A stretch of 64,000 nt of DNA, from positions 1 through 64,000 of the forward strand of contig JAQXWS010000080.1 of the NCBI GenBank assembly GCA_029225565.1, given 5' to 3'. Under the pieces are notes generated by a model. It searched no databases. It was not told the origin of the DNA and saw only the letters and a list, made by a program, of their open reading frames with translations. The position numbers and the translations under genes are program-made. The stretch is from Eubacteriales bacterium. GTDB taxonomy: Bacteria > Bacillota > Clostridia > Oscillospirales > Acutalibacteraceae. Shown in pieces: positions 1 to 64,000 of this stretch (positions are counted from its first letter, which is position 1; every line of letters begins with the position of its first letter).

Positions 1-1
1 G

Positions 2-238
2 AGGATAGAAAATCAGACGGGAGGAGCAAGCCCCTCCCCTACGGTATCCGATATAATATGTGCATTTAAATCATTATCAACATTAGAATGTAAGAAATTA
101 TTGCCAATAGACATTTTGTTTCAGCGTTCATACCATGACCATATTATTCGTGATGATATTGATTATCAACAAATATGGCAATATATTGACGAAAACCCAA
201 CAAAATGGGCAGAGGATAAATATAATACAAATATTTAA
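2..238 (+). CDS. C-terminal part of a REP-associated tyrosine transposase (RAYT / Y1_Tnp, IS200-like); truncated by the window edge
   Basis: Frame 2 reads ...TVSDIICAFKSLSTLECKKLLPIDILFQRSYHDHIIRDDIDYQQIWQYIDENPTKWAEDKYNTNI*, the typical RAYT C-terminal 'QRSYHDHIIR..DY..IWQYIDENP.KW..D.Y' motif. Confidence 0.85.
   Translation, partial: RIENQTGGASPSPTVSDIICAFKSLSTLECKKLLPIDILFQRSYHDHIIRDDIDYQQIWQYIDENPTKWAEDKYNTNI
19..38. repeat. REP-like GC-rich palindrome GGGAGGAGCaaGCCCCTCCC inside the RAYT coding region
   Basis: 9-bp stem with one mismatch and a 2-nt loop, read directly. Confidence 0.6.
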
Positions 239-334
239 GGACGAACTGTGTTCGTCCTTTTTCCTTGCAATTTGACTTTTTCTACACGCTGAACTGAGCG
301 ATGCTCACTTCTTTTTTCACATAACATAATAAAG

Positions 335-368
335 AATAAAAAAACAGTCCCCAAAAACGGGGACTGTT
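335..368 (-). terminator. Intrinsic terminator downstream of tRNA-Arg
   Basis: Stem aacagtcccc/ggggactgtt followed on the minus strand by a T-rich tract. Confidence 0.8.
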
Positions 369-369
369 C

Positions 370-446
<77 letters not shown>

Positions 447-506
447 ATGTGCGAATGCTTTCGCTCAAATAATATAACATATTGTACTTAAAAATGCAAG
501 TGTTTT

Positions 507-962
507 TTATTTTTCTTTTTCGGCAATAAATCTTTCCAATATATCGGCGGCAATTTCTACCAGCCGGACGCAAGGCCTTTTTTTGTAGTATTCTGCTGTT
601 CGTGCCTGGGGAACGGGGGACTGGGGTCCTTTTTCTGCAAGGCCCAGCAACTCTCGGCACACAATTGAGCCGTTGATATTGCGAAATTCGTTGGCGACCT
701 GCTGAACATAGCCGTAAAGCTGCGCCTTTTTTTCGTTATCGCGGGGCTGTCGGTATCCGTACAGTGCGCTGATAACAAATGTCATGCCCGACACGGCGCC
801 GCAGACCTCTCTCATTCTGCCCATGCCACCGCCGTAGCCGCACACAAGTCCGGCCACGGTTAACGGGTCCATATTCATCTCCTCGGCGTAGGCCATTGCC
901 ACAGCCTGAGCGCAGTTGTAGCCCTCTTCAAATCTCTGCTTTGCTATTTCGCTCTTTTTCAT
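507..962 (-). CDS. C_GCAxxG_C_C family protein (putative redox-active, Cys-containing)
   Basis: MKKSEIAKQRFEEGYNCAQAVAMAYAEE...VCGYGGGMGRMREVCGAVSGM family pattern. Confidence 0.85.
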   Translation of the reverse strand: MKKSEIAKQRFEEGYNCAQAVAMAYAEEMNMDPLTVAGLVCGYGGGMGRMREVCGAVSGMTFVISALYGYRQPRDNEKKAQLYGYVQQVANEFRNINGSIVCRELLGLAEKGPQSPVPQARTAEYYKKRPCVRLVEIAADILERFIAEKEK

Positions 963-1778
963 TTAGTTACCTTTATCTACCGATTCCGGGTCGTAGTCGT
1001 CGTCGCCGGTAATCGGCTTTTTTGTGGTTGCTTCTGTAGTAGTGGTGGTGTCGTCATACACAAAAACGGCATTGTAAACGGTATTGCCCGTTGCCTTGAA
1101 TGAATATTTTGTGCTGCTGCTGACTTTTGTGCTGCCGCTGTACCAGCCGTCAAAGATGTAGCCGTCGTCGGGTCTTGCGATGATGGTCACTTTTGTGCCC
1201 TCAATGTAGTTGCCGTCGGCGCCTACGCTGCCGTTACTTTCTACCTCGCCGCCTTCGTTACAGCTAAGGCTGACAGAATATGTTTTTTTCGCCTTTGTTG
1301 TAGTGGTGGTTGTGGTAGTTGTTGTGGTAGTAGTGGTCTTTGTGGTCGGCTGAGTAGTGGTTGTGGTGGTATTGCGCTGAGTAGTCAGGTCGTAATCATC
1401 GTCATCGTACAATCCCTGCTCATCGTCGGTGTAGGTAACGGACGGTTCGGCGTTATTATCCTTTTTGTTATGTGCCACGATTGCCACGGTAGCACCTATG
1501 ATGGCTACCAGTATCAGCACCAGTACGATTATGATAGTAACCTCCTGCTTATGCTTTTGCATATCCTTTTCTGCCTCTCTTTGCTGACGGCGAGCCTGCC
1601 TTTCGGTATTTCGGTCATCGTCTTGGTATCGGTCAAAGTTATTATCCAAATTGGGTACAACTTTTGTTGCGTCCATATCCTGCCGGTTGTAGTCGTCTTC
1701 GTCGTAAAGGGGAGAGCCGCAGTTTTGGCAAATATACAGGTTGTCGTCATTTTTTGTTCCGCAATTTTTGCATCTCAT
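963..1778 (-). CDS. Zinc-ribbon, single-TM protein with poly-Thr linker and InlB-B-like repeat domain
   Basis: MRCKNCGTKNDDNLYICQNCGS; TM segment VTIIIVLVLILVAIIGATVAIVAH; Thr tract; GYIFDGWYSGS...YNAVFVYD. Start at the internal ATG 1778 has an AGGAGG-like RBS. Confidence 0.75.
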   Translation of the reverse strand: MRCKNCGTKNDDNLYICQNCGSPLYDEDDYNRQDMDATKVVPNLDNNFDRYQDDDRNTERQARRQQREAEKDMQKHKQEVTIIIVLVLILVAIIGATVAIVAHNKKDNNAEPSVTYTDDEQGLYDDDDYDLTTQRNTTTTTTQPTTKTTTTTTTTTTTTTTKAKKTYSVSLSCNEGGEVESNGSVGADGNYIEGTKVTIIARPDDGYIFDGWYSGSTKVSSSTKYSFKATGNTVYNAVFVYDDTTTTTEATTKKPITGDDDYDPESVDKGN

Positions 1779-1980
1779 AGGATTACCTCCTTTTTCTTTT
1801 GCTGAATTATAACACATTATGGCAAGGTTAACAACAGTTGTTGCTATAATTTTATAAATCTTTTACATAATTTTTGAATTAATGCTTGACTTTTGTTGCA
1901 AATTATAATAAATTTAGTATGTAATGTTTTCTGCGTCCGTCAGGAGCAGAGCAGATATTTCGGAAAGGGGATTCCCAATT

Positions 1981-2955
1981 ATGAAGAAAACAGTAAAAAA
2001 ATTAGTTGCATTGATGCTGGCAGTTGCACTTGTTGCATCCCTTGCAGGTTGCGCAAAGATTAACTATGTAACCAACGGCACCATCCAGGCCATCAAGGAG
2101 GTTAAGTCCGGCGAGTGGAACAAGGTTGACGAGAATGCAGACCAGGGCGCAGGCGAGGATGTATCTGTGCTTGACAAGTCCTTTGAGCCGGGTACATACG
2201 GCGGAGTTGAGTTCAAGACAGTTGAGGATGTTGTAGCATATTATGTTGATGCATACAACTACACAAAGACTCTTACTGCAGAGTACACCGAGAACGGCGA
2301 CCCCAAGACATTCTACAAGCTGCTTGGTACAGAGGAACTTGAGGTTGGCGATGTTATGATTGACGGCAAGGCTAACAGCACTATCAACAGCCTTGTACCG
2401 GGTATTGTTGACGGCATTATGGTTAAGGGCTCATACGGCCTTGTACCATGCGGCAACAGAGACCCACGGTATGACGACAACCTTAGCGACGACACCAGAA
2501 AGAACGACCACAAATACCAGACCTCTGCTTTTGAGGCTGACTTTGTTCTCGACTGCAATGTTGTTGACAACAACGACGGCACAATCACCATCACAATCCA
2601 GCCAAAGGCTGAGGAGCTTGCTTACCGTGGCGAGGGTCCGCAGGGCTCATTCTTTGAGGCACTGGGTAACATCAGCGGCGCAGTTGCACAGATTAGCGTA
2701 CTTTCCTTCTCACAGGGCGACGCTAACGATAACGTAAAGGTTATGTACCAGGGCGGTACAGGTACCGTTACTATCGACACAAAGACCAAGGAAGTTATCA
2801 GCGCTAAGTATGTAATGGTTGCCAATGTTGATGTACAACACGCAAATGTTACTATCATCAAGGACAAGAGCGCATCCGTAAAGATTACTTACACCAATGA
2901 GTATCCTGCTCCGGATGATTATCTTCTTGATGAGGTTGGTATCGTAAGAAAGTAA
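1981..2955 (+). CDS. Secreted lipoprotein, function unknown
   Basis: MKKTVKKLVALMLAVALVASLAGCAK: signal peptide plus lipobox LAGC; GAAAGGGG RBS. Confidence 0.75.
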   Translation: MKKTVKKLVALMLAVALVASLAGCAKINYVTNGTIQAIKEVKSGEWNKVDENADQGAGEDVSVLDKSFEPGTYGGVEFKTVEDVVAYYVDAYNYTKTLTAEYTENGDPKTFYKLLGTEELEVGDVMIDGKANSTINSLVPGIVDGIMVKGSYGLVPCGNRDPRYDDNLSDDTRKNDHKYQTSAFEADFVLDCNVVDNNDGTITITIQPKAEELAYRGEGPQGSFFEALGNISGAVAQISVLSFSQGDANDNVKVMYQGGTGTVTIDTKTKEVISAKYVMVANVDVQHANVTIIKDKSASVKITYTNEYPAPDDYLLDEVGIVRK

Positions 2956-2981
2956 TATTCAATCAATTAGGTAGTACAATA

Positions 2982-3012
2982 TAAGACGGTGCTTTTGCGC
3001 CGTCTTTGTTTT
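2982..3012 (+). terminator. Intrinsic terminator after the lipoprotein gene
   Basis: agacggtgcttttgcgccgtct followed by ttgtttttt. Confidence 0.65.
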
Positions 3013-3023
3013 TAGGAGTAATT

Positions 3024-4559
3024 ATGAGTAATACAAAAACAAGCAGAGTAATGTCCCTGCTTATGGCTCTGGCAATCATTCTGTCCTCAGTGACCGTAGC
3101 CTCCACACCCATTACAGTCCATGCAGGCACATTCAGCAAAAACGGGTTTACTGTAACCACTTATGATTTGAAGCGGCCCAAGGTGCTGAAAAAGGGCAGC
3201 GGATATTCTATATCCGGCAAGCTCAAGGCAAATCATACCGTAAAGCAGTTCAAAATCGGTGTGTATGACCGCAATCAATTCAGGTACGACAAGTCATATA
3301 CAAGGAATGTGTCAACAAAAACCATTAACCTAAAGGATTATCAAAGCAAGATTAAGTTCGGCTCCTTGCCCTCGGGCGAAAAGGAGCTGAGGTATATTCT
3401 CACAGACAAGGACGGCAACCAAGTCAAGCTGGTACGCAATTTTACTGTTCTCGGCAAGGCAAAGGGCCCTCGCAGTATGACTTCTGCCTGCCACATAGGT
3501 GTGTCCCGTGGCACATACAAGAGCGTAACCGACGCAGATTTGTCCACCGGCTGGAGCCACGGCACTATGACCATCAGGCTTCCCAAGGACAGGACGGCGG
3601 ACGGTATGGCTGTCAAGTGGGACAAATTCCGTAACTATTATTCCATAAAGGTGTATGACGCCGACAACAATGTTATCAAAGAATACAAGGACGGCTACGC
3701 AAAGCTGCACGAGTATTTTTCCTTTGGCGAGGGCGCCCGCAAGGTGGTGCTGAAGCTGAACCACCGCAAGGGAAGCAAGGGCGTCCTGTCCCTCAGGGTG
3801 TACGAAAAGGATAAGGTGGGCCCCTCTGTTGAGCAGTGGAAGTCGCCCAAGCGCGGCGAGTGCGACCTGATGGTGGTGTCGGCTCACCGTGATGACGAAT
3901 TGCTGTTTTTCGGCGGCACAATCCCGTATTACCAAAATGTAAAGAAAAAGAATGTGTACACCATGTATGTATCCGGCAGAGAAAAGCACCGTGCCCGTGA
4001 GGCTCAGGCAGGTTTGTGGAGCATGGGCGTGGACACATATCCCATCTTTATGGATTATGCCGGCGGCTATCATGACGGAATATCCGGAACCCTCCGTGAT
4101 TGGGGAGGCGAAACCGCCGTGCTAAAAAAGATGGTAGAGAAGATTAGGTGCTACCAGCCGGATGTTGTGGTAACCCATGACAAGAACGGAGAGTACGGTC
4201 ATCCCACCCACAAGACCGTGTCCTACATTACCCTCAAGGCTGTAAATATGGCAAAGGATAAGACAAAATTTACGGAGTCATACAAAAAGTACGGCACATG
4301 GAGAGTTAAGAAGGTGTATTTTCACTATACAAACAAGAATACTATGTATATGAATTGGGACAACACCTACAAGGAGCTGGATTACAGAACACCCTACCAG
4401 ATGGCAAAGGTAGGATTTGACAAGCACTATTCCCAGCACAACGGCTGGAGTATGACCTGTGACGCAGTAAAAAAGTATTCCAACCGCAAATTCGGCTTGG
4501 TATATACAACTGTTGGCAAGGACAAAAAGAAAAATGACTTTTTTGAGCATATTGACTGA
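3024..4559 (+). CDS. Secreted PIG-L family (LmbE-like) deacetylase
   Basis: Signal peptide; LMVVSAHRDDELLFFGGTIPYY and HDKNGEYGHPTHK motifs. Confidence 0.85.
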   Translation: MSNTKTSRVMSLLMALAIILSSVTVASTPITVHAGTFSKNGFTVTTYDLKRPKVLKKGSGYSISGKLKANHTVKQFKIGVYDRNQFRYDKSYTRNVSTKTINLKDYQSKIKFGSLPSGEKELRYILTDKDGNQVKLVRNFTVLGKAKGPRSMTSACHIGVSRGTYKSVTDADLSTGWSHGTMTIRLPKDRTADGMAVKWDKFRNYYSIKVYDADNNVIKEYKDGYAKLHEYFSFGEGARKVVLKLNHRKGSKGVLSLRVYEKDKVGPSVEQWKSPKRGECDLMVVSAHRDDELLFFGGTIPYYQNVKKKNVYTMYVSGREKHRAREAQAGLWSMGVDTYPIFMDYAGGYHDGISGTLRDWGGETAVLKKMVEKIRCYQPDVVVTHDKNGEYGHPTHKTVSYITLKAVNMAKDKTKFTESYKKYGTWRVKKVYFHYTNKNTMYMNWDNTYKELDYRTPYQMAKVGFDKHYSQHNGWSMTCDAVKKYSNRKFGLVYTTVGKDKKKNDFFEHID

Positions 4560-4630
4560 CTCAATATTTAACTTGCTAAAAAGGATATAATATAGTATAA
4601 TTAGGCTATATTTATGATTGGAGATTGATT

Positions 4631-6487
4631 ATGAACGATAATATTCCTAACATGGATTACGATGCCGACGAGGTTATCGAAAATTTTAAGGCCAAGTTCA
4701 AGTGGCCTGCAAATGACGATGTTGAGGTTATTGTCAGGCCTCCCAAGCTTGGCGTCAAGATTGTGCTGTCCTTGCTGATTACTATTATCGGCGGCGGCGT
4801 CATCTATTATCTTAACATTCCTGCACTCAACCCAAAGTCAACTGACGCCTACACATTTATCATATCGCTGATTGTTATCTTTTTTGCAGCGTTGTATCTG
4901 CTTATCGGCGCAAGAACAAAGGTTGAACGCAGAGAGTATTTTAAGAAAAAGTCCGTTATCCCCGTTATTATGGTAGCGGTTTTGGTTGTAGTGATGGCAG
5001 TGGGCTATCTGGCGGGCTGCACCCTCTTTAGAGCACGGTCTTACAGCGAGCTAATGCCTGTATCCGACAGCTCATTTTCCGAGGATTTTGCCGACATTAA
5101 GTATGACGAGGTGCCCCGTCTGGACGCAGCAACCTCAAAGGTGCTTGCCGACCAGCAGCTGGGTTCCCTGTCCGAATATAAGAGCCAGTATGTGGTATCC
5201 TCAACCTCTACCCAGATTAACTACAAGGGCAAGCCCGTCCGCGTTGCATATCTTGAGTACGCAGATGTGTTCAAGTGGTTCAATAACACAAAGAACGGAC
5301 TGCCGGCATATATGCTTATTGATGTAGTGAGCCAAAAGGTCAATGTAGTAAACTGTGTAGAGCGATTCGGCGAGGGTATCAAGTACTCACCTACGGAGCT
5401 GTTTAACGAAAAATTACTGCGCCACCTGAGATTCCAGTATCCTACTGCTATTATGGATACTCCCAATTTTGAGATTGACGACAACGCGCACCCCTACTGG
5501 ATTACCCCGGTGTTGGACAGAACCATCGGCCTCTTCGGCGGTACCGACATCAAGGGAGTTATCATCACCGATGCACTCAACGGCGAGAGCAATTACTACA
5601 GCATTGACACCGTGCGCAACAACAAGAAGCTCAACTGGATTGATGTTGTATATAGCGATAATATTCTTATCCAGCAGTACAACTACTACGGCAAGCTCAG
5701 TCACGGCTTCTGGAACTCAATTATTTTCCAGAATGATGTAAATATTGCATCCGACGGCAACGGATTTATCGCTATGGATGATGATGTGTGGGTATATACC
5801 GGCGTAACCTCCAGCGAGTCCGACTCCTCCAACTTCGGCTTTATCCTTTGCAACCAGCGTACAAAGGAGACCCGGTACTACAAGAACGGCGGTGCCATGG
5901 AGGCATCGGCACAGGAATCCGCTGAGGATGCGGTACAGAACTACGGCTACCGCGCTATCTTCCCAATCCTCCTGGATATTGAGGGCCAGCCCACCTACTT
6001 TATGTCCCTGTACGGCGACAGCGGTACGGTAAAGGGATATGCTCTGGTTAACCTTGAGGACAAGACCGTTGTGGGCACAGGCCTTTTGGATACAGAAAAG
6101 AGCGACGCCAAGGCCCTGAACGCAGCTGTAGAAAACTATATCAACGCACTTAAGGACAAAGGCGTTGTTGATGAGGACGCAAATGCGGACGAATACAAGG
6201 TTGACGAGGGCGGCAGCCAAAAGCCAAGTGCCGACGCAAAGCCCACTGCTCCTGCCGACAGCAAGGAGGAGGCAAAGAGCGTTACCGGCGCCATTACCGA
6301 CATCAAGACCTCGGTAAATGACGGCAACACCGTATATTACATTCAGGTTGACGGCAAGTACTATTATATCAAAGTAACCGATTGTATGGATGTGCTCCTG
6401 CTGAAGAAGGGGGACAAGGTTTCTGTAACCTATTCCAAGGCAGACGACAGCAAGTTCATTCCGGCTACCAATGTAGAAAAGGCATAG
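4631..6487 (+). CDS. Conserved multi-TM membrane protein with large C-terminal domain ending in an OB-fold-like segment
   Basis: Long intact ORF, three hydrophobic segments in the first ~140 aa, C-terminal GAITDIKTSVNDGNTVYYIQVDGKYYYIKVTD. Confidence 0.7.
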   Translation: MNDNIPNMDYDADEVIENFKAKFKWPANDDVEVIVRPPKLGVKIVLSLLITIIGGGVIYYLNIPALNPKSTDAYTFIISLIVIFFAALYLLIGARTKVERREYFKKKSVIPVIMVAVLVVVMAVGYLAGCTLFRARSYSELMPVSDSSFSEDFADIKYDEVPRLDAATSKVLADQQLGSLSEYKSQYVVSSTSTQINYKGKPVRVAYLEYADVFKWFNNTKNGLPAYMLIDVVSQKVNVVNCVERFGEGIKYSPTELFNEKLLRHLRFQYPTAIMDTPNFEIDDNAHPYWITPVLDRTIGLFGGTDIKGVIITDALNGESNYYSIDTVRNNKKLNWIDVVYSDNILIQQYNYYGKLSHGFWNSIIFQNDVNIASDGNGFIAMDDDVWVYTGVTSSESDSSNFGFILCNQRTKETRYYKNGGAMEASAQESAEDAVQNYGYRAIFPILLDIEGQPTYFMSLYGDSGTVKGYALVNLEDKTVVGTGLLDTEKSDAKALNAAVENYINALKDKGVVDEDANADEYKVDEGGSQKPSADAKPTAPADSKEEAKSVTGAITDIKTSVNDGNTVYYIQVDGKYYYIKVTDCMDVLLLKKGDKVSVTYSKADDSKFIPATNVEKA

Positions 6488-6498
6488 TATAATACAAA

Positions 6499-6537
6499 AT
6501 CCTCTGTGGTTATGAACAGCCACAGAGGATTATTTTT
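6499..6537. terminator. Bidirectional terminator between convergent genes
   Basis: aatcctctgtggt/gccacagaggatt inverted repeat with T tract. Confidence 0.8.
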
Positions 6538-6995
6538 TATTTCTTTTTGAATACTACCAGCTTGCTGAAAACATAATTGAGTATTATAACCACAATTTGC
6601 ATAATAACTTTGGCAATCATATTTCCGTTAATATCCAGCGACAGTATGCTCAACCGGAGGGCTCCCATATTGAGTATGTCAATCAGTAGCCACAGCCCCA
6701 GCTCCTCAACGCCCAAGCTGAACAGTCTTGCGCCGACAAACCCCAGCAGCTCCTTGATTACTGTTTTGCCCTGCCAGCTTTTGGACTCAAACACCCACAG
6801 CTTGTTTGTAATGTACGCAAAGGATACGGCGAATATCCAGCTCATTATGTTGGTTAGGAGATACAATTTTTCGCCCAACAGGGAGTCGAAGATTTTGAAG
6901 CTGACAAGGCTCACTATTGTGGTCAGTACGCCAAAAATGATGTAGGTTATCAGCTCCCGGTATTTTTTTGCCAGCTTTTTGATTTTGTTTATCAT
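6537..6995 (-). CDS. GtrA family membrane protein
   Basis: Four hydrophobic segments; ITYIIFGVLTTIVSLVSFKIFD...FAVSFAYITNKLWVFESK...VIMQIVVIILNYVFSKLVVFKKK. Confidence 0.9.
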   Translation of the reverse strand: MINKIKKLAKKYRELITYIIFGVLTTIVSLVSFKIFDSLLGEKLYLLTNIMSWIFAVSFAYITNKLWVFESKSWQGKTVIKELLGFVGARLFSLGVEELGLWLLIDILNMGALRLSILSLDINGNMIAKVIMQIVVIILNYVFSKLVVFKKK

Positions 6996-7058
6996 ATCTA
7001 TGTCCTTTTATGTTGATGTATGTATTATACCATAATATCCGATATAGTCAAAATATAA

Positions 7059-7087
7059 TTGAAAAGAACTTTATAGTATGATATTAT
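7059..7087 (+). promoter_or_regulatory. Sigma-A-type promoter TTGAAA-17-TATTAT
   Basis: Hexamers with 17-nt spacing upstream of the methyltransferase gene. Confidence 0.55.
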
Positions 7088-7116
7088 ATACTTATATTTA
7101 TTGTTGAGGTGTAATT

Positions 7117-8265
7117 ATGCAAACTTATCCACAGGTTGATACATATATGCAGGAGCTGGGTCTCAGGTATTTTAAGAGTACAAACGATTTTTTGGCTCAT
7201 TTGGTTATCAAGACAGACAAGCAATATGCCACCGAGGTTGCGGAGCTGCTTAACTCACGCGCCCAAGGACTGAATACCAATAACCAAATTTTTTATGATT
7301 TAAAAAACAAGACATTGGCAGGCTCACTGGTTATTTCTGCCGCATTTGACAGCGGTATCTTTAGGCATCTGGGCAATATGATTATTGACAACCCCGACTG
7401 GTTTACCGGCACGGTATTGGATGTTGGCTGTGATTGCGGCGTGGTTAGCTGCTTCATTGCTCAGCAGTATCCCGACTGCAAGGTTGTGGGTGTGGATTGC
7501 AATCAGTCGGCAATCAATAACGCCAGGGAATTGGCACAAAGGCTGAACCTCACCAACATTACATTTGAGGCGGCGGATATTTTTGATTACCGACTTGAGG
7601 AAAAGGCTGATACCGCAACCTCCTTTAGGGGCTTGCTGGATATTGCGCAGCAGCTGACCAAGGGTGTATCTGTTATCGGCGAACGCTCAAAGCGTGAGGA
7701 CGGATACCGTCGTGCTTTTTTGCCGTTGGCTCAGGCAATCAGCGATAACCTCAAGACGGACGGCAGGTTCATCAGCGTTGAGAGATATACGGCTATGTAC
7801 GGCTGGCTGGGATGGATGCAGGCGCTGGCAGAGACCGGCATTGCCCCCGTTCCCGACAAGTCGGGACAGATGGTTGCCCAGGATATTTCTTCTCCAAAGG
7901 AGTACTCGGTTACATTTTGTTCCAAGGCAGGCGCAGATACTCCTATGGATACATACAACGCCGTACTGAGCCCCAAATTCAAAAGCGGCGCCGGCTGTGA
8001 CGGTGCAGACGCCGAGTTTGCCCTGTACGAGGACAGCGACAGCATCGACTTTACCGATGTGTACAACAAGGAGGGCAAGCTGCTACACCAGTTTGCGGTG
8101 GCTGCGTCAAAGAACGGTAAGTATATGTTCTATGAGGCTGATTTGGATTACCGCAAGATAAAGTATGTAAATGACAAGAAAAAGCCAAAGATGGAGGCTG
8201 ATTTTGAGCGCAAGCTGGGATTGTATCCCCACGATAAATTCGATATAAAAGAGTACACATTATGA
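7117..8265 (+). CDS. Class I SAM-dependent methyltransferase
   Basis: GTVLDVGCDCGVVSCFIAQQYPDCKVVGVDCNQSAINNARELAQRLNLTNITFEAADIF. Confidence 0.85.
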   Translation: MQTYPQVDTYMQELGLRYFKSTNDFLAHLVIKTDKQYATEVAELLNSRAQGLNTNNQIFYDLKNKTLAGSLVISAAFDSGIFRHLGNMIIDNPDWFTGTVLDVGCDCGVVSCFIAQQYPDCKVVGVDCNQSAINNARELAQRLNLTNITFEAADIFDYRLEEKADTATSFRGLLDIAQQLTKGVSVIGERSKREDGYRRAFLPLAQAISDNLKTDGRFISVERYTAMYGWLGWMQALAETGIAPVPDKSGQMVAQDISSPKEYSVTFCSKAGADTPMDTYNAVLSPKFKSGAGCDGADAEFALYEDSDSIDFTDVYNKEGKLLHQFAVAASKNGKYMFYEADLDYRKIKYVNDKKKPKMEADFERKLGLYPHDKFDIKEYTL

Positions 8266-8390
8266 GTATTCCATCCGCGGAATTATAAATAAAATAAACG
8301 GAATATAAATTTTTTCGCCTATTTTTTAGCGATATTGTACAAAAGTGAGTGAGCGCTCTTTCATAATATTAACAAAAAATTAGAAATTTA

Positions 8391-8419
8391 TTGAAAAATC
8401 GGTATTGCAAGCGTATAAT
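8391..8419 (+). promoter_or_regulatory. Sigma-A-type promoter TTGAAA-17-TATAAT for the Tad/Flp operon
   Basis: Near-consensus hexamers with exact 17-nt spacer, about 50 nt upstream of the prepilin peptidase ORF. Confidence 0.7.
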
Positions 8420-8468
8420 TTACTTGTAACGAGGGAAGACCCCCAATACATACCGGTTAGGAGCAAAG

Positions 8469-9161
8469 ATGTTTACAAACGATATAGTAGTAAAAATTCT
8501 GGTTGGTATAGTATTTGGACTTTTCCTGGGTCTTGTGACAATCTTCTTGTCAAAGAAGCTGACACTCAACAGAACAGAGGATCCCGTCAAGGCGGCCCCC
8601 ATTGACACACCGCTATTCAAGGTGATGTCGTTTGTGATTGGCGTTGGGGTGTCTGTGGCGGTTGTGTTTACAGCCGGCGACACCGCAATGATTATCAGGA
8701 ATCTGGCATTGCTGATTCCTATAGCCTCCATAGCAGTTGTTGATTCGTTGGTACGCAAGATACCCAATTCGCTGTTGTTATCCATGATAGTCATTCAGGC
8801 GATTTACTTGGCATATTATTCTGTAAGCAATCACACTACTCAGTTGCTTATTGCAGCAGGATTTGGCTTTTTTATCGGATTTGCGGCATGCACCCTACCC
8901 GGTGTACTCAAGATTCCGGTAGGTGCCGGAGACATAAAGTACAGCGGAGTAATCGGCCTTTGCATTTTCTTTGCAGGCTATCTTCAGGCGATGGTTCTTA
9001 TGGGACTTATCGCAGTTGGATGCCTTATTGTACTCAAGGCAACCAAAAAAGGCGGATTAAAGACCATGATTCCCATGGGCCCATTAATCAGCGCAGGCAC
9101 TGTAATTACAATGTGTTATCCTATCCTTGAATCTTTTATAGGAAAGAATTTCGCATTTTAA
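8469..9161 (+). CDS. A24-type prepilin peptidase (CpaA/TadV-like)
   Basis: IPIASIAVVDSLVRKIPNSLLL...GFAACTLPGVLKIPVGAGDIKYSGVIGL (two-Asp peptidase pattern). Confidence 0.85.
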   Translation: MFTNDIVVKILVGIVFGLFLGLVTIFLSKKLTLNRTEDPVKAAPIDTPLFKVMSFVIGVGVSVAVVFTAGDTAMIIRNLALLIPIASIAVVDSLVRKIPNSLLLSMIVIQAIYLAYYSVSNHTTQLLIAAGFGFFIGFAACTLPGVLKIPVGAGDIKYSGVIGLCIFFAGYLQAMVLMGLIAVGCLIVLKATKKGGLKTMIPMGPLISAGTVITMCYPILESFIGKNFAF

Positions 9162-9203
9162 TTAAACGAACATAATAAAAATAATATATGGGAGGAAATT
9201 ATT

Positions 9204-9371
9204 ATGATGAGATTTATCAAAGACGAAAACGGCCAGGGCATGCTTGAGTATGTACTTATCATCGCTCTTGTAGCTATCGTACTTATCGCTGTTCTTATTC
9301 TTGTAAGAAGCAAGGTTAATAAGGACAAGATAAACAACGACTTCAATAGTGCTACATCAGAGGCTGCTTAA
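9204..9371 (+). CDS. flp: Flp-type pilin, 55 aa (absent from supplied ORF track)
   Basis: MMRFIKDENGQGMLEYVLIIALVAIVLIAVLILVRSKVNKDKINNDFNSATSEAA*; Flp-type G-x4-EY motif then hydrophobic helix; GGGAGGAAA RBS. Confidence 0.9.
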   Translation: MMRFIKDENGQGMLEYVLIIALVAIVLIAVLILVRSKVNKDKINNDFNSATSEAA

Positions 9372-9398
9372 TTGTCGTATTAGTTTTCGAATTACATT

Positions 9399-9424
9399 TT
9401 GAGGGCAGGGGTTCCTGCCCTCAA
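9399..9424 (+). promoter_or_regulatory. Strong hairpin between flp and tadE (attenuator, leaky terminator or 3'-stabiliser)
   Basis: TTGAGGGCAGG-ggtt-CCTGCCCTCAA, perfect 11-bp stem, weak T tract. Confidence 0.7.
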
Positions 9425-9482
9425 TTTGTAGTGATTTTGCAGAATCAGTCGTATTTTGGTATGTAAGAGGTGAAAACCCTTT

Positions 9483-10079
9483 ATGTTAAAAAAGTTAAAA
9501 ACAAACAGAAAAAGCAACAAAAAAGAAGAAGGACAGTCAATGATTGAGTTTGCATTTGTCCTTCCTGTCTTTATGTTGCTTATTGTTATTATACTGGACT
9601 ATGGCTGGTTGTTTTATAACCAGATTCAGCTGGAGAATTGCGCCCGCAACGCAGCCAGAGTTGCCTGTGTCGAATACAAGGAAACCTGCCTTGACCCGTT
9701 GACCGGCGAGGCTTATGCTTCAGGCGCAAAGCAAAAATTTGATCTTTCCCGATTGGACGCATCCGAATCACAGTCGACCGACCCTCTTACCGACCAGGAA
9801 AAGGATATCCTCAAGGAAGTAAAGAGGACCCTGCCCACCAGTGTATCCGATGTTGAGGTATATATTGAGTACACCTACGACGGTGATTATCTTGACGGTA
9901 CATATTCTGCCTTTGATGTACGCAACAGAGCCAAGGGGGACGTATGCGTGCAGGTAAAAGGGATTCATACTGCCATTTCGCCTTTGGTTGGATGGGGCTC
10001 CGACGGCGGCGACTATATGCACAGATCTGTTTCCTGCAAATCCGTCTATAAGGTGGAGAAGATGGAAAAAAATAATTGA
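9483..10079 (+). CDS. tadE: TadE-like pseudopilin
   Basis: EEGQSMIEFAFVLPVFMLLIVIILDYGWLFYNQIQLENCARNAARVACVEY. Confidence 0.88.
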   Translation: MLKKLKTNRKSNKKEEGQSMIEFAFVLPVFMLLIVIILDYGWLFYNQIQLENCARNAARVACVEYKETCLDPLTGEAYASGAKQKFDLSRLDASESQSTDPLTDQEKDILKEVKRTLPTSVSDVEVYIEYTYDGDYLDGTYSAFDVRNRAKGDVCVQVKGIHTAISPLVGWGSDGGDYMHRSVSCKSVYKVEKMEKNN

Positions 10080-10151
10080 CGGCTATAACTGGGAGCTTAC
10101 ACTCCCATTTATATATATTTAAAAATTTTAAGGCTTGAGAGGTTTTAAGTT

Positions 10152-10844
10152 ATGAAAAAAGTTTATTTGATAGCAGTAGTAATCGCATTGATCGCAGGCT
10201 TCGCAACATTCTTTTTTGCCAGCGAGATTAATAAAAAGACAACCATCAAAGACGCAGACATGATAGAGATAGTTGTTCCTGTTGCCGACATAGAAAAGAA
10301 TGTCAGCATTACGGAGGAAATGTTTGCCGAGGACGCAAATCAGTTTGTAACCAAATCGGTGCTGGCAGACAGCGTATCCGCAGATGTGGCAACATCCAGC
10401 GAGCAGCTGATAGGTATGGTAACCGTTGACCCGCTTTACGCAAACGAGGCAATCAACACAAAGCGCTTGCAGAGCATTGACGGTGCCGATGTAGCCCTTT
10501 CGCTAAAGCTCCCAAAGGGCAAGGTTGCTTACTCTTTCTCAGCCGGCAGCGTTACCAGTGTTGACGGTTATATCTGCGAGGGCGACACAGTTGATGTTAT
10601 TGTGTACGAGTCCGGACCAAATGATGCCAACGGCAAGCCCACAGGAACCTCCTCCGTAAAATACAAGGGCTTGAAGATTCTCAGAGTTTCCACAGCAAAG
10701 GCTGCCCAGTCCGCAAGCGAGACCGGCGCACAAATCAACGAGTACAGCACCCTGACCGTTGAGGTTACTGAGGAGCAGGCGCTTCAGCTTTACAAGATTG
10801 AGAACGAAAATACATACAAGCTGGTTCTCAACCACAGAAACTAA
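10152..10844 (+). CDS. cpaB: CpaB/RcpC-like pilus assembly protein (SAF domain)
   Basis: N-terminal TM, VPVADIEKNVSITEEMFAE, YANEAINTKRL, position in Tad cluster. Confidence 0.8.
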   Translation: MKKVYLIAVVIALIAGFATFFFASEINKKTTIKDADMIEIVVPVADIEKNVSITEEMFAEDANQFVTKSVLADSVSADVATSSEQLIGMVTVDPLYANEAINTKRLQSIDGADVALSLKLPKGKVAYSFSAGSVTSVDGYICEGDTVDVIVYESGPNDANGKPTGTSSVKYKGLKILRVSTAKAAQSASETGAQINEYSTLTVEVTEEQALQLYKIENENTYKLVLNHRN

Positions 10845-10866
10845 AATGAATTTTGGAGAATAGATT

Positions 10867-12066
10867 ATGAGCGATATTAACATTGTTGTATGTTCGGAAG
10901 AAACCGAATACAAGGTAGTCACAAAAAACAAGCTGGTTTCCGACGAGTTTGACATTATCGGCTACTGCGGATTTGACAAGGACGCAAAGGTTAGAATTCA
11001 AGGTTTTGTACCCGATGTTGTAGTTTTTGCTCTTGACAGTGCAGATATTGACGAAGAATTTTTGTCTTTTATCGAAAATTTGGATTTGAGTTCCTCCGGT
11101 TGTTCAGCCGTTATCCTTACGGATTCGGTGTCTGTTGATTTGGTTAACAGCGCTGCACAGTACGGCATCAGGAGAGTTGTGGATGTTGAGGTTGCTGCAC
11201 AGGATTTTTGCAACAGCCTAAAGAAGATTGTAACCAGCGAGCGTAAGTTCAGCCAAAAGATTAATGTGGAGCGCAAGCTTAGGTCGTATATCTACGCATT
11301 CTTTAGCGGTAAGGGCGGCGTTGGCAAAACCACAATTTCTACCAACCTGGCAATCAGCCTTGCCAGCAGAGGAAAGAAAACCTTGCTTATCGACCTGGAC
11401 CTTCAGTTCGGCGATGCGGATATGGCCCTTGACCTTAATCCTACAGAGACAATCGTTGACATTGCCAGGGACAGCAGCGGCATTTCCATCGACAACCTGA
11501 CCACCTGCTGCGTTACTCATTCGTCCGGTTTGTCCGTGTTATCGTCCCCGTCATCACCGGAGATGGCCGAGTATGTTCAGTCCTCCCATGTAAAGGCGAT
11601 TTTGGATACCGCGCGTAACTATTTTGAGTACATAATTGTTGACTGCGGTTGTAACTTGACCGACCCGGTTATCACAGCGCTGGAGTCCAGCGACACAATC
11701 TTTATGGTCAACGATGTTAATATCCTTTCCCTCAAGAGAGCGAAGCTGTGCCAGAATGTTCTGACACAAATCAACCAAGAGGATAAGCTAAAAATCATTA
11801 TCAACAAGAAGGTCAAGAAAAATAATGTAAAGCTGACTGACTACGAGAATGTATTGGGACAGGATATTTATGCCACATTCTCCAGCGATCTCAAGACAAT
11901 CAACGATTCTCTCAACAGCGGTCAGCCGACTATACTGTACAAGCCCAGGTCGGTATTCTCAAAGGAGATGGAAGCCTTTACCGACAAAATTATTCTTGAG
12001 CGTGAGGGCAAGGAAGCGCTGAAGGCATCCAACACCAAAAAGAAAAAAGGCTTTATGAAGAAATAA
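10867..12066 (+). CDS. cpaE: CpaE/TadZ-like: receiver-like N-domain plus MinD/ParA ATPase
   Basis: FFSGKGGVGKTTISTNLAISLASRGKKTLLIDLDLQFGDADMALDL. Confidence 0.9.
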   Translation: MSDINIVVCSEETEYKVVTKNKLVSDEFDIIGYCGFDKDAKVRIQGFVPDVVVFALDSADIDEEFLSFIENLDLSSSGCSAVILTDSVSVDLVNSAAQYGIRRVVDVEVAAQDFCNSLKKIVTSERKFSQKINVERKLRSYIYAFFSGKGGVGKTTISTNLAISLASRGKKTLLIDLDLQFGDADMALDLNPTETIVDIARDSSGISIDNLTTCCVTHSSGLSVLSSPSSPEMAEYVQSSHVKAILDTARNYFEYIIVDCGCNLTDPVITALESSDTIFMVNDVNILSLKRAKLCQNVLTQINQEDKLKIIINKKVKKNNVKLTDYENVLGQDIYATFSSDLKTINDSLNSGQPTILYKPRSVFSKEMEAFTDKIILEREGKEALKASNTKKKKGFMKK

Positions 12067-12083
12067 AAGAGGATTGATAACCA

Positions 12084-13427
12084 ATGGGATTGTTAGATAG
12101 ATACGGTACTTCAGAAGGTATCGAGAATGTTGTTAAGTCTGATTTAGAAAAGACAGAAAAGCTGAGGCCTGCCATCGAGGACAGATATGCCGAAGTTAAG
12201 GCCAGAATACATAACACAATCATTGAGCAGCAGCTGGGCAGCGAAAATGCCGATGTCAGCGACGAGGGAATGCGCAAGCTCATTGACGAATTTGTTGAGC
12301 GCAACGAGTACGGTATTCCCAGAGTTGACAGAGCCACTGTTAAGGAAGAGCTCTTTGATGATATTATGGGTTACGGCCCTATCCAAGTGCTTATTGACAG
12401 CGACGCCTATTCTGAGGTTATGGTCAACGGATATGACCATGTGTATGTGGAAAGCAAGGGTAAGCTGACTCTGACCGATATTCAGTTTAGGGACAACGCA
12501 CACTTGATGCAGATTATCGACAGAATCGTATCCAAGGTAGGTCGTCATGTGGATGAATCCAGCCCCATGTGTGACGCCCGTTTGCTGGACGGCTCCCGTG
12601 TAAATGTTATTATTCCGCCATTGTCCTTGGTAGGTCCCATACTCACTATCCGTAAGTTCGGCAAGACCCCCATCACTGCAGAAAATCTTGTTGCTTGGAA
12701 TTCGGTTTCGCCCAGAATGCTGATGTTCCTTGAGGCTGCCGTAAAGGGCAAGCTCAATATCATCGTATCCGGTGGTACCGGCTCAGGTAAGACAACCTTG
12801 CTTAATGTACTGTCATCATATATTCCGGCAGACGAGCGTATTATCACCATCGAGGACTCCGCCGAGGTTCAGCTTCATCAGGAGCATGTAATTACTCTGG
12901 AGAGCCGACCTGCCAATATGGAGGGCAAGGGTAGAATCAGTATCCGTGACCTGGTAGTTAACGCACTTCGTATGAGACCCGACCGTATTATCGTAGGTGA
13001 GGTTCGTAGTGAGGAGACATTGGATATGCTTCAGGCTATGAACACCGGTCATGACGGCTCACTTACCACAATCCACGCCAATTCACCCAGGGACTCTGTA
13101 TCCCGTATCGAGACCATGGTTATGATGTCCGGCTCCGAGCTGCCGTCAAAGGCTATTCGCGACCAGGTTGCATCGGCTATCAACCTTATTGTTCAGCAAT
13201 CCCGTCTTAGGGACGGTAGCAGAAAGGTAACATCCATTTCCGAAATAGTAGGTATGGAGGGCGATGTTATCCGTATGCAGGAGATATTTACATACGAGAC
13301 CGAGGGCGAGCTGGACGCTAACGGAAAGTTCAAGGGCCAATTCAAGGCCACCGGCATTATCCCCAAATGTGTAGAAAAAATTCGTGAGAACGGAGTGACA
13401 GTAAGTAATGAGTGGTTCAACAATTAG
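12084..13427 (+). CDS. cpaF: CpaF/TadA secretion ATPase
   Basis: IIVSGGTGSGKTTLLNVLSSYIP, RIITIEDSAEVQL, GEVRSEETLDMLQAMNTGHDGSLTTIHANS. Confidence 0.97.
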   Translation: MGLLDRYGTSEGIENVVKSDLEKTEKLRPAIEDRYAEVKARIHNTIIEQQLGSENADVSDEGMRKLIDEFVERNEYGIPRVDRATVKEELFDDIMGYGPIQVLIDSDAYSEVMVNGYDHVYVESKGKLTLTDIQFRDNAHLMQIIDRIVSKVGRHVDESSPMCDARLLDGSRVNVIIPPLSLVGPILTIRKFGKTPITAENLVAWNSVSPRMLMFLEAAVKGKLNIIVSGGTGSGKTTLLNVLSSYIPADERIITIEDSAEVQLHQEHVITLESRPANMEGKGRISIRDLVVNALRMRPDRIIVGEVRSEETLDMLQAMNTGHDGSLTTIHANSPRDSVSRIETMVMMSGSELPSKAIRDQVASAINLIVQQSRLRDGSRKVTSISEIVGMEGDVIRMQEIFTYETEGELDANGKFKGQFKATGIIPKCVEKIRENGVTVSNEWFNN

Positions 13428-14382
13428 TATCATAGCCATCACCGCAGCCTTTACGGCTCTGGCATTCATCGTGGCCTTAATTGTAATTGCTACTGCCGGT
13501 GCCAGCAAGATAGCTGCCGAGCAGCGTATGGAAGACCTCAAAAAGCGCGAGGGCGAAGCCGATGTTGTTCTTGTAAAAAGCGAAAAGAAAAAGAATAAAA
13601 AAAGACGCGAGTCCCAAAACAGCTTTTTCATAAAGTTTGCATCCAATCTTTACAGACAGCTTCAATCCGCCGACATAAAGATGCGACCGGAAGAGTTTTT
13701 GCTAATCTGGATATTGGTTGCTGCGATTCCCGGCTTTATTGTCATTTTGATTGTGCCTAATATGACGGCATTGGCAATAGGCCTGGTTGTAGTGGGCGCC
13801 GCAGCTCCGTTTGTTTTGCTAAAGATGAAGCAGAAAAAAAGAGTAAAGGAATTTGATGTTCAGCTTAGTGACGCACTTATGATTGCCTGCAGCTCACTGC
13901 GTTCCGGACTTAGCTTTACACAGGCTATGGAGGCTATCGCTAAGGATATGGCGGACCCCATCGCCTCCGAGTTTAGGACAGTACTCAGCGAGATGAGTAT
14001 GGGTACACCTATGGACGAGGCTCTTGAGCGCCTTAACAGAAGAATTGACAGCCAGTATTTGCCGCTGATGGTATCCGCCGTGCTTATCCAAAGGGAGACA
14101 GGCGGTAACTTGTCCTCAATCCTGGAGAGCATCGCCAACGCCATAAAGGAAAAGATGAAGCTAAAGCAGGAGCTCAAGGCATCAACCGCATCGGGCAGGT
14201 CAACCGGACTTTTGGTAGGCTCCATGCCGTTTATACTGTGCGGATTGTTTTTCCTGGTTAACAGACCGTTTATTATGCCGCTGTTCACAACCTCAACGGG
14301 ACATAAGTTCCTTATTGTTGCTTGTGTGCTGGAGGGTCTGTGTGCCATTGCAGTAAAGAAAATTACCAATGTTAAGATGTAG
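13408..14382 (+). CDS. tadB: TadB-like type II secretion F-domain membrane protein
   Basis: ACSSLRSGLSFTQAMEAIAKDMADPIASEF...ETGGNLSSILESIANAIKEKMKLKQELKA; overlaps cpaF end. Confidence 0.92.
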   Translation: MSGSTISIIAITAAFTALAFIVALIVIATAGASKIAAEQRMEDLKKREGEADVVLVKSEKKKNKKRRESQNSFFIKFASNLYRQLQSADIKMRPEEFLLIWILVAAIPGFIVILIVPNMTALAIGLVVVGAAAPFVLLKMKQKKRVKEFDVQLSDALMIACSSLRSGLSFTQAMEAIAKDMADPIASEFRTVLSEMSMGTPMDEALERLNRRIDSQYLPLMVSAVLIQRETGGNLSSILESIANAIKEKMKLKQELKASTASGRSTGLLVGSMPFILCGLFFLVNRPFIMPLFTTSTGHKFLIVACVLEGLCAIAVKKITNVKM

Positions 14383-14393
14383 GAGGATATGAT

Positions 14394-15335
14394 ATGATAC
14401 CGTTTTTAGTTATTTCTTATTCCCTGCTGGTACTTGTTTTGGTTATTGTTATTTTTGGCAAAAAGGGTCAGGAGAGCGACAATAACCTCAAGAGAATGAA
14501 ATCTATCGAAAAGGATGCCGTCACCGTAGAATACGAGAATATTGAGACAACCTTTTACGAGCGTAATATTAAGCCTATAGTTAAAAAAATATCCAACCTG
14601 GACAGTAACGGTAACAAGCAAAGCAAGAGCGCCCGCAAGAGACAGGAGGACGAAAAGCTGGCACTCCAGCTGCGCAAGGCAGGTCTTCATATTTCTGTCG
14701 GTACCTTCAACTTTATAAAGACCGCTGTTATGATAGTGGGCGTTATCATTTCCGTCGGTCTTGGCGTTTTGATGATGGATGTTACCAATTACTTTTGGCT
14801 GATTATGATAGTGGGCAGTATGGTATTTGCCCTTGGCCCCACATTGTTCCTTAATTCCAGAGTTAAGTCCCACCAGGCTGCAATTCGCTCCCAGATGGCA
14901 GACACTCTGGACCTGCTCAGCGTATGTATGGAGGCAGGACTCAGCTTTGATGCAGCGTTGCTAAAGGTCAGTGAGCGTATGGAGGGTCCCCTGATTGACG
15001 AGCTTGTTACCGTATTCAAGCAAATTCAGCTGGGCAAAAACCGTAACGAAGCACTGAAGAACCTGTCGGACGCAACCGATGTTAACGAGCTTAAGACATT
15101 TGTGTCGGCTGTTATTCAGGCTAACACCCTGGGTATTCCCATCACCAATGTACTTGCCGCACAGTCGGAGCAGCTGCGTGTAACCAAGAGGGAGGAAATC
15201 AGAGAGGTTGCCGCCAAGGTACCTACAAAGATGACTATTCCCACCGTTCTTTTGATTCTTCCTGCCATTATTTGTATCATTATGGGTCCTGTTGTAATTC
15301 AGGTTAAGGAAGAGCTTAGTGGAGGATTGTTTTAA
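14394..15335 (+). CDS. tadC: TadC-like type II secretion F-domain membrane protein
   Basis: LLSVCMEAGLSFDAALLKVSERMEGPLIDELVTVFKQIQLGKNRNEALKNL. Confidence 0.92.
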   Translation: MIPFLVISYSLLVLVLVIVIFGKKGQESDNNLKRMKSIEKDAVTVEYENIETTFYERNIKPIVKKISNLDSNGNKQSKSARKRQEDEKLALQLRKAGLHISVGTFNFIKTAVMIVGVIISVGLGVLMMDVTNYFWLIMIVGSMVFALGPTLFLNSRVKSHQAAIRSQMADTLDLLSVCMEAGLSFDAALLKVSERMEGPLIDELVTVFKQIQLGKNRNEALKNLSDATDVNELKTFVSAVIQANTLGIPITNVLAAQSEQLRVTKREEIREVAAKVPTKMTIPTVLLILPAIICIIMGPVVIQVKEELSGGLF

Positions 15336-15340
15336 CCATT

Positions 15341-15682
15341 ATGATGCTAAAAGCGTACAAGGATAACCGGCTGATACTGGAAGAGGTTGAAAATGCCAAT
15401 AACTTCTTCCGCCGATTTATGGGTCTGATGTACCGAAAGTCCATGGCACGCAACCACGGCCTTTTGCTGACCCCATGCAACGAGATTCACACCTTTGGTA
15501 TGAAGTTCGATATTGACACTGTCACTATGGACAAAGGCAATGTTATATTGCTGATTGACGAAGCCGTTCCTCCCAATAAGGTACGAAAAAAGGTGAAGAA
15601 CGGCTACAAAGTTTTGGAATTGAATTCAGGCGTTGCTGCCGAGCTTGGTCTGGAGATTGGCGACACTATTGAGTTTAAATAA
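15341..15682 (+). CDS. DUF192 family protein
   Basis: FFRRFMGLMYRKSMARNHGLLLTPCNEIHTFGMKFDIDTVTMDKGNVIL...VLELNSGVAAELGLEIGD. Confidence 0.9.
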   Translation: MMLKAYKDNRLILEEVENANNFFRRFMGLMYRKSMARNHGLLLTPCNEIHTFGMKFDIDTVTMDKGNVILLIDEAVPPNKVRKKVKNGYKVLELNSGVAAELGLEIGDTIEFK

Positions 15683-15703
15683 ATAGTATTGGAGATATAC
15701 ACA

Positions 15704-16366
15704 ATGAGTAATACAGTAAACAAGGATATCGTAGATAGAAGCAAGATTTTAGGCCGCGAAAATGTGGAATTTGACAAGGTGCTCAGAGGATACGACCCAA
15801 AGCAGGTTGACGAATACATAGAGAATCTTATCAGAATCCAAAAGAATGCCAGCGCCGTCTTTGACCAGAGATTTGACGAGCTTAAGAACGCCAATTCCAT
15901 GCTTCGCTATGAGTTAGACAAGGCTACGGAAAAGCTGGACAATGCAGATGTCAAGTACAATCACCTGGAGGAGGAGCGCCAAAAGCTGTTAAAAAAGCTG
16001 CAGGAGCCGGTAAAGCAGGTAAAAGTAGTTGATAATACTGCCCTGGAGGAGCTTCAGGCAAAGTACGATAGCTTGTTTGCTAAGAATCGTCTTTTGGCCG
16101 ACGAAAACCGAAAGCTTGCCAAGGAAAATGACGAACTCAAGCGGGACGTTGCCCACCTTACAAAAAAGGTTGACAAAAACAGAAACGAAATTAAGGTACT
16201 GCGCACCGATGTTGAGTCGGGTATTTCTCCCGAGGTTGACAAGAGATACCTGGAGATTTCGCAGATTTATGAAAATGCTATTGACAAGTGCGAGGACCTT
16301 ATCTTCAGGTTGCAGACAGAGCTTTCTCTGGCACACTCAAAGGCGGAGGACATCAGCGCTCGCTAA
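15704..16366 (+). CDS. DivIVA-like coiled-coil protein
   Basis: VEFDKVLRGYDPKQVDEYIENLIRIQ DivIVA-type N-terminus then long coiled coil; ATG 15704 with GGAG RBS. Confidence 0.82.
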   Translation: MSNTVNKDIVDRSKILGRENVEFDKVLRGYDPKQVDEYIENLIRIQKNASAVFDQRFDELKNANSMLRYELDKATEKLDNADVKYNHLEEERQKLLKKLQEPVKQVKVVDNTALEELQAKYDSLFAKNRLLADENRKLAKENDELKRDVAHLTKKVDKNRNEIKVLRTDVESGISPEVDKRYLEISQIYENAIDKCEDLIFRLQTELSLAHSKAEDISAR

Positions 16367-16435
16367 CAGCATATCGGCATATGTATAGTAATAGATTACT
16401 GTTATATATTTTTAAGGTTTTGGGGAGTGATTACC

Positions 16436-19400
16436 TTGAAAAAATTTAAAAAGTGGAGGCAGGAACGAGGCGATATAGCCCTCATAGCAGTGTTTGCATC
16501 AATGGTATTTGTGCTGCTGATGGCATTGGTTATCGACGGAGGCTTGCTGTACTACCGTTCTGCCAAATTGCAAAACGCCGTTGACGCCGCTGTAGTCGGC
16601 GTGGCTCAGCACATGGATTCCTCGGAGGAATCCAAGGACTACTGGGCAGAGCATTACCTAAAGGAAAATGGCTTTGACAAAGACAAATACGGCGACAAGA
16701 TGGTCATTACCATAGAGGAAAAGGGTACCCTCGACTCAGAATATGCTGAGGAAAATGAGGATGCCTATGTTTCCGACGCCTATATCAAGCTTAATGTAAA
16801 GATTACCACCAGCGGAATGTTCGGTGGATTTTCGGGTTATAGGAATCTTTCCGGCGACGCAGGCGGCCTGAACAAAACAGGCTACGCCAAGATTAAGGCA
16901 AATTATGTAGAGATGCCCAAGGCCCTCAATTACACTATCTTCGGCGGCAACACAACCAAAGCCAATAGATACAAGGATATGACCGTGCAGCTCAACGGCC
17001 GCGCCGACGGTAACCTTACCAGTATCATCAACGCCTTTACAAATGTTGTAAACGGTATTAACAACCAGATTGTACAGCCGCTTATAGAATTTTTTGGCGG
17101 CACAGGTAATTACAACGACCTTATCTCTCCCTCGTTGTCAACTACCGTTACCAACGGCGATGTTCACTCCAATTCGGACATCAATATCGGCGTACAGGCC
17201 CTCAATGCCAGCCGTACAAAGGATGCGTTGTGGACCGGTGACAATATTGAGTGTACCTGTATCAGCCTTTGCAACGCGGCAAACAAGGACGAGGCATGCC
17301 CCGTATGCTCGGCAAATTATACCGACTGCGAGGGCGACACCGTTACCTACGACGACTATAATCAAGTTACCTACACCGCTGTGGGCGGAATCTACTTTTC
17401 CAACGCCAGCATGGCGGATTCCAGCTTTATCAGCAGAGTATTCGATATCAACAACGACCGCAACAGCCATGTGTATGTACAGAATCAGCAGTATCTCGAG
17501 CAGACTCAGTGCGTACTCAAGATTATCGACACCATGGATTTTGTCGGTATTAACAGCACCGCTGCGCTCCAGACTGCATATACCGAGGCTGCCGAAAAGT
17601 ATCTGACAGCCCAGCACCGTGTGTCCGATGAGCAAAAGGAAGCTATCAAGAATCAGGTCAACAATCTTCGATATAACGCAAACGGCACCTTCTCCCTGTT
17701 TAACCAAAAGATGATTGTCTATGATGTCACAAACAACACAGCCAACAAGGTTATGCTGGATATTGAGCAGGATACAACCATTTCTGACCTGTTGGAGGAG
17801 GTTGTCGACGCCGGTATAGACAATACCCATACCATGGAGCCCCATGTATCCGTTAATTCTGTCAATTACTACGACAGCGCCAGCTCCAAAGCCAGCTACA
17901 ACGTTGTCTTTACCAAGACAAAAAATGACACCACAGCCACCTTGGAGATTGGGGAGGCTGAGGTTACCAACCGTAATGTCAAGAATATGACCACCGTTCC
18001 GGACGAGACTGTTGCCGGCTACCGCTTTGCTGTGGCAAAAACCTTCCAGGAGCTCAGCGCCTATGTTGACATTCCCAATATGAGACCGTACTTTGTGCGC
18101 CAAATCAACCGTTCCGTAAAGAACGCTACCACAAACAAGGATAGCGGCGCCGACTCCAATACCGAGAGCGCAACCTCTATCAAAAAGGCTGTTGCCAACG
18201 CACAAAGTGATATGGAGAAGTTTATCTCCACCCAAAAGACTATGACTGCAAAAAAGGGTACTGCAGTCACCGATGCCGAAAAGGAAGCCGGCAAGTACGA
18301 CCCCGGCACAATCAATCCGTATCAGGACAACAAGTACGCATCGGATACCGCCCTTACATCAAAGGACACCTCACCCCTGTTCAGGTACAACCTTAGGCAA
18401 AAGGTTGTGGGCGGGGACAATGTGACCGACGCCAGCAATCTTGTGCTCACCGAGTACGACAACGACGACGCAGGCCACACCACCTTCCGTGGCGAAAAGC
18501 TGTATGACGACAACGGCATTCTCCGTACTCCTGAGAGCTATATCACAGAGTTCAATGCCCAGAATTCCAACAAGTACGGCAGATATGAGGTTGACAAATT
18601 CTATAACGAAACTATCAAGGGCAACTACGGTCCGGAAAAGATTGCCACAATCCGTAATTATGTCAACACACACAAGTCGTACCAGGCATTTACCAACTCC
18701 ATCAGCGAAAAGACATTTGCTGCCGCTGCCCCCAAGGAGAGCGATGTGTTCCTTACCGAGGGTATAGATATTACTACCATCAACAGCGTACCCGGCAAGA
18801 CTCTTGACACTATGCTCAAGACCGACCATTCCGGATGGCCCGGCGCCGCTATGGCAGGTATCGACAGCCAGCCTGTTACTATCAATCTGCCGGATGTCAG
18901 CGGTATCGGCAATGCGGCAGACGCACCATATACTGCGCCCACCGTTGATTTTACCAATACCATACCTATCATGGGCACCAATTATCCTATGAAGAAGATG
19001 GTATGGCCGAACACCGGCGACACAACTGCCTCCACAGCAGTCAGCACCGAGCTGGGCAAGCAGACACATCCTCAGCGTAGCGAATTTGAAGCTACATTGG
19101 AGACCTTTGATTTCCAAAAACATACTGAAAGCTCCGAAACCTATTCTGTTGGTGGAAATCATGCGTATAGCAGAATTGTTGATCCAAAAAAGACAAGTTG
19201 GGGCTCTACATATAAGATGGGCATGAGAATTGAGGAAAATGCCACTATTTACTTTGACGGATTCAAAGCCGAACAATTAAAAAAGACAGGTAACAGATGT
19301 GTCGAATTACAAAAGAACTCAAAGCTGTATGTCGGCGGTACCAGCACTTTTGAATACAATGGTGTTGCCTACAAGTACTTTAACAATGATAATAACAGTA

Positions 19401-22400
19401 GATTCACCACCGACCTTAATTGTTTTGCTTATATTGACGGTAATTTCTATCAAAAATGTGACGCTCAGAAGCCATATACTGTTGTAGTAGGCAACAATTC
19501 TACAATGTTCGTCAACGGTGATATGAAGATTGAGGGCGGCGAAAAGGGAACTCTGGAGATGAAGGCAGGCTCAACTCTCATCGTTACCGGTGAGCTGAAC
19601 ACCCGTGATATTAAGCTTACGGACACAAACGGTACTGCTACCATCATTTGCGGCAGCCTTGTTATGCCTACCAATATCGATTCGGCAAATGTTGACAACC
19701 TATATGTTATGGGTAACGCAAGCACTGCCAAGCTGACAGTACACAAGAATTGCGTAATAGGCGGCAACCTTAACGCAAACAGCACTTACTTCAATATTGC
19801 AAGCGGCTCAAAGCTGGTTATCGGCGGCACAATTTCCAACACCACAATCGGACTGCCTGATAACTTCAGCGCCTGCGCTCATTATGATTTTAATCTCAGC
19901 GGCAGCGATTTTACCGTCGGCGCAGGCCAGACCATTGCCGGCAATTCCGTAACCTTTGCCAACGCAACAGTAAACGGCGAGGTATATTCCGTGGGAGCAA
20001 TCACCGCCGACGCCAGCAAGACTGTTACAGTATCCTCCACCGGCAAGGTACAGGCGGGCAGTATCAATGCCAACCTTAACAACGACGGCAGAATCCTGAT
20101 TACCAGCTTTGGTGACGCAAACAAGAACAAGAACATTACCAACAACGGTAATATAAAGATTAATGTAAACGCAAACTGCAAGGATTTGACAAACGATTCC
20201 TTCGGCAGTATGTATATCGGCGGCAAGCTGGACGCATCGGGCAATGTTATCAACCGAGGCGTACTCAAGATTGACAACACCGCAGCTGTTGCCGGCTCCC
20301 TGACCAACGGCGCAAATTCATATCTTCAGGTTGCAAATGCAATGTCAGCCGGCAGCGCTATGAGTAACTCCGGAAAGGTTAAGTGCGGCGAGAGCATCAC
20401 TGTGGCAGGCACTCTGACAAACAGCACCTCCGACGGTGTTATTCAGGCTACCTCCATATTGGCTGAATATATGGTCAACCATGGCGAAATCAGAACAAGC
20501 GGAGCAATCAGCGTTCCCGGCAATATTACAGGTCAGTCCGGCAGCTATATTGTGGCTCAGTCCCTGAGCACCACCACTTTTTACCAAAATGGCATTACAT
20601 ATATCGAAAACGGTGACTTGACCACCCGTTCACGCCAGGACGGCGAGGGCGACCCCATCGGTAATCTCCAGATTTCCGGCCAGGTTTATGTTGTCAACGG
20701 CAATGTTACCGTAGGCGGCGATATTATCGGCTATGCCTCCGGCATACTGTTCTGCAGCGGTGCCGACGATTCTGTGGGTAATATAAGCGTTGCAGGCAAG
20801 ATTATATTCAACAACGGTGCCATCAAGGTAGAGAATGAGCTGGATGCCAGCGAGATTGAGGCTACCGGCACAAAGATGGAGTTCGGCAGTATCACCGTGT
20901 CCTCCACCTGGACCATCGACGCAGGCAGTAATGCGTATGTAGAGGACGACCTGTCCGCCTTTAAGGTGGAGAACAGCGGCACAATCTACTTAAAGCGCAA
21001 AAATATGAACATTAAGAGCCTGTACAATTACAGCACGGGTATCGTAATTTGCGACGGTAATTTGAATTTGCTGTCCTACATTGATGATGACAGACACTCC
21101 CTTATCAACGAGGGCGCAATGTATGTCAACGGCAACCTTTCTGCCGAGCATCGTATTCTGAACAACGGCGGCAAGCTGTATGTCCGTGGCGATATGAGTG
21201 GCTGTAACGCAACTATTTACGCCGGCCTTAGCGACAAGACCACCGGCAAGCGCACATTCGAGTTCTGCGGCACCGGTCAGGTATATGTTTCCGGCTGGCT
21301 CACCTCCGACGGATTGACCAAGGGCGTGTACATCACCGGCACCGGCGACGGCTCTGTTATCAGTATTTACGGCAGGGGCCACAAGACCTGCTTTAGCGGA
21401 AATATTGCTTATTTCCAAAACAATCAGACCAACGCAACGGTATATCTTGGCACCGGCTCCGGCTGGGAAAATATACAGGAAATGCGCAAGGTATCCCTGG
21501 GTGGCCAGTTTGACAACAACGGTCGGTTATTCGTTTACGGTAATCTGAGCATCGGCACAGTAGCCGGATTTGGCGGTAACTCCCAGTCGTTTACCAAGGT
21601 GTGCGGCGACTTTGACGCCGGCTTAACCGGAGTTTACAGGATAGAGCTGCATAGCGGCCACAAGGCAGTGGTATTCAACAATACCAACTGCTCCAGCATT
21701 GAGGTATATGACAACTCACAGTTCTATGGCATGAACAAAGTGGAGTTATATTTGGCAAAGACATTCAGGGTTGATACCACCGGTTTGATTTACTGCGGAC
21801 CTAACAGTCCCGCCTTTAAAGGTGTTACTACACCGACATTTACAGTCAATTGTGCCGACTCCCTGAAGGGCAGATTTTATTACCCCGGTTCAGGCGGCAA
21901 AATAAAGCTGCATCTGCCGTCCACTATTGACGGCGGCGCCTTTGTAACTGAGAGTGAAGTAATATTTGGCAACACAAGTGATGTTGCCCTCACTAACGGC
22001 GGTATGGTATGTATTGACGGTACCACCGACCTGGGCGCTCACAAGTTTGACAACCAATCGGGCGAGATGTACCTGATGGGTTATGTTGATATTAATTCGT
22101 TCTCATTTGCGTTCAATGCCGGCTGTACCAACTTTATCGGTCCCCTCAAGGTGGGCAGCGGCACAAGAGGCATTATAGAGAGTGGCCAGGCAATCGACTG
22201 GAATGGTAACAACTACTTTGACAACTCCTTTGTGGAGCAGTGTACCGACGCAGTTAACAAAAACTTGGTGGGTAAAGTCACCGGCCCTGCCGGCGGCGAA
22301 ATCATTGACGACGGAGTAGTAAAGAACAGATATGTTGCTATCCGTATCAATAGCGGCGAGACTCATTTTTCCGGCGCGCTGACGGTACAGAATACCGGCC

Positions 22401-25400
22401 TTGCAACCCGTGTTGCAAAGGGTGCGGTATTGGGCTGTAACGACCTTAATGTACGCTGTTCTATTTACAACCAGGGCGAGCTGGTTGTGTGCAACAACCT
22501 TAATTACGATTATTCCACGGGCGCATGGTCCGACAAGGGCGACAGCTACCTGGGCAACGGATATTGTATCCGCAACGGACTCAGCAACGATGATTCCGAT
22601 GTAATTATGTATGTCGGCGGCACCCAGGAGTGGAGCATCGGTGGTGCTATGGCAACCTTTGGCGACTTTTATACCAAGGCATCCCGTTTTGTTGTGCACG
22701 GCTCCATAGTACCCGACCAGTACGAGTTCAGCTATCGCACGCTGATAGGTCAGTACAACGATACCAACCACAGTACAACCCGTCACTCCGGCAAGGAGTC
22801 AACATACGCGCCGCACTTCTCCATTCGTACCGGCGACTATTCACAGACCCATTTTTACGGCTCTGTATCTACCGCCGCTACAATCTGGACCGGCAAGGAT
22901 TCCGGCTTTTCGGTGGAGACCAATTTGCAGTACGGCCAGGCGATACTTAACGGCGGCAAGTTCTACATCAAGGGCACACTCAGTTATTCCGACGACGCCT
23001 ATGGCGTAAACAATATTCAGCTGATTTGGACCACCACCGAGGTTGTCGAGGATATCAAGGGTATGATCGGCTTGGCTAACGGATTTGTAGAGAATTCCCT
23101 GAAGCCTAATTCCAACGCAGTATTCTATTGCGGCAGCTCCATCACCCTGGGCAGAGCCAAGGACAGCAGTGACGACAAGCTGGCCGGCGGCGCTGTGCAG
23201 AACTGGGGCCGTATGTATATCAATGGCGACCTGAATATCTACAACTGTACCACCGCCAACAAGATGGGTATCAATATGATAGGTATATGTACCCATGTGG
23301 GCGCAAAGACATTTATCAAGGGTAACACCTATACCGGCGGCGGATTCGCTACTATGCAGAATGCCATCTTTATGACCGGCGGCGACTGTGAGTCAAAGCG
23401 ATGCGCCCGTATCGGTTGTCCCGATACCATCAAGGGCGACGACGATATCGACTCATCCTCGTACACCTATGTTGGCCGTGACTTTATGACCAGTACAAAC
23501 GGTAATGTGGGCAAGGGTGACATCGGTATGCCCGGCAGTACATGGAACTACTTTATTGCATACAGTAATGCCAATATTTATGTAGGTAACGCATTCTTTA
23601 CCAACAGTATCACCGTGCCGAAGCGTAATACAACCTTTGCCATCGACGGCAAGGGTGACGGCAACGGCGCAACCTACAAGGGCATTTTGGCAAACATTCA
23701 GGCTGCGCTGGTAGAGATCGCCTTTCGTATCCAGGGCGCCAGCGTTGATGATGTAAAGTTTACCGTTATCGGCGACAGCGCAAAGAGTGGCTTTGAGGAG
23801 AACGATAACAAATCCCAGTTCTATCACCTTATTGTTCGCGGTAGCGCGTATGTTAAGGAGACATTCAGATTCCGTGATATGAGTGACGCTTATATCTACG
23901 GTGACTTCCTGAATTATACCACCAACACATCCCAGAATATCGAGATTGGTAAGTCCATGACATTCTCAAGCAAGGGTGACGACACCTGGGCTGCTCAGGA
24001 AACATTTATGACAGACAGGGATTACAGCAGGGATGACCCCAATTTCGACTACAATTACGAGCATGCAGGATACTTCTATGTTCAGGGCAACTTCAAGACC
24101 CGCGGACGCTTGAGCATATATGCCGGTACAACCCTCAAGGTTGGCGGCGACTGCTATGTAAGGCATAAGATTCAGCTGTCCCATGACGGCAATATGATGG
24201 TAGGCGGCGACCTGCGAGTTCCCGGCAGTGCCGATATTATCAAGCTGATTAGCGGTACCGGATTTATTGACGCCGAGGAGTATTCCAACATTATGGTACG
24301 GGGCGATATTAACGCCGGCAACTATATCGTCATGCGTGAGAACAGTATTTTGTTCTGCGGCAAAAAGGTTAAGGCGGGCACCTCCTTTGAGGCAAAGACC
24401 GCAGCAACCGTATTTGTTTGCGGCAGTCTTGAGGCTACTCTCAACACCATCAAGATTCGTGACGAGAGCCGGGTGTTCGTTGGTGGCAATATGACGGCCC
24501 TGCGTTATATAGAGTTAGGCAAGTTTGACGAGGCGTACAAGGATAGCCGCGGCGACATCAAGCGTAAGGACGACGAGGAAATAGGCGCGTCCTGTATCTG
24601 TGAGACCCGATGCTCTGCCGCTAATGCAGACTGTCCTGTATGTAGCAATAATTACGGCGATTGTGCCGTTGAGTCAAAGTGTACCTGCTCTACCGAGTGT
24701 TCCGACCAGCAGGTGGGCACCGACAGCGGATGTCCGGTTTGCGGCAGCGACTTCCAGAATTGTATGAAGGAGTCTGTAGTTGCCAAGAACGAGCTGGGCG
24801 ACGAGGTAACCGACAAGGCCAACGGCGGCAACTTCTATATCGGCAAGTCCTTGTGCTCCTATACCGGATATATCAAGGAGTACGGATTCTCACGGGTATG
24901 CGTGGGCAAGTACACATTTGCCCTCAACTATATCACATTGCGCAGCAATGCCGATATGTGGGTATTGCCCGAGGCTTTCAATAATAACACATACAAGCAT
25001 GTTGCATATGTCAGCGAAAGTGATGGCTCAATTATGGGCAATATTATCGACAAGATAAAGGAATTTGCCTATAATGTAAAGGATGCTCTGTCACTCAAGA
25101 ACGGTTCTGTTTACTCACTGGGCGAGCTGACTCTCAACAAGAACTCGTCCTTGCTGGGTACTTGGGACTGCTTCTCCTATGACCAGACATTGCTGTCACA
25201 TGATTCGTTGATTTACTTTGGTCATGACTTCAGCTGCAATGCTGCCAGCCTGCAGATTGACCTTAGCAGTCAGACTCCGTTGGTAGGCTTTGGCTCTCAG
25301 GGCGCAACATACACCACCCTGACCTGTCCTAACAAGAATACCAGGAAGCACGGCAAGACATACACAATGTACTGCAGTAATTATGACGGCAGCAAGACAT

Positions 25401-26029
25401 ACAAGTGCGACAGATGCGGCACGGCAATTCCTACTGCCAAGATAAAGCATAATGTTACCTGTCCGGTTACTATTTATGCTAACCACGATGTCAATATCTT
25501 TACCACAGTTGATATGAAGCTGACATACATTGTGGCGTCACAGGGCGATGTAAATATTTATGATGTTTACTCCAACTCTGACAATATCGGCAGTAACCTC
25601 AAGCAGCTGCCTAATGCAGTGGCGTCATTTGGCGGAGACATAAATTACTTTGCTATGTACGGCAAGATTTGTGCATTGTTCTATGCTCCGGCAGGCAATA
25701 TTGACCTGGACGGATATTATCAGGAGATTTGGGGCAGCTGTATCGGTGATACGGTAACCGACAACACCTATTACCTCAATATGCACCGCTTCTCCAACTG
25801 GAAGACCATGGACCTGCAGATTGCCGAGACCGGCTCCGTATATCTCATTTCCGAAAAGGATTGGCTGGCTGCAGAACAGAACATTGACGACGATTATCTG
25901 TACACCTATAACTCTAAAGATGAGTTGACCGGTGGCGCAAGCCTGTTCTTCCCGGCTGAATTCTTGGAGCAGGGCGGCGGATTGACAGGTAACGAGTCCA
26001 ATGCGGTAAATTCTGCCCTGGGCGGCTAA
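16436..26029 (+). CDS. Giant TadG-like protein with bactofilin-like / beta-solenoid repeat region (about 3.2 kaa)
   Basis: N-term RGDIALIAVFASMVFVLLMALVIDGGLLYYRSAKLQNAVDAAVVG (TadG-type); many [hydrophobic]-x-V-x-G-[DNK] units (MFVNGDMKI, CVIGGNLNA, MYIGGKLDA, MYVNGNLSA, MYINGDLNI, MMVGGDLRV, IMVRGDINA, VFVGGNMTA). TTG 16436 preferred over GTG 16427 because the latter overlaps GGGGAG RBS. Confidence 0.85.
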   Translation: MKKFKKWRQERGDIALIAVFASMVFVLLMALVIDGGLLYYRSAKLQNAVDAAVVGVAQHMDSSEESKDYWAEHYLKENGFDKDKYGDKMVITIEEKGTLDSEYAEENEDAYVSDAYIKLNVKITTSGMFGGFSGYRNLSGDAGGLNKTGYAKIKANYVEMPKALNYTIFGGNTTKANRYKDMTVQLNGRADGNLTSIINAFTNVVNGINNQIVQPLIEFFGGTGNYNDLISPSLSTTVTNGDVHSNSDINIGVQALNASRTKDALWTGDNIECTCISLCNAANKDEACPVCSANYTDCEGDTVTYDDYNQVTYTAVGGIYFSNASMADSSFISRVFDINNDRNSHVYVQNQQYLEQTQCVLKIIDTMDFVGINSTAALQTAYTEAAEKYLTAQHRVSDEQKEAIKNQVNNLRYNANGTFSLFNQKMIVYDVTNNTANKVMLDIEQDTTISDLLEEVVDAGIDNTHTMEPHVSVNSVNYYDSASSKASYNVVFTKTKNDTTATLEIGEAEVTNRNVKNMTTVPDETVAGYRFAVAKTFQELSAYVDIPNMRPYFVRQINRSVKNATTNKDSGADSNTESATSIKKAVANAQSDMEKFISTQKTMTAKKGTAVTDAEKEAGKYDPGTINPYQDNKYASDTALTSKDTSPLFRYNLRQKVVGGDNVTDASNLVLTEYDNDDAGHTTFRGEKLYDDNGILRTPESYITEFNAQNSNKYGRYEVDKFYNETIKGNYGPEKIATIRNYVNTHKSYQAFTNSISEKTFAAAAPKESDVFLTEGIDITTINSVPGKTLDTMLKTDHSGWPGAAMAGIDSQPVTINLPDVSGIGNAADAPYTAPTVDFTNTIPIMGTNYPMKKMVWPNTGDTTASTAVSTELGKQTHPQRSEFEATLETFDFQKHTESSETYSVGGNHAYSRIVDPKKTSWGSTYKMGMRIEENATIYFDGFKAEQLKKTGNRCVELQKNSKLYVGGTSTFEYNGVAYKYFNNDNNSRFTTDLNCFAYIDGNFYQKCDAQKPYTVVVGNNSTMFVNGDMKIEGGEKGTLEMKAGSTLIVTGELNTRDIKLTDTNGTATIICGSLVMPTNIDSANVDNLYVMGNASTAKLTVHKNCVIGGNLNANSTYFNIASGSKLVIGGTISNTTIGLPDNFSACAHYDFNLSGSDFTVGAGQTIAGNSVTFANATVNGEVYSVGAITADASKTVTVSSTGKVQAGSINANLNNDGRILITSFGDANKNKNITNNGNIKINVNANCKDLTNDSFGSMYIGGKLDASGNVINRGVLKIDNTAAVAGSLTNGANSYLQVANAMSAGSAMSNSGKVKCGESITVAGTLTNSTSDGVIQATSILAEYMVNHGEIRTSGAISVPGNITGQSGSYIVAQSLSTTTFYQNGITYIENGDLTTRSRQDGEGDPIGNLQISGQVYVVNGNVTVGGDIIGYASGILFCSGADDSVGNISVAGKIIFNNGAIKVENELDASEIEATGTKMEFGSITVSSTWTIDAGSNAYVEDDLSAFKVENSGTIYLKRKNMNIKSLYNYSTGIVICDGNLNLLSYIDDDRHSLINEGAMYVNGNLSAEHRILNNGGKLYVRGDMSGCNATIYAGLSDKTTGKRTFEFCGTGQVYVSGWLTSDGLTKGVYITGTGDGSVISIYGRGHKTCFSGNIAYFQNNQTNATVYLGTGSGWENIQEMRKVSLGGQFDNNGRLFVYGNLSIGTVAGFGGNSQSFTKVCGDFDAGLTGVYRIELHSGHKAVVFNNTNCSSIEVYDNSQFYGMNKVELYLAKTFRVDTTGLIYCGPNSPAFKGVTTPTFTVNCADSLKGRFYYPGSGGKIKLHLPSTIDGGAFVTESEVIFGNTSDVALTNGGMVCIDGTTDLGAHKFDNQSGEMYLMGYVDINSFSFAFNAGCTNFIGPLKVGSGTRGIIESGQAIDWNGNNYFDNSFVEQCTDAVNKNLVGKVTGPAGGEIIDDGVVKNRYVAIRINSGETHFSGALTVQNTGLATRVAKGAVLGCNDLNVRCSIYNQGELVVCNNLNYDYSTGAWSDKGDSYLGNGYCIRNGLSNDDSDVIMYVGGTQEWSIGGAMATFGDFYTKASRFVVHGSIVPDQYEFSYRTLIGQYNDTNHSTTRHSGKESTYAPHFSIRTGDYSQTHFYGSVSTAATIWTGKDSGFSVETNLQYGQAILNGGKFYIKGTLSYSDDAYGVNNIQLIWTTTEVVEDIKGMIGLANGFVENSLKPNSNAVFYCGSSITLGRAKDSSDDKLAGGAVQNWGRMYINGDLNIYNCTTANKMGINMIGICTHVGAKTFIKGNTYTGGGFATMQNAIFMTGGDCESKRCARIGCPDTIKGDDDIDSSSYTYVGRDFMTSTNGNVGKGDIGMPGSTWNYFIAYSNANIYVGNAFFTNSITVPKRNTTFAIDGKGDGNGATYKGILANIQAALVEIAFRIQGASVDDVKFTVIGDSAKSGFEENDNKSQFYHLIVRGSAYVKETFRFRDMSDAYIYGDFLNYTTNTSQNIEIGKSMTFSSKGDDTWAAQETFMTDRDYSRDDPNFDYNYEHAGYFYVQGNFKTRGRLSIYAGTTLKVGGDCYVRHKIQLSHDGNMMVGGDLRVPGSADIIKLISGTGFIDAEEYSNIMVRGDINAGNYIVMRENSILFCGKKVKAGTSFEAKTAATVFVCGSLEATLNTIKIRDESRVFVGGNMTALRYIELGKFDEAYKDSRGDIKRKDDEEIGASCICETRCSAANADCPVCSNNYGDCAVESKCTCSTECSDQQVGTDSGCPVCGSDFQNCMKESVVAKNELGDEVTDKANGGNFYIGKSLCSYTGYIKEYGFSRVCVGKYTFALNYITLRSNADMWVLPEAFNNNTYKHVAYVSESDGSIMGNIIDKIKEFAYNVKDALSLKNGSVYSLGELTLNKNSSLLGTWDCFSYDQTLLSHDSLIYFGHDFSCNAASLQIDLSSQTPLVGFGSQGATYTTLTCPNKNTRKHGKTYTMYCSNYDGSKTYKCDRCGTAIPTAKIKHNVTCPVTIYANHDVNIFTTVDMKLTYIVASQGDVNIYDVYSNSDNIGSNLKQLPNAVASFGGDINYFAMYGKICALFYAPAGNIDLDGYYQEIWGSCIGDTVTDNTYYLNMHRFSNWKTMDLQIAETGSVYLISEKDWLAAEQNIDDDYLYTYNSKDELTGGASLFFPAEFLEQGGGLTGNESNAVNSALGG

Positions 26030-26040
26030 CACAAAGCAAT

Positions 26041-26070
26041 AAAAACGGTAGCGTTTTGCTACCGTTTTGT
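26041..26070 (+). terminator. Terminator of the Tad locus
   Basis: aaaaacggtagc gttt tgctaccgttttgtt. Confidence 0.85.
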
Positions 26071-26088
26071 TGTATGATATTAGGTGAT

Positions 26089-26850
26089 ATGATGAAAAAG
26101 AATATTAGGCTTATTTTGGCTGTTGTTATGACGGCTTTGGTGACAGCGTCGGTTGCGCTGTCGTGTCTGTACAGTACGGGCATGTTTTTGTCGGGCAACG
26201 GCAGTCAGTACAATCCCTCCCAAACGCAACAGCAGGACGGCGCTCTTGTTGACCAGAGTATTGTTTTTGTGGGCTCGGATTTGGTGACCGGCAGCAAGGC
26301 GTCCGGGGATTCCTTTGTGGAATACCTGAGGCAGAGCCGGGGCATAAATGCGGTGGTGTACGGCAAGGACGGCGCCTCCCTTGTTGAGCGCGGAGCCAAT
26401 TCCATACCTGCTATGATTAAGACAATTCCCACCGAGAATGCGAATCCCCGTATGATATTGTGCGAGGTGCCGTATATCGACGGTACGGGATTCAGCCGAA
26501 TCGGCCAAATTACCGACGGATATTTTAACGACCAATATGATACAAAGAGCGTTATCGGCGCCATGGAATTTGTTATCAGTTATTCCCAGGACACATGGGG
26601 CTGTCCGGTAGTGTTTTATACCTGCCAGCCCAATGATAACGCCCATTATGCCAAGATTGTTGACGCTGTGCTAATGGTTGCCGATAAGTGGAATATTGAG
26701 GTTATTGATTTTTACCACGACGAGGGCATGGTGTTGGACGACCGACAGCAGGCTTTGTATATGGCTACCGATTCCTGTCCCACAAAAGCCGGTTACAAAG
26801 AGCTGTATGCCCCCAGATTTGAGGAATTTTTGTTGAAAAAAATATATTGA
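26089..26850 (+). CDS. Secreted/anchored SGNH-GDSL hydrolase-like protein
   Basis: N-terminal signal/TM; VDQSIVFVGSDLVTG...VVFYTCQPNDNAHYAKIVDAVLMVADKWNIEVIDFYHDEGM. Confidence 0.6.
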   Translation: MMKKNIRLILAVVMTALVTASVALSCLYSTGMFLSGNGSQYNPSQTQQQDGALVDQSIVFVGSDLVTGSKASGDSFVEYLRQSRGINAVVYGKDGASLVERGANSIPAMIKTIPTENANPRMILCEVPYIDGTGFSRIGQITDGYFNDQYDTKSVIGAMEFVISYSQDTWGCPVVFYTCQPNDNAHYAKIVDAVLMVADKWNIEVIDFYHDEGMVLDDRQQALYMATDSCPTKAGYKELYAPRFEEFLLKKIY

Positions 26851-26865
26851 TTTTGAGGTGAAGAT

Positions 26866-27657
26866 ATGAAGCCGGTATATGAAAATTGGGTTTCCCACCC
26901 GCTGAAAAACGCGCTTATGCTGGGCACGATTATGCTGTGGACAGCCATATTCGCTTGCAGATTACTATTCCCCGACAGCACCGTACTGCGTGGATTTTTG
27001 ACGGCGGTGCTGGTGATTTGCTTTTTGGTATGCCTGGTGTTTACACTATTATGTGTTAACGCCTATGACGCGCTGGATTCCAACAAGGGCAGACGCCGGG
27101 TAGCAACACATATTGTGGACGCCGTTGCCGACCGAGTTGTGTTGAATGAGGGACAAACCTGTCTTGATATAGGCTGTGGTGACGGTCAGCTGACTATTGC
27201 CGTTGGCAGAAAAAATGCTATGGCTACCATTGTCGGCATTGACCCGTGGCCAAAGGGCGCCGACAAGGGCCACAGACGGTGCAAAAGGAATGCCGCCGCC
27301 GAGGGTGTCGGCAATGTGGCCTTTGAGCAGGGCAGCGCCATTGCGCTGGATTTTGACGACGGCACATTCGACGCTGTTGTCAGCAATTATTTTTATCATA
27401 AAGTCAGCAACAAGTACAACAAGCAGGATTTGATAACGGAATCCCTGCGAGTGCTGAAAAAAGGCGGCACATTTGTGATTCACGATATTATGAACCCAAA
27501 ACACTTTGGCGATTTGGAACAGCTTAAGTCACGGCTTTTGGCAATGGGCTACGAGAGGGTTGATATAGTGGACACTACCGACGGAACTTTTTTGTCGCCC
27601 GGGAACGCCAAGCTGTTGGGCTTGGCTCACTCTACAATGCTGATAGGCACAAAGTAG
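26866..27657 (+). CDS. Membrane-anchored class I SAM methyltransferase
   Basis: Two N-terminal TM segments, then TCLDIGCGDGQLTIAVGRKNAMATIVGIDPWPKG. Confidence 0.85.
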   Translation: MKPVYENWVSHPLKNALMLGTIMLWTAIFACRLLFPDSTVLRGFLTAVLVICFLVCLVFTLLCVNAYDALDSNKGRRRVATHIVDAVADRVVLNEGQTCLDIGCGDGQLTIAVGRKNAMATIVGIDPWPKGADKGHRRCKRNAAAEGVGNVAFEQGSAIALDFDDGTFDAVVSNYFYHKVSNKYNKQDLITESLRVLKKGGTFVIHDIMNPKHFGDLEQLKSRLLAMGYERVDIVDTTDGTFLSPGNAKLLGLAHSTMLIGTK

Positions 27658-27670
27658 CAAAGGAGATAGT

Positions 27671-28330
27671 ATGAGTAACACACAAGAGTATTCTTTTTTT
27701 CAACACAAGATACGCCAGCTGTGCGGTAGAATCAATACCGCCTTTGATATGCTTAAGGACTACAAGGTGTGCAAGTGCAATCTGTCCAAGGTGATAGTGT
27801 CCGACGATATTGAGGAAACCGGAGCCAATGACAGTATGCCCATGAGGTATTGGGCGCTTGATAAAGCCCTTAAGGACGAAACCTTTACTGCCCGGGACAG
27901 CTTTATTGATATTGGGTGCGGACAGGGCAGAGTATTGGCATATATGCTGCTAAAAAAACAGCCCTGCAAGTTGACCGGCGTGGAATTGAAGGAAAGCATT
28001 GCCGATTACTGCAGAGCCTGGGCTCAACGCTATGACAATGTGGAGATTCTGTGCAAAAATGCCCTTGAGATTGACTATAATCAATATACATATCTGTTTT
28101 TGTTCAATCCTTTCACATCCTCCATGCTGGAAAAATTCATATATTATTTGGAGAGCAATTTAACAAAAAGCGTTCGGCTTTGCTTTTTTGGTAACAATAT
28201 TATTTACCGTCTTCTTAAGGACAGGCCTGGCTGGACTCTGGAAAAACATGGCGTGTCCTACAAAAAAGGCCCCCTGTTCATACACTACTGGCCCCAAAAA
28301 TTCGCAATGTACACCTACACTCCCCAATAA
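27671..28330 (+). CDS. Class I SAM-dependent methyltransferase
   Basis: DSFIDIGCGQGRVLAYMLLKKQPCKLTGVELKESIADYCR; LFNPF. Confidence 0.8.
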   Translation: MSNTQEYSFFQHKIRQLCGRINTAFDMLKDYKVCKCNLSKVIVSDDIEETGANDSMPMRYWALDKALKDETFTARDSFIDIGCGQGRVLAYMLLKKQPCKLTGVELKESIADYCRAWAQRYDNVEILCKNALEIDYNQYTYLFLFNPFTSSMLEKFIYYLESNLTKSVRLCFFGNNIIYRLLKDRPGWTLEKHGVSYKKGPLFIHYWPQKFAMYTYTPQ

Positions 28331-28334
28331 AAAG

Positions 28335-28372
28335 ACAACCCCTTCGATACCGAGGTACCAAAGGGGTATTTT
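28335..28372. terminator. Terminator between convergent genes
   Basis: accccttcgataccgaggtaccaaaggggt imperfect inverted repeat with A/T tracts. Confidence 0.7.
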
Positions 28373-29432
28373 TATTGCTTAATATAATCCTTGACGCAGT
28401 TGATAAAGGTCTGCATTTCTTCTTCCGTGCCGATGGTGATACGCACATAGTTGTTGATTCGCGGCAAATCAAAGTATCGGATGAACACCTTTTTGCTCTT
28501 TAGGTACAGGAACATATCCTTCATACTGCGGTCCTTGTGGGTGGCCATAATGAAGTTGGTACTGCTGTCCAACACGGTGAATCCCAGCTGTCGCAGCTCC
28601 TGGGTCACCTTGGTACGGGTAGCAATGATTTTGCTCACCGTGGAGTTAAAGTAGTCAACATCCCTTATTGCGGCGATTCCCATTGCCATGGACAGGCTGT
28701 CAACGGTGTAGGAGTTGTAGCTGTTCTTAACAGCCTCCAGAACATCAATCAGCTCCTTTGAGCCGATGGCAAAGCCGATACGCATACCGGCAAGGGACCG
28801 TGACTTACTGAATGTGCCGGTAACCAGCAGATTGTCGTACTTTTTTGTTAGCGGTACGCTGGATATTCCGCCGAAATCAACATAGGCCTCGTCGATAATT
28901 ACCACGCTGTCCTGATTGTATTCCATAATCTTGGTAACAAATTCGGGACCCTCGCCAATGGAAGTAGGCGCGTTGGGGTTGGGAATTACCACCCCGCCGT
29001 TGGGCGAGCGATAGTCCTCCGGATTGATTCTAAAACTGTCGTCCAGCGGTTGGTTGATATATTCTATACCGAACAGCCTGCACCATACCGGATAAAAGCT
29101 GTATGTGATGTCGGGATATACAATTGGCAAGTCGGAGTTAAAAAAAGACTGAAAAGCCAGAGCCAGCACATCGTCGCTGCCATTGCCCAAAAATACATTA
29201 TGCGCCTTTACTCCGTAGAACTCGGCAATAGCCTCCTTGAATTCTTGGGCTGTTGCCGGCGGATAAAAGCGCAGACTGTCTGTGTTGAATTCCCTCAGTG
29301 CCTGTACGGCCTTGGGAGAGGGGGATAGGGATTTTCGTTAGCATTGATTTTTACTATATCCCGTTCCTTGCTCTGTTCTCCCGGTACATAGGGCTCAATA
29401 TTTTTTAAATTACTTTTCCATAACTGTTTCAT
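28372..29432 (-). pseudogene. hisC: Histidinol-phosphate aminotransferase, interrupted by a 1-nt frameshift
   Basis: N-part MKQLWKSNLKNIEPYVPGEQSKERDIVKINANENPYPP and C-part (GNGSDDVLALAFQ...VVIIDEAYVDF...GTFSKSRSLAGMRIGFAIG) lie in different frames; one extra G at the G5 run near 29320-29324 restores SPKAVQALREF. Confidence 0.88.
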
Positions 29433-29436
29433 ACTA

Positions 29437-30324
29437 CTACTTGGCAACCGCCGCAGCTGCCGCTTCCTTTTCTGCCTTGCGCTGAGCACGCTTCTTTTTT
29501 GCCTTGTAGCCCATCAGCTTTTCCAGGCTGTCCTGGGGAGTGCAGTAGCCGCCTATGGTAACCGTGTGGTCGCCATAGGTACCGTGAAAGTCGGAGCCGC
29601 CGGTGGTAAGCAATTTTTCTTTTTTGCATTTTGCTATCAGGGCTTCGGTCTGCTCCTCTGTGTTGTGGGGGGACCATACCTCGATACCGTCAATACCCAT
29701 CTCGATATACTTGTCAATGTCTTCAATGTTGCCGAATTTTCCGGGGTGGGCAAGGATTGCTATACCGCCTGCGCCGTGAATCTCGTCAATGGCCTCCTGT
29801 ACGGACGGGTACTTGGTGGGCGCCAGTACATTGGTCTCGCTGTTGTGGCTGAACAATGCTTTGTATAGGTCGCCAAAGATTCTGTCAGTATATCCTGCGT
29901 CCATAAGAGCGTGCATAATATGCTGAGTAAAAAGATTGGTGGAGCCGCTTGCGTGGGAAATGATGAATTCGCTGGTGATAGGAAATCTGGCTGCAACCTT
30001 TAGCATCATTATCTGGCCGGCTCTCTTGCGGGACACAGATGTCCTTTTGCAGATGCCCTCCAGTCTGTCCGGAGCGTCGGCAAGGTATGACAGGATGTGT
30101 ACCTTTTTGCCGCACTCCTGGTCAAAGGCGCTGATTTCCACACCCGGTATTACGGTTACGCCGTATCTCTTGCCTATTACCTGGCCCCTGACTGTTCCTG
30201 CAACGCAGTCGTGATCGGTTATGGCAATGGTGTCTATTCCGCTTTTTTGGGCTATTACTATCAAATCTTCAATTCCTACCGAGCCGTCGCTCAGCTTTGT
30301 GTGACAATGCAAATCTGCTGCCAT
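29437..30324 (-). CDS. PHP domain phosphoesterase
   Basis: MAADLHCHTKLSDGSVGIEDLIVIAQKSGIDTIAITDHD...AHPGKFGNIED; RBS GGAGAG before 30324. Confidence 0.92.
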   Translation of the reverse strand: MAADLHCHTKLSDGSVGIEDLIVIAQKSGIDTIAITDHDCVAGTVRGQVIGKRYGVTVIPGVEISAFDQECGKKVHILSYLADAPDRLEGICKRTSVSRKRAGQIMMLKVAARFPITSEFIISHASGSTNLFTQHIMHALMDAGYTDRIFGDLYKALFSHNSETNVLAPTKYPSVQEAIDEIHGAGGIAILAHPGKFGNIEDIDKYIEMGIDGIEVWSPHNTEEQTEALIAKCKKEKLLTTGGSDFHGTYGDHTVTIGGYCTPQDSLEKLMGYKAKKKRAQRKAEKEAAAAAVAK

Positions 30325-30443
30325 AATCCAATCTCTCCTTTCGGTCAATAATGGGGTATTTGCCGAATTTTTATAAATTTACATAATTTTACACTATATA
30401 AAGTTAGTATAACATAACAAAAAATGTTTTTCAAGGCTTATAT

Positions 30444-30986
30444 CTAAATAAAATTCAGTTCCCGATTCAGCCTGCTGACAGGCAGACCCACCACGTTGAA
30501 GTAGTCGCCGTCGATTCTGTCAACCAGCAAGGAGCCGTATCCCTGGATACCGTATGCGCCTGCCTTGTCCATAGGTTCCCCGGTGGCAATGTAGCGGTCA
30601 ATTTCCTCGTCTGTGAGGTCAAAGAATTTTACCTTGGTTTCTTGATGAAAGGTGACGGTTTTTTCTCCCTTGATTACGGTTACTCCGGTCAGAACGCTGT
30701 GCCATTTGCCGGACAGCATTGTCAGCATACGGCGGGCGTCGTCCTTGTCCGCAGGCTTACCCAGTATAATATTGTCGATTGATACCACGGTATCCGCGCC
30801 TATTATTATGTCTGTATCATTGGCAAAAGGCTGCGCTTTTATTCTCGACAGGTATTCCACAGCCTGTTGGGGGGATATTCCCTGGGGCAGAGTCTCGTCA
30901 ACCCGGGCTGATTTGACCTCAAAATCCGTGGTAATCAGCCTAATTAACTCCTGTCTGCGTGGACTTTTTGATGCCAGTATAATCAT
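30444..30986 (-). CDS. maf: Maf family nucleotide pyrophosphatase
   Basis: MIILASKSPRRQELI...IIGADTVVSIDNIILGKPADKDDARRML. Confidence 0.97.
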   Translation of the reverse strand: MIILASKSPRRQELIRLITTDFEVKSARVDETLPQGISPQQAVEYLSRIKAQPFANDTDIIIGADTVVSIDNIILGKPADKDDARRMLTMLSGKWHSVLTGVTVIKGEKTVTFHQETKVKFFDLTDEEIDRYIATGEPMDKAGAYGIQGYGSLLVDRIDGDYFNVVGLPVSRLNRELNFI

Positions 30987-32977
30987 TATTTTACTCCTCT
31001 GTAGTACAGTCCCCGTGTGAATTTTGTGTCCGGCGGACTGCCGTTATTGAACATATCTATGATTTGCTCCACCCGTTGCCTGCTCTCGTCGGTAAAGTAC
31101 AGGTGGGCAAAATCCGTTTTGACCTCTCTCATTCTGTCCCCAAGATACAGCGGTAGGGGATTCAGTATCTCTACGCAGGGGTAGGTCGAGCATTTTACAG
31201 GCAGCTTGTAGCCCTTTCTGTCTGTAAGACTGCCGTTCTTGTTACATTGGTGACAGCCTATTCTGTTTTTGACAGGGCAGTTTCGGGCCAGCATAAGAGG
31301 CAGCGAGCCATACACAATAATTCCGGTATCATCAGCGTTTATTGCGTTGGCTTGCTCCAGAGTCAGCTCGTATGACAGTATGGGGGAGCTCACCTGCTGT
31401 GCGCCCATGCTGTTGAACACATTCATACCGAAATCCCCATAGACCGCAAAGCCCATATCCTGCGCCGTTTTGTATGCTCCTATATTGGGACAGAGCGCCA
31501 TTGTTACGCCTATATCCCGCAGGTGGGACAGCTGTTTTTTCAGTTTTTCCTCACAGCCAAAGAGACCTCTGGGTATCTCCACACCGATTCTGTTATCCTC
31601 AAAATACTTGTCTTCGCTCCATATTGGTATAAAAACGCGCTTGAAGGGGTGCTCATGGGGTATTCTGTCGGGGTGTAAAAATCTGGCGGTATAGTAAGTT
31701 TTTTTGTGGGACACCTTGTCCGTATCGGGCAGGGGGAGAGCGTCATATTCCCTTGGTGTAATTATGTTCAGCTTTTCTACTGCGTCACGGCGCATGCCGT
31801 TGATAACGCCGGCAGGCAGTATCAGCCCCTCCTCAATGTCTGTATCAACCTTATGGGCGTAGAACTGGGTGCCGCCCAACTTGGACAGCCTGGCGGTCAG
31901 GCTCTCCGCCGTCATCGGCGCATTGATAGCCGCTTGGGGCACGGGACCCGTTACCGTTACCGTCCTTTCGCCTTTGGTAACTGTCAACCTTGACGGCTGA
32001 TTACTGTGGCAGAAAAAGGACAGAGATATGGGGACGAGAGGATTTTCGTTGTCATACAGATGACTCAGTTCCTTGAGCACATTGCCTGCCGCCATCACAT
32101 CCTCCTTTTGGCGGGTGCCGAACATATCTTCTCTCTTGCCGGTAAAGTAGCCGTCGGTGAATCCGCTGCGAGAAAAAACGCTGCGCAGGATATTTTCGGT
32201 ATCGGGGGAGTAGTTTTTGTTGATTGCCTCCTTGCAGGCCGTTACGGCGGCGGCCACATATTCAGGCCGTTTCATTCTGCCCTCGATTTTTAGGCTGCAT
32301 ATACCCAGCTTTTCCATTTTTTGGATATGCCTTATCAGACTCAGGTCCTTTAGCGACAGGTCACAGGCGGGTCGGTCATCGGCGCTGAATTGCAGTCGGC
32401 AGGGCTGAGCGCACAGTCCTCGATTACCACTCCTGCCACCCAGCATAGCCGACATATAGCATTGTCCGCTGACGCACATACACAGTGCTCCGTGTACAAA
32501 GGCCTCCAGTTCCATATTTGTGCAAGCTCTTATTTCTGCAATTTCGTCCTCACTCATCTCTCTGGGGATTACAGCCCGTACAAAGCCCATTTTTTCCAGT
32601 GCCTTGAATCCGTCGGGAGTTGTGGCGCTGCATTGGGTGGACGCGTGTAGCTTTGCTTGTGGAAAGCATTGTCTTATCATCTTTGCCATGCCTATGTCCT
32701 GTACAATGAATCCGTCCACCCCTGCCTCCATGGCAGTGTCAACGGTGGAGTGTGCCATATCCATTTCGGCATCGGATACAAGAGTGTTAGCCGTCAGGTA
32801 CACCTTTACATCACGGCAGTGGCAGTAGGCCACAGCCTTATTCAATTCTTGGGCGTCAAAGTTGCCGGCGTTGCGGCGGGCATTCAGTTGGGTCATACCC
32901 AGATATACTGCGTTTGCGCCACAGCGCACAGCAGCAATCAGAGCCTCCATATTGCCGGCAGGTGCTAATATTTCCAT
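30986..32977 (-). CDS. U32 family peptidase
   Basis: MEILAPAGNMEALIAAVRCGANAVYLG...ELEAFVHGALCMCVSGQCYMSAMLGGRSGNRGLCAQPCR. Confidence 0.95.
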   Translation of the reverse strand: MEILAPAGNMEALIAAVRCGANAVYLGMTQLNARRNAGNFDAQELNKAVAYCHCRDVKVYLTANTLVSDAEMDMAHSTVDTAMEAGVDGFIVQDIGMAKMIRQCFPQAKLHASTQCSATTPDGFKALEKMGFVRAVIPREMSEDEIAEIRACTNMELEAFVHGALCMCVSGQCYMSAMLGGRSGNRGLCAQPCRLQFSADDRPACDLSLKDLSLIRHIQKMEKLGICSLKIEGRMKRPEYVAAAVTACKEAINKNYSPDTENILRSVFSRSGFTDGYFTGKREDMFGTRQKEDVMAAGNVLKELSHLYDNENPLVPISLSFFCHSNQPSRLTVTKGERTVTVTGPVPQAAINAPMTAESLTARLSKLGGTQFYAHKVDTDIEEGLILPAGVINGMRRDAVEKLNIITPREYDALPLPDTDKVSHKKTYYTARFLHPDRIPHEHPFKRVFIPIWSEDKYFEDNRIGVEIPRGLFGCEEKLKKQLSHLRDIGVTMALCPNIGAYKTAQDMGFAVYGDFGMNVFNSMGAQQVSSPILSYELTLEQANAINADDTGIIVYGSLPLMLARNCPVKNRIGCHQCNKNGSLTDRKGYKLPVKCSTYPCVEILNPLPLYLGDRMREVKTDFAHLYFTDESRQRVEQIIDMFNNGSPPDTKFTRGLYYRGVK

Positions 32978-33002
32978 ACTAATTCCTACATTTGTATAAT
33001 TA

Positions 33003-33030
33003 TAGGGGCGACCGATAGCCACCCCTTTTG
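33003..33030 (-). terminator. Terminator-like / REP-like palindrome between zapA and U32 peptidase
   Basis: taggggcgaccgatagccacccctttt: wobble-containing inverted repeat with GGGG/CCCC ends. Confidence 0.5.
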
Positions 33031-33039
33031 TTTGTTGTA

Positions 33040-33393
33040 TTATTGCTGACCGGCAAGCTTGCTGCGCAGGTTGCTGATTTCGCGGTTGAGTCGCTCAATT
33101 TCTCTTCTTGCAACATCAACCTCCATACGAGCTCTGGCGCTGTCCTCAAGATAGTCCTTGATTTGCGCTCTAAGGTTGTCGGATGAGGCAGTCGCTTTTT
33201 TTGCGGCGTCGGCCTGGTCCAGCGCAACCAGCACTGCACATTGAGTTTGGGACAGTGACGGCGACTCGTTGCCGATTGTCTTCATTTCCTTGTCGATAAG
33301 CTCGCCCAAATCCTCTACATAATCCGGGTCGTCCTCTGTGAGTATGGTGTAGCTGTTACCACAAATCTTTAGATTAACTCTATTCTTTTCCAT
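33040..33393 (-). CDS. zapA: Cell division protein ZapA
   Basis: MEKNRVNLKICGNSYTILTEDDPDYVEDLGELIDKEM. Confidence 0.88.
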   Translation of the reverse strand: MEKNRVNLKICGNSYTILTEDDPDYVEDLGELIDKEMKTIGNESPSLSQTQCAVLVALDQADAAKKATASSDNLRAQIKDYLEDSARARMEVDVARREIERLNREISNLRSKLAGQQ

Positions 33394-33515
33394 AATGTAC
33401 ACCTTTCCGTCAAAATATGACTATTTCTACCTTTTTAGTATAACAACTAAATAAATACTTGTCAATCTTAAATACTTTTGTTATATTAAAATTATCAAGC
33501 GATTGGAGATTTTTT

Positions 33516-35588
33516 ATGCAAAAAAATGTGTTCGTAATCAATACCCTCAACACTCATTATGTTATGGGGGTAAATGATGATGGAGTGCTTCAGCATATTC
33601 ATTGGGGAGCAAAAATGCCCGTTGACGAATATTCGGTTTTTAACGAATGGGAGCACAACTCAAATCATTCCGAATTGGATTACACAAAGGAGGAGTACAG
33701 CGTTTTCGGCGGTACGCGCTATAGAGCTGCCGCCCTCAAGTGCATTTATGCCGACGGATGCCGTGACAGCGTGTTCACATTCAAGTCCGTCACCCGGGAC
33801 GAGGGATTGCTGGAGATTACTCTTACCGACAGCGAGTATGATGTTGACCTGGTGCTGTCCTACGCATACGGCAGCGACCACGATATTATTACCCGCAGCG
33901 TCACCGTTGTCAACAACGGCAATGCCGCCATTACCCTGGAGAGAGTGTTCAGCGCAGAACTCAATCTGCCCTCCAGGTCACCGTACAAGGTCATCAATAC
34001 CAACGGCTCCTGGGGTGCCGAGTTTTTGACTGAAAGTAATGAGCTTAACAACGGCACCGTTGTGTATGAGTCAAAAAAAGGTATTGCCGGACACACTCAC
34101 TCTCCCTTTGTGATTATGCACCGTGACGCTACCGAGGATTGGGGCGATGTGTTCTTTGCCGCATTAGGGTACGGCGGTAATTTCAAAATAGAGGTCAATC
34201 GTGATTTTTGCAATACCACCAGGTGTATGCTGGGCATATCCGATTTTGATTTTTCCTACACCCTTGGCGCCGGCGAAAAATTTACTGCGCCAAAGGTATA
34301 TATGGGATATACCTGCGGATTTACTGCTATGAGCAATATGATGAACGACTTTGCAGTAGATAATATTTTGCCAAAGGGATATGCAAAAAAGCATTTGCCG
34401 GTACTATATAATTCGTGGGAGGCTACCGAATTTGATGTTAATACCCGTGACCAGCTGGCGCTGGCAAGGATAGCCGCCGATATTGGGTGCGAGCTGTTTG
34501 TTATGGATGACGGATGGTTCGGCAAGCGCAACAACGACCGCGCCGGACTGGGAGATTGGTATGTTAATACCGACAAATTCCCCAACGGTCTGGGCGAGCT
34601 GATTGACGGTGTTAACAGTCTGGGTATGGACTTCGGCCTGTGGTTTGAGCCTGAGATGGTACAGCAGGACAGCGACCTGTACCGCGCTCGTCCGGAGTGG
34701 ACATATCACTACGATTCCCGTACCCCGTCCCTGCTCAGGCATCAGCTGGTACTCAATCTTACCCGCGACGATGTTAGGGAATATGTGTTCGATTGTATGG
34801 ATTCTATGCTGTCCAAGTACAATATCCGTTACATAAAGTGGGATATGAACCGTCCCTTTTCCGAGATTGGCACCGATAATCTGGAAAACGGCAAGGAGCT
34901 GTGGTACCGTCATACCATGGCTGTGTACGACATTGCCGACCGCCTGCACAAAAAATATCCCTACCTCCAGTTGGAGGCTTGCGCGTCCGGTGGCGGCAGG
35001 GCAGAGCTGGGGGCTATGGAGCACTTTGATATGGTGTGGACCTCCGACAATACCGACCCTTTGGACAGATTGTATATTCAGCGTGGATATTCCATGCTTT
35101 ATCCCCGCAAGTGTATGCGTGCATGGGTAACGGACGCCGGCGGTTCCTGCAGATGCAGTGACGACTTTAGGTTCAATACCTCCATGCAGGGCTCCTTGTC
35201 CATTGGCTCCCATTTGCTCAAAAAGGACAAAAAGACCTTGCAGGGATACAAGGAGTATATTGCCCGGTACAAATCAGTTCGCGACACAATTCAGTTTGGG
35301 GACTTGTACAGATTGGCAAATTATGACTGTGACGGAGTGTTCATTACCCAGTATGTCAGCAAGGATAAGTCCCAGAGCGTTCTGTTTATCAGCACTGCGC
35401 CCACATCTCTGTTCAACAAGCAGGACAAGGAATTCGTGCTTAAGGGGCTTGACCCCAATGCCGATTATGAGTGTCGGTACAATGACAACACATACCGACA
35501 CAGCGGCCGCTTCTTGATGAACAAGTGGCACAAAGTAACTATTGGCGGCGCTTTGCAGAGCCGAATTGTGGTGCTTAACCGGGTGTAA
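33516..35588 (+). CDS. Alpha-galactosidase, GH36
   Basis: NSWEATEFDVNTRDQLALARIAADIGCELFVMDDGWFGKRNNDRAGLGDW, IRYIKWDMNR, LEACASGGGRAELG. Confidence 0.96.
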   Translation: MQKNVFVINTLNTHYVMGVNDDGVLQHIHWGAKMPVDEYSVFNEWEHNSNHSELDYTKEEYSVFGGTRYRAAALKCIYADGCRDSVFTFKSVTRDEGLLEITLTDSEYDVDLVLSYAYGSDHDIITRSVTVVNNGNAAITLERVFSAELNLPSRSPYKVINTNGSWGAEFLTESNELNNGTVVYESKKGIAGHTHSPFVIMHRDATEDWGDVFFAALGYGGNFKIEVNRDFCNTTRCMLGISDFDFSYTLGAGEKFTAPKVYMGYTCGFTAMSNMMNDFAVDNILPKGYAKKHLPVLYNSWEATEFDVNTRDQLALARIAADIGCELFVMDDGWFGKRNNDRAGLGDWYVNTDKFPNGLGELIDGVNSLGMDFGLWFEPEMVQQDSDLYRARPEWTYHYDSRTPSLLRHQLVLNLTRDDVREYVFDCMDSMLSKYNIRYIKWDMNRPFSEIGTDNLENGKELWYRHTMAVYDIADRLHKKYPYLQLEACASGGGRAELGAMEHFDMVWTSDNTDPLDRLYIQRGYSMLYPRKCMRAWVTDAGGSCRCSDDFRFNTSMQGSLSIGSHLLKKDKKTLQGYKEYIARYKSVRDTIQFGDLYRLANYDCDGVFITQYVSKDKSQSVLFISTAPTSLFNKQDKEFVLKGLDPNADYECRYNDNTYRHSGRFLMNKWHKVTIGGALQSRIVVLNRV

Positions 35589-35626
35589 CAGCAGTATTTT
35601 GCCCACATTCTTTTGGGTGTGGATTG

Positions 35627-35655
35627 TTGACTTGTACAATAAATAGTGCTATCAT
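35627..35655 (+). promoter_or_regulatory. Sigma-A-type promoter TTGACT-17-TATCAT upstream of DAHP synthase
   Basis: Hexamer match with 17-nt spacing. Confidence 0.6.
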
Positions 35656-35688
35656 ACTAAATATTATTTTTTACGAGGTTTATATATT

Positions 35689-36729
35689 ATGGACAATATG
35701 AACAAATCCCAGTTCAAACGCAAGCTACCTGTACCCAAGGAGATTAAGGAGCAGTACCCGCTATCCCCAGAGGCAACCAAGGTTAAGGAAGCCCGTGACC
35801 GGGAAATTACAAAGGTTTTTACCGGCGACAGCAACAAGTTTGTGCTGGTTATCGGACCCTGCTCGGCAGACAGACCCGATTCGGTGCTGGATTATATTCA
35901 TCGTTTGGCAGATGTACAAAAAGAGGTTGAGGACAAAATTATAATCATACCTCGCATATACACCGGCAAGCCCCGTACTACAGGGGCAGGCTACAAGGGA
36001 ATGCTCCACCAGCCGGACCCGGACAAAAAGCCGGATATGCTGGAGGGTATTATCGAGGTGCGCAACCTCCACAAGGAGGCTATTGAGCAAACCGGGCTTA
36101 CCTGTGCCGACGAGATGCTGTATCCCGAAAATCACAGGTACCTGTCCGACCTGCTGTCCTATGTTGCCATCGGCGCCAGAAGTGTGGAAAACCAGGAGCA
36201 TAGACTTGTATCCAGTATGCTCAATATTCCTGTGGGAATGAAGAATCCTACCAGCGGTGACTTTTCTATTATGCTCAATGCCATAAAGGCAGCCCAGGGC
36301 GACCATACCTTTTTGTATCGTGGCTGGGAGGTTGAGAGCGACGGCAATCCGCTGGCTCATGTTATTCTGCGTGGCAGCGTCAACAAGCATGGTATCAATC
36401 ATGCAAATTATCACTACGAGGATTTGCGTACACTGCACGATATGTATTGCAACGGCGGATACAAAAATCCTGCTGTTGTTGTGGACACAAATCACTCCAA
36501 TTCCGGCAAGAATTATCTTGAGCAGGTGCGTATTGCCAACGAGGTACTGCACTCAATGCGCCACAGCGACGATATCAGCAGAATGGTAAAGGGATTTATG
36601 ATTGAGTCCTACATTGAGGACGGCTGCCAAAAGGTTGAGGACGGTGTGTACGGCAAGTCAATTACCGACCCCTGCCTGGGCTGGGACAAGACCGTAGAGC
36701 TAATCTATTCTATTGCGGACCAACTGTAA
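35689..36729 (+). CDS. 3-deoxy-7-phosphoheptulonate synthase
   Basis: VLVIGPCSADRPDSVLDYIHRLADV...IIPRIYTGKPRTTGAGYKGMLHQPDPDKKPDM; VVVDTNHSNSGK. Confidence 0.95.
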   Translation: MDNMNKSQFKRKLPVPKEIKEQYPLSPEATKVKEARDREITKVFTGDSNKFVLVIGPCSADRPDSVLDYIHRLADVQKEVEDKIIIIPRIYTGKPRTTGAGYKGMLHQPDPDKKPDMLEGIIEVRNLHKEAIEQTGLTCADEMLYPENHRYLSDLLSYVAIGARSVENQEHRLVSSMLNIPVGMKNPTSGDFSIMLNAIKAAQGDHTFLYRGWEVESDGNPLAHVILRGSVNKHGINHANYHYEDLRTLHDMYCNGGYKNPAVVVDTNHSNSGKNYLEQVRIANEVLHSMRHSDDISRMVKGFMIESYIEDGCQKVEDGVYGKSITDPCLGWDKTVELIYSIADQL

Positions 36730-36731
36730 TT

Positions 36732-37262
36732 ATGGATTTTGGCAGACTATTCGACAACATTGTCAGCGTAACCAAGGAGTCGCAGCTGAAGCTGGGATAT
36801 GAGTCGGTACCCTTTGGCATCAACTATGCACGCAGCAGCTTGCTGCATTTGTTGGGGGACTGTGATGACGGTGTCGTGCCGGATTTGCTGGCAGAGTTTG
36901 CGGCACAGTACAGGGACACTCTCGGCGATATTACATATCGCACCGTCAGTAACGGATACAGAATTGATATTCCCACTCAGGGAGTGGATTATGTGCATTC
37001 GCTGGTGAGTGACGATGACTTTTTGGTACAGTTTATAAAAGTGATTCGTGACTACACCTGCACGGTGGACGATGTCATTGCTGTGTTCAACAGGTACAGC
37101 CGCAAGGTTGTTGTGGAGCATATTGACAATGAGGATTTTGACTATTTGATATATTTTGAGGACGGTCAGCCGGACGCATTTTGGTACTGTATCGACACTC
37201 AGGATATTGGTATGACCTATCACAGATTTACTAAAGAGGATTATTTGGACTTCGGTTTTTAG
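36732..37262 (+). CDS. DUF3877-like protein
   Basis: ESQLKLGYESVPFGINYARSSLLHLL N-terminal pattern; family assignment from memory. Confidence 0.6.
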   Translation: MDFGRLFDNIVSVTKESQLKLGYESVPFGINYARSSLLHLLGDCDDGVVPDLLAEFAAQYRDTLGDITYRTVSNGYRIDIPTQGVDYVHSLVSDDDFLVQFIKVIRDYTCTVDDVIAVFNRYSRKVVVEHIDNEDFDYLIYFEDGQPDAFWYCIDTQDIGMTYHRFTKEDYLDFGF

Positions 37263-37271
37263 GAGGGTATT

Positions 37272-38648
37272 ATGGATTATCGTATCGAGCATGATTCCAT
37301 GGGGGAGGTAAAGGTTCCTGCCAATGTGTATTGGGCGGCGCAGACCCAGCGCAGCCACGAGAATTTTAAGATTGGCGAGGGTATCGAGGTTATGCCCCGG
37401 GAGATTACTTATGCCTTTGCCGTGCTGAAAAAGGCCGCCGCCGTTGCCAATAACGAATTGAAGCCCGATAGGATGACGGGGGAAAAGCTGGAGGCAATAT
37501 CACAGGCCTGTGACGAAATTATGAGGGGCGAGCTGAACGACCATTTTCCGTTAGTAGTGTGGCAGACCGGCTCGGGTACTCAATCCAATATGAATACCAA
37601 CGAGGTTATTGCTAATCGGGGCAACCGAATTGCCGGCAAAAAGCTGCTCCATCCCAACGACGACATCAATATGAGCCAAAGCTCAAATGATACATTCCCC
37701 ACAGCCATGTCCATTGCCGCTGTGCTGGGACTGGAGGACAAGGTTATCCCCGCTGTCCAAAAGCTGGTGGATACATTCAAAAAATTGGAGCAGGACAATC
37801 AGGGTGTTGTTAAGAGTGGCAGAACACATCTTCAGGACGCAACGCCTATTACTTTTTCACAGGAAATTAGCGGCTGGCGCACCTCCTTGGAAAAGGATAT
37901 TCGACTGATACAAGCAGCCCTGCCCGAGCTTAAGGAGTTGGCATTGGGCGGCACCGCCGTTGGCACCGGACTTAATGCCCCGGAGGGTTTTGATACCCGT
38001 GTTGCAAGGGCTGTTTCCCAAATTACCGGCAAGGAGTTTGTTACAGCGCCCAACAAGTTCCATGCCCTTACCTCAAAGGACGAGCTTGTGTTTGCTCACG
38101 GAGCACTCAAGGCGCTGGCTGCGGATATGATGAAGATAGCCAACGATGTTCGCTGGCTGGCGTCTGGACCCAGACTCGGTCTTGGGGAGATAACCATTCC
38201 GGAGAACGAGCCCGGCTCCTCTATTATGCCAGGCAAGGTTAACCCCACCCAGTGCGAGGCGGTAACCATGGTGGCAGTTCAGGTTATGGGCAACGATGCC
38301 ACTATCGGCATTGCCGCATCACAGGGCAATTTTGAGCTTAATGTGTTTATGCCGGTGATGATTTACAATTTCATTCAGTCGGTGCGTCTTCTCAGCGAGG
38401 CTATTATCAGCTTTAACGATAATTGTGCCGTGGGCATAAAGGCAAATGCAAAAAAAATGAGTGACAACCTGCACAATTCTCTTATGTTGGTAACAGCTCT
38501 CAATCCCTATATCGGCTACGAAAATGCCGCCAAGACGGCAAAAAAAGCGTTTAAGGATAATATATCCCTGAGAGAAGCCTGTGTGGAATTGGGCTTTTTG
38601 TCACCGGAAGAATTTGACAAGGTGTTCCACCCGGAAAAAATGGTATAA
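37272..38648 (+). CDS. fumC: Class II fumarate hydratase
   Basis: WQTGSGTQSNMNTNEVIANRG, SSNDTFPTAMSIAA, GSSIMPGKVNPTQCEA. Confidence 0.96.
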   Translation: MDYRIEHDSMGEVKVPANVYWAAQTQRSHENFKIGEGIEVMPREITYAFAVLKKAAAVANNELKPDRMTGEKLEAISQACDEIMRGELNDHFPLVVWQTGSGTQSNMNTNEVIANRGNRIAGKKLLHPNDDINMSQSSNDTFPTAMSIAAVLGLEDKVIPAVQKLVDTFKKLEQDNQGVVKSGRTHLQDATPITFSQEISGWRTSLEKDIRLIQAALPELKELALGGTAVGTGLNAPEGFDTRVARAVSQITGKEFVTAPNKFHALTSKDELVFAHGALKALAADMMKIANDVRWLASGPRLGLGEITIPENEPGSSIMPGKVNPTQCEAVTMVAVQVMGNDATIGIAASQGNFELNVFMPVMIYNFIQSVRLLSEAIISFNDNCAVGIKANAKKMSDNLHNSLMLVTALNPYIGYENAAKTAKKAFKDNISLREACVELGFLSPEEFDKVFHPEKMV

Positions 38649-38682
38649 TAAAAAGCAAAACAAATGGTATAATAAAAAGCAA
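38638..38682 (+). repeat. Tandem duplication (unit aaatggtataataaaaagcaaaac, 24-nt period) spanning the fumC stop codon
   Basis: aaatggtataataaaaagcaa at 38638-38658 and 38662-38682. Confidence 0.9.
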
Positions 38683-38706
38683 TAGGCTGTTCCTATTGCT
38701 TTTTTG
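38674..38706 (+). terminator. fumC terminator
   Basis: aaaagcaatagg ctgtt cctattgctttttt. Confidence 0.85.
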
Positions 38707-38764
38707 TTGCTCAAAACGAAAAAAGGCACTCCTACGGAGTGCTTCTCTCTGCTGTGGGTGGTCA

Positions 38765-38800
38765 AAAAAGAACGGTGTACCCAAACCACGGGACACCGTT
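38765..38800 (-). terminator. Terminator downstream of the tRNA pair
   Basis: aacggtgt...acaccgtt inverted repeat; T run on minus strand. Confidence 0.75.
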
Positions 38801-38801
38801 T

Positions 38802-38876
38802 TGGTGACCCGGACGGGAATTGAACCCGTGTTACCGCCGTGAAAGGGCGGTGTCTTAACCTCTTGACCACCGGGCC
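38802..38876 (-). tRNA. tRNA-Glu(TTC), CCA encoded
   Basis: Minus: GGCCCGGTGGTCAAGAGGTTAAGACACCGCCCTTTCACGGCGGTAACACGGGTTCAATTCCCGTCCGGGTCACCA. Confidence 0.95.
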
Positions 38877-38880
38877 GTAA

Positions 38881-38957
38881 TGGTGGCTTTAACTGGATTC
38901 GAACCAGTGACACCGCGGGTATGAACCGCGTGCTCTAGCCAACTGAGCTATAAAGCC
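38881..38957 (-). tRNA. tRNA-Met(CAT), CCA encoded
   Basis: Minus: GGCTTTATAGCTCAGTTGGCTAGAGCACGCGGTTCATACCCGCGGTGTCACTGGTTCGAATCCAGTTAAAGCCACCA. Confidence 0.95.
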
Positions 38958-39040
38958 ATTTCAACACGCAAGCAAAATTATAATATAAAAGATTTCAAAT
39001 GTCAACACTTTTTTAAAATTAATAGTATTTTCAAAGAATA

Positions 39041-39080
39041 GAAACAAATGTTTGACAACTTTGTGCTATAATGATACTAT
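39041..39080 (+). promoter_or_regulatory. lexA promoter (TTGACA-17-TACTAT) overlapped by SOS-box-like palindrome AAACAAATGTTT
   Basis: gaaacaaatgtttgaca; near match to the Gram-positive LexA box (GAAC-N4-GTTC type). Confidence 0.6.
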
Positions 39081-39118
39081 ATTAAGATAGTAGATTGTAT
39101 TATGAGGAGGGCTGTCTT

Positions 39119-39709
39119 TTGAATCAGCTAACAGATAAGCAACAGCTTGTGTTCGATTATATCAGGCAAACTATCGAGGAGCGAGGCGTTGCACCGTCGG
39201 TGCGTGAGATTGCAAAGGCAGCGGGCTATCGCTCTACTTCCACTGTGCAATATGTTTTGGACAAGCTGGAGGAGTACGGATATATTCAGCGTGATCCCAT
39301 GCTAAAGAGGACTATCCGTATCCAATCCCACAGCGGCGGCACTACTCATGTCCCCTTGGTGGGTACTGTTACGGCAGGGCAACCAATATTGGCGGTTGAG
39401 AGCATTGAGGAGTATATTTCGGTTCCTCTCAAATCAGGCGCAAAGGATTACTTTGCTCTCAGAGTAAAGGGCGATTCTATGATTAAGGCAGCCATATTGG
39501 AGGGAGATATTGTTGTTGTGGAACGAACTCCGGTTGCCGACAACGGCGATATTGTTGTTGCATTGATAGACAATGAGGCTACCGTAAAGCGATTTTTTAA
39601 GGAAAACGGCGGCTTCAGACTTCAGCCGGAGAATGATGATTACAGCCCAATTATTGTGGATGAATTAGCCCTTCTCGGCAAGGTAAAAATGGTAATAAGA
39701 AATTATTGA
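39119..39709 (+). CDS. lexA: LexA repressor
   Basis: LTDKQQLVFDYIRQTIEERGVAPSVREIAKAAGYRSTSTVQYVLDKLEEYGYIQRD; GDSMIKAAILEGDIVVVE. TTG start preceded by AGGAGGG. Confidence 0.96.
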   Translation: MNQLTDKQQLVFDYIRQTIEERGVAPSVREIAKAAGYRSTSTVQYVLDKLEEYGYIQRDPMLKRTIRIQSHSGGTTHVPLVGTVTAGQPILAVESIEEYISVPLKSGAKDYFALRVKGDSMIKAAILEGDIVVVERTPVADNGDIVVALIDNEATVKRFFKENGGFRLQPENDDYSPIIVDELALLGKVKMVIRNY

Positions 39710-39775
39710 TATTGCACTGTTATTGTGCTAAAATCAAGGGAAAATATACATTGATTTATACTTGGAGATGAATAT

Positions 39776-40594
39776 ATGAGCGAATGTACACACGATTGCT
39801 CCACCTGCAGCAGTAATTGCGGCGAAAGAAAGCAGCCGGAGAGCCTGCTTCAGCCTGCAAACCAGTATTCCGATATAAAAAAGGTGATTGGCGTTGTATC
39901 CGGCAAGGGAGGAGTGGGCAAGAGCCTGGTCAGCTGCCTTCTCGCTTCCAAATGCAGTCAGGCAGGTCTTAATGTGGGTATATTGGACGCGGATATTACC
40001 GGCCCGTCGGTACCCAAATCCTTTGGAATTACCTCCCGCGCTATGCAAAACGAGACAGGTCTGTTGCCCACCGTGGCGCCCAACGGCGTAAAGATAATGA
40101 GCATCAATCTCCTTTTGGAGGATGTCAATTCACCGGTTGTGTGGCGAGGTCCTGTTATCAGCGGAGTTATCCAGCAGTTCTGGACCGATGTCAATTGGGG
40201 CGAGCTGGATTACTTGTTTGTGGATATGCCACCGGGAACCGGCGATGTGGCGCTGACTGTGTTTCAGTCCCTGCCGGTGGACGGTATCGTGATTGTGTCC
40301 ACACCCCAGGATTTGGTCAAGATGATAGTCAACAAAGCCTACAATATGGCGCAGATGATGAATGTACCTGTGCTGGGCTTGGTGGAGAATATGAGCTACT
40401 ATCAGTGCCCCGATTGCGGCAAGAAGCTCAATATTTTCGGCGAGTCACAGATTGACGATACAGCCAGGGAGCTGGGCGTTCCCGTGCTTGCCAAGCTTCC
40501 TATCAATCCGGAGGTGGCAAAGCTGGTTGATGCCGGCAGAGTATATGATGTTGAAGCGCCGGAGCTGGACGAATTTGTATCGGCATTACGGTAA
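39776..40594 (+). CDS. Mrp/NBP35 family P-loop ATPase
   Basis: IGVVSGKGGVGKSLVSCLLASKCSQAGLNVGILDADITGPSVPKSFG; PPGTGDVALTVFQSLP. Confidence 0.93.
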   Translation: MSECTHDCSTCSSNCGERKQPESLLQPANQYSDIKKVIGVVSGKGGVGKSLVSCLLASKCSQAGLNVGILDADITGPSVPKSFGITSRAMQNETGLLPTVAPNGVKIMSINLLLEDVNSPVVWRGPVISGVIQQFWTDVNWGELDYLFVDMPPGTGDVALTVFQSLPVDGIVIVSTPQDLVKMIVNKAYNMAQMMNVPVLGLVENMSYYQCPDCGKKLNIFGESQIDDTARELGVPVLAKLPINPEVAKLVDAGRVYDVEAPELDEFVSALR

Positions 40595-40636
40595 TTGGAC
40601 AAAAAATTACGAAAACCCGATTGTATTGACATAATA

Positions 40637-40710
40637 ATTCCTGTTATACACCTTATCCGGCTACAGTAAGGTGTTAGGAATGAAAAACTATTTGTAGCCG
40701 GAAAGGCTAT
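40637..40710 (+). ncRNA. Candidate structured leader with H-type pseudoknot upstream of the dCMP deaminase gene
   Basis: Stem ACACCTTA (40648-40655)/TAAGGTGT (40667-40674); its loop CCGGCTACA (40657-40665) is perfectly complementary to TGTAGCCGG (40693-40701); alternative TAGCC/GGCTA hairpin at 40695-40709. Confidence 0.5.
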
Positions 40711-40719
40711 AGAGATATT

Positions 40720-41217
40720 ATGCCGAAGAGAGAAGATTATATTTCTTGGGACGAGTATTTTATGGGCATATCTTTGCTGTCCTCCATGCGAAGCAAGGAC
40801 CCGTCAACCCAGGTGGGCGCATGTATTGTCAGCGATGACAACAAGATTATGTCCGTGGGCTACAACGGATTCCCCAGAGGCTGCAGCGATGATGAATTTC
40901 CCTGGGAGCGCAGTGCCGACTGCACCAATGACACAAAGTATCCATTTGTTTGTCATGCTGAGCTTAACGCCATACTCAACGCCGGGGGTCAAAGCCTTGT
41001 GGGAGCCAGGATTTTTGTGGCGCTGTTCCCATGCAACGAGTGTGCAAAGGCTATTATACAAAGCGGCATAAAGGAGGTTGTTTACATATCCGACAAGTAT
41101 GCCGATACCGACTCCACCGTTGCCAGCAAAAAAATGCTGACGGCAGCAGGAGTAAAGCTGACTCAGTTCCATAGCAGTAAGGATATAAACATTTCGTTCG
41201 ACCAAACTAAGATATAA
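40720..41217 (+). CDS. dCMP deaminase (ComEB-like)
   Basis: DEYFMGISLLSSMRSKDPSTQVGACIV...VCHAELNAILNAGG...LFPCNECAKAIIQSGIKEVVY. Confidence 0.93.
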   Translation: MPKREDYISWDEYFMGISLLSSMRSKDPSTQVGACIVSDDNKIMSVGYNGFPRGCSDDEFPWERSADCTNDTKYPFVCHAELNAILNAGGQSLVGARIFVALFPCNECAKAIIQSGIKEVVYISDKYADTDSTVASKKMLTAAGVKLTQFHSSKDINISFDQTKI

Positions 41218-41810
41218 TGAAAGATATAGATATTTACGATTTTGACAAGACCATAGTTCCCTTTGACAGCGGCTCGTTGTTTGTCGGCTACTGTATTCTA
41301 CATTATCCCTGGTGTATTGTGATAGCACCGGTGTTGCTGGTAGCCGGGTTGCTGATGGTATGCAGGATAATCAGCTTTACTCAATTCAAAAGACTGTGCT
41401 TCTGCTTTTTGCCGTTGATACCCAAGGACAAGGCGGTAAAAGACTTTTGGGACAGGCATATTGACGAGGTTTATCCTTGGTTTAAGGACAGGCCCCGTCA
41501 CAGCGTTGTCATCAGCGCCAGCCCGGATTTTCTGCTGGAGGATATTGCCAAGAGGCTGAAATTTGACGACTTGATTTGTACATGCCACAACCCGAAAACC
41601 GGTGCGATAATCGGAGAGAATTGCCGTGATGAAGAAAAGGTTAGGCGGCTTTACCGTCTTTACGACAAGGACGAGATTAATGTTGTGGATGTGTATTCCG
41701 ATTCTCTGCGTCACGACCGACCGATTTTTTCGTTGGCTACAGGCAAGTGCTATCACATTGTTAACGGTCAGCGAAACGAGTTTGACTACAATGATGTATA
41801 TCATAATTAA
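41217..41810 (+). CDS. HAD-IB family phosphatase
   Basis: IDIYDFDKTIVPFDSGSLF ... VVISASPDFLLEDIAKRL; start overlaps previous stop. Confidence 0.85.
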   Translation: MKDIDIYDFDKTIVPFDSGSLFVGYCILHYPWCIVIAPVLLVAGLLMVCRIISFTQFKRLCFCFLPLIPKDKAVKDFWDRHIDEVYPWFKDRPRHSVVISASPDFLLEDIAKRLKFDDLICTCHNPKTGAIIGENCRDEEKVRRLYRLYDKDEINVVDVYSDSLRHDRPIFSLATGKCYHIVNGQRNEFDYNDVYHN

Positions 41811-41840
41811 TACATAACGATTTTTGGAGAAGAATAAGTA

Positions 41841-43145
41841 ATGAAGTATTTTTTGAGAATTCTGCTGGTACTGGTGCTTTCGGTAGCAGTGGTATTTGGG
41901 GTGTATTTTGCTAATACACGGGGCGAGACCACCGGGCAAAATGCTGATGTTACTCTTACCACAGTTACCAAGCCTCCGGTTACCGAAATAAAGGATGACA
42001 AAATCCTTTTGGCAGAATACGAAGAAGGCTTTAAGCTCTACAAGCAGAACGACCTGATTATTCTTAATGACGGCAAGCGTGATTTTGAGTTCGACGGCTG
42101 GAGCAAGCTGATAACCGAAGAAAGGCCCGTTCTTTACTATCATGATTTTGATAAGGACAAGGAGAAGGAGCTTATTTTTGAGGTGGCAAGCCGCCAACTG
42201 GAGGACGGCAATTTTGAGCACGACCTGTACTATCTTGACAAGAACAGCGGCAAATACGGCGACAAGGATGATTACAAGTATTCGGTAAGCCTGATTTCCC
42301 GTAACAAATGGATTTTTGTACTCAAGGAACTGCTGATTGAGGAGATGACTCAATTAAAGTGTGACAAGATTGTACAGTTTGCCATGATTTCCGGTCTTGA
42401 AACCATTAGATACAACAAGGACACAGGAGTTAATCTTAACGGATACGGCGGTTACTTTAGGGCGCTGCAAAACAAAAAGACCGGCGAATACTACAAGGTA
42501 AATGATTGGTCCATCGACAGAGGCAAAATATATATCAATGATAAGAACAAAATTTGCTGCAAGGTATATATTAATGTAACCTATCACGGTACGGACCAAA
42601 TCCAAAAGCCGGGATATATTTACCTCGAGCTTTTCCCAAAGGGCGACGGAGTCCAGATTACACCGAGGAGTATGATATTCAGGAGCTTTGATGACAGCAA
42701 GGTATCACCACAGCACAATGTTGCCTACAACAACTGGTCCGTAATCAGAGAGAATCTTGCCATGGATTCCTATACAACCGGTGACAAGGTTATCGATTGG
42801 GTGAGCTTTAATATGAATGTCAACGGCACTGCCTCGTATTCAAAAATAGATTTTGGTACCAATGATACGGAAATTCGCAATTGCGTTGCTATAGATATTA
42901 ACCAAAATCGAATCAGATTAGTGGCAAAAAACGGCTACGAATTTGACGAGGATATGGTAAAGCGTCGCGATTTTTCTGTAGTAGTAAATGAGAAGACTCC
43001 CGGTGATTTCGGCGAAAATGAGATTAGCTATGACGGTAAGATTTTTGTTGACCAAAATAATCGTCAGGTCCTTGAGATTACTTTTGACAAGTCTTATCCG
43101 ATTGGCGAGATCAATACCCTCAAATTTAATCTTCCTGCTCAGTAA
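41841..43145 (+). CDS. Secreted/membrane-anchored protein, function unknown
   Basis: N-terminal hydrophobic helix; YHDFDKDKEKELIFEVASRQ. Confidence 0.65.
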   Translation: MKYFLRILLVLVLSVAVVFGVYFANTRGETTGQNADVTLTTVTKPPVTEIKDDKILLAEYEEGFKLYKQNDLIILNDGKRDFEFDGWSKLITEERPVLYYHDFDKDKEKELIFEVASRQLEDGNFEHDLYYLDKNSGKYGDKDDYKYSVSLISRNKWIFVLKELLIEEMTQLKCDKIVQFAMISGLETIRYNKDTGVNLNGYGGYFRALQNKKTGEYYKVNDWSIDRGKIYINDKNKICCKVYINVTYHGTDQIQKPGYIYLELFPKGDGVQITPRSMIFRSFDDSKVSPQHNVAYNNWSVIRENLAMDSYTTGDKVIDWVSFNMNVNGTASYSKIDFGTNDTEIRNCVAIDINQNRIRLVAKNGYEFDEDMVKRRDFSVVVNEKTPGDFGENEISYDGKIFVDQNNRQVLEITFDKSYPIGEINTLKFNLPAQ

Positions 43146-43154
43146 GGAGAATAT

Positions 43155-44018
43155 ATGTCAACAAACAAAAAAGTGGCAATCACAGCGGACTCTACCTGTG
43201 ACCTGCCTAAGGGATTAGTACAAAAGCATAATATTACCGTTATTCCGCTGTCGGTACTTTTGGGGGACAGTGAGAATCTTGACGGCGTTGACATTATGCC
43301 CGGCGATATATATGACCATGTTGCCGGCGGTGGCTCATTGCCAAAAACCTCTGCGGTATCTCCTGCCGGGTATTCAAAGGTTTTTGGGCAACTGGCGGCT
43401 GACGGCTACAGCATTGTGCATATCGGACTGTCATCGGCAATATCCTCCTCCTACCACAATGCCTGCGTGGTGGCGGCAGGGATGGACGATGTGTATTGTG
43501 TTGACTCAAAATCCTTATGTACAGCTATGGGACTGCTGGTGCTTGAGGCTTGTGATATGGCTGAGCACGGTATGTCTGCCGGAGAGATTGCCCGGGCTGT
43601 TGCAGAGCTTGTTCCCAAGTTATCCACAACCTTTGTGCTTGACAGTCTTGAGTATTTGCACAAGGGCGGCAGATGCTCGTCGGTAGCCAGATTCGGCGCT
43701 AATATGCTGGGACTAAAGCCCTCCATTGCCGTTGACCCGTCCACAGGCAAAATGGATGTGGCAAAAAAGTACAGAGGCAGAATTGACAATGTATATAAGC
43801 AGTATATCAATGACCGTCTCAGAGATATTGACGCTATCGACCCAAAGAGGGTTGTGATAGCCAATAGCGGAGGAATTGACAGCGATACCCTGGCTTTTGT
43901 GAAAGGCTTGGTATCGGGCAAAAATTATTTTGAACGGATTATTACTGCCGATGCCGGCTGTACTATAAGCTCTCATTGCGGGCCCAAAACATTGGCATTG
44001 TTTTATATTAAGAAATAA
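43155..44018 (+). CDS. DegV family (fatty-acid-binding) protein
   Basis: VAITADSTCDLPKGLVQKHNITVIPLSVLLGD...LHKGGRCSSVARFGANMLGLKPSIAVDPSTGKM. Confidence 0.95.
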   Translation: MSTNKKVAITADSTCDLPKGLVQKHNITVIPLSVLLGDSENLDGVDIMPGDIYDHVAGGGSLPKTSAVSPAGYSKVFGQLAADGYSIVHIGLSSAISSSYHNACVVAAGMDDVYCVDSKSLCTAMGLLVLEACDMAEHGMSAGEIARAVAELVPKLSTTFVLDSLEYLHKGGRCSSVARFGANMLGLKPSIAVDPSTGKMDVAKKYRGRIDNVYKQYINDRLRDIDAIDPKRVVIANSGGIDSDTLAFVKGLVSGKNYFERIITADAGCTISSHCGPKTLALFYIKK

Positions 44019-44061
44019 CTGCGGCGAGGTTTTTGCTTCGCCTTTTTTGTGGGGTGTTGGT

Positions 44062-45003
44062 ATGTCAACCAAGGATGATGTTATTCATATTTTAATGAAT
44101 ACCGACCGATATGTAAGCGGTGAGGTACTGGCCCGTAAGCTGGGCAAGAGCCGTGCCGCTGTATGGAAAGCCATCAGGTCTCTGCGACAGGACGGAATAG
44201 CAATTGACGCTGTAACCAATCGCGGCTATCGCTTGGTCAACGACAACGATGTGCTGTCTGCCAGCGCTGTCCGGTCGGCTGTTGATTATGACACAAGGGT
44301 GCTGTATTATCCCACTATCGACTCCACCAATACTCAGGCCAAGAGACTGATTAATGACGGAGACGACGGCAATCTTTTGCTGGTGGCAGGGGAGCAAACT
44401 GCCGGCAGAGGCCGACAGGGCAAGTCCTTTTATTCTCCGGCAAAAACAGGAGTGTATCTTACATACGTTGCCCATCCGTCTGCGCCGCTGCAAACTGTTG
44501 TGGGCGCCACTACGGCAGCCGCCGTGGCTGTGTGCAGAGCTATTGAGGCACTGACCGATATTGAGCCAAAAATCAAGTGGGTCAACGATGTATATGTTGA
44601 CGGAAAAAAGGTGTGCGGTATTTTGACCGAAGCCATCACTGACTTTGAGACCCAGACGGTCACCTCTATCATCATCGGAATAGGCGTAAACATTACTACT
44701 ACGGACTTTGCCGACAGCATAGAGAATGCCGGCTGTATCAATTGCAGTATCAGTCGTGCCCGATTGGCGGCAGAGATTGCCAACCAACTGAACAAGGTCA
44801 ATTGTGCAGACATATCTGCGATTATAGATTATTACCGCAGTCATTCCATGATTATAGGCGAGGATATAAATTACATCAGGAACGGCGTCGTAATTCCTGC
44901 TCGGGCAGTTGCTATTGATTCCTCCGGCGGGCTGGAGGTAGAGCATTCTGACGGCAGTCGCGCTGTTCTGCGCTCGGGCGAAATATCTGTACGAAAAAGG
45001 TAA
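44062..45003 (+). CDS. birA: Biotin-[acetyl-CoA-carboxylase] ligase with HTH domain
   Basis: STNTQAKRLI, EQTAGRGRQGKSFYSP, IKWVNDVYVDGKKVCGILTE. Confidence 0.94.
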   Translation: MSTKDDVIHILMNTDRYVSGEVLARKLGKSRAAVWKAIRSLRQDGIAIDAVTNRGYRLVNDNDVLSASAVRSAVDYDTRVLYYPTIDSTNTQAKRLINDGDDGNLLLVAGEQTAGRGRQGKSFYSPAKTGVYLTYVAHPSAPLQTVVGATTAAAVAVCRAIEALTDIEPKIKWVNDVYVDGKKVCGILTEAITDFETQTVTSIIIGIGVNITTTDFADSIENAGCINCSISRARLAAEIANQLNKVNCADISAIIDYYRSHSMIIGEDINYIRNGVVIPARAVAIDSSGGLEVEHSDGSRAVLRSGEISVRKR

Positions 45004-45120
45004 AAAAATAGGGGATGTAAAAAAAGCGCAGACTTCGAGAAATGGGATTGAATTTCGTTTTCTTGCGAGGGAAGATGTACGATGGTACCTCGACTGAGCA
45101 AAAAACGAAAAACGCCAAAA

Positions 45121-45160
45121 AAGCGGCTTAGATTCATCATTAGATGTCTAAGCCGCTTTT
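45121..45160. terminator. Bidirectional terminator
   Basis: AGCGGCTTAGA / TCTAAGCCGCT flanked by A6 and T4 tracts. Confidence 0.85.
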
Positions 45161-45240
45161 ACAATCTCTCCGAGTGCGATAAATCGCATCCACCTTTCTT
45201 TACTCAAGAGAGGCAGAAATCGGTTACATATTATACATTA

Positions 45241-45273
45241 TTTGGCGTGGTTCAACCCATTTTATCGACAGTC
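45241..45273 (+). repeat. Dispersed intergenic repeat, copy 1: TTTGGCGTGGTTCAAcCCAtTTTATCGACAGTC
   Basis: 31/33 identity to reverse complement of 61215-61247. Confidence 0.85.
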
Positions 45274-45276
45274 TGA

Positions 45277-45300
45277 AAGGCTACATCGTGTAGCCTTTTG
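45277..45300 (+). terminator. Terminator-like hairpin abutting repeat copy 1
   Basis: aaaggctac atcgt gtagcctttt. Confidence 0.65.
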
Positions 45301-45316
45301 TTACTTGCAAAAATAT

Positions 45317-45451
45317 CTATCTTAGCATAGCAAAGCCAAGGTCGATACCTCCGGCCAGCAGCCTTGAGGTCTTTTGCATGCCCAGAGTTTCTGTAATCCA
45401 TAGAATCAACAGAGCTATCAATATTGCTATAATCAATGCTTCCTTGCTCAT
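45317..45451 (-). CDS. Small single-TM protein, 44 aa
   Basis: MSKEALIIAILIALLILWITETLGMQKTSRLLAGGIDLGFAMLR* preceded by AGGAGG. Confidence 0.55.
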   Translation of the reverse strand: MSKEALIIAILIALLILWITETLGMQKTSRLLAGGIDLGFAMLR

Positions 45452-45576
45452 AATAAAAAACCTCCTGTTGTCAGTAATAATATTATATACAACTGCTAAA
45501 AATAAATCAATAAAAACTTTAAATATCAACACATTTTATGCAATATGCCAAAGTGACAAAATAATGCAAATTTTTG

Positions 45577-45605
45577 TTGAAATATGGGTAACAAAGTTTT
45601 ATAAT
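45577..45605 (+). promoter_or_regulatory. Sigma-A-type promoter TTGAAA-17-TATAAT
   Basis: Exact spacing upstream of the decarboxylase gamma-subunit gene. Confidence 0.65.
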
Positions 45606-45639
45606 ACTTACGATAATTAAAATGGAGGAATTTGGTTTT

Positions 45640-46065
45640 ATGGATATGTTAACGCTTGTTACATCCGCAGTTCCAGACAGATCGTTAGGCTTTACATTAA
45701 CTGTTGTAATTGCCGGAATTGGCATTGTATTGTTTACACTTTTTTTGTTGGTTTTGGTATTCTATGCCTTTGGTACAATAGTATCCAAGACCCAAGCAAA
45801 GGCAAAAAATAAGGCAGAAAAAAAGAATCAGCTCCCTCAGCCTGCAGTACAGCCTGCCCCAAAGGCGCAGGTATCTGTTGCTTCCGCACCGGCCCCTGCA
45901 GTAGAACAGGGCATCAGCGGCGAGGTGGTTGCAGCTATCAGTGCGGCAGTATATTCTATGGATGGCGGAGCCACCGTCATAAAATCAATCACCAGAAAAA
46001 ATCCAATTTCAGCTCGTAACCCGTGGGCGCAATCGGCTGTGATTGATAATACAAGACCGTTTTAG
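45640..46065 (+). CDS. OadG-family sodium-pump decarboxylase gamma subunit
   Basis: One TM; C-term VVAAISAAVYSMDGGATVIKSITRKNPISARNPWAQSAVIDNTRPF; GGAGGA RBS before ATG 45640. Confidence 0.8.
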   Translation: MDMLTLVTSAVPDRSLGFTLTVVIAGIGIVLFTLFLLVLVFYAFGTIVSKTQAKAKNKAEKKNQLPQPAVQPAPKAQVSVASAPAPAVEQGISGEVVAAISAAVYSMDGGATVIKSITRKNPISARNPWAQSAVIDNTRPF

Positions 46066-46080
46066 TAGGAGGACACCGAG

Positions 46081-47289
46081 ATGGAAATTTTGCAGGGAGT
46101 ATGGCAGGTTATCCGGAGTATTCTGGCTAACAGCGGTTATGCTTACTTCTTAACAGCAGACGGCGGATGGAAGAACCTCGTAATGCTGTGTGTATCATTT
46201 TTCTTCCTTTATCTTGGTATAAAGAAAGGCTTTGAGCCGCTTCTTATGATTCCCATTGCCTTCGGTATGTTGCTGGCCAACCTACCCGGCGCTAACCTGG
46301 CAGTACAGTATCACGACTTGGCCGGATTTTTTGACCTGCTTAAGGGCAGGGGCGAGTTTGTGGGTTGCACGCCGGGACTTATGGATTTTCTGTATTTTGG
46401 AGTTAAGGCCGGTATTTATCCACCGCTTATATTCTTGGGCATCGGCGCTATGACCGACTTCAGTTCCCTTATCGCCAACCCAAGCTCATTCATACTTGGC
46501 GCGGCGGCACAGCTGGGCATTTTTGCAGCTTATGTTATTGCTATCGTGCTTGGATTTGACCCACAGCAGGCAGGCTCCATCGCTATTATCGGCGGTGCTG
46601 ACGGCCCTACGGCAATCTTCGTAACATCAAAGCTGGCGCCGGCTATGCTGGGCACAATAGCCGTGGCCGCCTACTCGTATATGGCGCTGGTACCGGTTAT
46701 TCAGCCACCTATTATGAAGCTCCTTACCACAAAGAAGGAGCGTAGCGTAGTAATGGGCACACTAAGACCTGTATCCAAGCTGGAAAAGATTTTGTTCCCG
46801 ATTATGGTTACGGTTATTGTAGCGCTTCTTCTTCCCGATGCGGCTGTGCTTGTGGGTATGCTTATGCTGGGCAACCTGCTCAAGGAGAGTGGCCAGACTG
46901 AGCGTATCGCAAAGGCGGCACAGAACGAGCTTATGAACATTGTTACTATTCTTTTGGGTCTGTCCGTCGGCGCTACCACATCAGCCCAGTCATTCCTTAA
47001 TCTTGAGACAATCAAGATAGTTGCTCTGGGACTTATCGCATTTGCGGTAGGCACAGCAGGCGGTGTTCTGTTCGGTAAGCTGATGTACATTATTACCAAG
47101 GGCAAGGTTAACCCGCTTATCGGCTCCGCAGGCGTGTCCGCAGTACCTATGGCTGCCAGAGTGTCACAGAAGGTTGGTCAGCAGGAGAATCCCAGCAACT
47201 TCTTGCTTATGCACGCTATGGGACCCAATGTTTCCGGCGTTATCGGCTCTGCGGTTGCCGCAGGTATTCTGCTCACTCTGTTGGGTTAA
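46081..47289 (+). CDS. Na+-translocating decarboxylase beta subunit (OadB/GcdB/MmdB type)
   Basis: YFGVKAGIYPPLIFLGIGAMTDFSSLIANPSSFILGAAAQLGIF...AIIGGADGPTAIFVTSKLAP. Confidence 0.95.
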   Translation: MEILQGVWQVIRSILANSGYAYFLTADGGWKNLVMLCVSFFFLYLGIKKGFEPLLMIPIAFGMLLANLPGANLAVQYHDLAGFFDLLKGRGEFVGCTPGLMDFLYFGVKAGIYPPLIFLGIGAMTDFSSLIANPSSFILGAAAQLGIFAAYVIAIVLGFDPQQAGSIAIIGGADGPTAIFVTSKLAPAMLGTIAVAAYSYMALVPVIQPPIMKLLTTKKERSVVMGTLRPVSKLEKILFPIMVTVIVALLLPDAAVLVGMLMLGNLLKESGQTERIAKAAQNELMNIVTILLGLSVGATTSAQSFLNLETIKIVALGLIAFAVGTAGGVLFGKLMYIITKGKVNPLIGSAGVSAVPMAARVSQKVGQQENPSNFLLMHAMGPNVSGVIGSAVAAGILLTLLG

Positions 47290-47311
47290 TACAGATTTAT
47301 TTGTTGGATTA

Positions 47312-47346
47312 TCGAGGGACGGCATTTATTTGCCGTTCCGTTTTTT
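47312..47346 (+). terminator. Terminator
   Basis: gggacggca tttatt tgccgttccgtttttt. Confidence 0.8.
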
Positions 47347-47366
47347 GACTGATACAAGGGGATTTT

Positions 47367-49643
47367 ATGAACAAGGACGCAGTAAAGCCCAATGCTCAGC
47401 AACAGCGGGTTATAGATACAATTGACGGCCCGGTGCTTGTTGTTGCCGGTGCAGGCACAGGCAAAACAGCCACTATTGTCAAGAGGATAGAGCATATAAT
47501 CGCAGACGGATATGCGCTGCCGTGGCAGGTTTTGGCAATCACCTTTACCAACAAGGCCGCCGGCGAGCTGAAGCAGCGACTTATCAACACCGTGGGTGAG
47601 GAGGCAAACGATATTTGGGCAGCCACATTCCACTCGGTTTGTGCCCGTATTCTCCGTCGATTCGGCGACAGACTGGGCTATACTCAGCACTTTACCATTT
47701 ATGACACCGATGACCAAAAGCGTGTTATGAAAAGGGTGCAAAAAAGTCTTGGTATTGATGACAAGTTCCTCAATCACCGCGCTATCCTCAGCGAAATCAG
47801 TCGCGCCAAGGACAGCCTGATTGATTGCAATGAATACACGGCGTCGTCATCGGCAGACTTTCGCAAGGCAAGGATTGCCCGGTGCTACGAGGAGTACCAA
47901 AAGGAGCTTCTCCGTGCCGATGCAATGGACTTTGACGATATGATATTCAACACCGTCAAGCTTTTCAGGGAGAATGATGATGTGTTGGAGCTGTACCGTA
48001 ATCAGTTCAAGTATGTTATCGTTGACGAGTATCAGGACACCAGTTATGCGCAGTACATACTGACATACCTTGTTTCCGGCGGGTACCACAATATCTGTGT
48101 AGTAGGCGACGACGACCAGAGTATCTATCGCTTTCGTGGCGCCACAATTGAGAATATTCTCAGATTCAAAGAGAGATACGAGGACGAGGGTCTCAAGGTA
48201 ATTCAGCTGGAGCTGGCAGAGAATTATCGCTCCATGCAAAACATATTGGACGCCGCCAACTCTGTTATTGCCAACAATACCACAAGGCTGGCTGACAAAA
48301 AATTACATTCCTATGCCGGTACGGACGGCGACAAGGTTGTGCTATATACCGGCATTAACGAGATGGACGAGGCTCAGTTCATTATCGACGAGATTACCGA
48401 AAATGTTAAGAACGGTATGTCATACAAGGACCACGCAGTTCTTTACCGTATGAACGCCCAGTCCCGAAATATCGAAATTATGATGGCAAAGTCGGGTATA
48501 TCCTACAAAATTATCGGCGGCAACCGATTTTTTGACCGCAAGGAGATAAAGGATATTGTGTCCTACTTTGCCGTGATAAACAATACTGCCGACAATGTGA
48601 GGCTGCAGCGTATTATCAATACCCCCAAGCGTGGTATCGGTGATACCATGTTCAATTATATTCTGGAGATTGCAGCTGCCAACCACATGACCGCCTTTGA
48701 GGTTTGCCAGCACGCAGACGAGTTTGCCAAGACATCCCGTTCTGCCGGTAAACTGAGAGCCTTTTGCGATATGATAGAGGAATTTCAGCGTCAGCTGGAG
48801 GACGGTATGACCGTCAATGACCTGCTGCAGGAAATATTGGACAAGACCCAATATTTTGCCTATCTTGAGGAGGACGACCCTGCCAAAGCAGAGGACAGAA
48901 AAAGCAATGTTCAGGAGCTTTCCTCCATGTTTGTAAAGTATCAGGAGGAGGACGATGAGTTTACGCTGCAAACCTTCCTGGAGGATGTGGCGCTGGTCAG
49001 CGATATTGACTCCTATAACGAGGACGAGGACTCTGTTGTGATGATGACACTCCATGCTGCCAAGGGATTGGAATTCCCCGTGGTATTCATCCCCGGTATG
49101 GAGGAGGGAATATTTCCCGGCAACCAGAGTATGTACAGTCAGGAGGATTTGGAGGAGGAACGCAGGCTGGCCTATGTGGGTATCACCCGCGCACGCCGAA
49201 ATCTGTATCTAATCAATGCCCGTCAGCGTATGCTCTACGGTACCACAAGTCGCAATATGCCCTCCCGATTCCTAAAGGAAATACCCGATAGAGTTGTGGA
49301 CAATCGCTCTGTACAGCAGAGCTCTATGTACGGCGGCGGATACAGTGATGGCGACAGTCATTTCGGCACTCCAAAAAAGCCGTACAAGTATTCCACGGCA
49401 ACACCTATTGGCGAGGCCAAGCAAAGCAGCTCTGCCTCCCACCGTTTCGGTCAGGCGCCCCAACAGCATACTGCAACCGGGGCAACATACAATGTGGGCG
49501 ACACGGTAAGGCACAAGTCCTTTGGTACGGGCGTTATCTTGTCAGCTCAGCCCATGGGCAACGACACTCTTTTGGAGGTTGCCTTTGACAAAGCCGGCAC
49601 AAAAAAGCTTATGGCCAATTTTGCTAAGCTGGAAAAAGTATAA
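47367..49643 (+). CDS. pcrA: UvrD/PcrA-type ATP-dependent DNA helicase
   Basis: LNAQQQ-type N-term, VVAGAGTGKTATIVKRI, VDEYQDTSYAQY, GDDDQSIYRFRGA, MTLHAAKGLEFPVVFIPGMEEGIFP. Confidence 0.96.
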   Translation: MNKDAVKPNAQQQRVIDTIDGPVLVVAGAGTGKTATIVKRIEHIIADGYALPWQVLAITFTNKAAGELKQRLINTVGEEANDIWAATFHSVCARILRRFGDRLGYTQHFTIYDTDDQKRVMKRVQKSLGIDDKFLNHRAILSEISRAKDSLIDCNEYTASSSADFRKARIARCYEEYQKELLRADAMDFDDMIFNTVKLFRENDDVLELYRNQFKYVIVDEYQDTSYAQYILTYLVSGGYHNICVVGDDDQSIYRFRGATIENILRFKERYEDEGLKVIQLELAENYRSMQNILDAANSVIANNTTRLADKKLHSYAGTDGDKVVLYTGINEMDEAQFIIDEITENVKNGMSYKDHAVLYRMNAQSRNIEIMMAKSGISYKIIGGNRFFDRKEIKDIVSYFAVINNTADNVRLQRIINTPKRGIGDTMFNYILEIAAANHMTAFEVCQHADEFAKTSRSAGKLRAFCDMIEEFQRQLEDGMTVNDLLQEILDKTQYFAYLEEDDPAKAEDRKSNVQELSSMFVKYQEEDDEFTLQTFLEDVALVSDIDSYNEDEDSVVMMTLHAAKGLEFPVVFIPGMEEGIFPGNQSMYSQEDLEEERRLAYVGITRARRNLYLINARQRMLYGTTSRNMPSRFLKEIPDRVVDNRSVQQSSMYGGGYSDGDSHFGTPKKPYKYSTATPIGEAKQSSSASHRFGQAPQQHTATGATYNVGDTVRHKSFGTGVILSAQPMGNDTLLEVAFDKAGTKKLMANFAKLEKV

Positions 49644-49659
49644 TTTTGGCACAAAAAAC

Positions 49660-49727
49660 AAACTCCTTCATAGAATATACAGAAGTTAGATGCGTTTTGG
49701 CTTCAATATTCTAAGGAGGAGTTTTTT
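49660..49727 (+). promoter_or_regulatory. Long hairpin containing the Shine-Dalgarno and followed by T6
   Basis: AAACTCCTTCATAGAATAT (49660-49678) pairs with ATATTCTAAGGAGGAGTTT (49706-49724): 17 WC + 1 GU, 1 mismatch; SD AAGGAGG lies in the 3' arm. Confidence 0.75.
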
Positions 49728-50534
49728 ATGGCTGAAAATCCAATTGCAAACGATTGTGAAAGACGCATACAAGAGGCTGTCTGTATTGACACTAAGCGAA
49801 TCTATGATTCTTGCGTAAGCAAGGATTGTCTGGAGGACCTGAGAGTTACCTTCTTTGGCAAGAGCCAGTGCCTTATTGATAAAGCCGTTACAGTCAAGTG
49901 CCGTGATTGCAGTATTGCCGCTGTCAGTGTGGATGTTGACGAGGTGCCCTTTAACCGCGGGTACTATAGTGTAAATATTGTGTTCTATTTCAAGCTGAGA
50001 TTCGACACATATTCGGAGCCCTGCTCCAATCCCCAGATTGCAGTAGGTTATACCCGCTTTGAGAAAAAGTGCATTCTTTACGGCTCGGAGGGTAATGTAA
50101 AAATCTTTACATCCAGCGTATGCACCGACGATTTGGATTGTCCCGAGGCGCCACGCTATAGCAATCCTGTAGCAAAGGTGCAGGCTGTGGACCCGGTTGT
50201 TCTGCAATGTGATGTTCTGGACGCCTGTGATTGTACGGTTATGCCGATAACCAGCTTCCCGCAGTCAATACTTAAGGAAAATCACGATTCGCCGATGACC
50301 CCCGATTGCTACAAGACGGTATTGGTTACTCTCGGCCTTTTCTCCATTGTGCAGATGGAGAGGGATGTGCAGATGCTGATACCTGCCTATGATTACTGTA
50401 TCCCTGAGAGGGAATGCAATTGTACTACCCAGAGCCCTTGCGAGACATTCCGGCAAATTGAATTTCCTGTTGACGAATTTTTCCCGGCGGAGCGAAGCGA
50501 TGATGGCTGCGCCCCCTGCAAATCGGAGGACTGA
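49728..50534 (+). CDS. Cys-rich conserved clostridial protein of unknown function
   Basis: Complete ORF with strong SD; AVCIDTKRIYDSCVSKDCLEDLRV...PFNRGYYSVNIVFYF...KKCILYGSEGNVKIFTS. Confidence 0.8.
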   Translation: MAENPIANDCERRIQEAVCIDTKRIYDSCVSKDCLEDLRVTFFGKSQCLIDKAVTVKCRDCSIAAVSVDVDEVPFNRGYYSVNIVFYFKLRFDTYSEPCSNPQIAVGYTRFEKKCILYGSEGNVKIFTSSVCTDDLDCPEAPRYSNPVAKVQAVDPVVLQCDVLDACDCTVMPITSFPQSILKENHDSPMTPDCYKTVLVTLGLFSIVQMERDVQMLIPAYDYCIPERECNCTTQSPCETFRQIEFPVDEFFPAERSDDGCAPCKSED

Positions 50535-50536
50535 CA

Positions 50537-50574
50537 AAAAACGGTCTATGAGAATACTCTCATAGACCGTTTCT
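50537..50574 (+). terminator. Terminator of Cys-rich gene
   Basis: acggtctatgaga/tctcatagaccgt with A6/T3. Confidence 0.8.
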
Positions 50575-50589
50575 CGCAGTCTGTCAGCA

Positions 50590-50622
50590 ATAAGCCCCAA
50601 CCGAATCGGTTGGGGCTTATAT
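50590..50622 (-). terminator. Terminator of the two-component operon
   Basis: ataagccccaacc...ggttggggcttat. Confidence 0.85.
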
Positions 50623-51314
50623 TATTTGTTGAATCTGTAGCCCTTGCCCCAAATAGTGTTGATGAACGGACAGGCAGGGTCGATGGCGTGCAGCTTGTCC
50701 CGTACTCGATTAACATGCACGGTGACGGTGGAGGTGCACCCCATGGAGTCATATTTCCAGATAGAATCAAACAGCTCCTCCTTGCTGAATACTCTGTTAG
50801 GATTTTCTGCAAGGACTGTGATTAGGTCGAACTCCTTGTTGGTAAGGGCAACTTCGTTTTGGTCAACGGTAACCTGCCGCGACCTTTTGTCAATTTTTAC
50901 ATTACCGATGGAAATAATATCGGTGACCTCCTCTTTGGTTGCAGTCAGCCGTTCGTATCTCTTTATGTGTGCGATGACTCTGGCCACCAGCTCGCCGGGG
51001 CTAAAGGGCTTTACAATGTAGTCGTCGGCGCCCAGACCCAGACCGCGGATTTTGTCAATATCGTCGCCCTTTGCGCTGGCCAGCAGTATCGGCACATTGC
51101 TGGTTTTGCGTATCTCGCTGCATATTACCAGGCCGTCAACTCCCGGCAGCATTATGTCCAGCAGCAGCAGGTCGTATTTGTTGTCGGTGGCTTTGTTCAG
51201 GCCCTCTATTCCGTTGGTGGCAGTATCTACCAAAAAATTGCCGGCTTCCAGATAGTCTTTTTCCAGCTGCAGAATGTTTTCGTCATCCTCAACTATTAGT
51301 ATTCGCCTTTTCAT
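50622..51314 (-). CDS. OmpR-family response regulator
   Basis: RRILIVEDDENILQLEKDYLEAG...DLLLLDIMLPGVDGL...LGADDYIVKPFSPGELVARV; winged-helix C-term. Confidence 0.95.
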   Translation of the reverse strand: MKRRILIVEDDENILQLEKDYLEAGNFLVDTATNGIEGLNKATDNKYDLLLLDIMLPGVDGLVICSEIRKTSNVPILLASAKGDDIDKIRGLGLGADDYIVKPFSPGELVARVIAHIKRYERLTATKEEVTDIISIGNVKIDKRSRQVTVDQNEVALTNKEFDLITVLAENPNRVFSKEELFDSIWKYDSMGCTSTVTVHVNRVRDKLHAIDPACPFINTIWGKGYRFNK

Positions 51315-52467
51315 TCTCTTTCTCCGTTGATTTGTTTAGTGATATATGTATTGTTGTGCCTTCGTCAGGTACGCCGGTGGCCCAAATTCTGCCCCCGTGC
51401 TTCTCTACTATCAGCTTGCATACCGACAGACCTATTCCGCTGCCGTCCCTAACTCGCGTTCTGGCAACATCGGCGCGGAAAAATGTGTCGAATATGTGCT
51501 CAAGATTCTCTGAGTCAATGCCGATTCCGTTGTCGGCAATGGAGATAATAACATTGCTGTCAAAATCCTTAATTTCTATATTTATTTCACCCGGAATATT
51601 CTTTTTTGCATACTTGATTGAGTTGGAGATAATGTTGACAAGCACCCGGTAAAATCTGTCGCAGTCCAAATCCACAATTATGCTGTCGGATTCCGGCTTT
51701 TTTAGGTGGCAGGTGAATCCTGCTTTCTCCAGGTCGAATGTAAACTCGTCCACATAGTCCTGCATCATAGCCACAACATTCACCGGTTGGGTTATGATGT
51801 CTATATTGCCGGTTTCCAGTCGGGACAGCGACAGCAGGTCGTCCAGCATTTTTTCCATATCCAGGGCGGAGGTGTATATTGTGTGCAGGTATCTCTGCTG
51901 CTTTTCCGGCGTGTCGGCAATGCCGTCACGCAGGCCCTCAATATACCCCTTGATTGAGGTCAGGGGCGTACGCAGGTCGTGGGCTATGCCGTTGATTAGC
52001 TGCTTTCGGCTCTGCTCCATTCGCTGTCGTTCTTCCTCGTTAGCCAGCATTTGGGCAGTCATTTCGTTAAAAGCTTTTACCGTTGTACCAATCTCGTTGT
52101 TGCTGTCATAGTTGATTATGTAGCCGGTGTTACCATTGGCTATTTCGTTTACGCCGTGGGCCAGTTCCTCGATGGGCTTGGTGATGGCACGGGAGGTTAT
52201 GAACGAAAATACGATAATGGATATTATGTATATAGTTACTATTCCGATGAGTACAAATCCGATTTTGCCGAAGATTATGTTGGCAACATCCGACGGAGTG
52301 TTGACCGAAGTGCTGGAGAGATAGCTTTTTATTCTTTCCTCAAAGATTATTCCGCCTGCGATGGATATTGCTACCGGCAAAAATACTGCCAGCAGAGTGG
52401 TTACGAAAACTCTGGTCCTGATACGCATATTGCTACCGGGACTTTTGCTTTTGTTATGTCTTTTCAT
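51289..52467 (-). CDS. HAMP-containing sensor histidine kinase
   Basis: Two TMs; LINGIAHDLRTPLTSIKGYIEGL; ISIADNGIGIDSENLEHIFDTFFR; DGSGIGLSVCKLIVEKHGG. Confidence 0.96.
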   Translation of the reverse strand: MKRHNKSKSPGSNMRIRTRVFVTTLLAVFLPVAISIAGGIIFEERIKSYLSSTSVNTPSDVANIIFGKIGFVLIGIVTIYIISIIVFSFITSRAITKPIEELAHGVNEIANGNTGYIINYDSNNEIGTTVKAFNEMTAQMLANEEERQRMEQSRKQLINGIAHDLRTPLTSIKGYIEGLRDGIADTPEKQQRYLHTIYTSALDMEKMLDDLLSLSRLETGNIDIITQPVNVVAMMQDYVDEFTFDLEKAGFTCHLKKPESDSIIVDLDCDRFYRVLVNIISNSIKYAKKNIPGEINIEIKDFDSNVIISIADNGIGIDSENLEHIFDTFFRADVARTRVRDGSGIGLSVCKLIVEKHGGRIWATGVPDEGTTIHISLNKSTEKENEKANTNS

Positions 52468-53519
52468 TATTCTACCGAAAATCTGAATATTGTTGTGGTT
52501 TTGAATTCCTCGTTAGCCTTTACAAATCGGGAGGGAAATTGGGGAATATTTACGGTGTCTGGGTAGAACTGGGTTTCCAGCGCTGCTCCCCTACGGAATT
52601 TTACGATATTACTGCCCTTGCCGGCGGTATAATCCTTTTTGAGCCAACCGCCGCAGTAAAGCTGTACGCCGGGCAGGTCGGTGATTACATCCATTTTTCT
52701 GCCGCTTGCCTTGTCCCACAGGGTGGCAATTGTCTTCATACTACCGTCATAGTTGTTGATGCAGTAGTTGTTGTCGTAACCGATACCCTCGATTATGGCA
52801 CGGAACGGCGCATCAATGTTGTCCCCAATCCTGTGCATAAAAGTAAAGTCCATCATAGTGTCCTTTACATCACCCAGCAGGCCGGTGGGCAGTTGGTCGT
52901 CATCGGTCTCGGTAAATTTGTCTGCATCAATGTACAGATAATGACCCTCGACGGTGGCGTTGTCATCGTCCCCCAGATTGAAGTAGGCGTGGTTGGTGGG
53001 GTTGGCAACAGTATCAGTATCACAAAGAATTCTGTAGTCTATCCTCAGTTCATTGTCGTCGGACAGGGTGTATGTTACCCACATTTTTAGATTGCCGGGA
53101 AATCCGTCCTCGCCGTCCGGCGAAAATCGGTAGAATGTGATGCAATCCTCTCCGGTAGATTCAACCTCCCAGCAGGTAAAGCTGAATCTGCCCCCTGCGT
53201 GCAGGGTCCATTGTCCTTGATTATTGGGCGTGTGGTACTCTTTGCCGTTAAAGGTGAATTTTGCGTCACGGATTCGGTTTGCCCATCTGCCTACCACCAG
53301 CCCTTGGTACCCGTAGTCGGGATTCTCGTAGTCCTGGGGGTTGTCAAAGCCCAGCACCACATCGCCCATAACGCCATTCTTATTTGGCATATTGAGAGCC
53401 TGAATACCGGCGCCCAGGGTTTGCAGTGCCACGGAGGCTCCGTTGGCGTTGGTTATGGTGTACAGCTCAACCTGAGTCCCGTCCTTAAGTTTGCCGAATA
53501 CGGATTTTGTTATACTCAT
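52467..53519 (-). CDS. galM: Aldose 1-epimerase
   Basis: GADVVLGFDNPQDYENPDYGYQGLVVGRWANRI-type motif; NPTNHAYFNLGDDDNATVEGHYLYIDAD. Confidence 0.94.
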   Translation of the reverse strand: MSITKSVFGKLKDGTQVELYTITNANGASVALQTLGAGIQALNMPNKNGVMGDVVLGFDNPQDYENPDYGYQGLVVGRWANRIRDAKFTFNGKEYHTPNNQGQWTLHAGGRFSFTCWEVESTGEDCITFYRFSPDGEDGFPGNLKMWVTYTLSDDNELRIDYRILCDTDTVANPTNHAYFNLGDDDNATVEGHYLYIDADKFTETDDDQLPTGLLGDVKDTMMDFTFMHRIGDNIDAPFRAIIEGIGYDNNYCINNYDGSMKTIATLWDKASGRKMDVITDLPGVQLYCGGWLKKDYTAGKGSNIVKFRRGAALETQFYPDTVNIPQFPSRFVKANEEFKTTTIFRFSVE

Positions 53520-53588
53520 ATTTTTTGCTCCTTTGTGGAAATTATGGCTAACACTATTATATATTAGTTCGGTATTGATTTCAAGACT

Positions 53589-53617
53589 CTTGACATTTTG
53601 CCTTTTTGTTATTAGTA
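53589..53617 (+). promoter_or_regulatory. Sigma-A-type promoter TTGACA-17-TAGTAT
   Basis: Hexamers and spacing upstream of the FHA gene. Confidence 0.55.
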
Positions 53618-53651
53618 TAGAATTAGTATATTTAGGGAGAGATTATGTTAT

Positions 53652-54395
53652 ATGATGAATTTTGTAATAGGCATAATGCGATTTGCCGCGCCGGCGGCAG
53701 CCGTGTTTATACTGGCTACCTGCATAGTGTCCCTGTTTAGGAACAGGCCTCGCGTTCATCGTCTTGCACAGCTGGTAGATCAGAACGACGGCACTATTAT
53801 AGAGATAAATCATTGGGAAACGTCTATCGGCAAAAGCCGTGCAAACGACATTGTACTGCCTTATCCCGATATTTCCCGTTTTCACGCCGTTATTGCAAAA
53901 AAGCGTAAGGATTGGTTGGTTACAGATACCTCCACCGGTGATGTGGGCGTGTCGGTTAACGGCAAGGAAATTGACGGCAAGCAATCCATTGAGAACGGTG
54001 ATGTTATCACAATAGGCAATGTACCTCTCAAGTTCGTCTGTGAGGAGGCGCTGACCGCCCAAAGCAAGCAGCGTATTCGCCAGACTGTAGCCAAGGCCAA
54101 TCATACAGTAGCTTACGGCGTGCTGGTTGATGTTGCAAGTAAGCGACCTGTTTACCTAAAGAAAAAGGATGTACTCATCGGCCGAGGCGACGACGCCGAT
54201 ATTCAGATTATGAGCCGTATGGTATCCTCTCACCATGCCCGTGTCCACATGACCAGCAGAGGATGGGCATTGTCCGACCTGGATTCACACAACGGCACAA
54301 AGCTCAACGGCAGATATATCAATCAGCCACAATTGATATTTGACGAAGATATTATTACCTTTGGCGACAAGGTATTTATCTTTTACGAAAAGTAA
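53652..54395 (+). CDS. Protein with N-terminal TM and two FHA domains
   Basis: TSIGKSRANDIVLPYPDISRFHAVIAK... and VLIGRGDDADIQIMSRMVSSHHARVHMTSRGWALSDLDSHNGTKLNG. Confidence 0.92.
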   Translation: MMNFVIGIMRFAAPAAAVFILATCIVSLFRNRPRVHRLAQLVDQNDGTIIEINHWETSIGKSRANDIVLPYPDISRFHAVIAKKRKDWLVTDTSTGDVGVSVNGKEIDGKQSIENGDVITIGNVPLKFVCEEALTAQSKQRIRQTVAKANHTVAYGVLVDVASKRPVYLKKKDVLIGRGDDADIQIMSRMVSSHHARVHMTSRGWALSDLDSHNGTKLNGRYINQPQLIFDEDIITFGDKVFIFYEK

Positions 54396-54407
54396 GGAGG
54401 GGTGCTT

Positions 54408-55670
54408 ATGTCTAACAAAAAAAGCGGCGCGAGAGTACCTCGTATCAAACCGATTAACAATTTTTTGATGCTGACGGTGCTCAGCATATTCCAGGTGGTT
54501 ACCGGATTTATCGGGGCTGCCTCCGGCCCGGAGTTTCAACCCAAGGTAATACTGGCATTACTGTGCCTGGTGGCTACCGAGTGGGTGTATCTGGTAGTGT
54601 TTTATTCTGCCATGCACCGTCGTAATTTCGAGCTGGAGCTGATAGCCTTCTTTCTTAGCGGAGTTGGTCTGGTTACTATAGGCAGTATTGACGCCGACGC
54701 TGCATTCAAGCAGTATTTTATGGTGCTGGCAGGTATCGTCATATTTATTGTTATGGTGTTCTTGTTGGGTAATGTTGACCTGTGTATGAAGCTGCGCATA
54801 GCGGTGGCTGTGGGCGCAATTCTCCTGCTGATAGTCAACTTGGTTATAGCAAAGACCACCAACGGCTCACGCAACTGGATTACAATAGGAGGCGTTACAT
54901 TTCAGCCCTCGGAGTTTGTAAAGGTGGCGTTCATATTTGTAGGCTCTGCCACGCTGGAAAAAATACAAACATCAAAGAATATTATCGCATTTATCGGATT
55001 TTCCTTGGCATGTGTGGGCTCGTTGATTCTTATTAAGGATTTGGGCACGGCGCTGATTTTCTTTATGACATTCCTGATTCTCGCTTTTATGAATTCGGGG
55101 GACATAAAGACCATTGCTCTGGCAATCGGCTCTGCAATTATGGGCGGCGGCATTGTGCTCAAGTACAGGTCCTATGTAAAAAACAGATTTGCCTCCTACC
55201 GTCATGTGTGGGAGTATGCGGACAAAGGCGGCTGGCAGCAAACACGAGTGCTGGTGGGTATGGCAAGCGGCGGTCTGTTCGGATTGGGTATAGGCAACGG
55301 CAATGTCCGTTATGTGTATGCATCCACCTCGGACGCAATCTTTGGCGTAATATGTGAGGAATGGGGATTTTTGTTTGCCATTGCTATGGTGCTCAGCTTT
55401 GTGTGTATCGCCGTGTCCGCTTTGGTAAATTCCATTGCCGCGCGCTCCACCTTTTACTCTATTGCAGCGGTGGCAGGTGCCGGTATGCTGCTGTTCCAAA
55501 CAGGGCTGAATATCTTTGGCGTAACCGATATTTTGCCCTTGACAGGCGTTACAATTCCCTTTGTCAGTCAAGGCGGCTCCTCCATGATGTGCTGCTGGGC
55601 AATTCTGGCGTTCATTAAGGCGTCAGACATACGCACCTACAACTACCTGGGAGGTGTGAAGAAAAAATGA
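54408..55670 (+). CDS. FtsW/RodA/SpoVE (SEDS) family glycosyltransferase
   Basis: GSRNWITIGGVTFQPSEFVKVAFIFVGSATL; LTGVTIPFVSQGGSSMMCCWA. Confidence 0.95.
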   Translation: MSNKKSGARVPRIKPINNFLMLTVLSIFQVVTGFIGAASGPEFQPKVILALLCLVATEWVYLVVFYSAMHRRNFELELIAFFLSGVGLVTIGSIDADAAFKQYFMVLAGIVIFIVMVFLLGNVDLCMKLRIAVAVGAILLLIVNLVIAKTTNGSRNWITIGGVTFQPSEFVKVAFIFVGSATLEKIQTSKNIIAFIGFSLACVGSLILIKDLGTALIFFMTFLILAFMNSGDIKTIALAIGSAIMGGGIVLKYRSYVKNRFASYRHVWEYADKGGWQQTRVLVGMASGGLFGLGIGNGNVRYVYASTSDAIFGVICEEWGFLFAIAMVLSFVCIAVSALVNSIAARSTFYSIAAVAGAGMLLFQTGLNIFGVTDILPLTGVTIPFVSQGGSSMMCCWAILAFIKASDIRTYNYLGGVKKK

Positions 55671-57052
55671 AGATGATAACAAAACGAGGAGTATTTCTCT
55701 GGATTTTGGCTGTTGGATTTGTGGTAGGTCTTGTGTTTATGACCCTATCGCTTGTTAATAACGGCGACGATTGGGTTATGAAAAGATACAATCGCCACAT
55801 GTATTCCGACGGTCAGCTGATAGGCGCCGGCACAATTTATGACACCGACGGCGAGGTGCTGGCAGAAACTGTTGACGGCAAGCGTCAGTATTCTCAGGAT
55901 GCAGGCGTACGCAAGTCCACTCTGCATATTGTGGGCGACCCAAGAAACTTTATTTCCACCGGTGTGCAGTCCGCCTTTGATACTCGTCTTACCGGGTATA
56001 ATATTATGTTCGGCGTGTATAATATCAAGCGCTACGGCCGCGGCAATGATATGAAGCTGACTATCGACAGCGATATATGTAAGCTGGCATACAACGCCTT
56101 GGACGGTCGCAAGGGTACTATCGGCGTGGTTAACTACAAAACCGGGGATATCATATGCTCGGTGTCCTCACCCAGCTATGATGTAAATGATGTACCCGAT
56201 AATCTGGACACAAGTTCACAGTATGAGGGCGTATATATCAATCGACTGTTGTCTGCCCACTATCCGCCGGGCTCAACATTCAAGATTGTTACCGCTGTTT
56301 GTGCCATCGAGAATATTGACGACATTTACGACCGACATTGGGATTGCTACGGCGGTTATCAGCCGGAAAGCGGAGTAGAGATAAAGTGCAACGGCAATCA
56401 CGGCGGTCATATCAGCTTTTATGACGCGCTGGCAAACAGTTGTAACTCCGTTTTTGCCCAGATTGCCATTGAGCTTGGCGAAAAAAAGCTTAACGCCACA
56501 GCCAAGGAATTGGGCATCGGCTCAAAGATTACTGTCAGCGGCGAGATTAGTGGCTTTGAGGGTCAGTTCGGACTGAATAAGGCAGGCGACGACCTTATCG
56601 GCTGGACAGGTATCGGCCAGGGTGACACCCGTATTGCCCCTATCACTATGCTGCGTATTGTTTCTGCCATTGCCAACGGCGGCTCTGCCGTGTCATTTAA
56701 TGTGGTTGATTCCTTTGCCAACCAGGCAGGCAACGCGCTCAATATCACCCTGCCCCAAAACAAGGTGGAGCTTATGAGCGCTACCACAGCGGCTCAAATT
56801 AAGGATATGATGCGCTACAACGTTACTCACCATTACGGCGACGGAAACTACAAGGGACTTAGCCTCTGTGCCAAGAGTGGTACAGCCCAGATAGACAGCG
56901 ACGCAAGTCACGATATTGCCTGGTTTACCGGATTTATGGACGATGACAGGTATCCCTACGCATTTGTGGTTGTTGTGGAGAATGGCGGATCCGGCGCCAC
57001 AACCGCAGGTCCCATTGCCAACAAAGTGCTGCAGGCTGTGGTTGACAGATAA
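55667..57052 (+). CDS. Penicillin-binding transpeptidase (PbpA/PBP2-like)
   Basis: YPPGSTFKIVTAVCAIE (SxxK), ANSCNSVFAQ (SxN), LCAKSGTAQ (KSGT). Confidence 0.95.
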   Translation: MKMITKRGVFLWILAVGFVVGLVFMTLSLVNNGDDWVMKRYNRHMYSDGQLIGAGTIYDTDGEVLAETVDGKRQYSQDAGVRKSTLHIVGDPRNFISTGVQSAFDTRLTGYNIMFGVYNIKRYGRGNDMKLTIDSDICKLAYNALDGRKGTIGVVNYKTGDIICSVSSPSYDVNDVPDNLDTSSQYEGVYINRLLSAHYPPGSTFKIVTAVCAIENIDDIYDRHWDCYGGYQPESGVEIKCNGNHGGHISFYDALANSCNSVFAQIAIELGEKKLNATAKELGIGSKITVSGEISGFEGQFGLNKAGDDLIGWTGIGQGDTRIAPITMLRIVSAIANGGSAVSFNVVDSFANQAGNALNITLPQNKVELMSATTAAQIKDMMRYNVTHHYGDGNYKGLSLCAKSGTAQIDSDASHDIAWFTGFMDDDRYPYAFVVVVENGGSGATTAGPIANKVLQAVVDR

Positions 57053-57093
57053 TATTTTGTATTGGGCTTGCATAGTATTGCTTAGGTGATATT

Positions 57094-57546
57094 ATGCAAG
57101 TTTTTACAATCAAGGCAAAGCCAAAGGCAATTTTCGGTATAATTCTGGCTATTACGGGTGTCATAGTGGTGGTACTGACCTTTGTGGGCAATCACAGCGC
57201 CTCAACCTCCGCCGCTGCTCCCGTATCCTGCACTACTGCCAAGGAGCGACAGGATTATATAGAATCATTGGGGTATGACACCGACGGCAAGGAATCATCA
57301 AAGCAGATTACCATACCCTCCACATTTAATGATGTATATAACCAGTACAACGATATACAAAAGCAGCAGGGCTTCGACCTGACCCAATACAAGGGCAGGA
57401 CGGTAACCCTGTACACATACAATATTACTAATTACAAAAACAAGGACAATGTTATCGCCGACCTTATGGTGTCGGATGGCACACTGATAGGCGCCGACCT
57501 TTGTGACACCTCGGCAGATGACGGATTTTTGGTAGCACTACGATGA
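57094..57546 (+). CDS. DUF4830-like membrane-anchored protein
   Basis: N-terminal TM, ...YIESLGYDTDGKESSKQITIPSTFNDVYNQYNDIQKQQGFDLTQYKG. Confidence 0.75.
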   Translation: MQVFTIKAKPKAIFGIILAITGVIVVVLTFVGNHSASTSAAAPVSCTTAKERQDYIESLGYDTDGKESSKQITIPSTFNDVYNQYNDIQKQQGFDLTQYKGRTVTLYTYNITNYKNKDNVIADLMVSDGTLIGADLCDTSADDGFLVALR

Positions 57547-58262
57547 CGGAACGACTGGACAAAATTTTATCCCGCCAACTGAATATTACCCGAGCCCGGG
57601 CAAAGGAAGTACTGCGTTCGGGCAGAGTTGCGGTTAATGATGTGACTCAGCAAGACGGCAGTACAAAATGCGGCGACGCAGACGCCATCTCTGTGGATGG
57701 CAAATTGATTACCGTGGCTCGGTATGTCTATATTATGATGAACAAGCCTGCAGGCGTTATATCCGCATCTGACGGCAAGGGCGAAAAAACTGTCGTGGAC
57801 CTTGTACCGGACAATATGCAGCGCAGAGGGCTGTTCCCGGCAGGCAGATTGGACAGGGATACAACAGGATTTGTTCTGATAACCGATGACGGCGAGTTTG
57901 CCCATAATATTTTGTCCCCTGTTCATCATATACCTAAAACATATATCGCCACATTGGACAAGCCTGTTGATGACGGTATGATTGCCGATTTTGAGGGCGG
58001 TATGACTCTCAACGGCCGGGTATTGCTGGAGGCAGGGCTGGAGCCTGTCAGCCATGACGGCACCGTGGCAAGGGTGGTGCTCCGTCAGGGCTTGTATCAT
58101 CAGGTCAAGCGTATGTTCGCCAAGCACGGCGCAACGGTGCTGCAGCTTCATCGTACTGCTATGGGTGGTCTGGAGCTGGACGACGGTCTTCTGCCGGGAG
58201 AATGCAGGTACATTACCGCCGACGAGATTGGTCAAATTACCAAAAAATTTGACTCAATATAA
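57543..58262 (+). CDS. RsuA/RluF-type pseudouridine synthase
   Basis: ERLDKILSRQLNITRARAKEVLRSGRVAVND; PAGRLDRDTTGFVLITDDGEFAHNI. Confidence 0.94.
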   Translation: MTERLDKILSRQLNITRARAKEVLRSGRVAVNDVTQQDGSTKCGDADAISVDGKLITVARYVYIMMNKPAGVISASDGKGEKTVVDLVPDNMQRRGLFPAGRLDRDTTGFVLITDDGEFAHNILSPVHHIPKTYIATLDKPVDDGMIADFEGGMTLNGRVLLEAGLEPVSHDGTVARVVLRQGLYHQVKRMFAKHGATVLQLHRTAMGGLELDDGLLPGECRYITADEIGQITKKFDSI

Positions 58263-58346
58263 TAGGTGTAGATATTACTGCCCATACCATATATTGTGTG
58301 TCTTATGCAAATAGCACAATTTTTTTAAAAAAAATTGGTAAAAAGG

Positions 58347-58375
58347 TTGCAAAATAGTCAAATTGATTGTATAAT
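58347..58375 (+). promoter_or_regulatory. Sigma-A-type promoter TTGCAA-17-TATAAT
   Basis: Exact 17-nt spacer upstream of CdaR-like gene. Confidence 0.65.
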
Positions 58376-58432
58376 GTGTACAATCAATTTGTTATTTTTT
58401 TGTGCATAATAATTAAGATAGGAGGATTCCTA

Positions 58433-59518
58433 ATGCCTAATAGATTATTCCAAGGGGTTATTAACCAAATGCGCGAGGCCACCGACCGTATTATCGGTGT
58501 TGTTGATGAGGGCGGCTCCGTTATCGCTTGCAGCGAGCTGGGTCTCATCGGTGATGTGCGCAAGGGAGTTATCGCCGGCGGCGTCTTTAACGGTTCGCTG
58601 ATTTGTGTGGATTCCGCAACCTACAAGGCTTTTGGCGACAGCGTTCACCCCGAGTATGCTGTTTTTGTTGACGGCACGGACGAGATTAGCCGCAATTTTG
58701 CCGGCATTATCGCTATTGCCCTTGACCAGATAAAACAGAATAATGACGAAAAGTTTGACCGTTCCAATTTTGTTAAGAATGTAATATTGGACAATATTTT
58801 GCCCGGCGATATTTATATCAAATCCCGTGAACTTCGCTTTAACAACGACGCGTCCCGCGTAGTATTCCTTATACGCGCCCTCAAGTCCAATGATGTGTCC
58901 GTTTTCGATATTATCCAGAATTTCTTTCCCGACAAAACAAAGGACTTTGTTATCAATATTAATGAGAGCGACATCGCTCTTATCAAAGAGGTCAGACCCA
59001 ATGTTGACTCCAAGGATTTGGAAAAATTGGCACAGTCAATTTGTGACACTTTGTCATCCGAGTTTTATTGCACCGGCGTTGTGGGCATCGGCACCTGCGT
59101 AACCGGAATTAAGGAACTTGCAAAATCCTTTAAGGAGGCACAGGTAGCCCTGGAGGTCGGTAAGGTATTCGATACCGAGCGTTCCATAATCAGCTACGAG
59201 AATCTTGGTATTGCCCGCCTTATTTATCAACTGCCCACCACCTTGTGCGAGATGTTTTTGCGCGAGGTATTCAAGAAGGGCTCCATTGATTCCCTTGACC
59301 AGGAGACTCTGTTTACTATTCAAAAATTCTTTGAGAACAACCTCAATGTATCCGAGACATCACGCAAGTTGTTTGTGCATCGTAACACCTTGGTTTACCG
59401 TCTGGAAAAGATTAAAAAGCTTACAGGGCTCGACCTGAGAGAATTTGACGACGCCATTGTATTCAAAGTAGCGCTTATGGTCAACAAATATCTGGATTCA
59501 ACCCCTGTTAAGTACTAA
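58433..59518 (+). CDS. CdaR/PucR-type transcriptional regulator (sugar-diacid recognition domain plus HTH_30)
   Basis: MPNRLFQGVINQMREATDRIIGVVDEGGSVIACSE...; NNLNVSETSRKLFVHRNTLVYRLEKIKKLTGLDLREFDDAIVFKVAL. Confidence 0.88.
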   Translation: MPNRLFQGVINQMREATDRIIGVVDEGGSVIACSELGLIGDVRKGVIAGGVFNGSLICVDSATYKAFGDSVHPEYAVFVDGTDEISRNFAGIIAIALDQIKQNNDEKFDRSNFVKNVILDNILPGDIYIKSRELRFNNDASRVVFLIRALKSNDVSVFDIIQNFFPDKTKDFVININESDIALIKEVRPNVDSKDLEKLAQSICDTLSSEFYCTGVVGIGTCVTGIKELAKSFKEAQVALEVGKVFDTERSIISYENLGIARLIYQLPTTLCEMFLREVFKKGSIDSLDQETLFTIQKFFENNLNVSETSRKLFVHRNTLVYRLEKIKKLTGLDLREFDDAIVFKVALMVNKYLDSTPVKY

Positions 59519-59527
59519 TAACCGATT

Positions 59528-59560
59528 ATCACCCATCACAGCCGATGGGTGATTTTTTCT
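59528..59560 (+). terminator. Terminator
   Basis: atcacccatc acagcc gatgggtgattttttc. Confidence 0.85.
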
Positions 59561-59769
59561 ATATATACCACAGGAATAACAATGGAATTTGTCAAGTACA
59601 AGGACTTGTGGTCAGTTGTGAATAGATTGTAAATCTCATTTGGACTCAACCACAACATATTGATTTTTTTGCGAAAATATGGTATAATTAGGTCAACATA
59701 TGGAAAATGTTGTGTCCCGGCATATGACTGGATATAACAACATATGTAATAAATACGGAGGTGGATAGT

Positions 59770-60213
59770 ATGACATCACAGACAATAGCCTATGTTGTAT
59801 GGGCAGCGCTGATTTTGGCCTTTGGCGTGATGGAGGGCGTTACCGTACAGCTTGTGTCAATATGGTTTGTGCTGGGGTCCGTAGCAGGCCTGATAGCAGC
59901 AATAAGTGGTGCACCGGTTGTTGCTCAGGTGCTGATATGTATCGGCGTATCTGTAATATCCCTGGTTGCTACTCGACCCCTGGTCAAAAAAAGGCTGACT
60001 GCCACCAGGCAGAGCACCAATGCAGACCGTTGCATCGGCAACGACGCTGTGGTTGTTGAAGACATCAACAATCTGGATGCTGTCGGTACTGTCAAGGCAG
60101 ACGGCAAGCTGTGGAGCGCTCGCTCATCCGGTGGGGACATTATCCCTGCGGACTCAATAGTAACCGTAGAGCGTATTGACGGCGTAAAGCTGATAGTATC
60201 GCTTAAGGAATAA
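59770..60213 (+). CDS. NfeD family membrane protein
   Basis: Hydrophobic N-half, C-terminal OB-type CIGNDAVVVEDINNLDAVGTVKADGKLWSARSSGGDIIPADSIVTVERIDGVKLIV. Confidence 0.92.
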   Translation: MTSQTIAYVVWAALILAFGVMEGVTVQLVSIWFVLGSVAGLIAAISGAPVVAQVLICIGVSVISLVATRPLVKKRLTATRQSTNADRCIGNDAVVVEDINNLDAVGTVKADGKLWSARSSGGDIIPADSIVTVERIDGVKLIVSLKE

Positions 60214-60253
60214 TAGAACATAAACCGCAAATAATTTATTTAAGGAGAAATTT

Positions 60254-61177
60254 ATGCAAGCATTAATTATTTTTATCGTACTGATAGTAGTGGCACTTAT
60301 TGCCATGGTATTGACCAATATCAGAGTTGTGCCTCAGTCAAAGGCTTTTGTTATCGAGCGTTTGGGCACATATTTTGCAACCTGGCAGACAGGCCTGCAT
60401 GTAAAAATTCCGTTCATTGACCGTATTGCAAAGGTGGTATCCCTAAAGGAGCAGGTTGTTGACTTTAAGCCCCAGCCGGTTATCACAAAGGACAATGTTA
60501 CCATGCAGATTGATACGGTAGTATTTTATCAGATTACCGACCCAAAGCTGTATTGCTACGGTGTTGAGAGCCCTATTTCCGCTATCGAGAATTTGTCGGC
60601 TACAACTTTGCGTAACATCATCGGTGAGCTGGAGCTGGACTCAACCCTTACCTCCCGTGATACTATCAATGCAAAAATCAGAGTTATCCTTGACGAGGCT
60701 ACCGACCCGTGGGGCATTAAGGTAAACAGAGTTGAGTTGAAAAACATTATTCCTCCCAGGGAGATTCAGGACGCTATGGAAAAGCAGATGAAGGCAGAGC
60801 GTGAGCGCCGTGAGGCAATCCTGCGTGCCGAGGGCGAAAAGCAGTCCCGCATTCTGGTTGCAGAGGGTCACAAGGAATCCAAGATTCTTGAGGCAGAGGC
60901 AGAAAAGCAGTCTGCAATCCTTGCAGCCGAGGCTGTTAAGGAAGCAAAGATTCGCGAGGCAGAGGGCGAGGCTCAGGCTATCGCTACCGTTCAAAAGGCG
61001 TCTGCCGATGCTATCAAGCTGCTCAACGAGGCTAATGCAAATGACGCAGTACTAAAGCTTAAGGCTATGGAGGCATTTGCAAAGGCTGCCGACGGTCAGG
61101 CAACCAAGATTATTATCCCATCCGAGATTCAGTCCGTGGCAGGTCTTGCCGAGGGTATTGTGCAATCAGTAAAGTAA
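60254..61177 (+). CDS. SPFH/Band-7 (stomatin/QmcA-like) membrane protein
   Basis: VPQSKAFVIERLGTYFATWQTGLHVKIPFIDRIAKVVSLKEQVVDFKPQPVITKDNVTMQIDTVVFYQITDP. Confidence 0.96.
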   Translation: MQALIIFIVLIVVALIAMVLTNIRVVPQSKAFVIERLGTYFATWQTGLHVKIPFIDRIAKVVSLKEQVVDFKPQPVITKDNVTMQIDTVVFYQITDPKLYCYGVESPISAIENLSATTLRNIIGELELDSTLTSRDTINAKIRVILDEATDPWGIKVNRVELKNIIPPREIQDAMEKQMKAERERREAILRAEGEKQSRILVAEGHKESKILEAEAEKQSAILAAEAVKEAKIREAEGEAQAIATVQKASADAIKLLNEANANDAVLKLKAMEAFAKAADGQATKIIIPSEIQSVAGLAEGIVQSVK

Positions 61178-61187
61178 ATCACTGTGG

Positions 61188-61211
61188 GGAACGGCGCAAA
61201 AACGCCGTTCC
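61188..61211. repeat. Terminator hairpin GGAACGGCGcaaaaaCGCCGTTCC, copy 1
   Basis: Perfect 9-bp stem; identical 24-mer at 61340-61363. Confidence 0.9.
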
Positions 61212-61214
61212 TTC

Positions 61215-61247
61215 GACTGTCGATAAAGTGGTTTGAACCACGCCAAA
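61215..61247 (-). repeat. Dispersed intergenic repeat, copy 2 (inverse of 45241-45273)
   Basis: GACTGTCGATAAAgTGGtTTGAACCACGCCAAA. Confidence 0.85.
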
Positions 61248-61262
61248 TATACAAGCTATTAC

Positions 61263-61310
61263 GGCTCCCTTGTGTAAAGGGAGCTGTTTTGCTTTAGCAA
61301 AACTGAGGGA
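61263..61310. repeat. Double-hairpin element GGCTCCCTTgtgtaAAGGGAGCTGTTTTGCTttAGCAAAACTGAGGGA
   Basis: Two adjacent perfect stems; resembles a dispersed clostridial intergenic element (from memory). Confidence 0.65.
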
Positions 61311-61339
61311 TTGTGTGCATAAGCGCCCACCGAGCCGGT

Positions 61340-61370
61340 GGAACGGCGCAAAAACGCCGTTCCTTTTTTT
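61340..61370 (+). terminator. Terminator, copy 2 of GGAACGGCGcaaaaaCGCCGTTCC with T7 tail
   Basis: Exact duplicate of 61188-61211 followed by TTTTTTT. Confidence 0.9.
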
Positions 61371-61441
61371 AACTGTTACCATAAAATGATGCCAATTCGA
61401 CAATAAATGTGGTAAAACTGCTAAAATTTCAATATTATCTC

Positions 61442-61470
61442 TTGAACATAGATTATAAATTGGGTATAAT
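61442..61470 (+). promoter_or_regulatory. Sigma-A-type promoter TTGAAC-17-TATAAT
   Basis: Exact spacing upstream of NifU-like gene. Confidence 0.65.
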
Positions 61471-61552
61471 ATTGGCGATAATTAATTTGATTATTATTTG
61501 GGGCAGGCTGGGTACGCCATCTTTGCTCTAAAAAATGGAAGGAGTATTCTAT

Positions 61553-62245
61553 ATGACTTATTCACATGAAGTTGAAACTATGTGTCCTGTTGCTCAGGGC
61601 GTAGCACATGGCGCAGCTCCAATCCCGGAGGAGGCAAAGTGGGTTAAGGCACAGCAAATTACAGACATTTCCGGTTTCACACACGGTATCGGCTGGTGTG
61701 CACCTCAGCAGGGCACCTGCAAGCTGACACTTAATGTAAAAGAGGGCGTTATCCAAGAGGCTCTTGTTGAGACAATCGGCTGCTCAGGTATGACTCACTC
61801 TGCTGCTATGGCATCAGAGATTCTTCCCGGCAGAACCATTCTTGAGGCTCTCAACACAGACCTTGTATGCGACGCCATCAACACAGCAATGAGAGAGCTG
61901 TTTCTGCAGATTGTTTACGGCCGTACACAGAGCGCTTTTTCTGAGGACGGTCTTACCATCGGAGCCGGTCTTGAGGACCTTGGCAAGGGTCTTCGCTCAC
62001 AGGTTGGTACTATGTACGGCACATTGGCCAAGGGTCCTCGCTACCTCGAGATGACCGACGGCTATGTTACCGGAATCGCACTTGACGCCGATGACCAGAT
62101 TATCGGCTACAAGTTTGTTAACTTCGGCAAGATGATGGACTTCATCAAGGGCGGCGACGACGCTAACACCGCTTTTGAGAAGGCACAGGGTCAGTACGGC
62201 AGAGTGGCTGACGCTGTAAAGATTATCGACCCAAGAAAAGAGTAA
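61553..62245 (+). CDS. NifU-like iron-sulfur cluster scaffold-type protein
   Basis: VKEGVIQEALVETIGCSGMTHSAAMASEILPGRTILEAL; paired with GGGtGRT gene. Confidence 0.75.
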   Translation: MTYSHEVETMCPVAQGVAHGAAPIPEEAKWVKAQQITDISGFTHGIGWCAPQQGTCKLTLNVKEGVIQEALVETIGCSGMTHSAAMASEILPGRTILEALNTDLVCDAINTAMRELFLQIVYGRTQSAFSEDGLTIGAGLEDLGKGLRSQVGTMYGTLAKGPRYLEMTDGYVTGIALDADDQIIGYKFVNFGKMMDFIKGGDDANTAFEKAQGQYGRVADAVKIIDPRKE

Positions 62246-62258
62246 GGAGGACACAAAA

Positions 62259-63257
62259 ATGGCTTTATTTGAATCTTATGAGAGAAGAGAGAAGCAAATT
62301 CTTGACGTTCTCGCAAAATATGACATCAAGTCAATCGAAGAGTGCAGAGAAATCTGCCAGGCAAAGGGCTTTGACCCATACAAGATTGTTGAGGGCATCC
62401 AGCCAATCTGCTTTGAGAATGCAAAGTGGGCTTACACTGTAGGCTGTGCAATTGCACTCAAAAAGGGCGCAACCAGAGCTGCTGACGCTGCTGCCGCAAT
62501 TGGCGAGGGACTTCAGTCCTTCTGTATTCCGGGCTCTGTTGCCGACCAGCGCAAGGTTGGTCTCGGCCACGGTAACCTCGGCAAGATGCTCCTTGAGGAG
62601 GAGACAGAGTGCTTTGCATTTCTTGCAGGTCACGAGTCATTTGCTGCTGCAGAGGGCGCTATCGGTATCGCTGAGAAGGCTAATAAGGTAAGAAAGCAGC
62701 CGCTTCGCGTTATCCTTAACGGTCTTGGCAAGGACGCTGCTCAGATTATCGCTCGTATCAACGGATTCACATACATTGAGACCGAGATGGATTACTACAC
62801 CGGCGAGGTTAAGGAAGTATTCCGCAAGCCTTACTCCGACGGTCTTCGTGCCAAGGTTAATTGCTACGGCGCCAACGATGTTACCGAGGGTGTTGCTATT
62901 ATGTGGAAGGAGGGCGTTGATGTTTCTATCACAGGTAACTCAACCAACCCGACTCGCTTCCAGCATCCGGTTGCCGGCACTTACAAGAAGGAGTGCGTAG
63001 AGAAAGGCAAAAAGTACTTCTCTGTTGCATCCGGTGGCGGTACAGGCCGTACACTTCATCCGGACAATATGGCTGCAGGTCCTGCTTCCTACGGTATGAC
63101 CGATACTATGGGCCGTATGCACAGCGACGCACAGTTTGCAGGTTCATCATCTGTTCCTGCTCATGTAGAGATGATGGGACTTATCGGCATGGGTAACAAC
63201 CCAATGGTTGGTGCTACCGTAGCTTGCGCAGTTGCAGTAGAAGAGGCAAGCAAATAA
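62259..63257 (+). CDS. GGGtGRT family protein
   Basis: SVASGGGTGRTLHPDNMAAGPASYGMTDTMGRMHSDAQFAGSSSVPAHVEMMGLIGMGNNPMVGATV. Confidence 0.93.
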   Translation: MALFESYERREKQILDVLAKYDIKSIEECREICQAKGFDPYKIVEGIQPICFENAKWAYTVGCAIALKKGATRAADAAAAIGEGLQSFCIPGSVADQRKVGLGHGNLGKMLLEEETECFAFLAGHESFAAAEGAIGIAEKANKVRKQPLRVILNGLGKDAAQIIARINGFTYIETEMDYYTGEVKEVFRKPYSDGLRAKVNCYGANDVTEGVAIMWKEGVDVSITGNSTNPTRFQHPVAGTYKKECVEKGKKYFSVASGGGTGRTLHPDNMAAGPASYGMTDTMGRMHSDAQFAGSSSVPAHVEMMGLIGMGNNPMVGATVACAVAVEEASK

Positions 63258-63308
63258 GCCGCTTTCGAGGCTTAAGCATTAAATTGTAAATTTAATCATT
63301 GATAAAAA

Positions 63309-63362
63309 AGTTAGACACATCATTTGACAAGTTTTTGTTATGATGTGTCTAATGTTTTTTTG
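63309..63362 (+). terminator. Terminator
   Basis: ttagacacatcat...atgatgtgtctaatgttttttt, 13-bp stem. Confidence 0.8.
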
Positions 63363-63392
63363 TAAAAAATATTAAGTTGAGGTCAAGTTTTT

Positions 63393-63500
63393 ATGAAGAA
63401 ATTATCAATGATTAGTCAAGTATCTATCACCTTTGAACAAGGGTGTGATAGATACATTCTTAATTGCCAACAGAGGAATTTAAGACAAGGTACTCTACTT
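63393..63500 (+). pseudogene. Truncated N-terminus of a tyrosine recombinase/integrase-like protein
   Basis: SITFEQGCDRYILNCQQRNLRQGTL resembles the SAM-like N-terminal domain of phage-type integrases; following residues lose similarity. Confidence 0.5.
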
Positions 63501-63759
63501 TTGTTAGTACAATCTCTCTCTTTTCAAAATTCGCTTTCATTTTTTACCTTTTTAACCTTTCTTTTGAAAATTATTAATTCTTTCTGCGTTTAATAGTCGC
63601 TACTAAATTGATTTGTTAGGTGGGCTTTCCCTCACCTGTGATTAAATTGTACCACTTTGTGTTTTTTCTTGTGGTGCATTTATGACCTTTTACCATTTAT
63701 CAATAAAAATTACTTTGACTAATATAAAAAACGCCTTGCAGAGGCTCATAAAACAAAAA

Positions 63760-63788
63760 GAGAGCAGAGGATAAACCTCTGCTCTATA
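63760..63788. terminator. Terminator-like hairpin
   Basis: agagcagagg ataaa cctctgctct. Confidence 0.65.
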
Positions 63789-63903
63789 TCGTTATTATGT
63801 CTTTTGCATTTGGCTCTGTTATGTATTTTTGAAAATTAATCGTGTCACATAACTAAAATATCACGCCAACTTTACAATTTGTTCAAAACTGTATTTTTAT
63901 GTA

Positions 63904-63931
63904 AAAAAGCACCTCGAAATTGAGGTGCTTA
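63904..63931 (-). terminator. Terminator for the partial minus-strand gene at the right edge
   Basis: aagcacctc gaaatt gaggtgctt with T run on minus strand. Confidence 0.7.
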
Positions 63932-63938
63932 ATATGTT

Positions 63939-64000
63939 TTACCAGTTGCTAATATCGAATTTATTCATTTCGCTTTTTAGGAAGTTTTCGTGATATTCGT
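63939..64000 (-). CDS. C-terminus of a minus-strand protein cut by the window end
   Basis: Open frame ...EYHENFLKSEMNKFDISNW*, followed by a terminator. Confidence 0.45.
   Translation of the reverse strand, partial: EYHENFLKSEMNKFDISNW

Follow-up and report, generated by a model that had tools for sequence, protein, structure and literature searches.

TadG has been described as the backbone of the tip complex of Tad pili, with a C-terminal domain that is modular (PMC12075869), and CpaL/TadG was predicted to be a vWA protein of the tip and proposed to act there as a mechanosensor (PMC12607857). CpaL of Caulobacter, KilN of Myxococcus and TadG of Aggregatibacter all occupy the TadG position and combine a pilin-like N-terminus with a C-terminal module (PMC12607857, PMC12075869). 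Modular pilins display adhesive modules, and the most extreme multi-domain case named in a survey of such pilins was a protein of 860 residues (PMC8179133).

We analyzed a stretch of 64,000 nt (the window) from an assembly of the Eubacterium coprostanoligenes group (1.76 Mb in 85 contigs), which harbors a TadG-type gene of exceptional length. The encoded protein, here called the giant, resembles CpaL, KilN and Aggregatibacter TadG in position and general architecture. However, these proteins are much smaller and carry vWA or other modules, while the module of the giant is a predicted solenoid and no vWA domain was detected in it by Pfam at E ≤ 1. A bulky module is also grafted on the pilin in PilB and PilC of Streptococcus sanguinis and in ComZ, and the module of ComZ is a beta-solenoid like that of the giant, but none of these proteins belongs to a Tad pilus (PMC8179133). 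No description of a giant solenoid TadG and no paper naming both E. coprostanoligenes and Tad pili was found in the literature searched. E. coprostanoligenes is a cholesterol-reducing gut bacterium.

The giant gene, its operon and its relatives in the genus

The giant gene is located on the plus strand at 16436..26029 as a single intact ORF with its stop at 26029. Translation from the TTG at 16436 results in 3,197 aa, in agreement with the first-pass annotation, which had described one very large TadG-like protein of about 3,200 aa. GTG at 16427 is an alternative in-frame start. The TTG is the likelier start, because a Shine-Dalgarno-like GGGGAG (16422-16427) is present 8 nt upstream of it.

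The placement of the gene at the end of a Tad/Flp pilus operon was also confirmed, since a complete set of Tad/Flp genes is found upstream on the same strand. This set comprises the TadV prepilin peptidase (Peptidase_A24, 8469..9161), the Flp major pilin (55 aa, 9204..9371; assigned by sequence with a GQGMLEY site and conserved in relatives), the TadE minor pilin (GQSMIEF site, 9483..10079), CpaB/RcpC (10152..10844), a TadZ-like MinD/ParA ATPase (10867..12066), the CpaF/TadA ATPase (12084..13427) and the platform proteins TadB (13408..14382) and TadC (14394..15335). An operon-conserved DUF192 protein (15341..15682) and a conserved coiled-coil protein with a DivIVA domain (15689..16366) follow directly upstream of the giant, which is the last core gene. 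The DivIVA-domain neighbor hints that the Tad machine is positioned at the pole or septum. A scan of the operon genes detected no secretin, in line with what a monoderm should show, and the monoderm host assumed in the annotation was supported. The plus-strand gene at 26056..26850, 3' of the giant, codes for a secreted-looking protein of 264 aa without a Pfam match. An orthologue with about 36-38% identity at the same place was confined to E. coprostanoligenes and a single close relative (L032, L123).

At least 17 complete relatives with a length of 2,318-3,671 aa were found. In E. coprostanoligenes ATCC 51222 (L048), a cultured isolate, the giant has 3,658 aa, and the other relatives include many MAGs, several of them from gut or rumen. 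A search with an N-terminal model identified the giant in 24 of the 61 genomes of the genus. These 24 genomes were also the ones with TadC; one additional weak TadC match elsewhere was taken as unrelated. Wherever the contig of a relative in the genus shows the genes, the Tad gene order was constant with the giant in last position. The operon as a whole was patchy within the genus, with TadC and TadG present or absent together. A divergent Tad operon of the same genus (L120) has a TadC gene that is split into two ORFs and codes for a giant TadG (11595-19502) with a BspA-type LRR (PF13306, 1.4e-17). This type of LRR is a module known from adhesins.

The size of the gene alone could point to an assembly fusion or a decayed reading frame, and the frame of one relative (L063, 5160-7481) indeed stops after 774 aa. 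We nevertheless regard such an artefact as extremely improbable. The 17 complete long relatives stem from independent assemblies, that of an isolate among them, and an omega of about 0.2 argues against decay. Omega was about 0.07-0.23 across all parts of the giant, with dS near saturation; from this comparison the protein appears to be under purifying selection in all its parts and is therefore not an assembly fusion. A pseudogene reading was rejected on the same grounds.

Domain layout and predicted beta-solenoid

The giant starts with a charged leader ending at a conserved G12, followed by a hydrophobic helix and a first alpha/beta domain (aa 1-160, 16436..16915; this and all following features are on the plus strand). 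The Pfam Tad motif PF13400 matched aa 14-58 with an E value of 2.5e-5 and 24.9 bits (curated cut-off 22.3). It was the only Pfam match of the giant above cut-off, the match to TadE (PF07811) being weak, and it was also found in all nine relatives scanned with Pfam. The classic TadG-type start quoted in the annotation is thus present, and the view of a membrane-anchored TadG-type protein was supported by the Tad motif together with the long hydrophobic N-terminal helix. The leader shows class III features (charged residues, G at −1, hydrophobic helix). The G preceding the helix was conserved, and E at +5 was present in none of the 29 proteins compared. Tip pseudopilins such as GspK likewise have no E at +5.

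A Cys-rich module CxCx4Cx8CPVCx6C (aa 273-298, 17252..17329) and a second alpha/beta domain, which is kept in relatives and was modeled with moderate confidence (aa 345-540, 17468..18055), are followed by a probable flexible linker of mostly low model confidence (aa 770-905, 18743..19150). The beta-solenoid region, predicted from repeats, AlphaFold and fold search, covers aa 918-2700 (19187..24535). Two more Cys-rich CPVC modules form a low-confidence insertion (aa 2720-2776, 24593..24763). The last solenoid coils and the motif ALFYAPxGNxDLDG (aa 2780-3150, 24773..25885) represent the most conserved part. Mean pairwise identity was 43% for aa 1-600, 22% for aa 800-1550, 35% for aa 1551-2700 and 50% for aa 2780-3150. 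The CPVC modules had no Pfam match; full modules were also seen in L047 and L048 and were not found in most other relatives. Pfam and NCBIfam recognized no ligand-binding domain in the window protein, and the NCBIfam scan gave no relevant match.

The strict repeat unit [ILMVF]x[VI]xG[DNKS][ILMVF] occurs 15 times in the giant, exclusively within aa 1024-2686. For aa 910-2700, only 0.52 copies were expected, and the maximum in 1,000 shuffles was 4. A looser form was present in 24 copies in this region versus 3.8 expected, and the autocorrelation of hydrophobic and glycine positions peaked at lags of 6 and 20. The 17 complete relatives contain 7-20 strict units each (0.4-0.9 expected). The annotation had reported dozens of such units; motif and location were borne out, while the recognizable number was only about two dozen.

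AlphaFold was run for aa 1-1195 (25 rows) and for aa 2000-3197 (18-row alignment). The N-terminal model was weak overall (mean pLDDT 55), with a long helix at aa 2-58, alpha/beta segments up to about aa 540, low confidence for aa 770-905, and short strands from about aa 918. The C-terminal model had a mean pLDDT of 67.9, with 80-93 in the best stretches. It consists mostly of strands of 3-4 residues, and the most confident stretches show these arranged in coils of about 20 residues. A solenoid had been proposed for about aa 950-2700, and coils were seen in the modeled parts, aa 918-1130 and 2000-2700; for aa 1196-1999, which holds 7 of the 15 strict repeats, we infer it from the same repeat. 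Repeat statistics and models together support an extended beta-solenoid. Fold searches with the C-terminal model retrieved mainly beta-helix adhesins and autotransporter passengers, with EtpA as the best match (E 4.2e-3). The matches to the PDB were marginal, and the search supports the beta-helix class rather than a specific relative. The N-terminal model of the giant yielded nothing significant, and a sequence search of solved structures with the giant gave no match. We estimate a length of up to about 100 coils, corresponding to about 50 nm for a rise of 0.48 nm per coil. At the DNA level only short and weak repeats were detected in the gene, so that the coils look old and diverged, and a recent DNA-level repeat expansion was rejected.

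Bactofilins also have repeats in the style of a beta-helix, as the giant does, but they are cytosolic polymers of about 100-200 aa. The long hydrophobic N-terminal helix and the Tad motif of the giant do not fit a cytosolic type. At E ≤ 1, the bactofilin profile PF04519 did not match the window protein and, among nine relatives, it matched one below cut-off (E 0.0089); a match in L121 (0.0069) was also below cut-off. The term bactofilin-like, understood as kinship, was therefore not supported and membership was rejected: by motif and operon the giant is a TadG-type protein.

Short homologs and probable expansion of a small solenoid

Homologous TadG proteins in other genera of the order have 320-400 aa. 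The N-terminal profile, applied to 348 genomes of the order, matched nine genomes outside the genus, all with ORFs of 209-411 aa. Homologs are thus consistently short in other genera and not so inside the genus. Among 248 genomes of the order, a profile built from the conserved C-terminal part matched a single one outside the genus. The matched protein (L125) has 364 aa with Tad and DUF7305 (6e-8) and stands behind CpaF-TadB-TadC-DUF192 and two coiled-coil genes. Alignment of the giant with this protein by hhalign gave E 1.3e-12 for the N-terminus and E 4.3e-7 over 51 columns for the C-terminal motif; with L157, the C-terminal motif gave E 6.5e-4 at low probability.

Four of the seven short TadGs examined end in DUF7305 (PF23981), with L125, L155 and L157 above the Pfam cut-off and L156 as a weak match; L159-L161 had no match. 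A further short homolog, L147, was also above cut-off. The window protein itself was not matched by the DUF7305 profile at E ≤ 1. L155 shows the order TadC-DUF192-coiled coil-TadG, as in the operon slot of the giant, so that two short homologs (L125 and L155) share the DUF192/coiled-coil context and have the same upstream genes as the giant. For L157 and L159-L161, TadG precedes CpaB and is not at the operon end.

The short TadG-DUF7305 proteins with both PF13400 and PF23981 (L125, L155, L157 and L147), from the same order or class, share the Tad helix and a YAPxG solenoid-type end with the giant, and the motif ALFYAPxGNxDLDG is common to the giant and these homologs. They differ in size, with 360-400 aa in total and a DUF7305 of about 110 aa compared to roughly 2,000 aa for the solenoid of the giant, and the large N-domain and linker of the giant have no counterpart in them. 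Since the giant keeps the N-terminus and the C-terminal motif of the short homologs, it is best read as an ordinary short TadG-DUF7305 protein that was probably expanded about tenfold in one genus; this reading is based on homology and not on a dated tree. A short DUF7305-type solenoid domain (about 110-190 aa) would have grown to a rod of roughly 2,000-2,200 aa. The annotation had assumed a fusion of a Tad minor subunit to a solenoid. This is probably not the case, because a small solenoid-type DUF7305 is already present at the end of several short homologs, and expansion of this pre-existing part would be simpler than a joining of unrelated parts. With one genus carrying a Tad minor subunit of about ten times the size of its short counterparts in other genera of the order, the evolution of modular pilus tips can be traced.

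Other proteins with a Tad motif in 392 genomes of the class mostly had about 300-430 or 670-1,490 aa, besides shorter or cut frames. The long TadGs of the DUF5702 type from Clostridia (about 670-1,490 aa) have a Tad N-terminus and a Tad operon like the giant. Their C-terminal region, however, is unrelated and contains no solenoid repeats, and kinship with them was rejected.

Adhesive rod, wall-spanning stalk or free adhesin

By analogy to published Tad tip complexes and modular pilins, the giant would most likely function as a modular minor pilin and present a rod-shaped adhesin. We consider it rather probable that the giant is a TadG with a DUF7305-type solenoid, expanded in this genus and presented as a rod at the pilus tip or at the cell surface. 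Beyond the observed gene, operon, repeats, predicted solenoid, size difference to the short homologs, co-occurrence with the Tad system and purifying selection, we infer the following route. Acting as TadG in a pilus of the Tad (type IVc) kind, the giant would insert its N-terminal helix and pilin-like domain into the membrane and join TadE, and it may be cleaved behind G12 by the prepilin peptidase. Its complex with TadE would prime Flp polymerization and end up at the pilus tip; an uncut TadG would stay anchored at the cell. Flexible linker and rigid solenoid (tens of nm) would act as a spacer between the wall and both the variable adhesive surfaces and the conserved distal end. A conserved G at −1 without E at +5 supports the rod and tip reading. 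The fast-evolving middle of the solenoid between conserved ends and the BspA-type LRR of the divergent relative L120 support adhesion. The weak N-terminal model, the marginal PDB matches, the lack of a recognized ligand-binding domain in the window protein, and the TadG position before CpaB in L157 and L159-L161, the latter three with no DUF7305 match, speak against this overall reading. Cryo-electron tomography should reveal a tip this large, so that the location of TadG at the tip in monoderms could be tested directly.

The main rival to a tip adhesin is a TadG that stays anchored in the membrane outside the filament. In this case the solenoid would span the wall as a stalk or collar, leading the pilus across the peptidoglycan and standing in for the outer-membrane parts that a monoderm lacks. 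The missing E at +5, the absence of a secretin from the operon genes scanned, the DivIVA-domain protein directly upstream and a review in which TadG is counted among the membrane components of Tad machines in monoderms (PMC6916266) are in favor of such a stalk. However, 3,200 aa are unnecessary for wall passage, since a TadG of 300-400 aa suffices in other genera of the order and class, and the rapid divergence in the middle is more in keeping with a surface that faces a ligand than with a conduit. We therefore judge the stalk rather unlikely. A more far-reaching version of the rod reading is unlikely as well and slightly less probable than the stalk: in this new kind of pilus, the organelle that does the work would be one genus-specific solenoid rod of tens of nm, deployed by a short Flp filament or base. 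Such a rod would serve as a harpoon-like or wall-spanning adhesin, and its hypervariable surface would have diversified from species to species.

Five stand-alone giants of other Clostridia (L138-L142; 2,616-3,129 aa) have DUF7305 matches and signal-peptide-like starts, with no Tad operon nearby. Kinship with them was rejected, as none of the five examined had a Tad N-terminus or operon. Such secreted-looking proteins would fit the idea that the giant works at the surface on its own, as an adhesin or S-layer-like spike with a borrowed TadG-type anchor and a function independent of the pilus. This is quite unlikely, and slightly less probable even than the harpoon-like organelle, since their N-termini and neighborhoods differ from those of the giant, which shares all its 24 genomes with TadC in a constant operon order.
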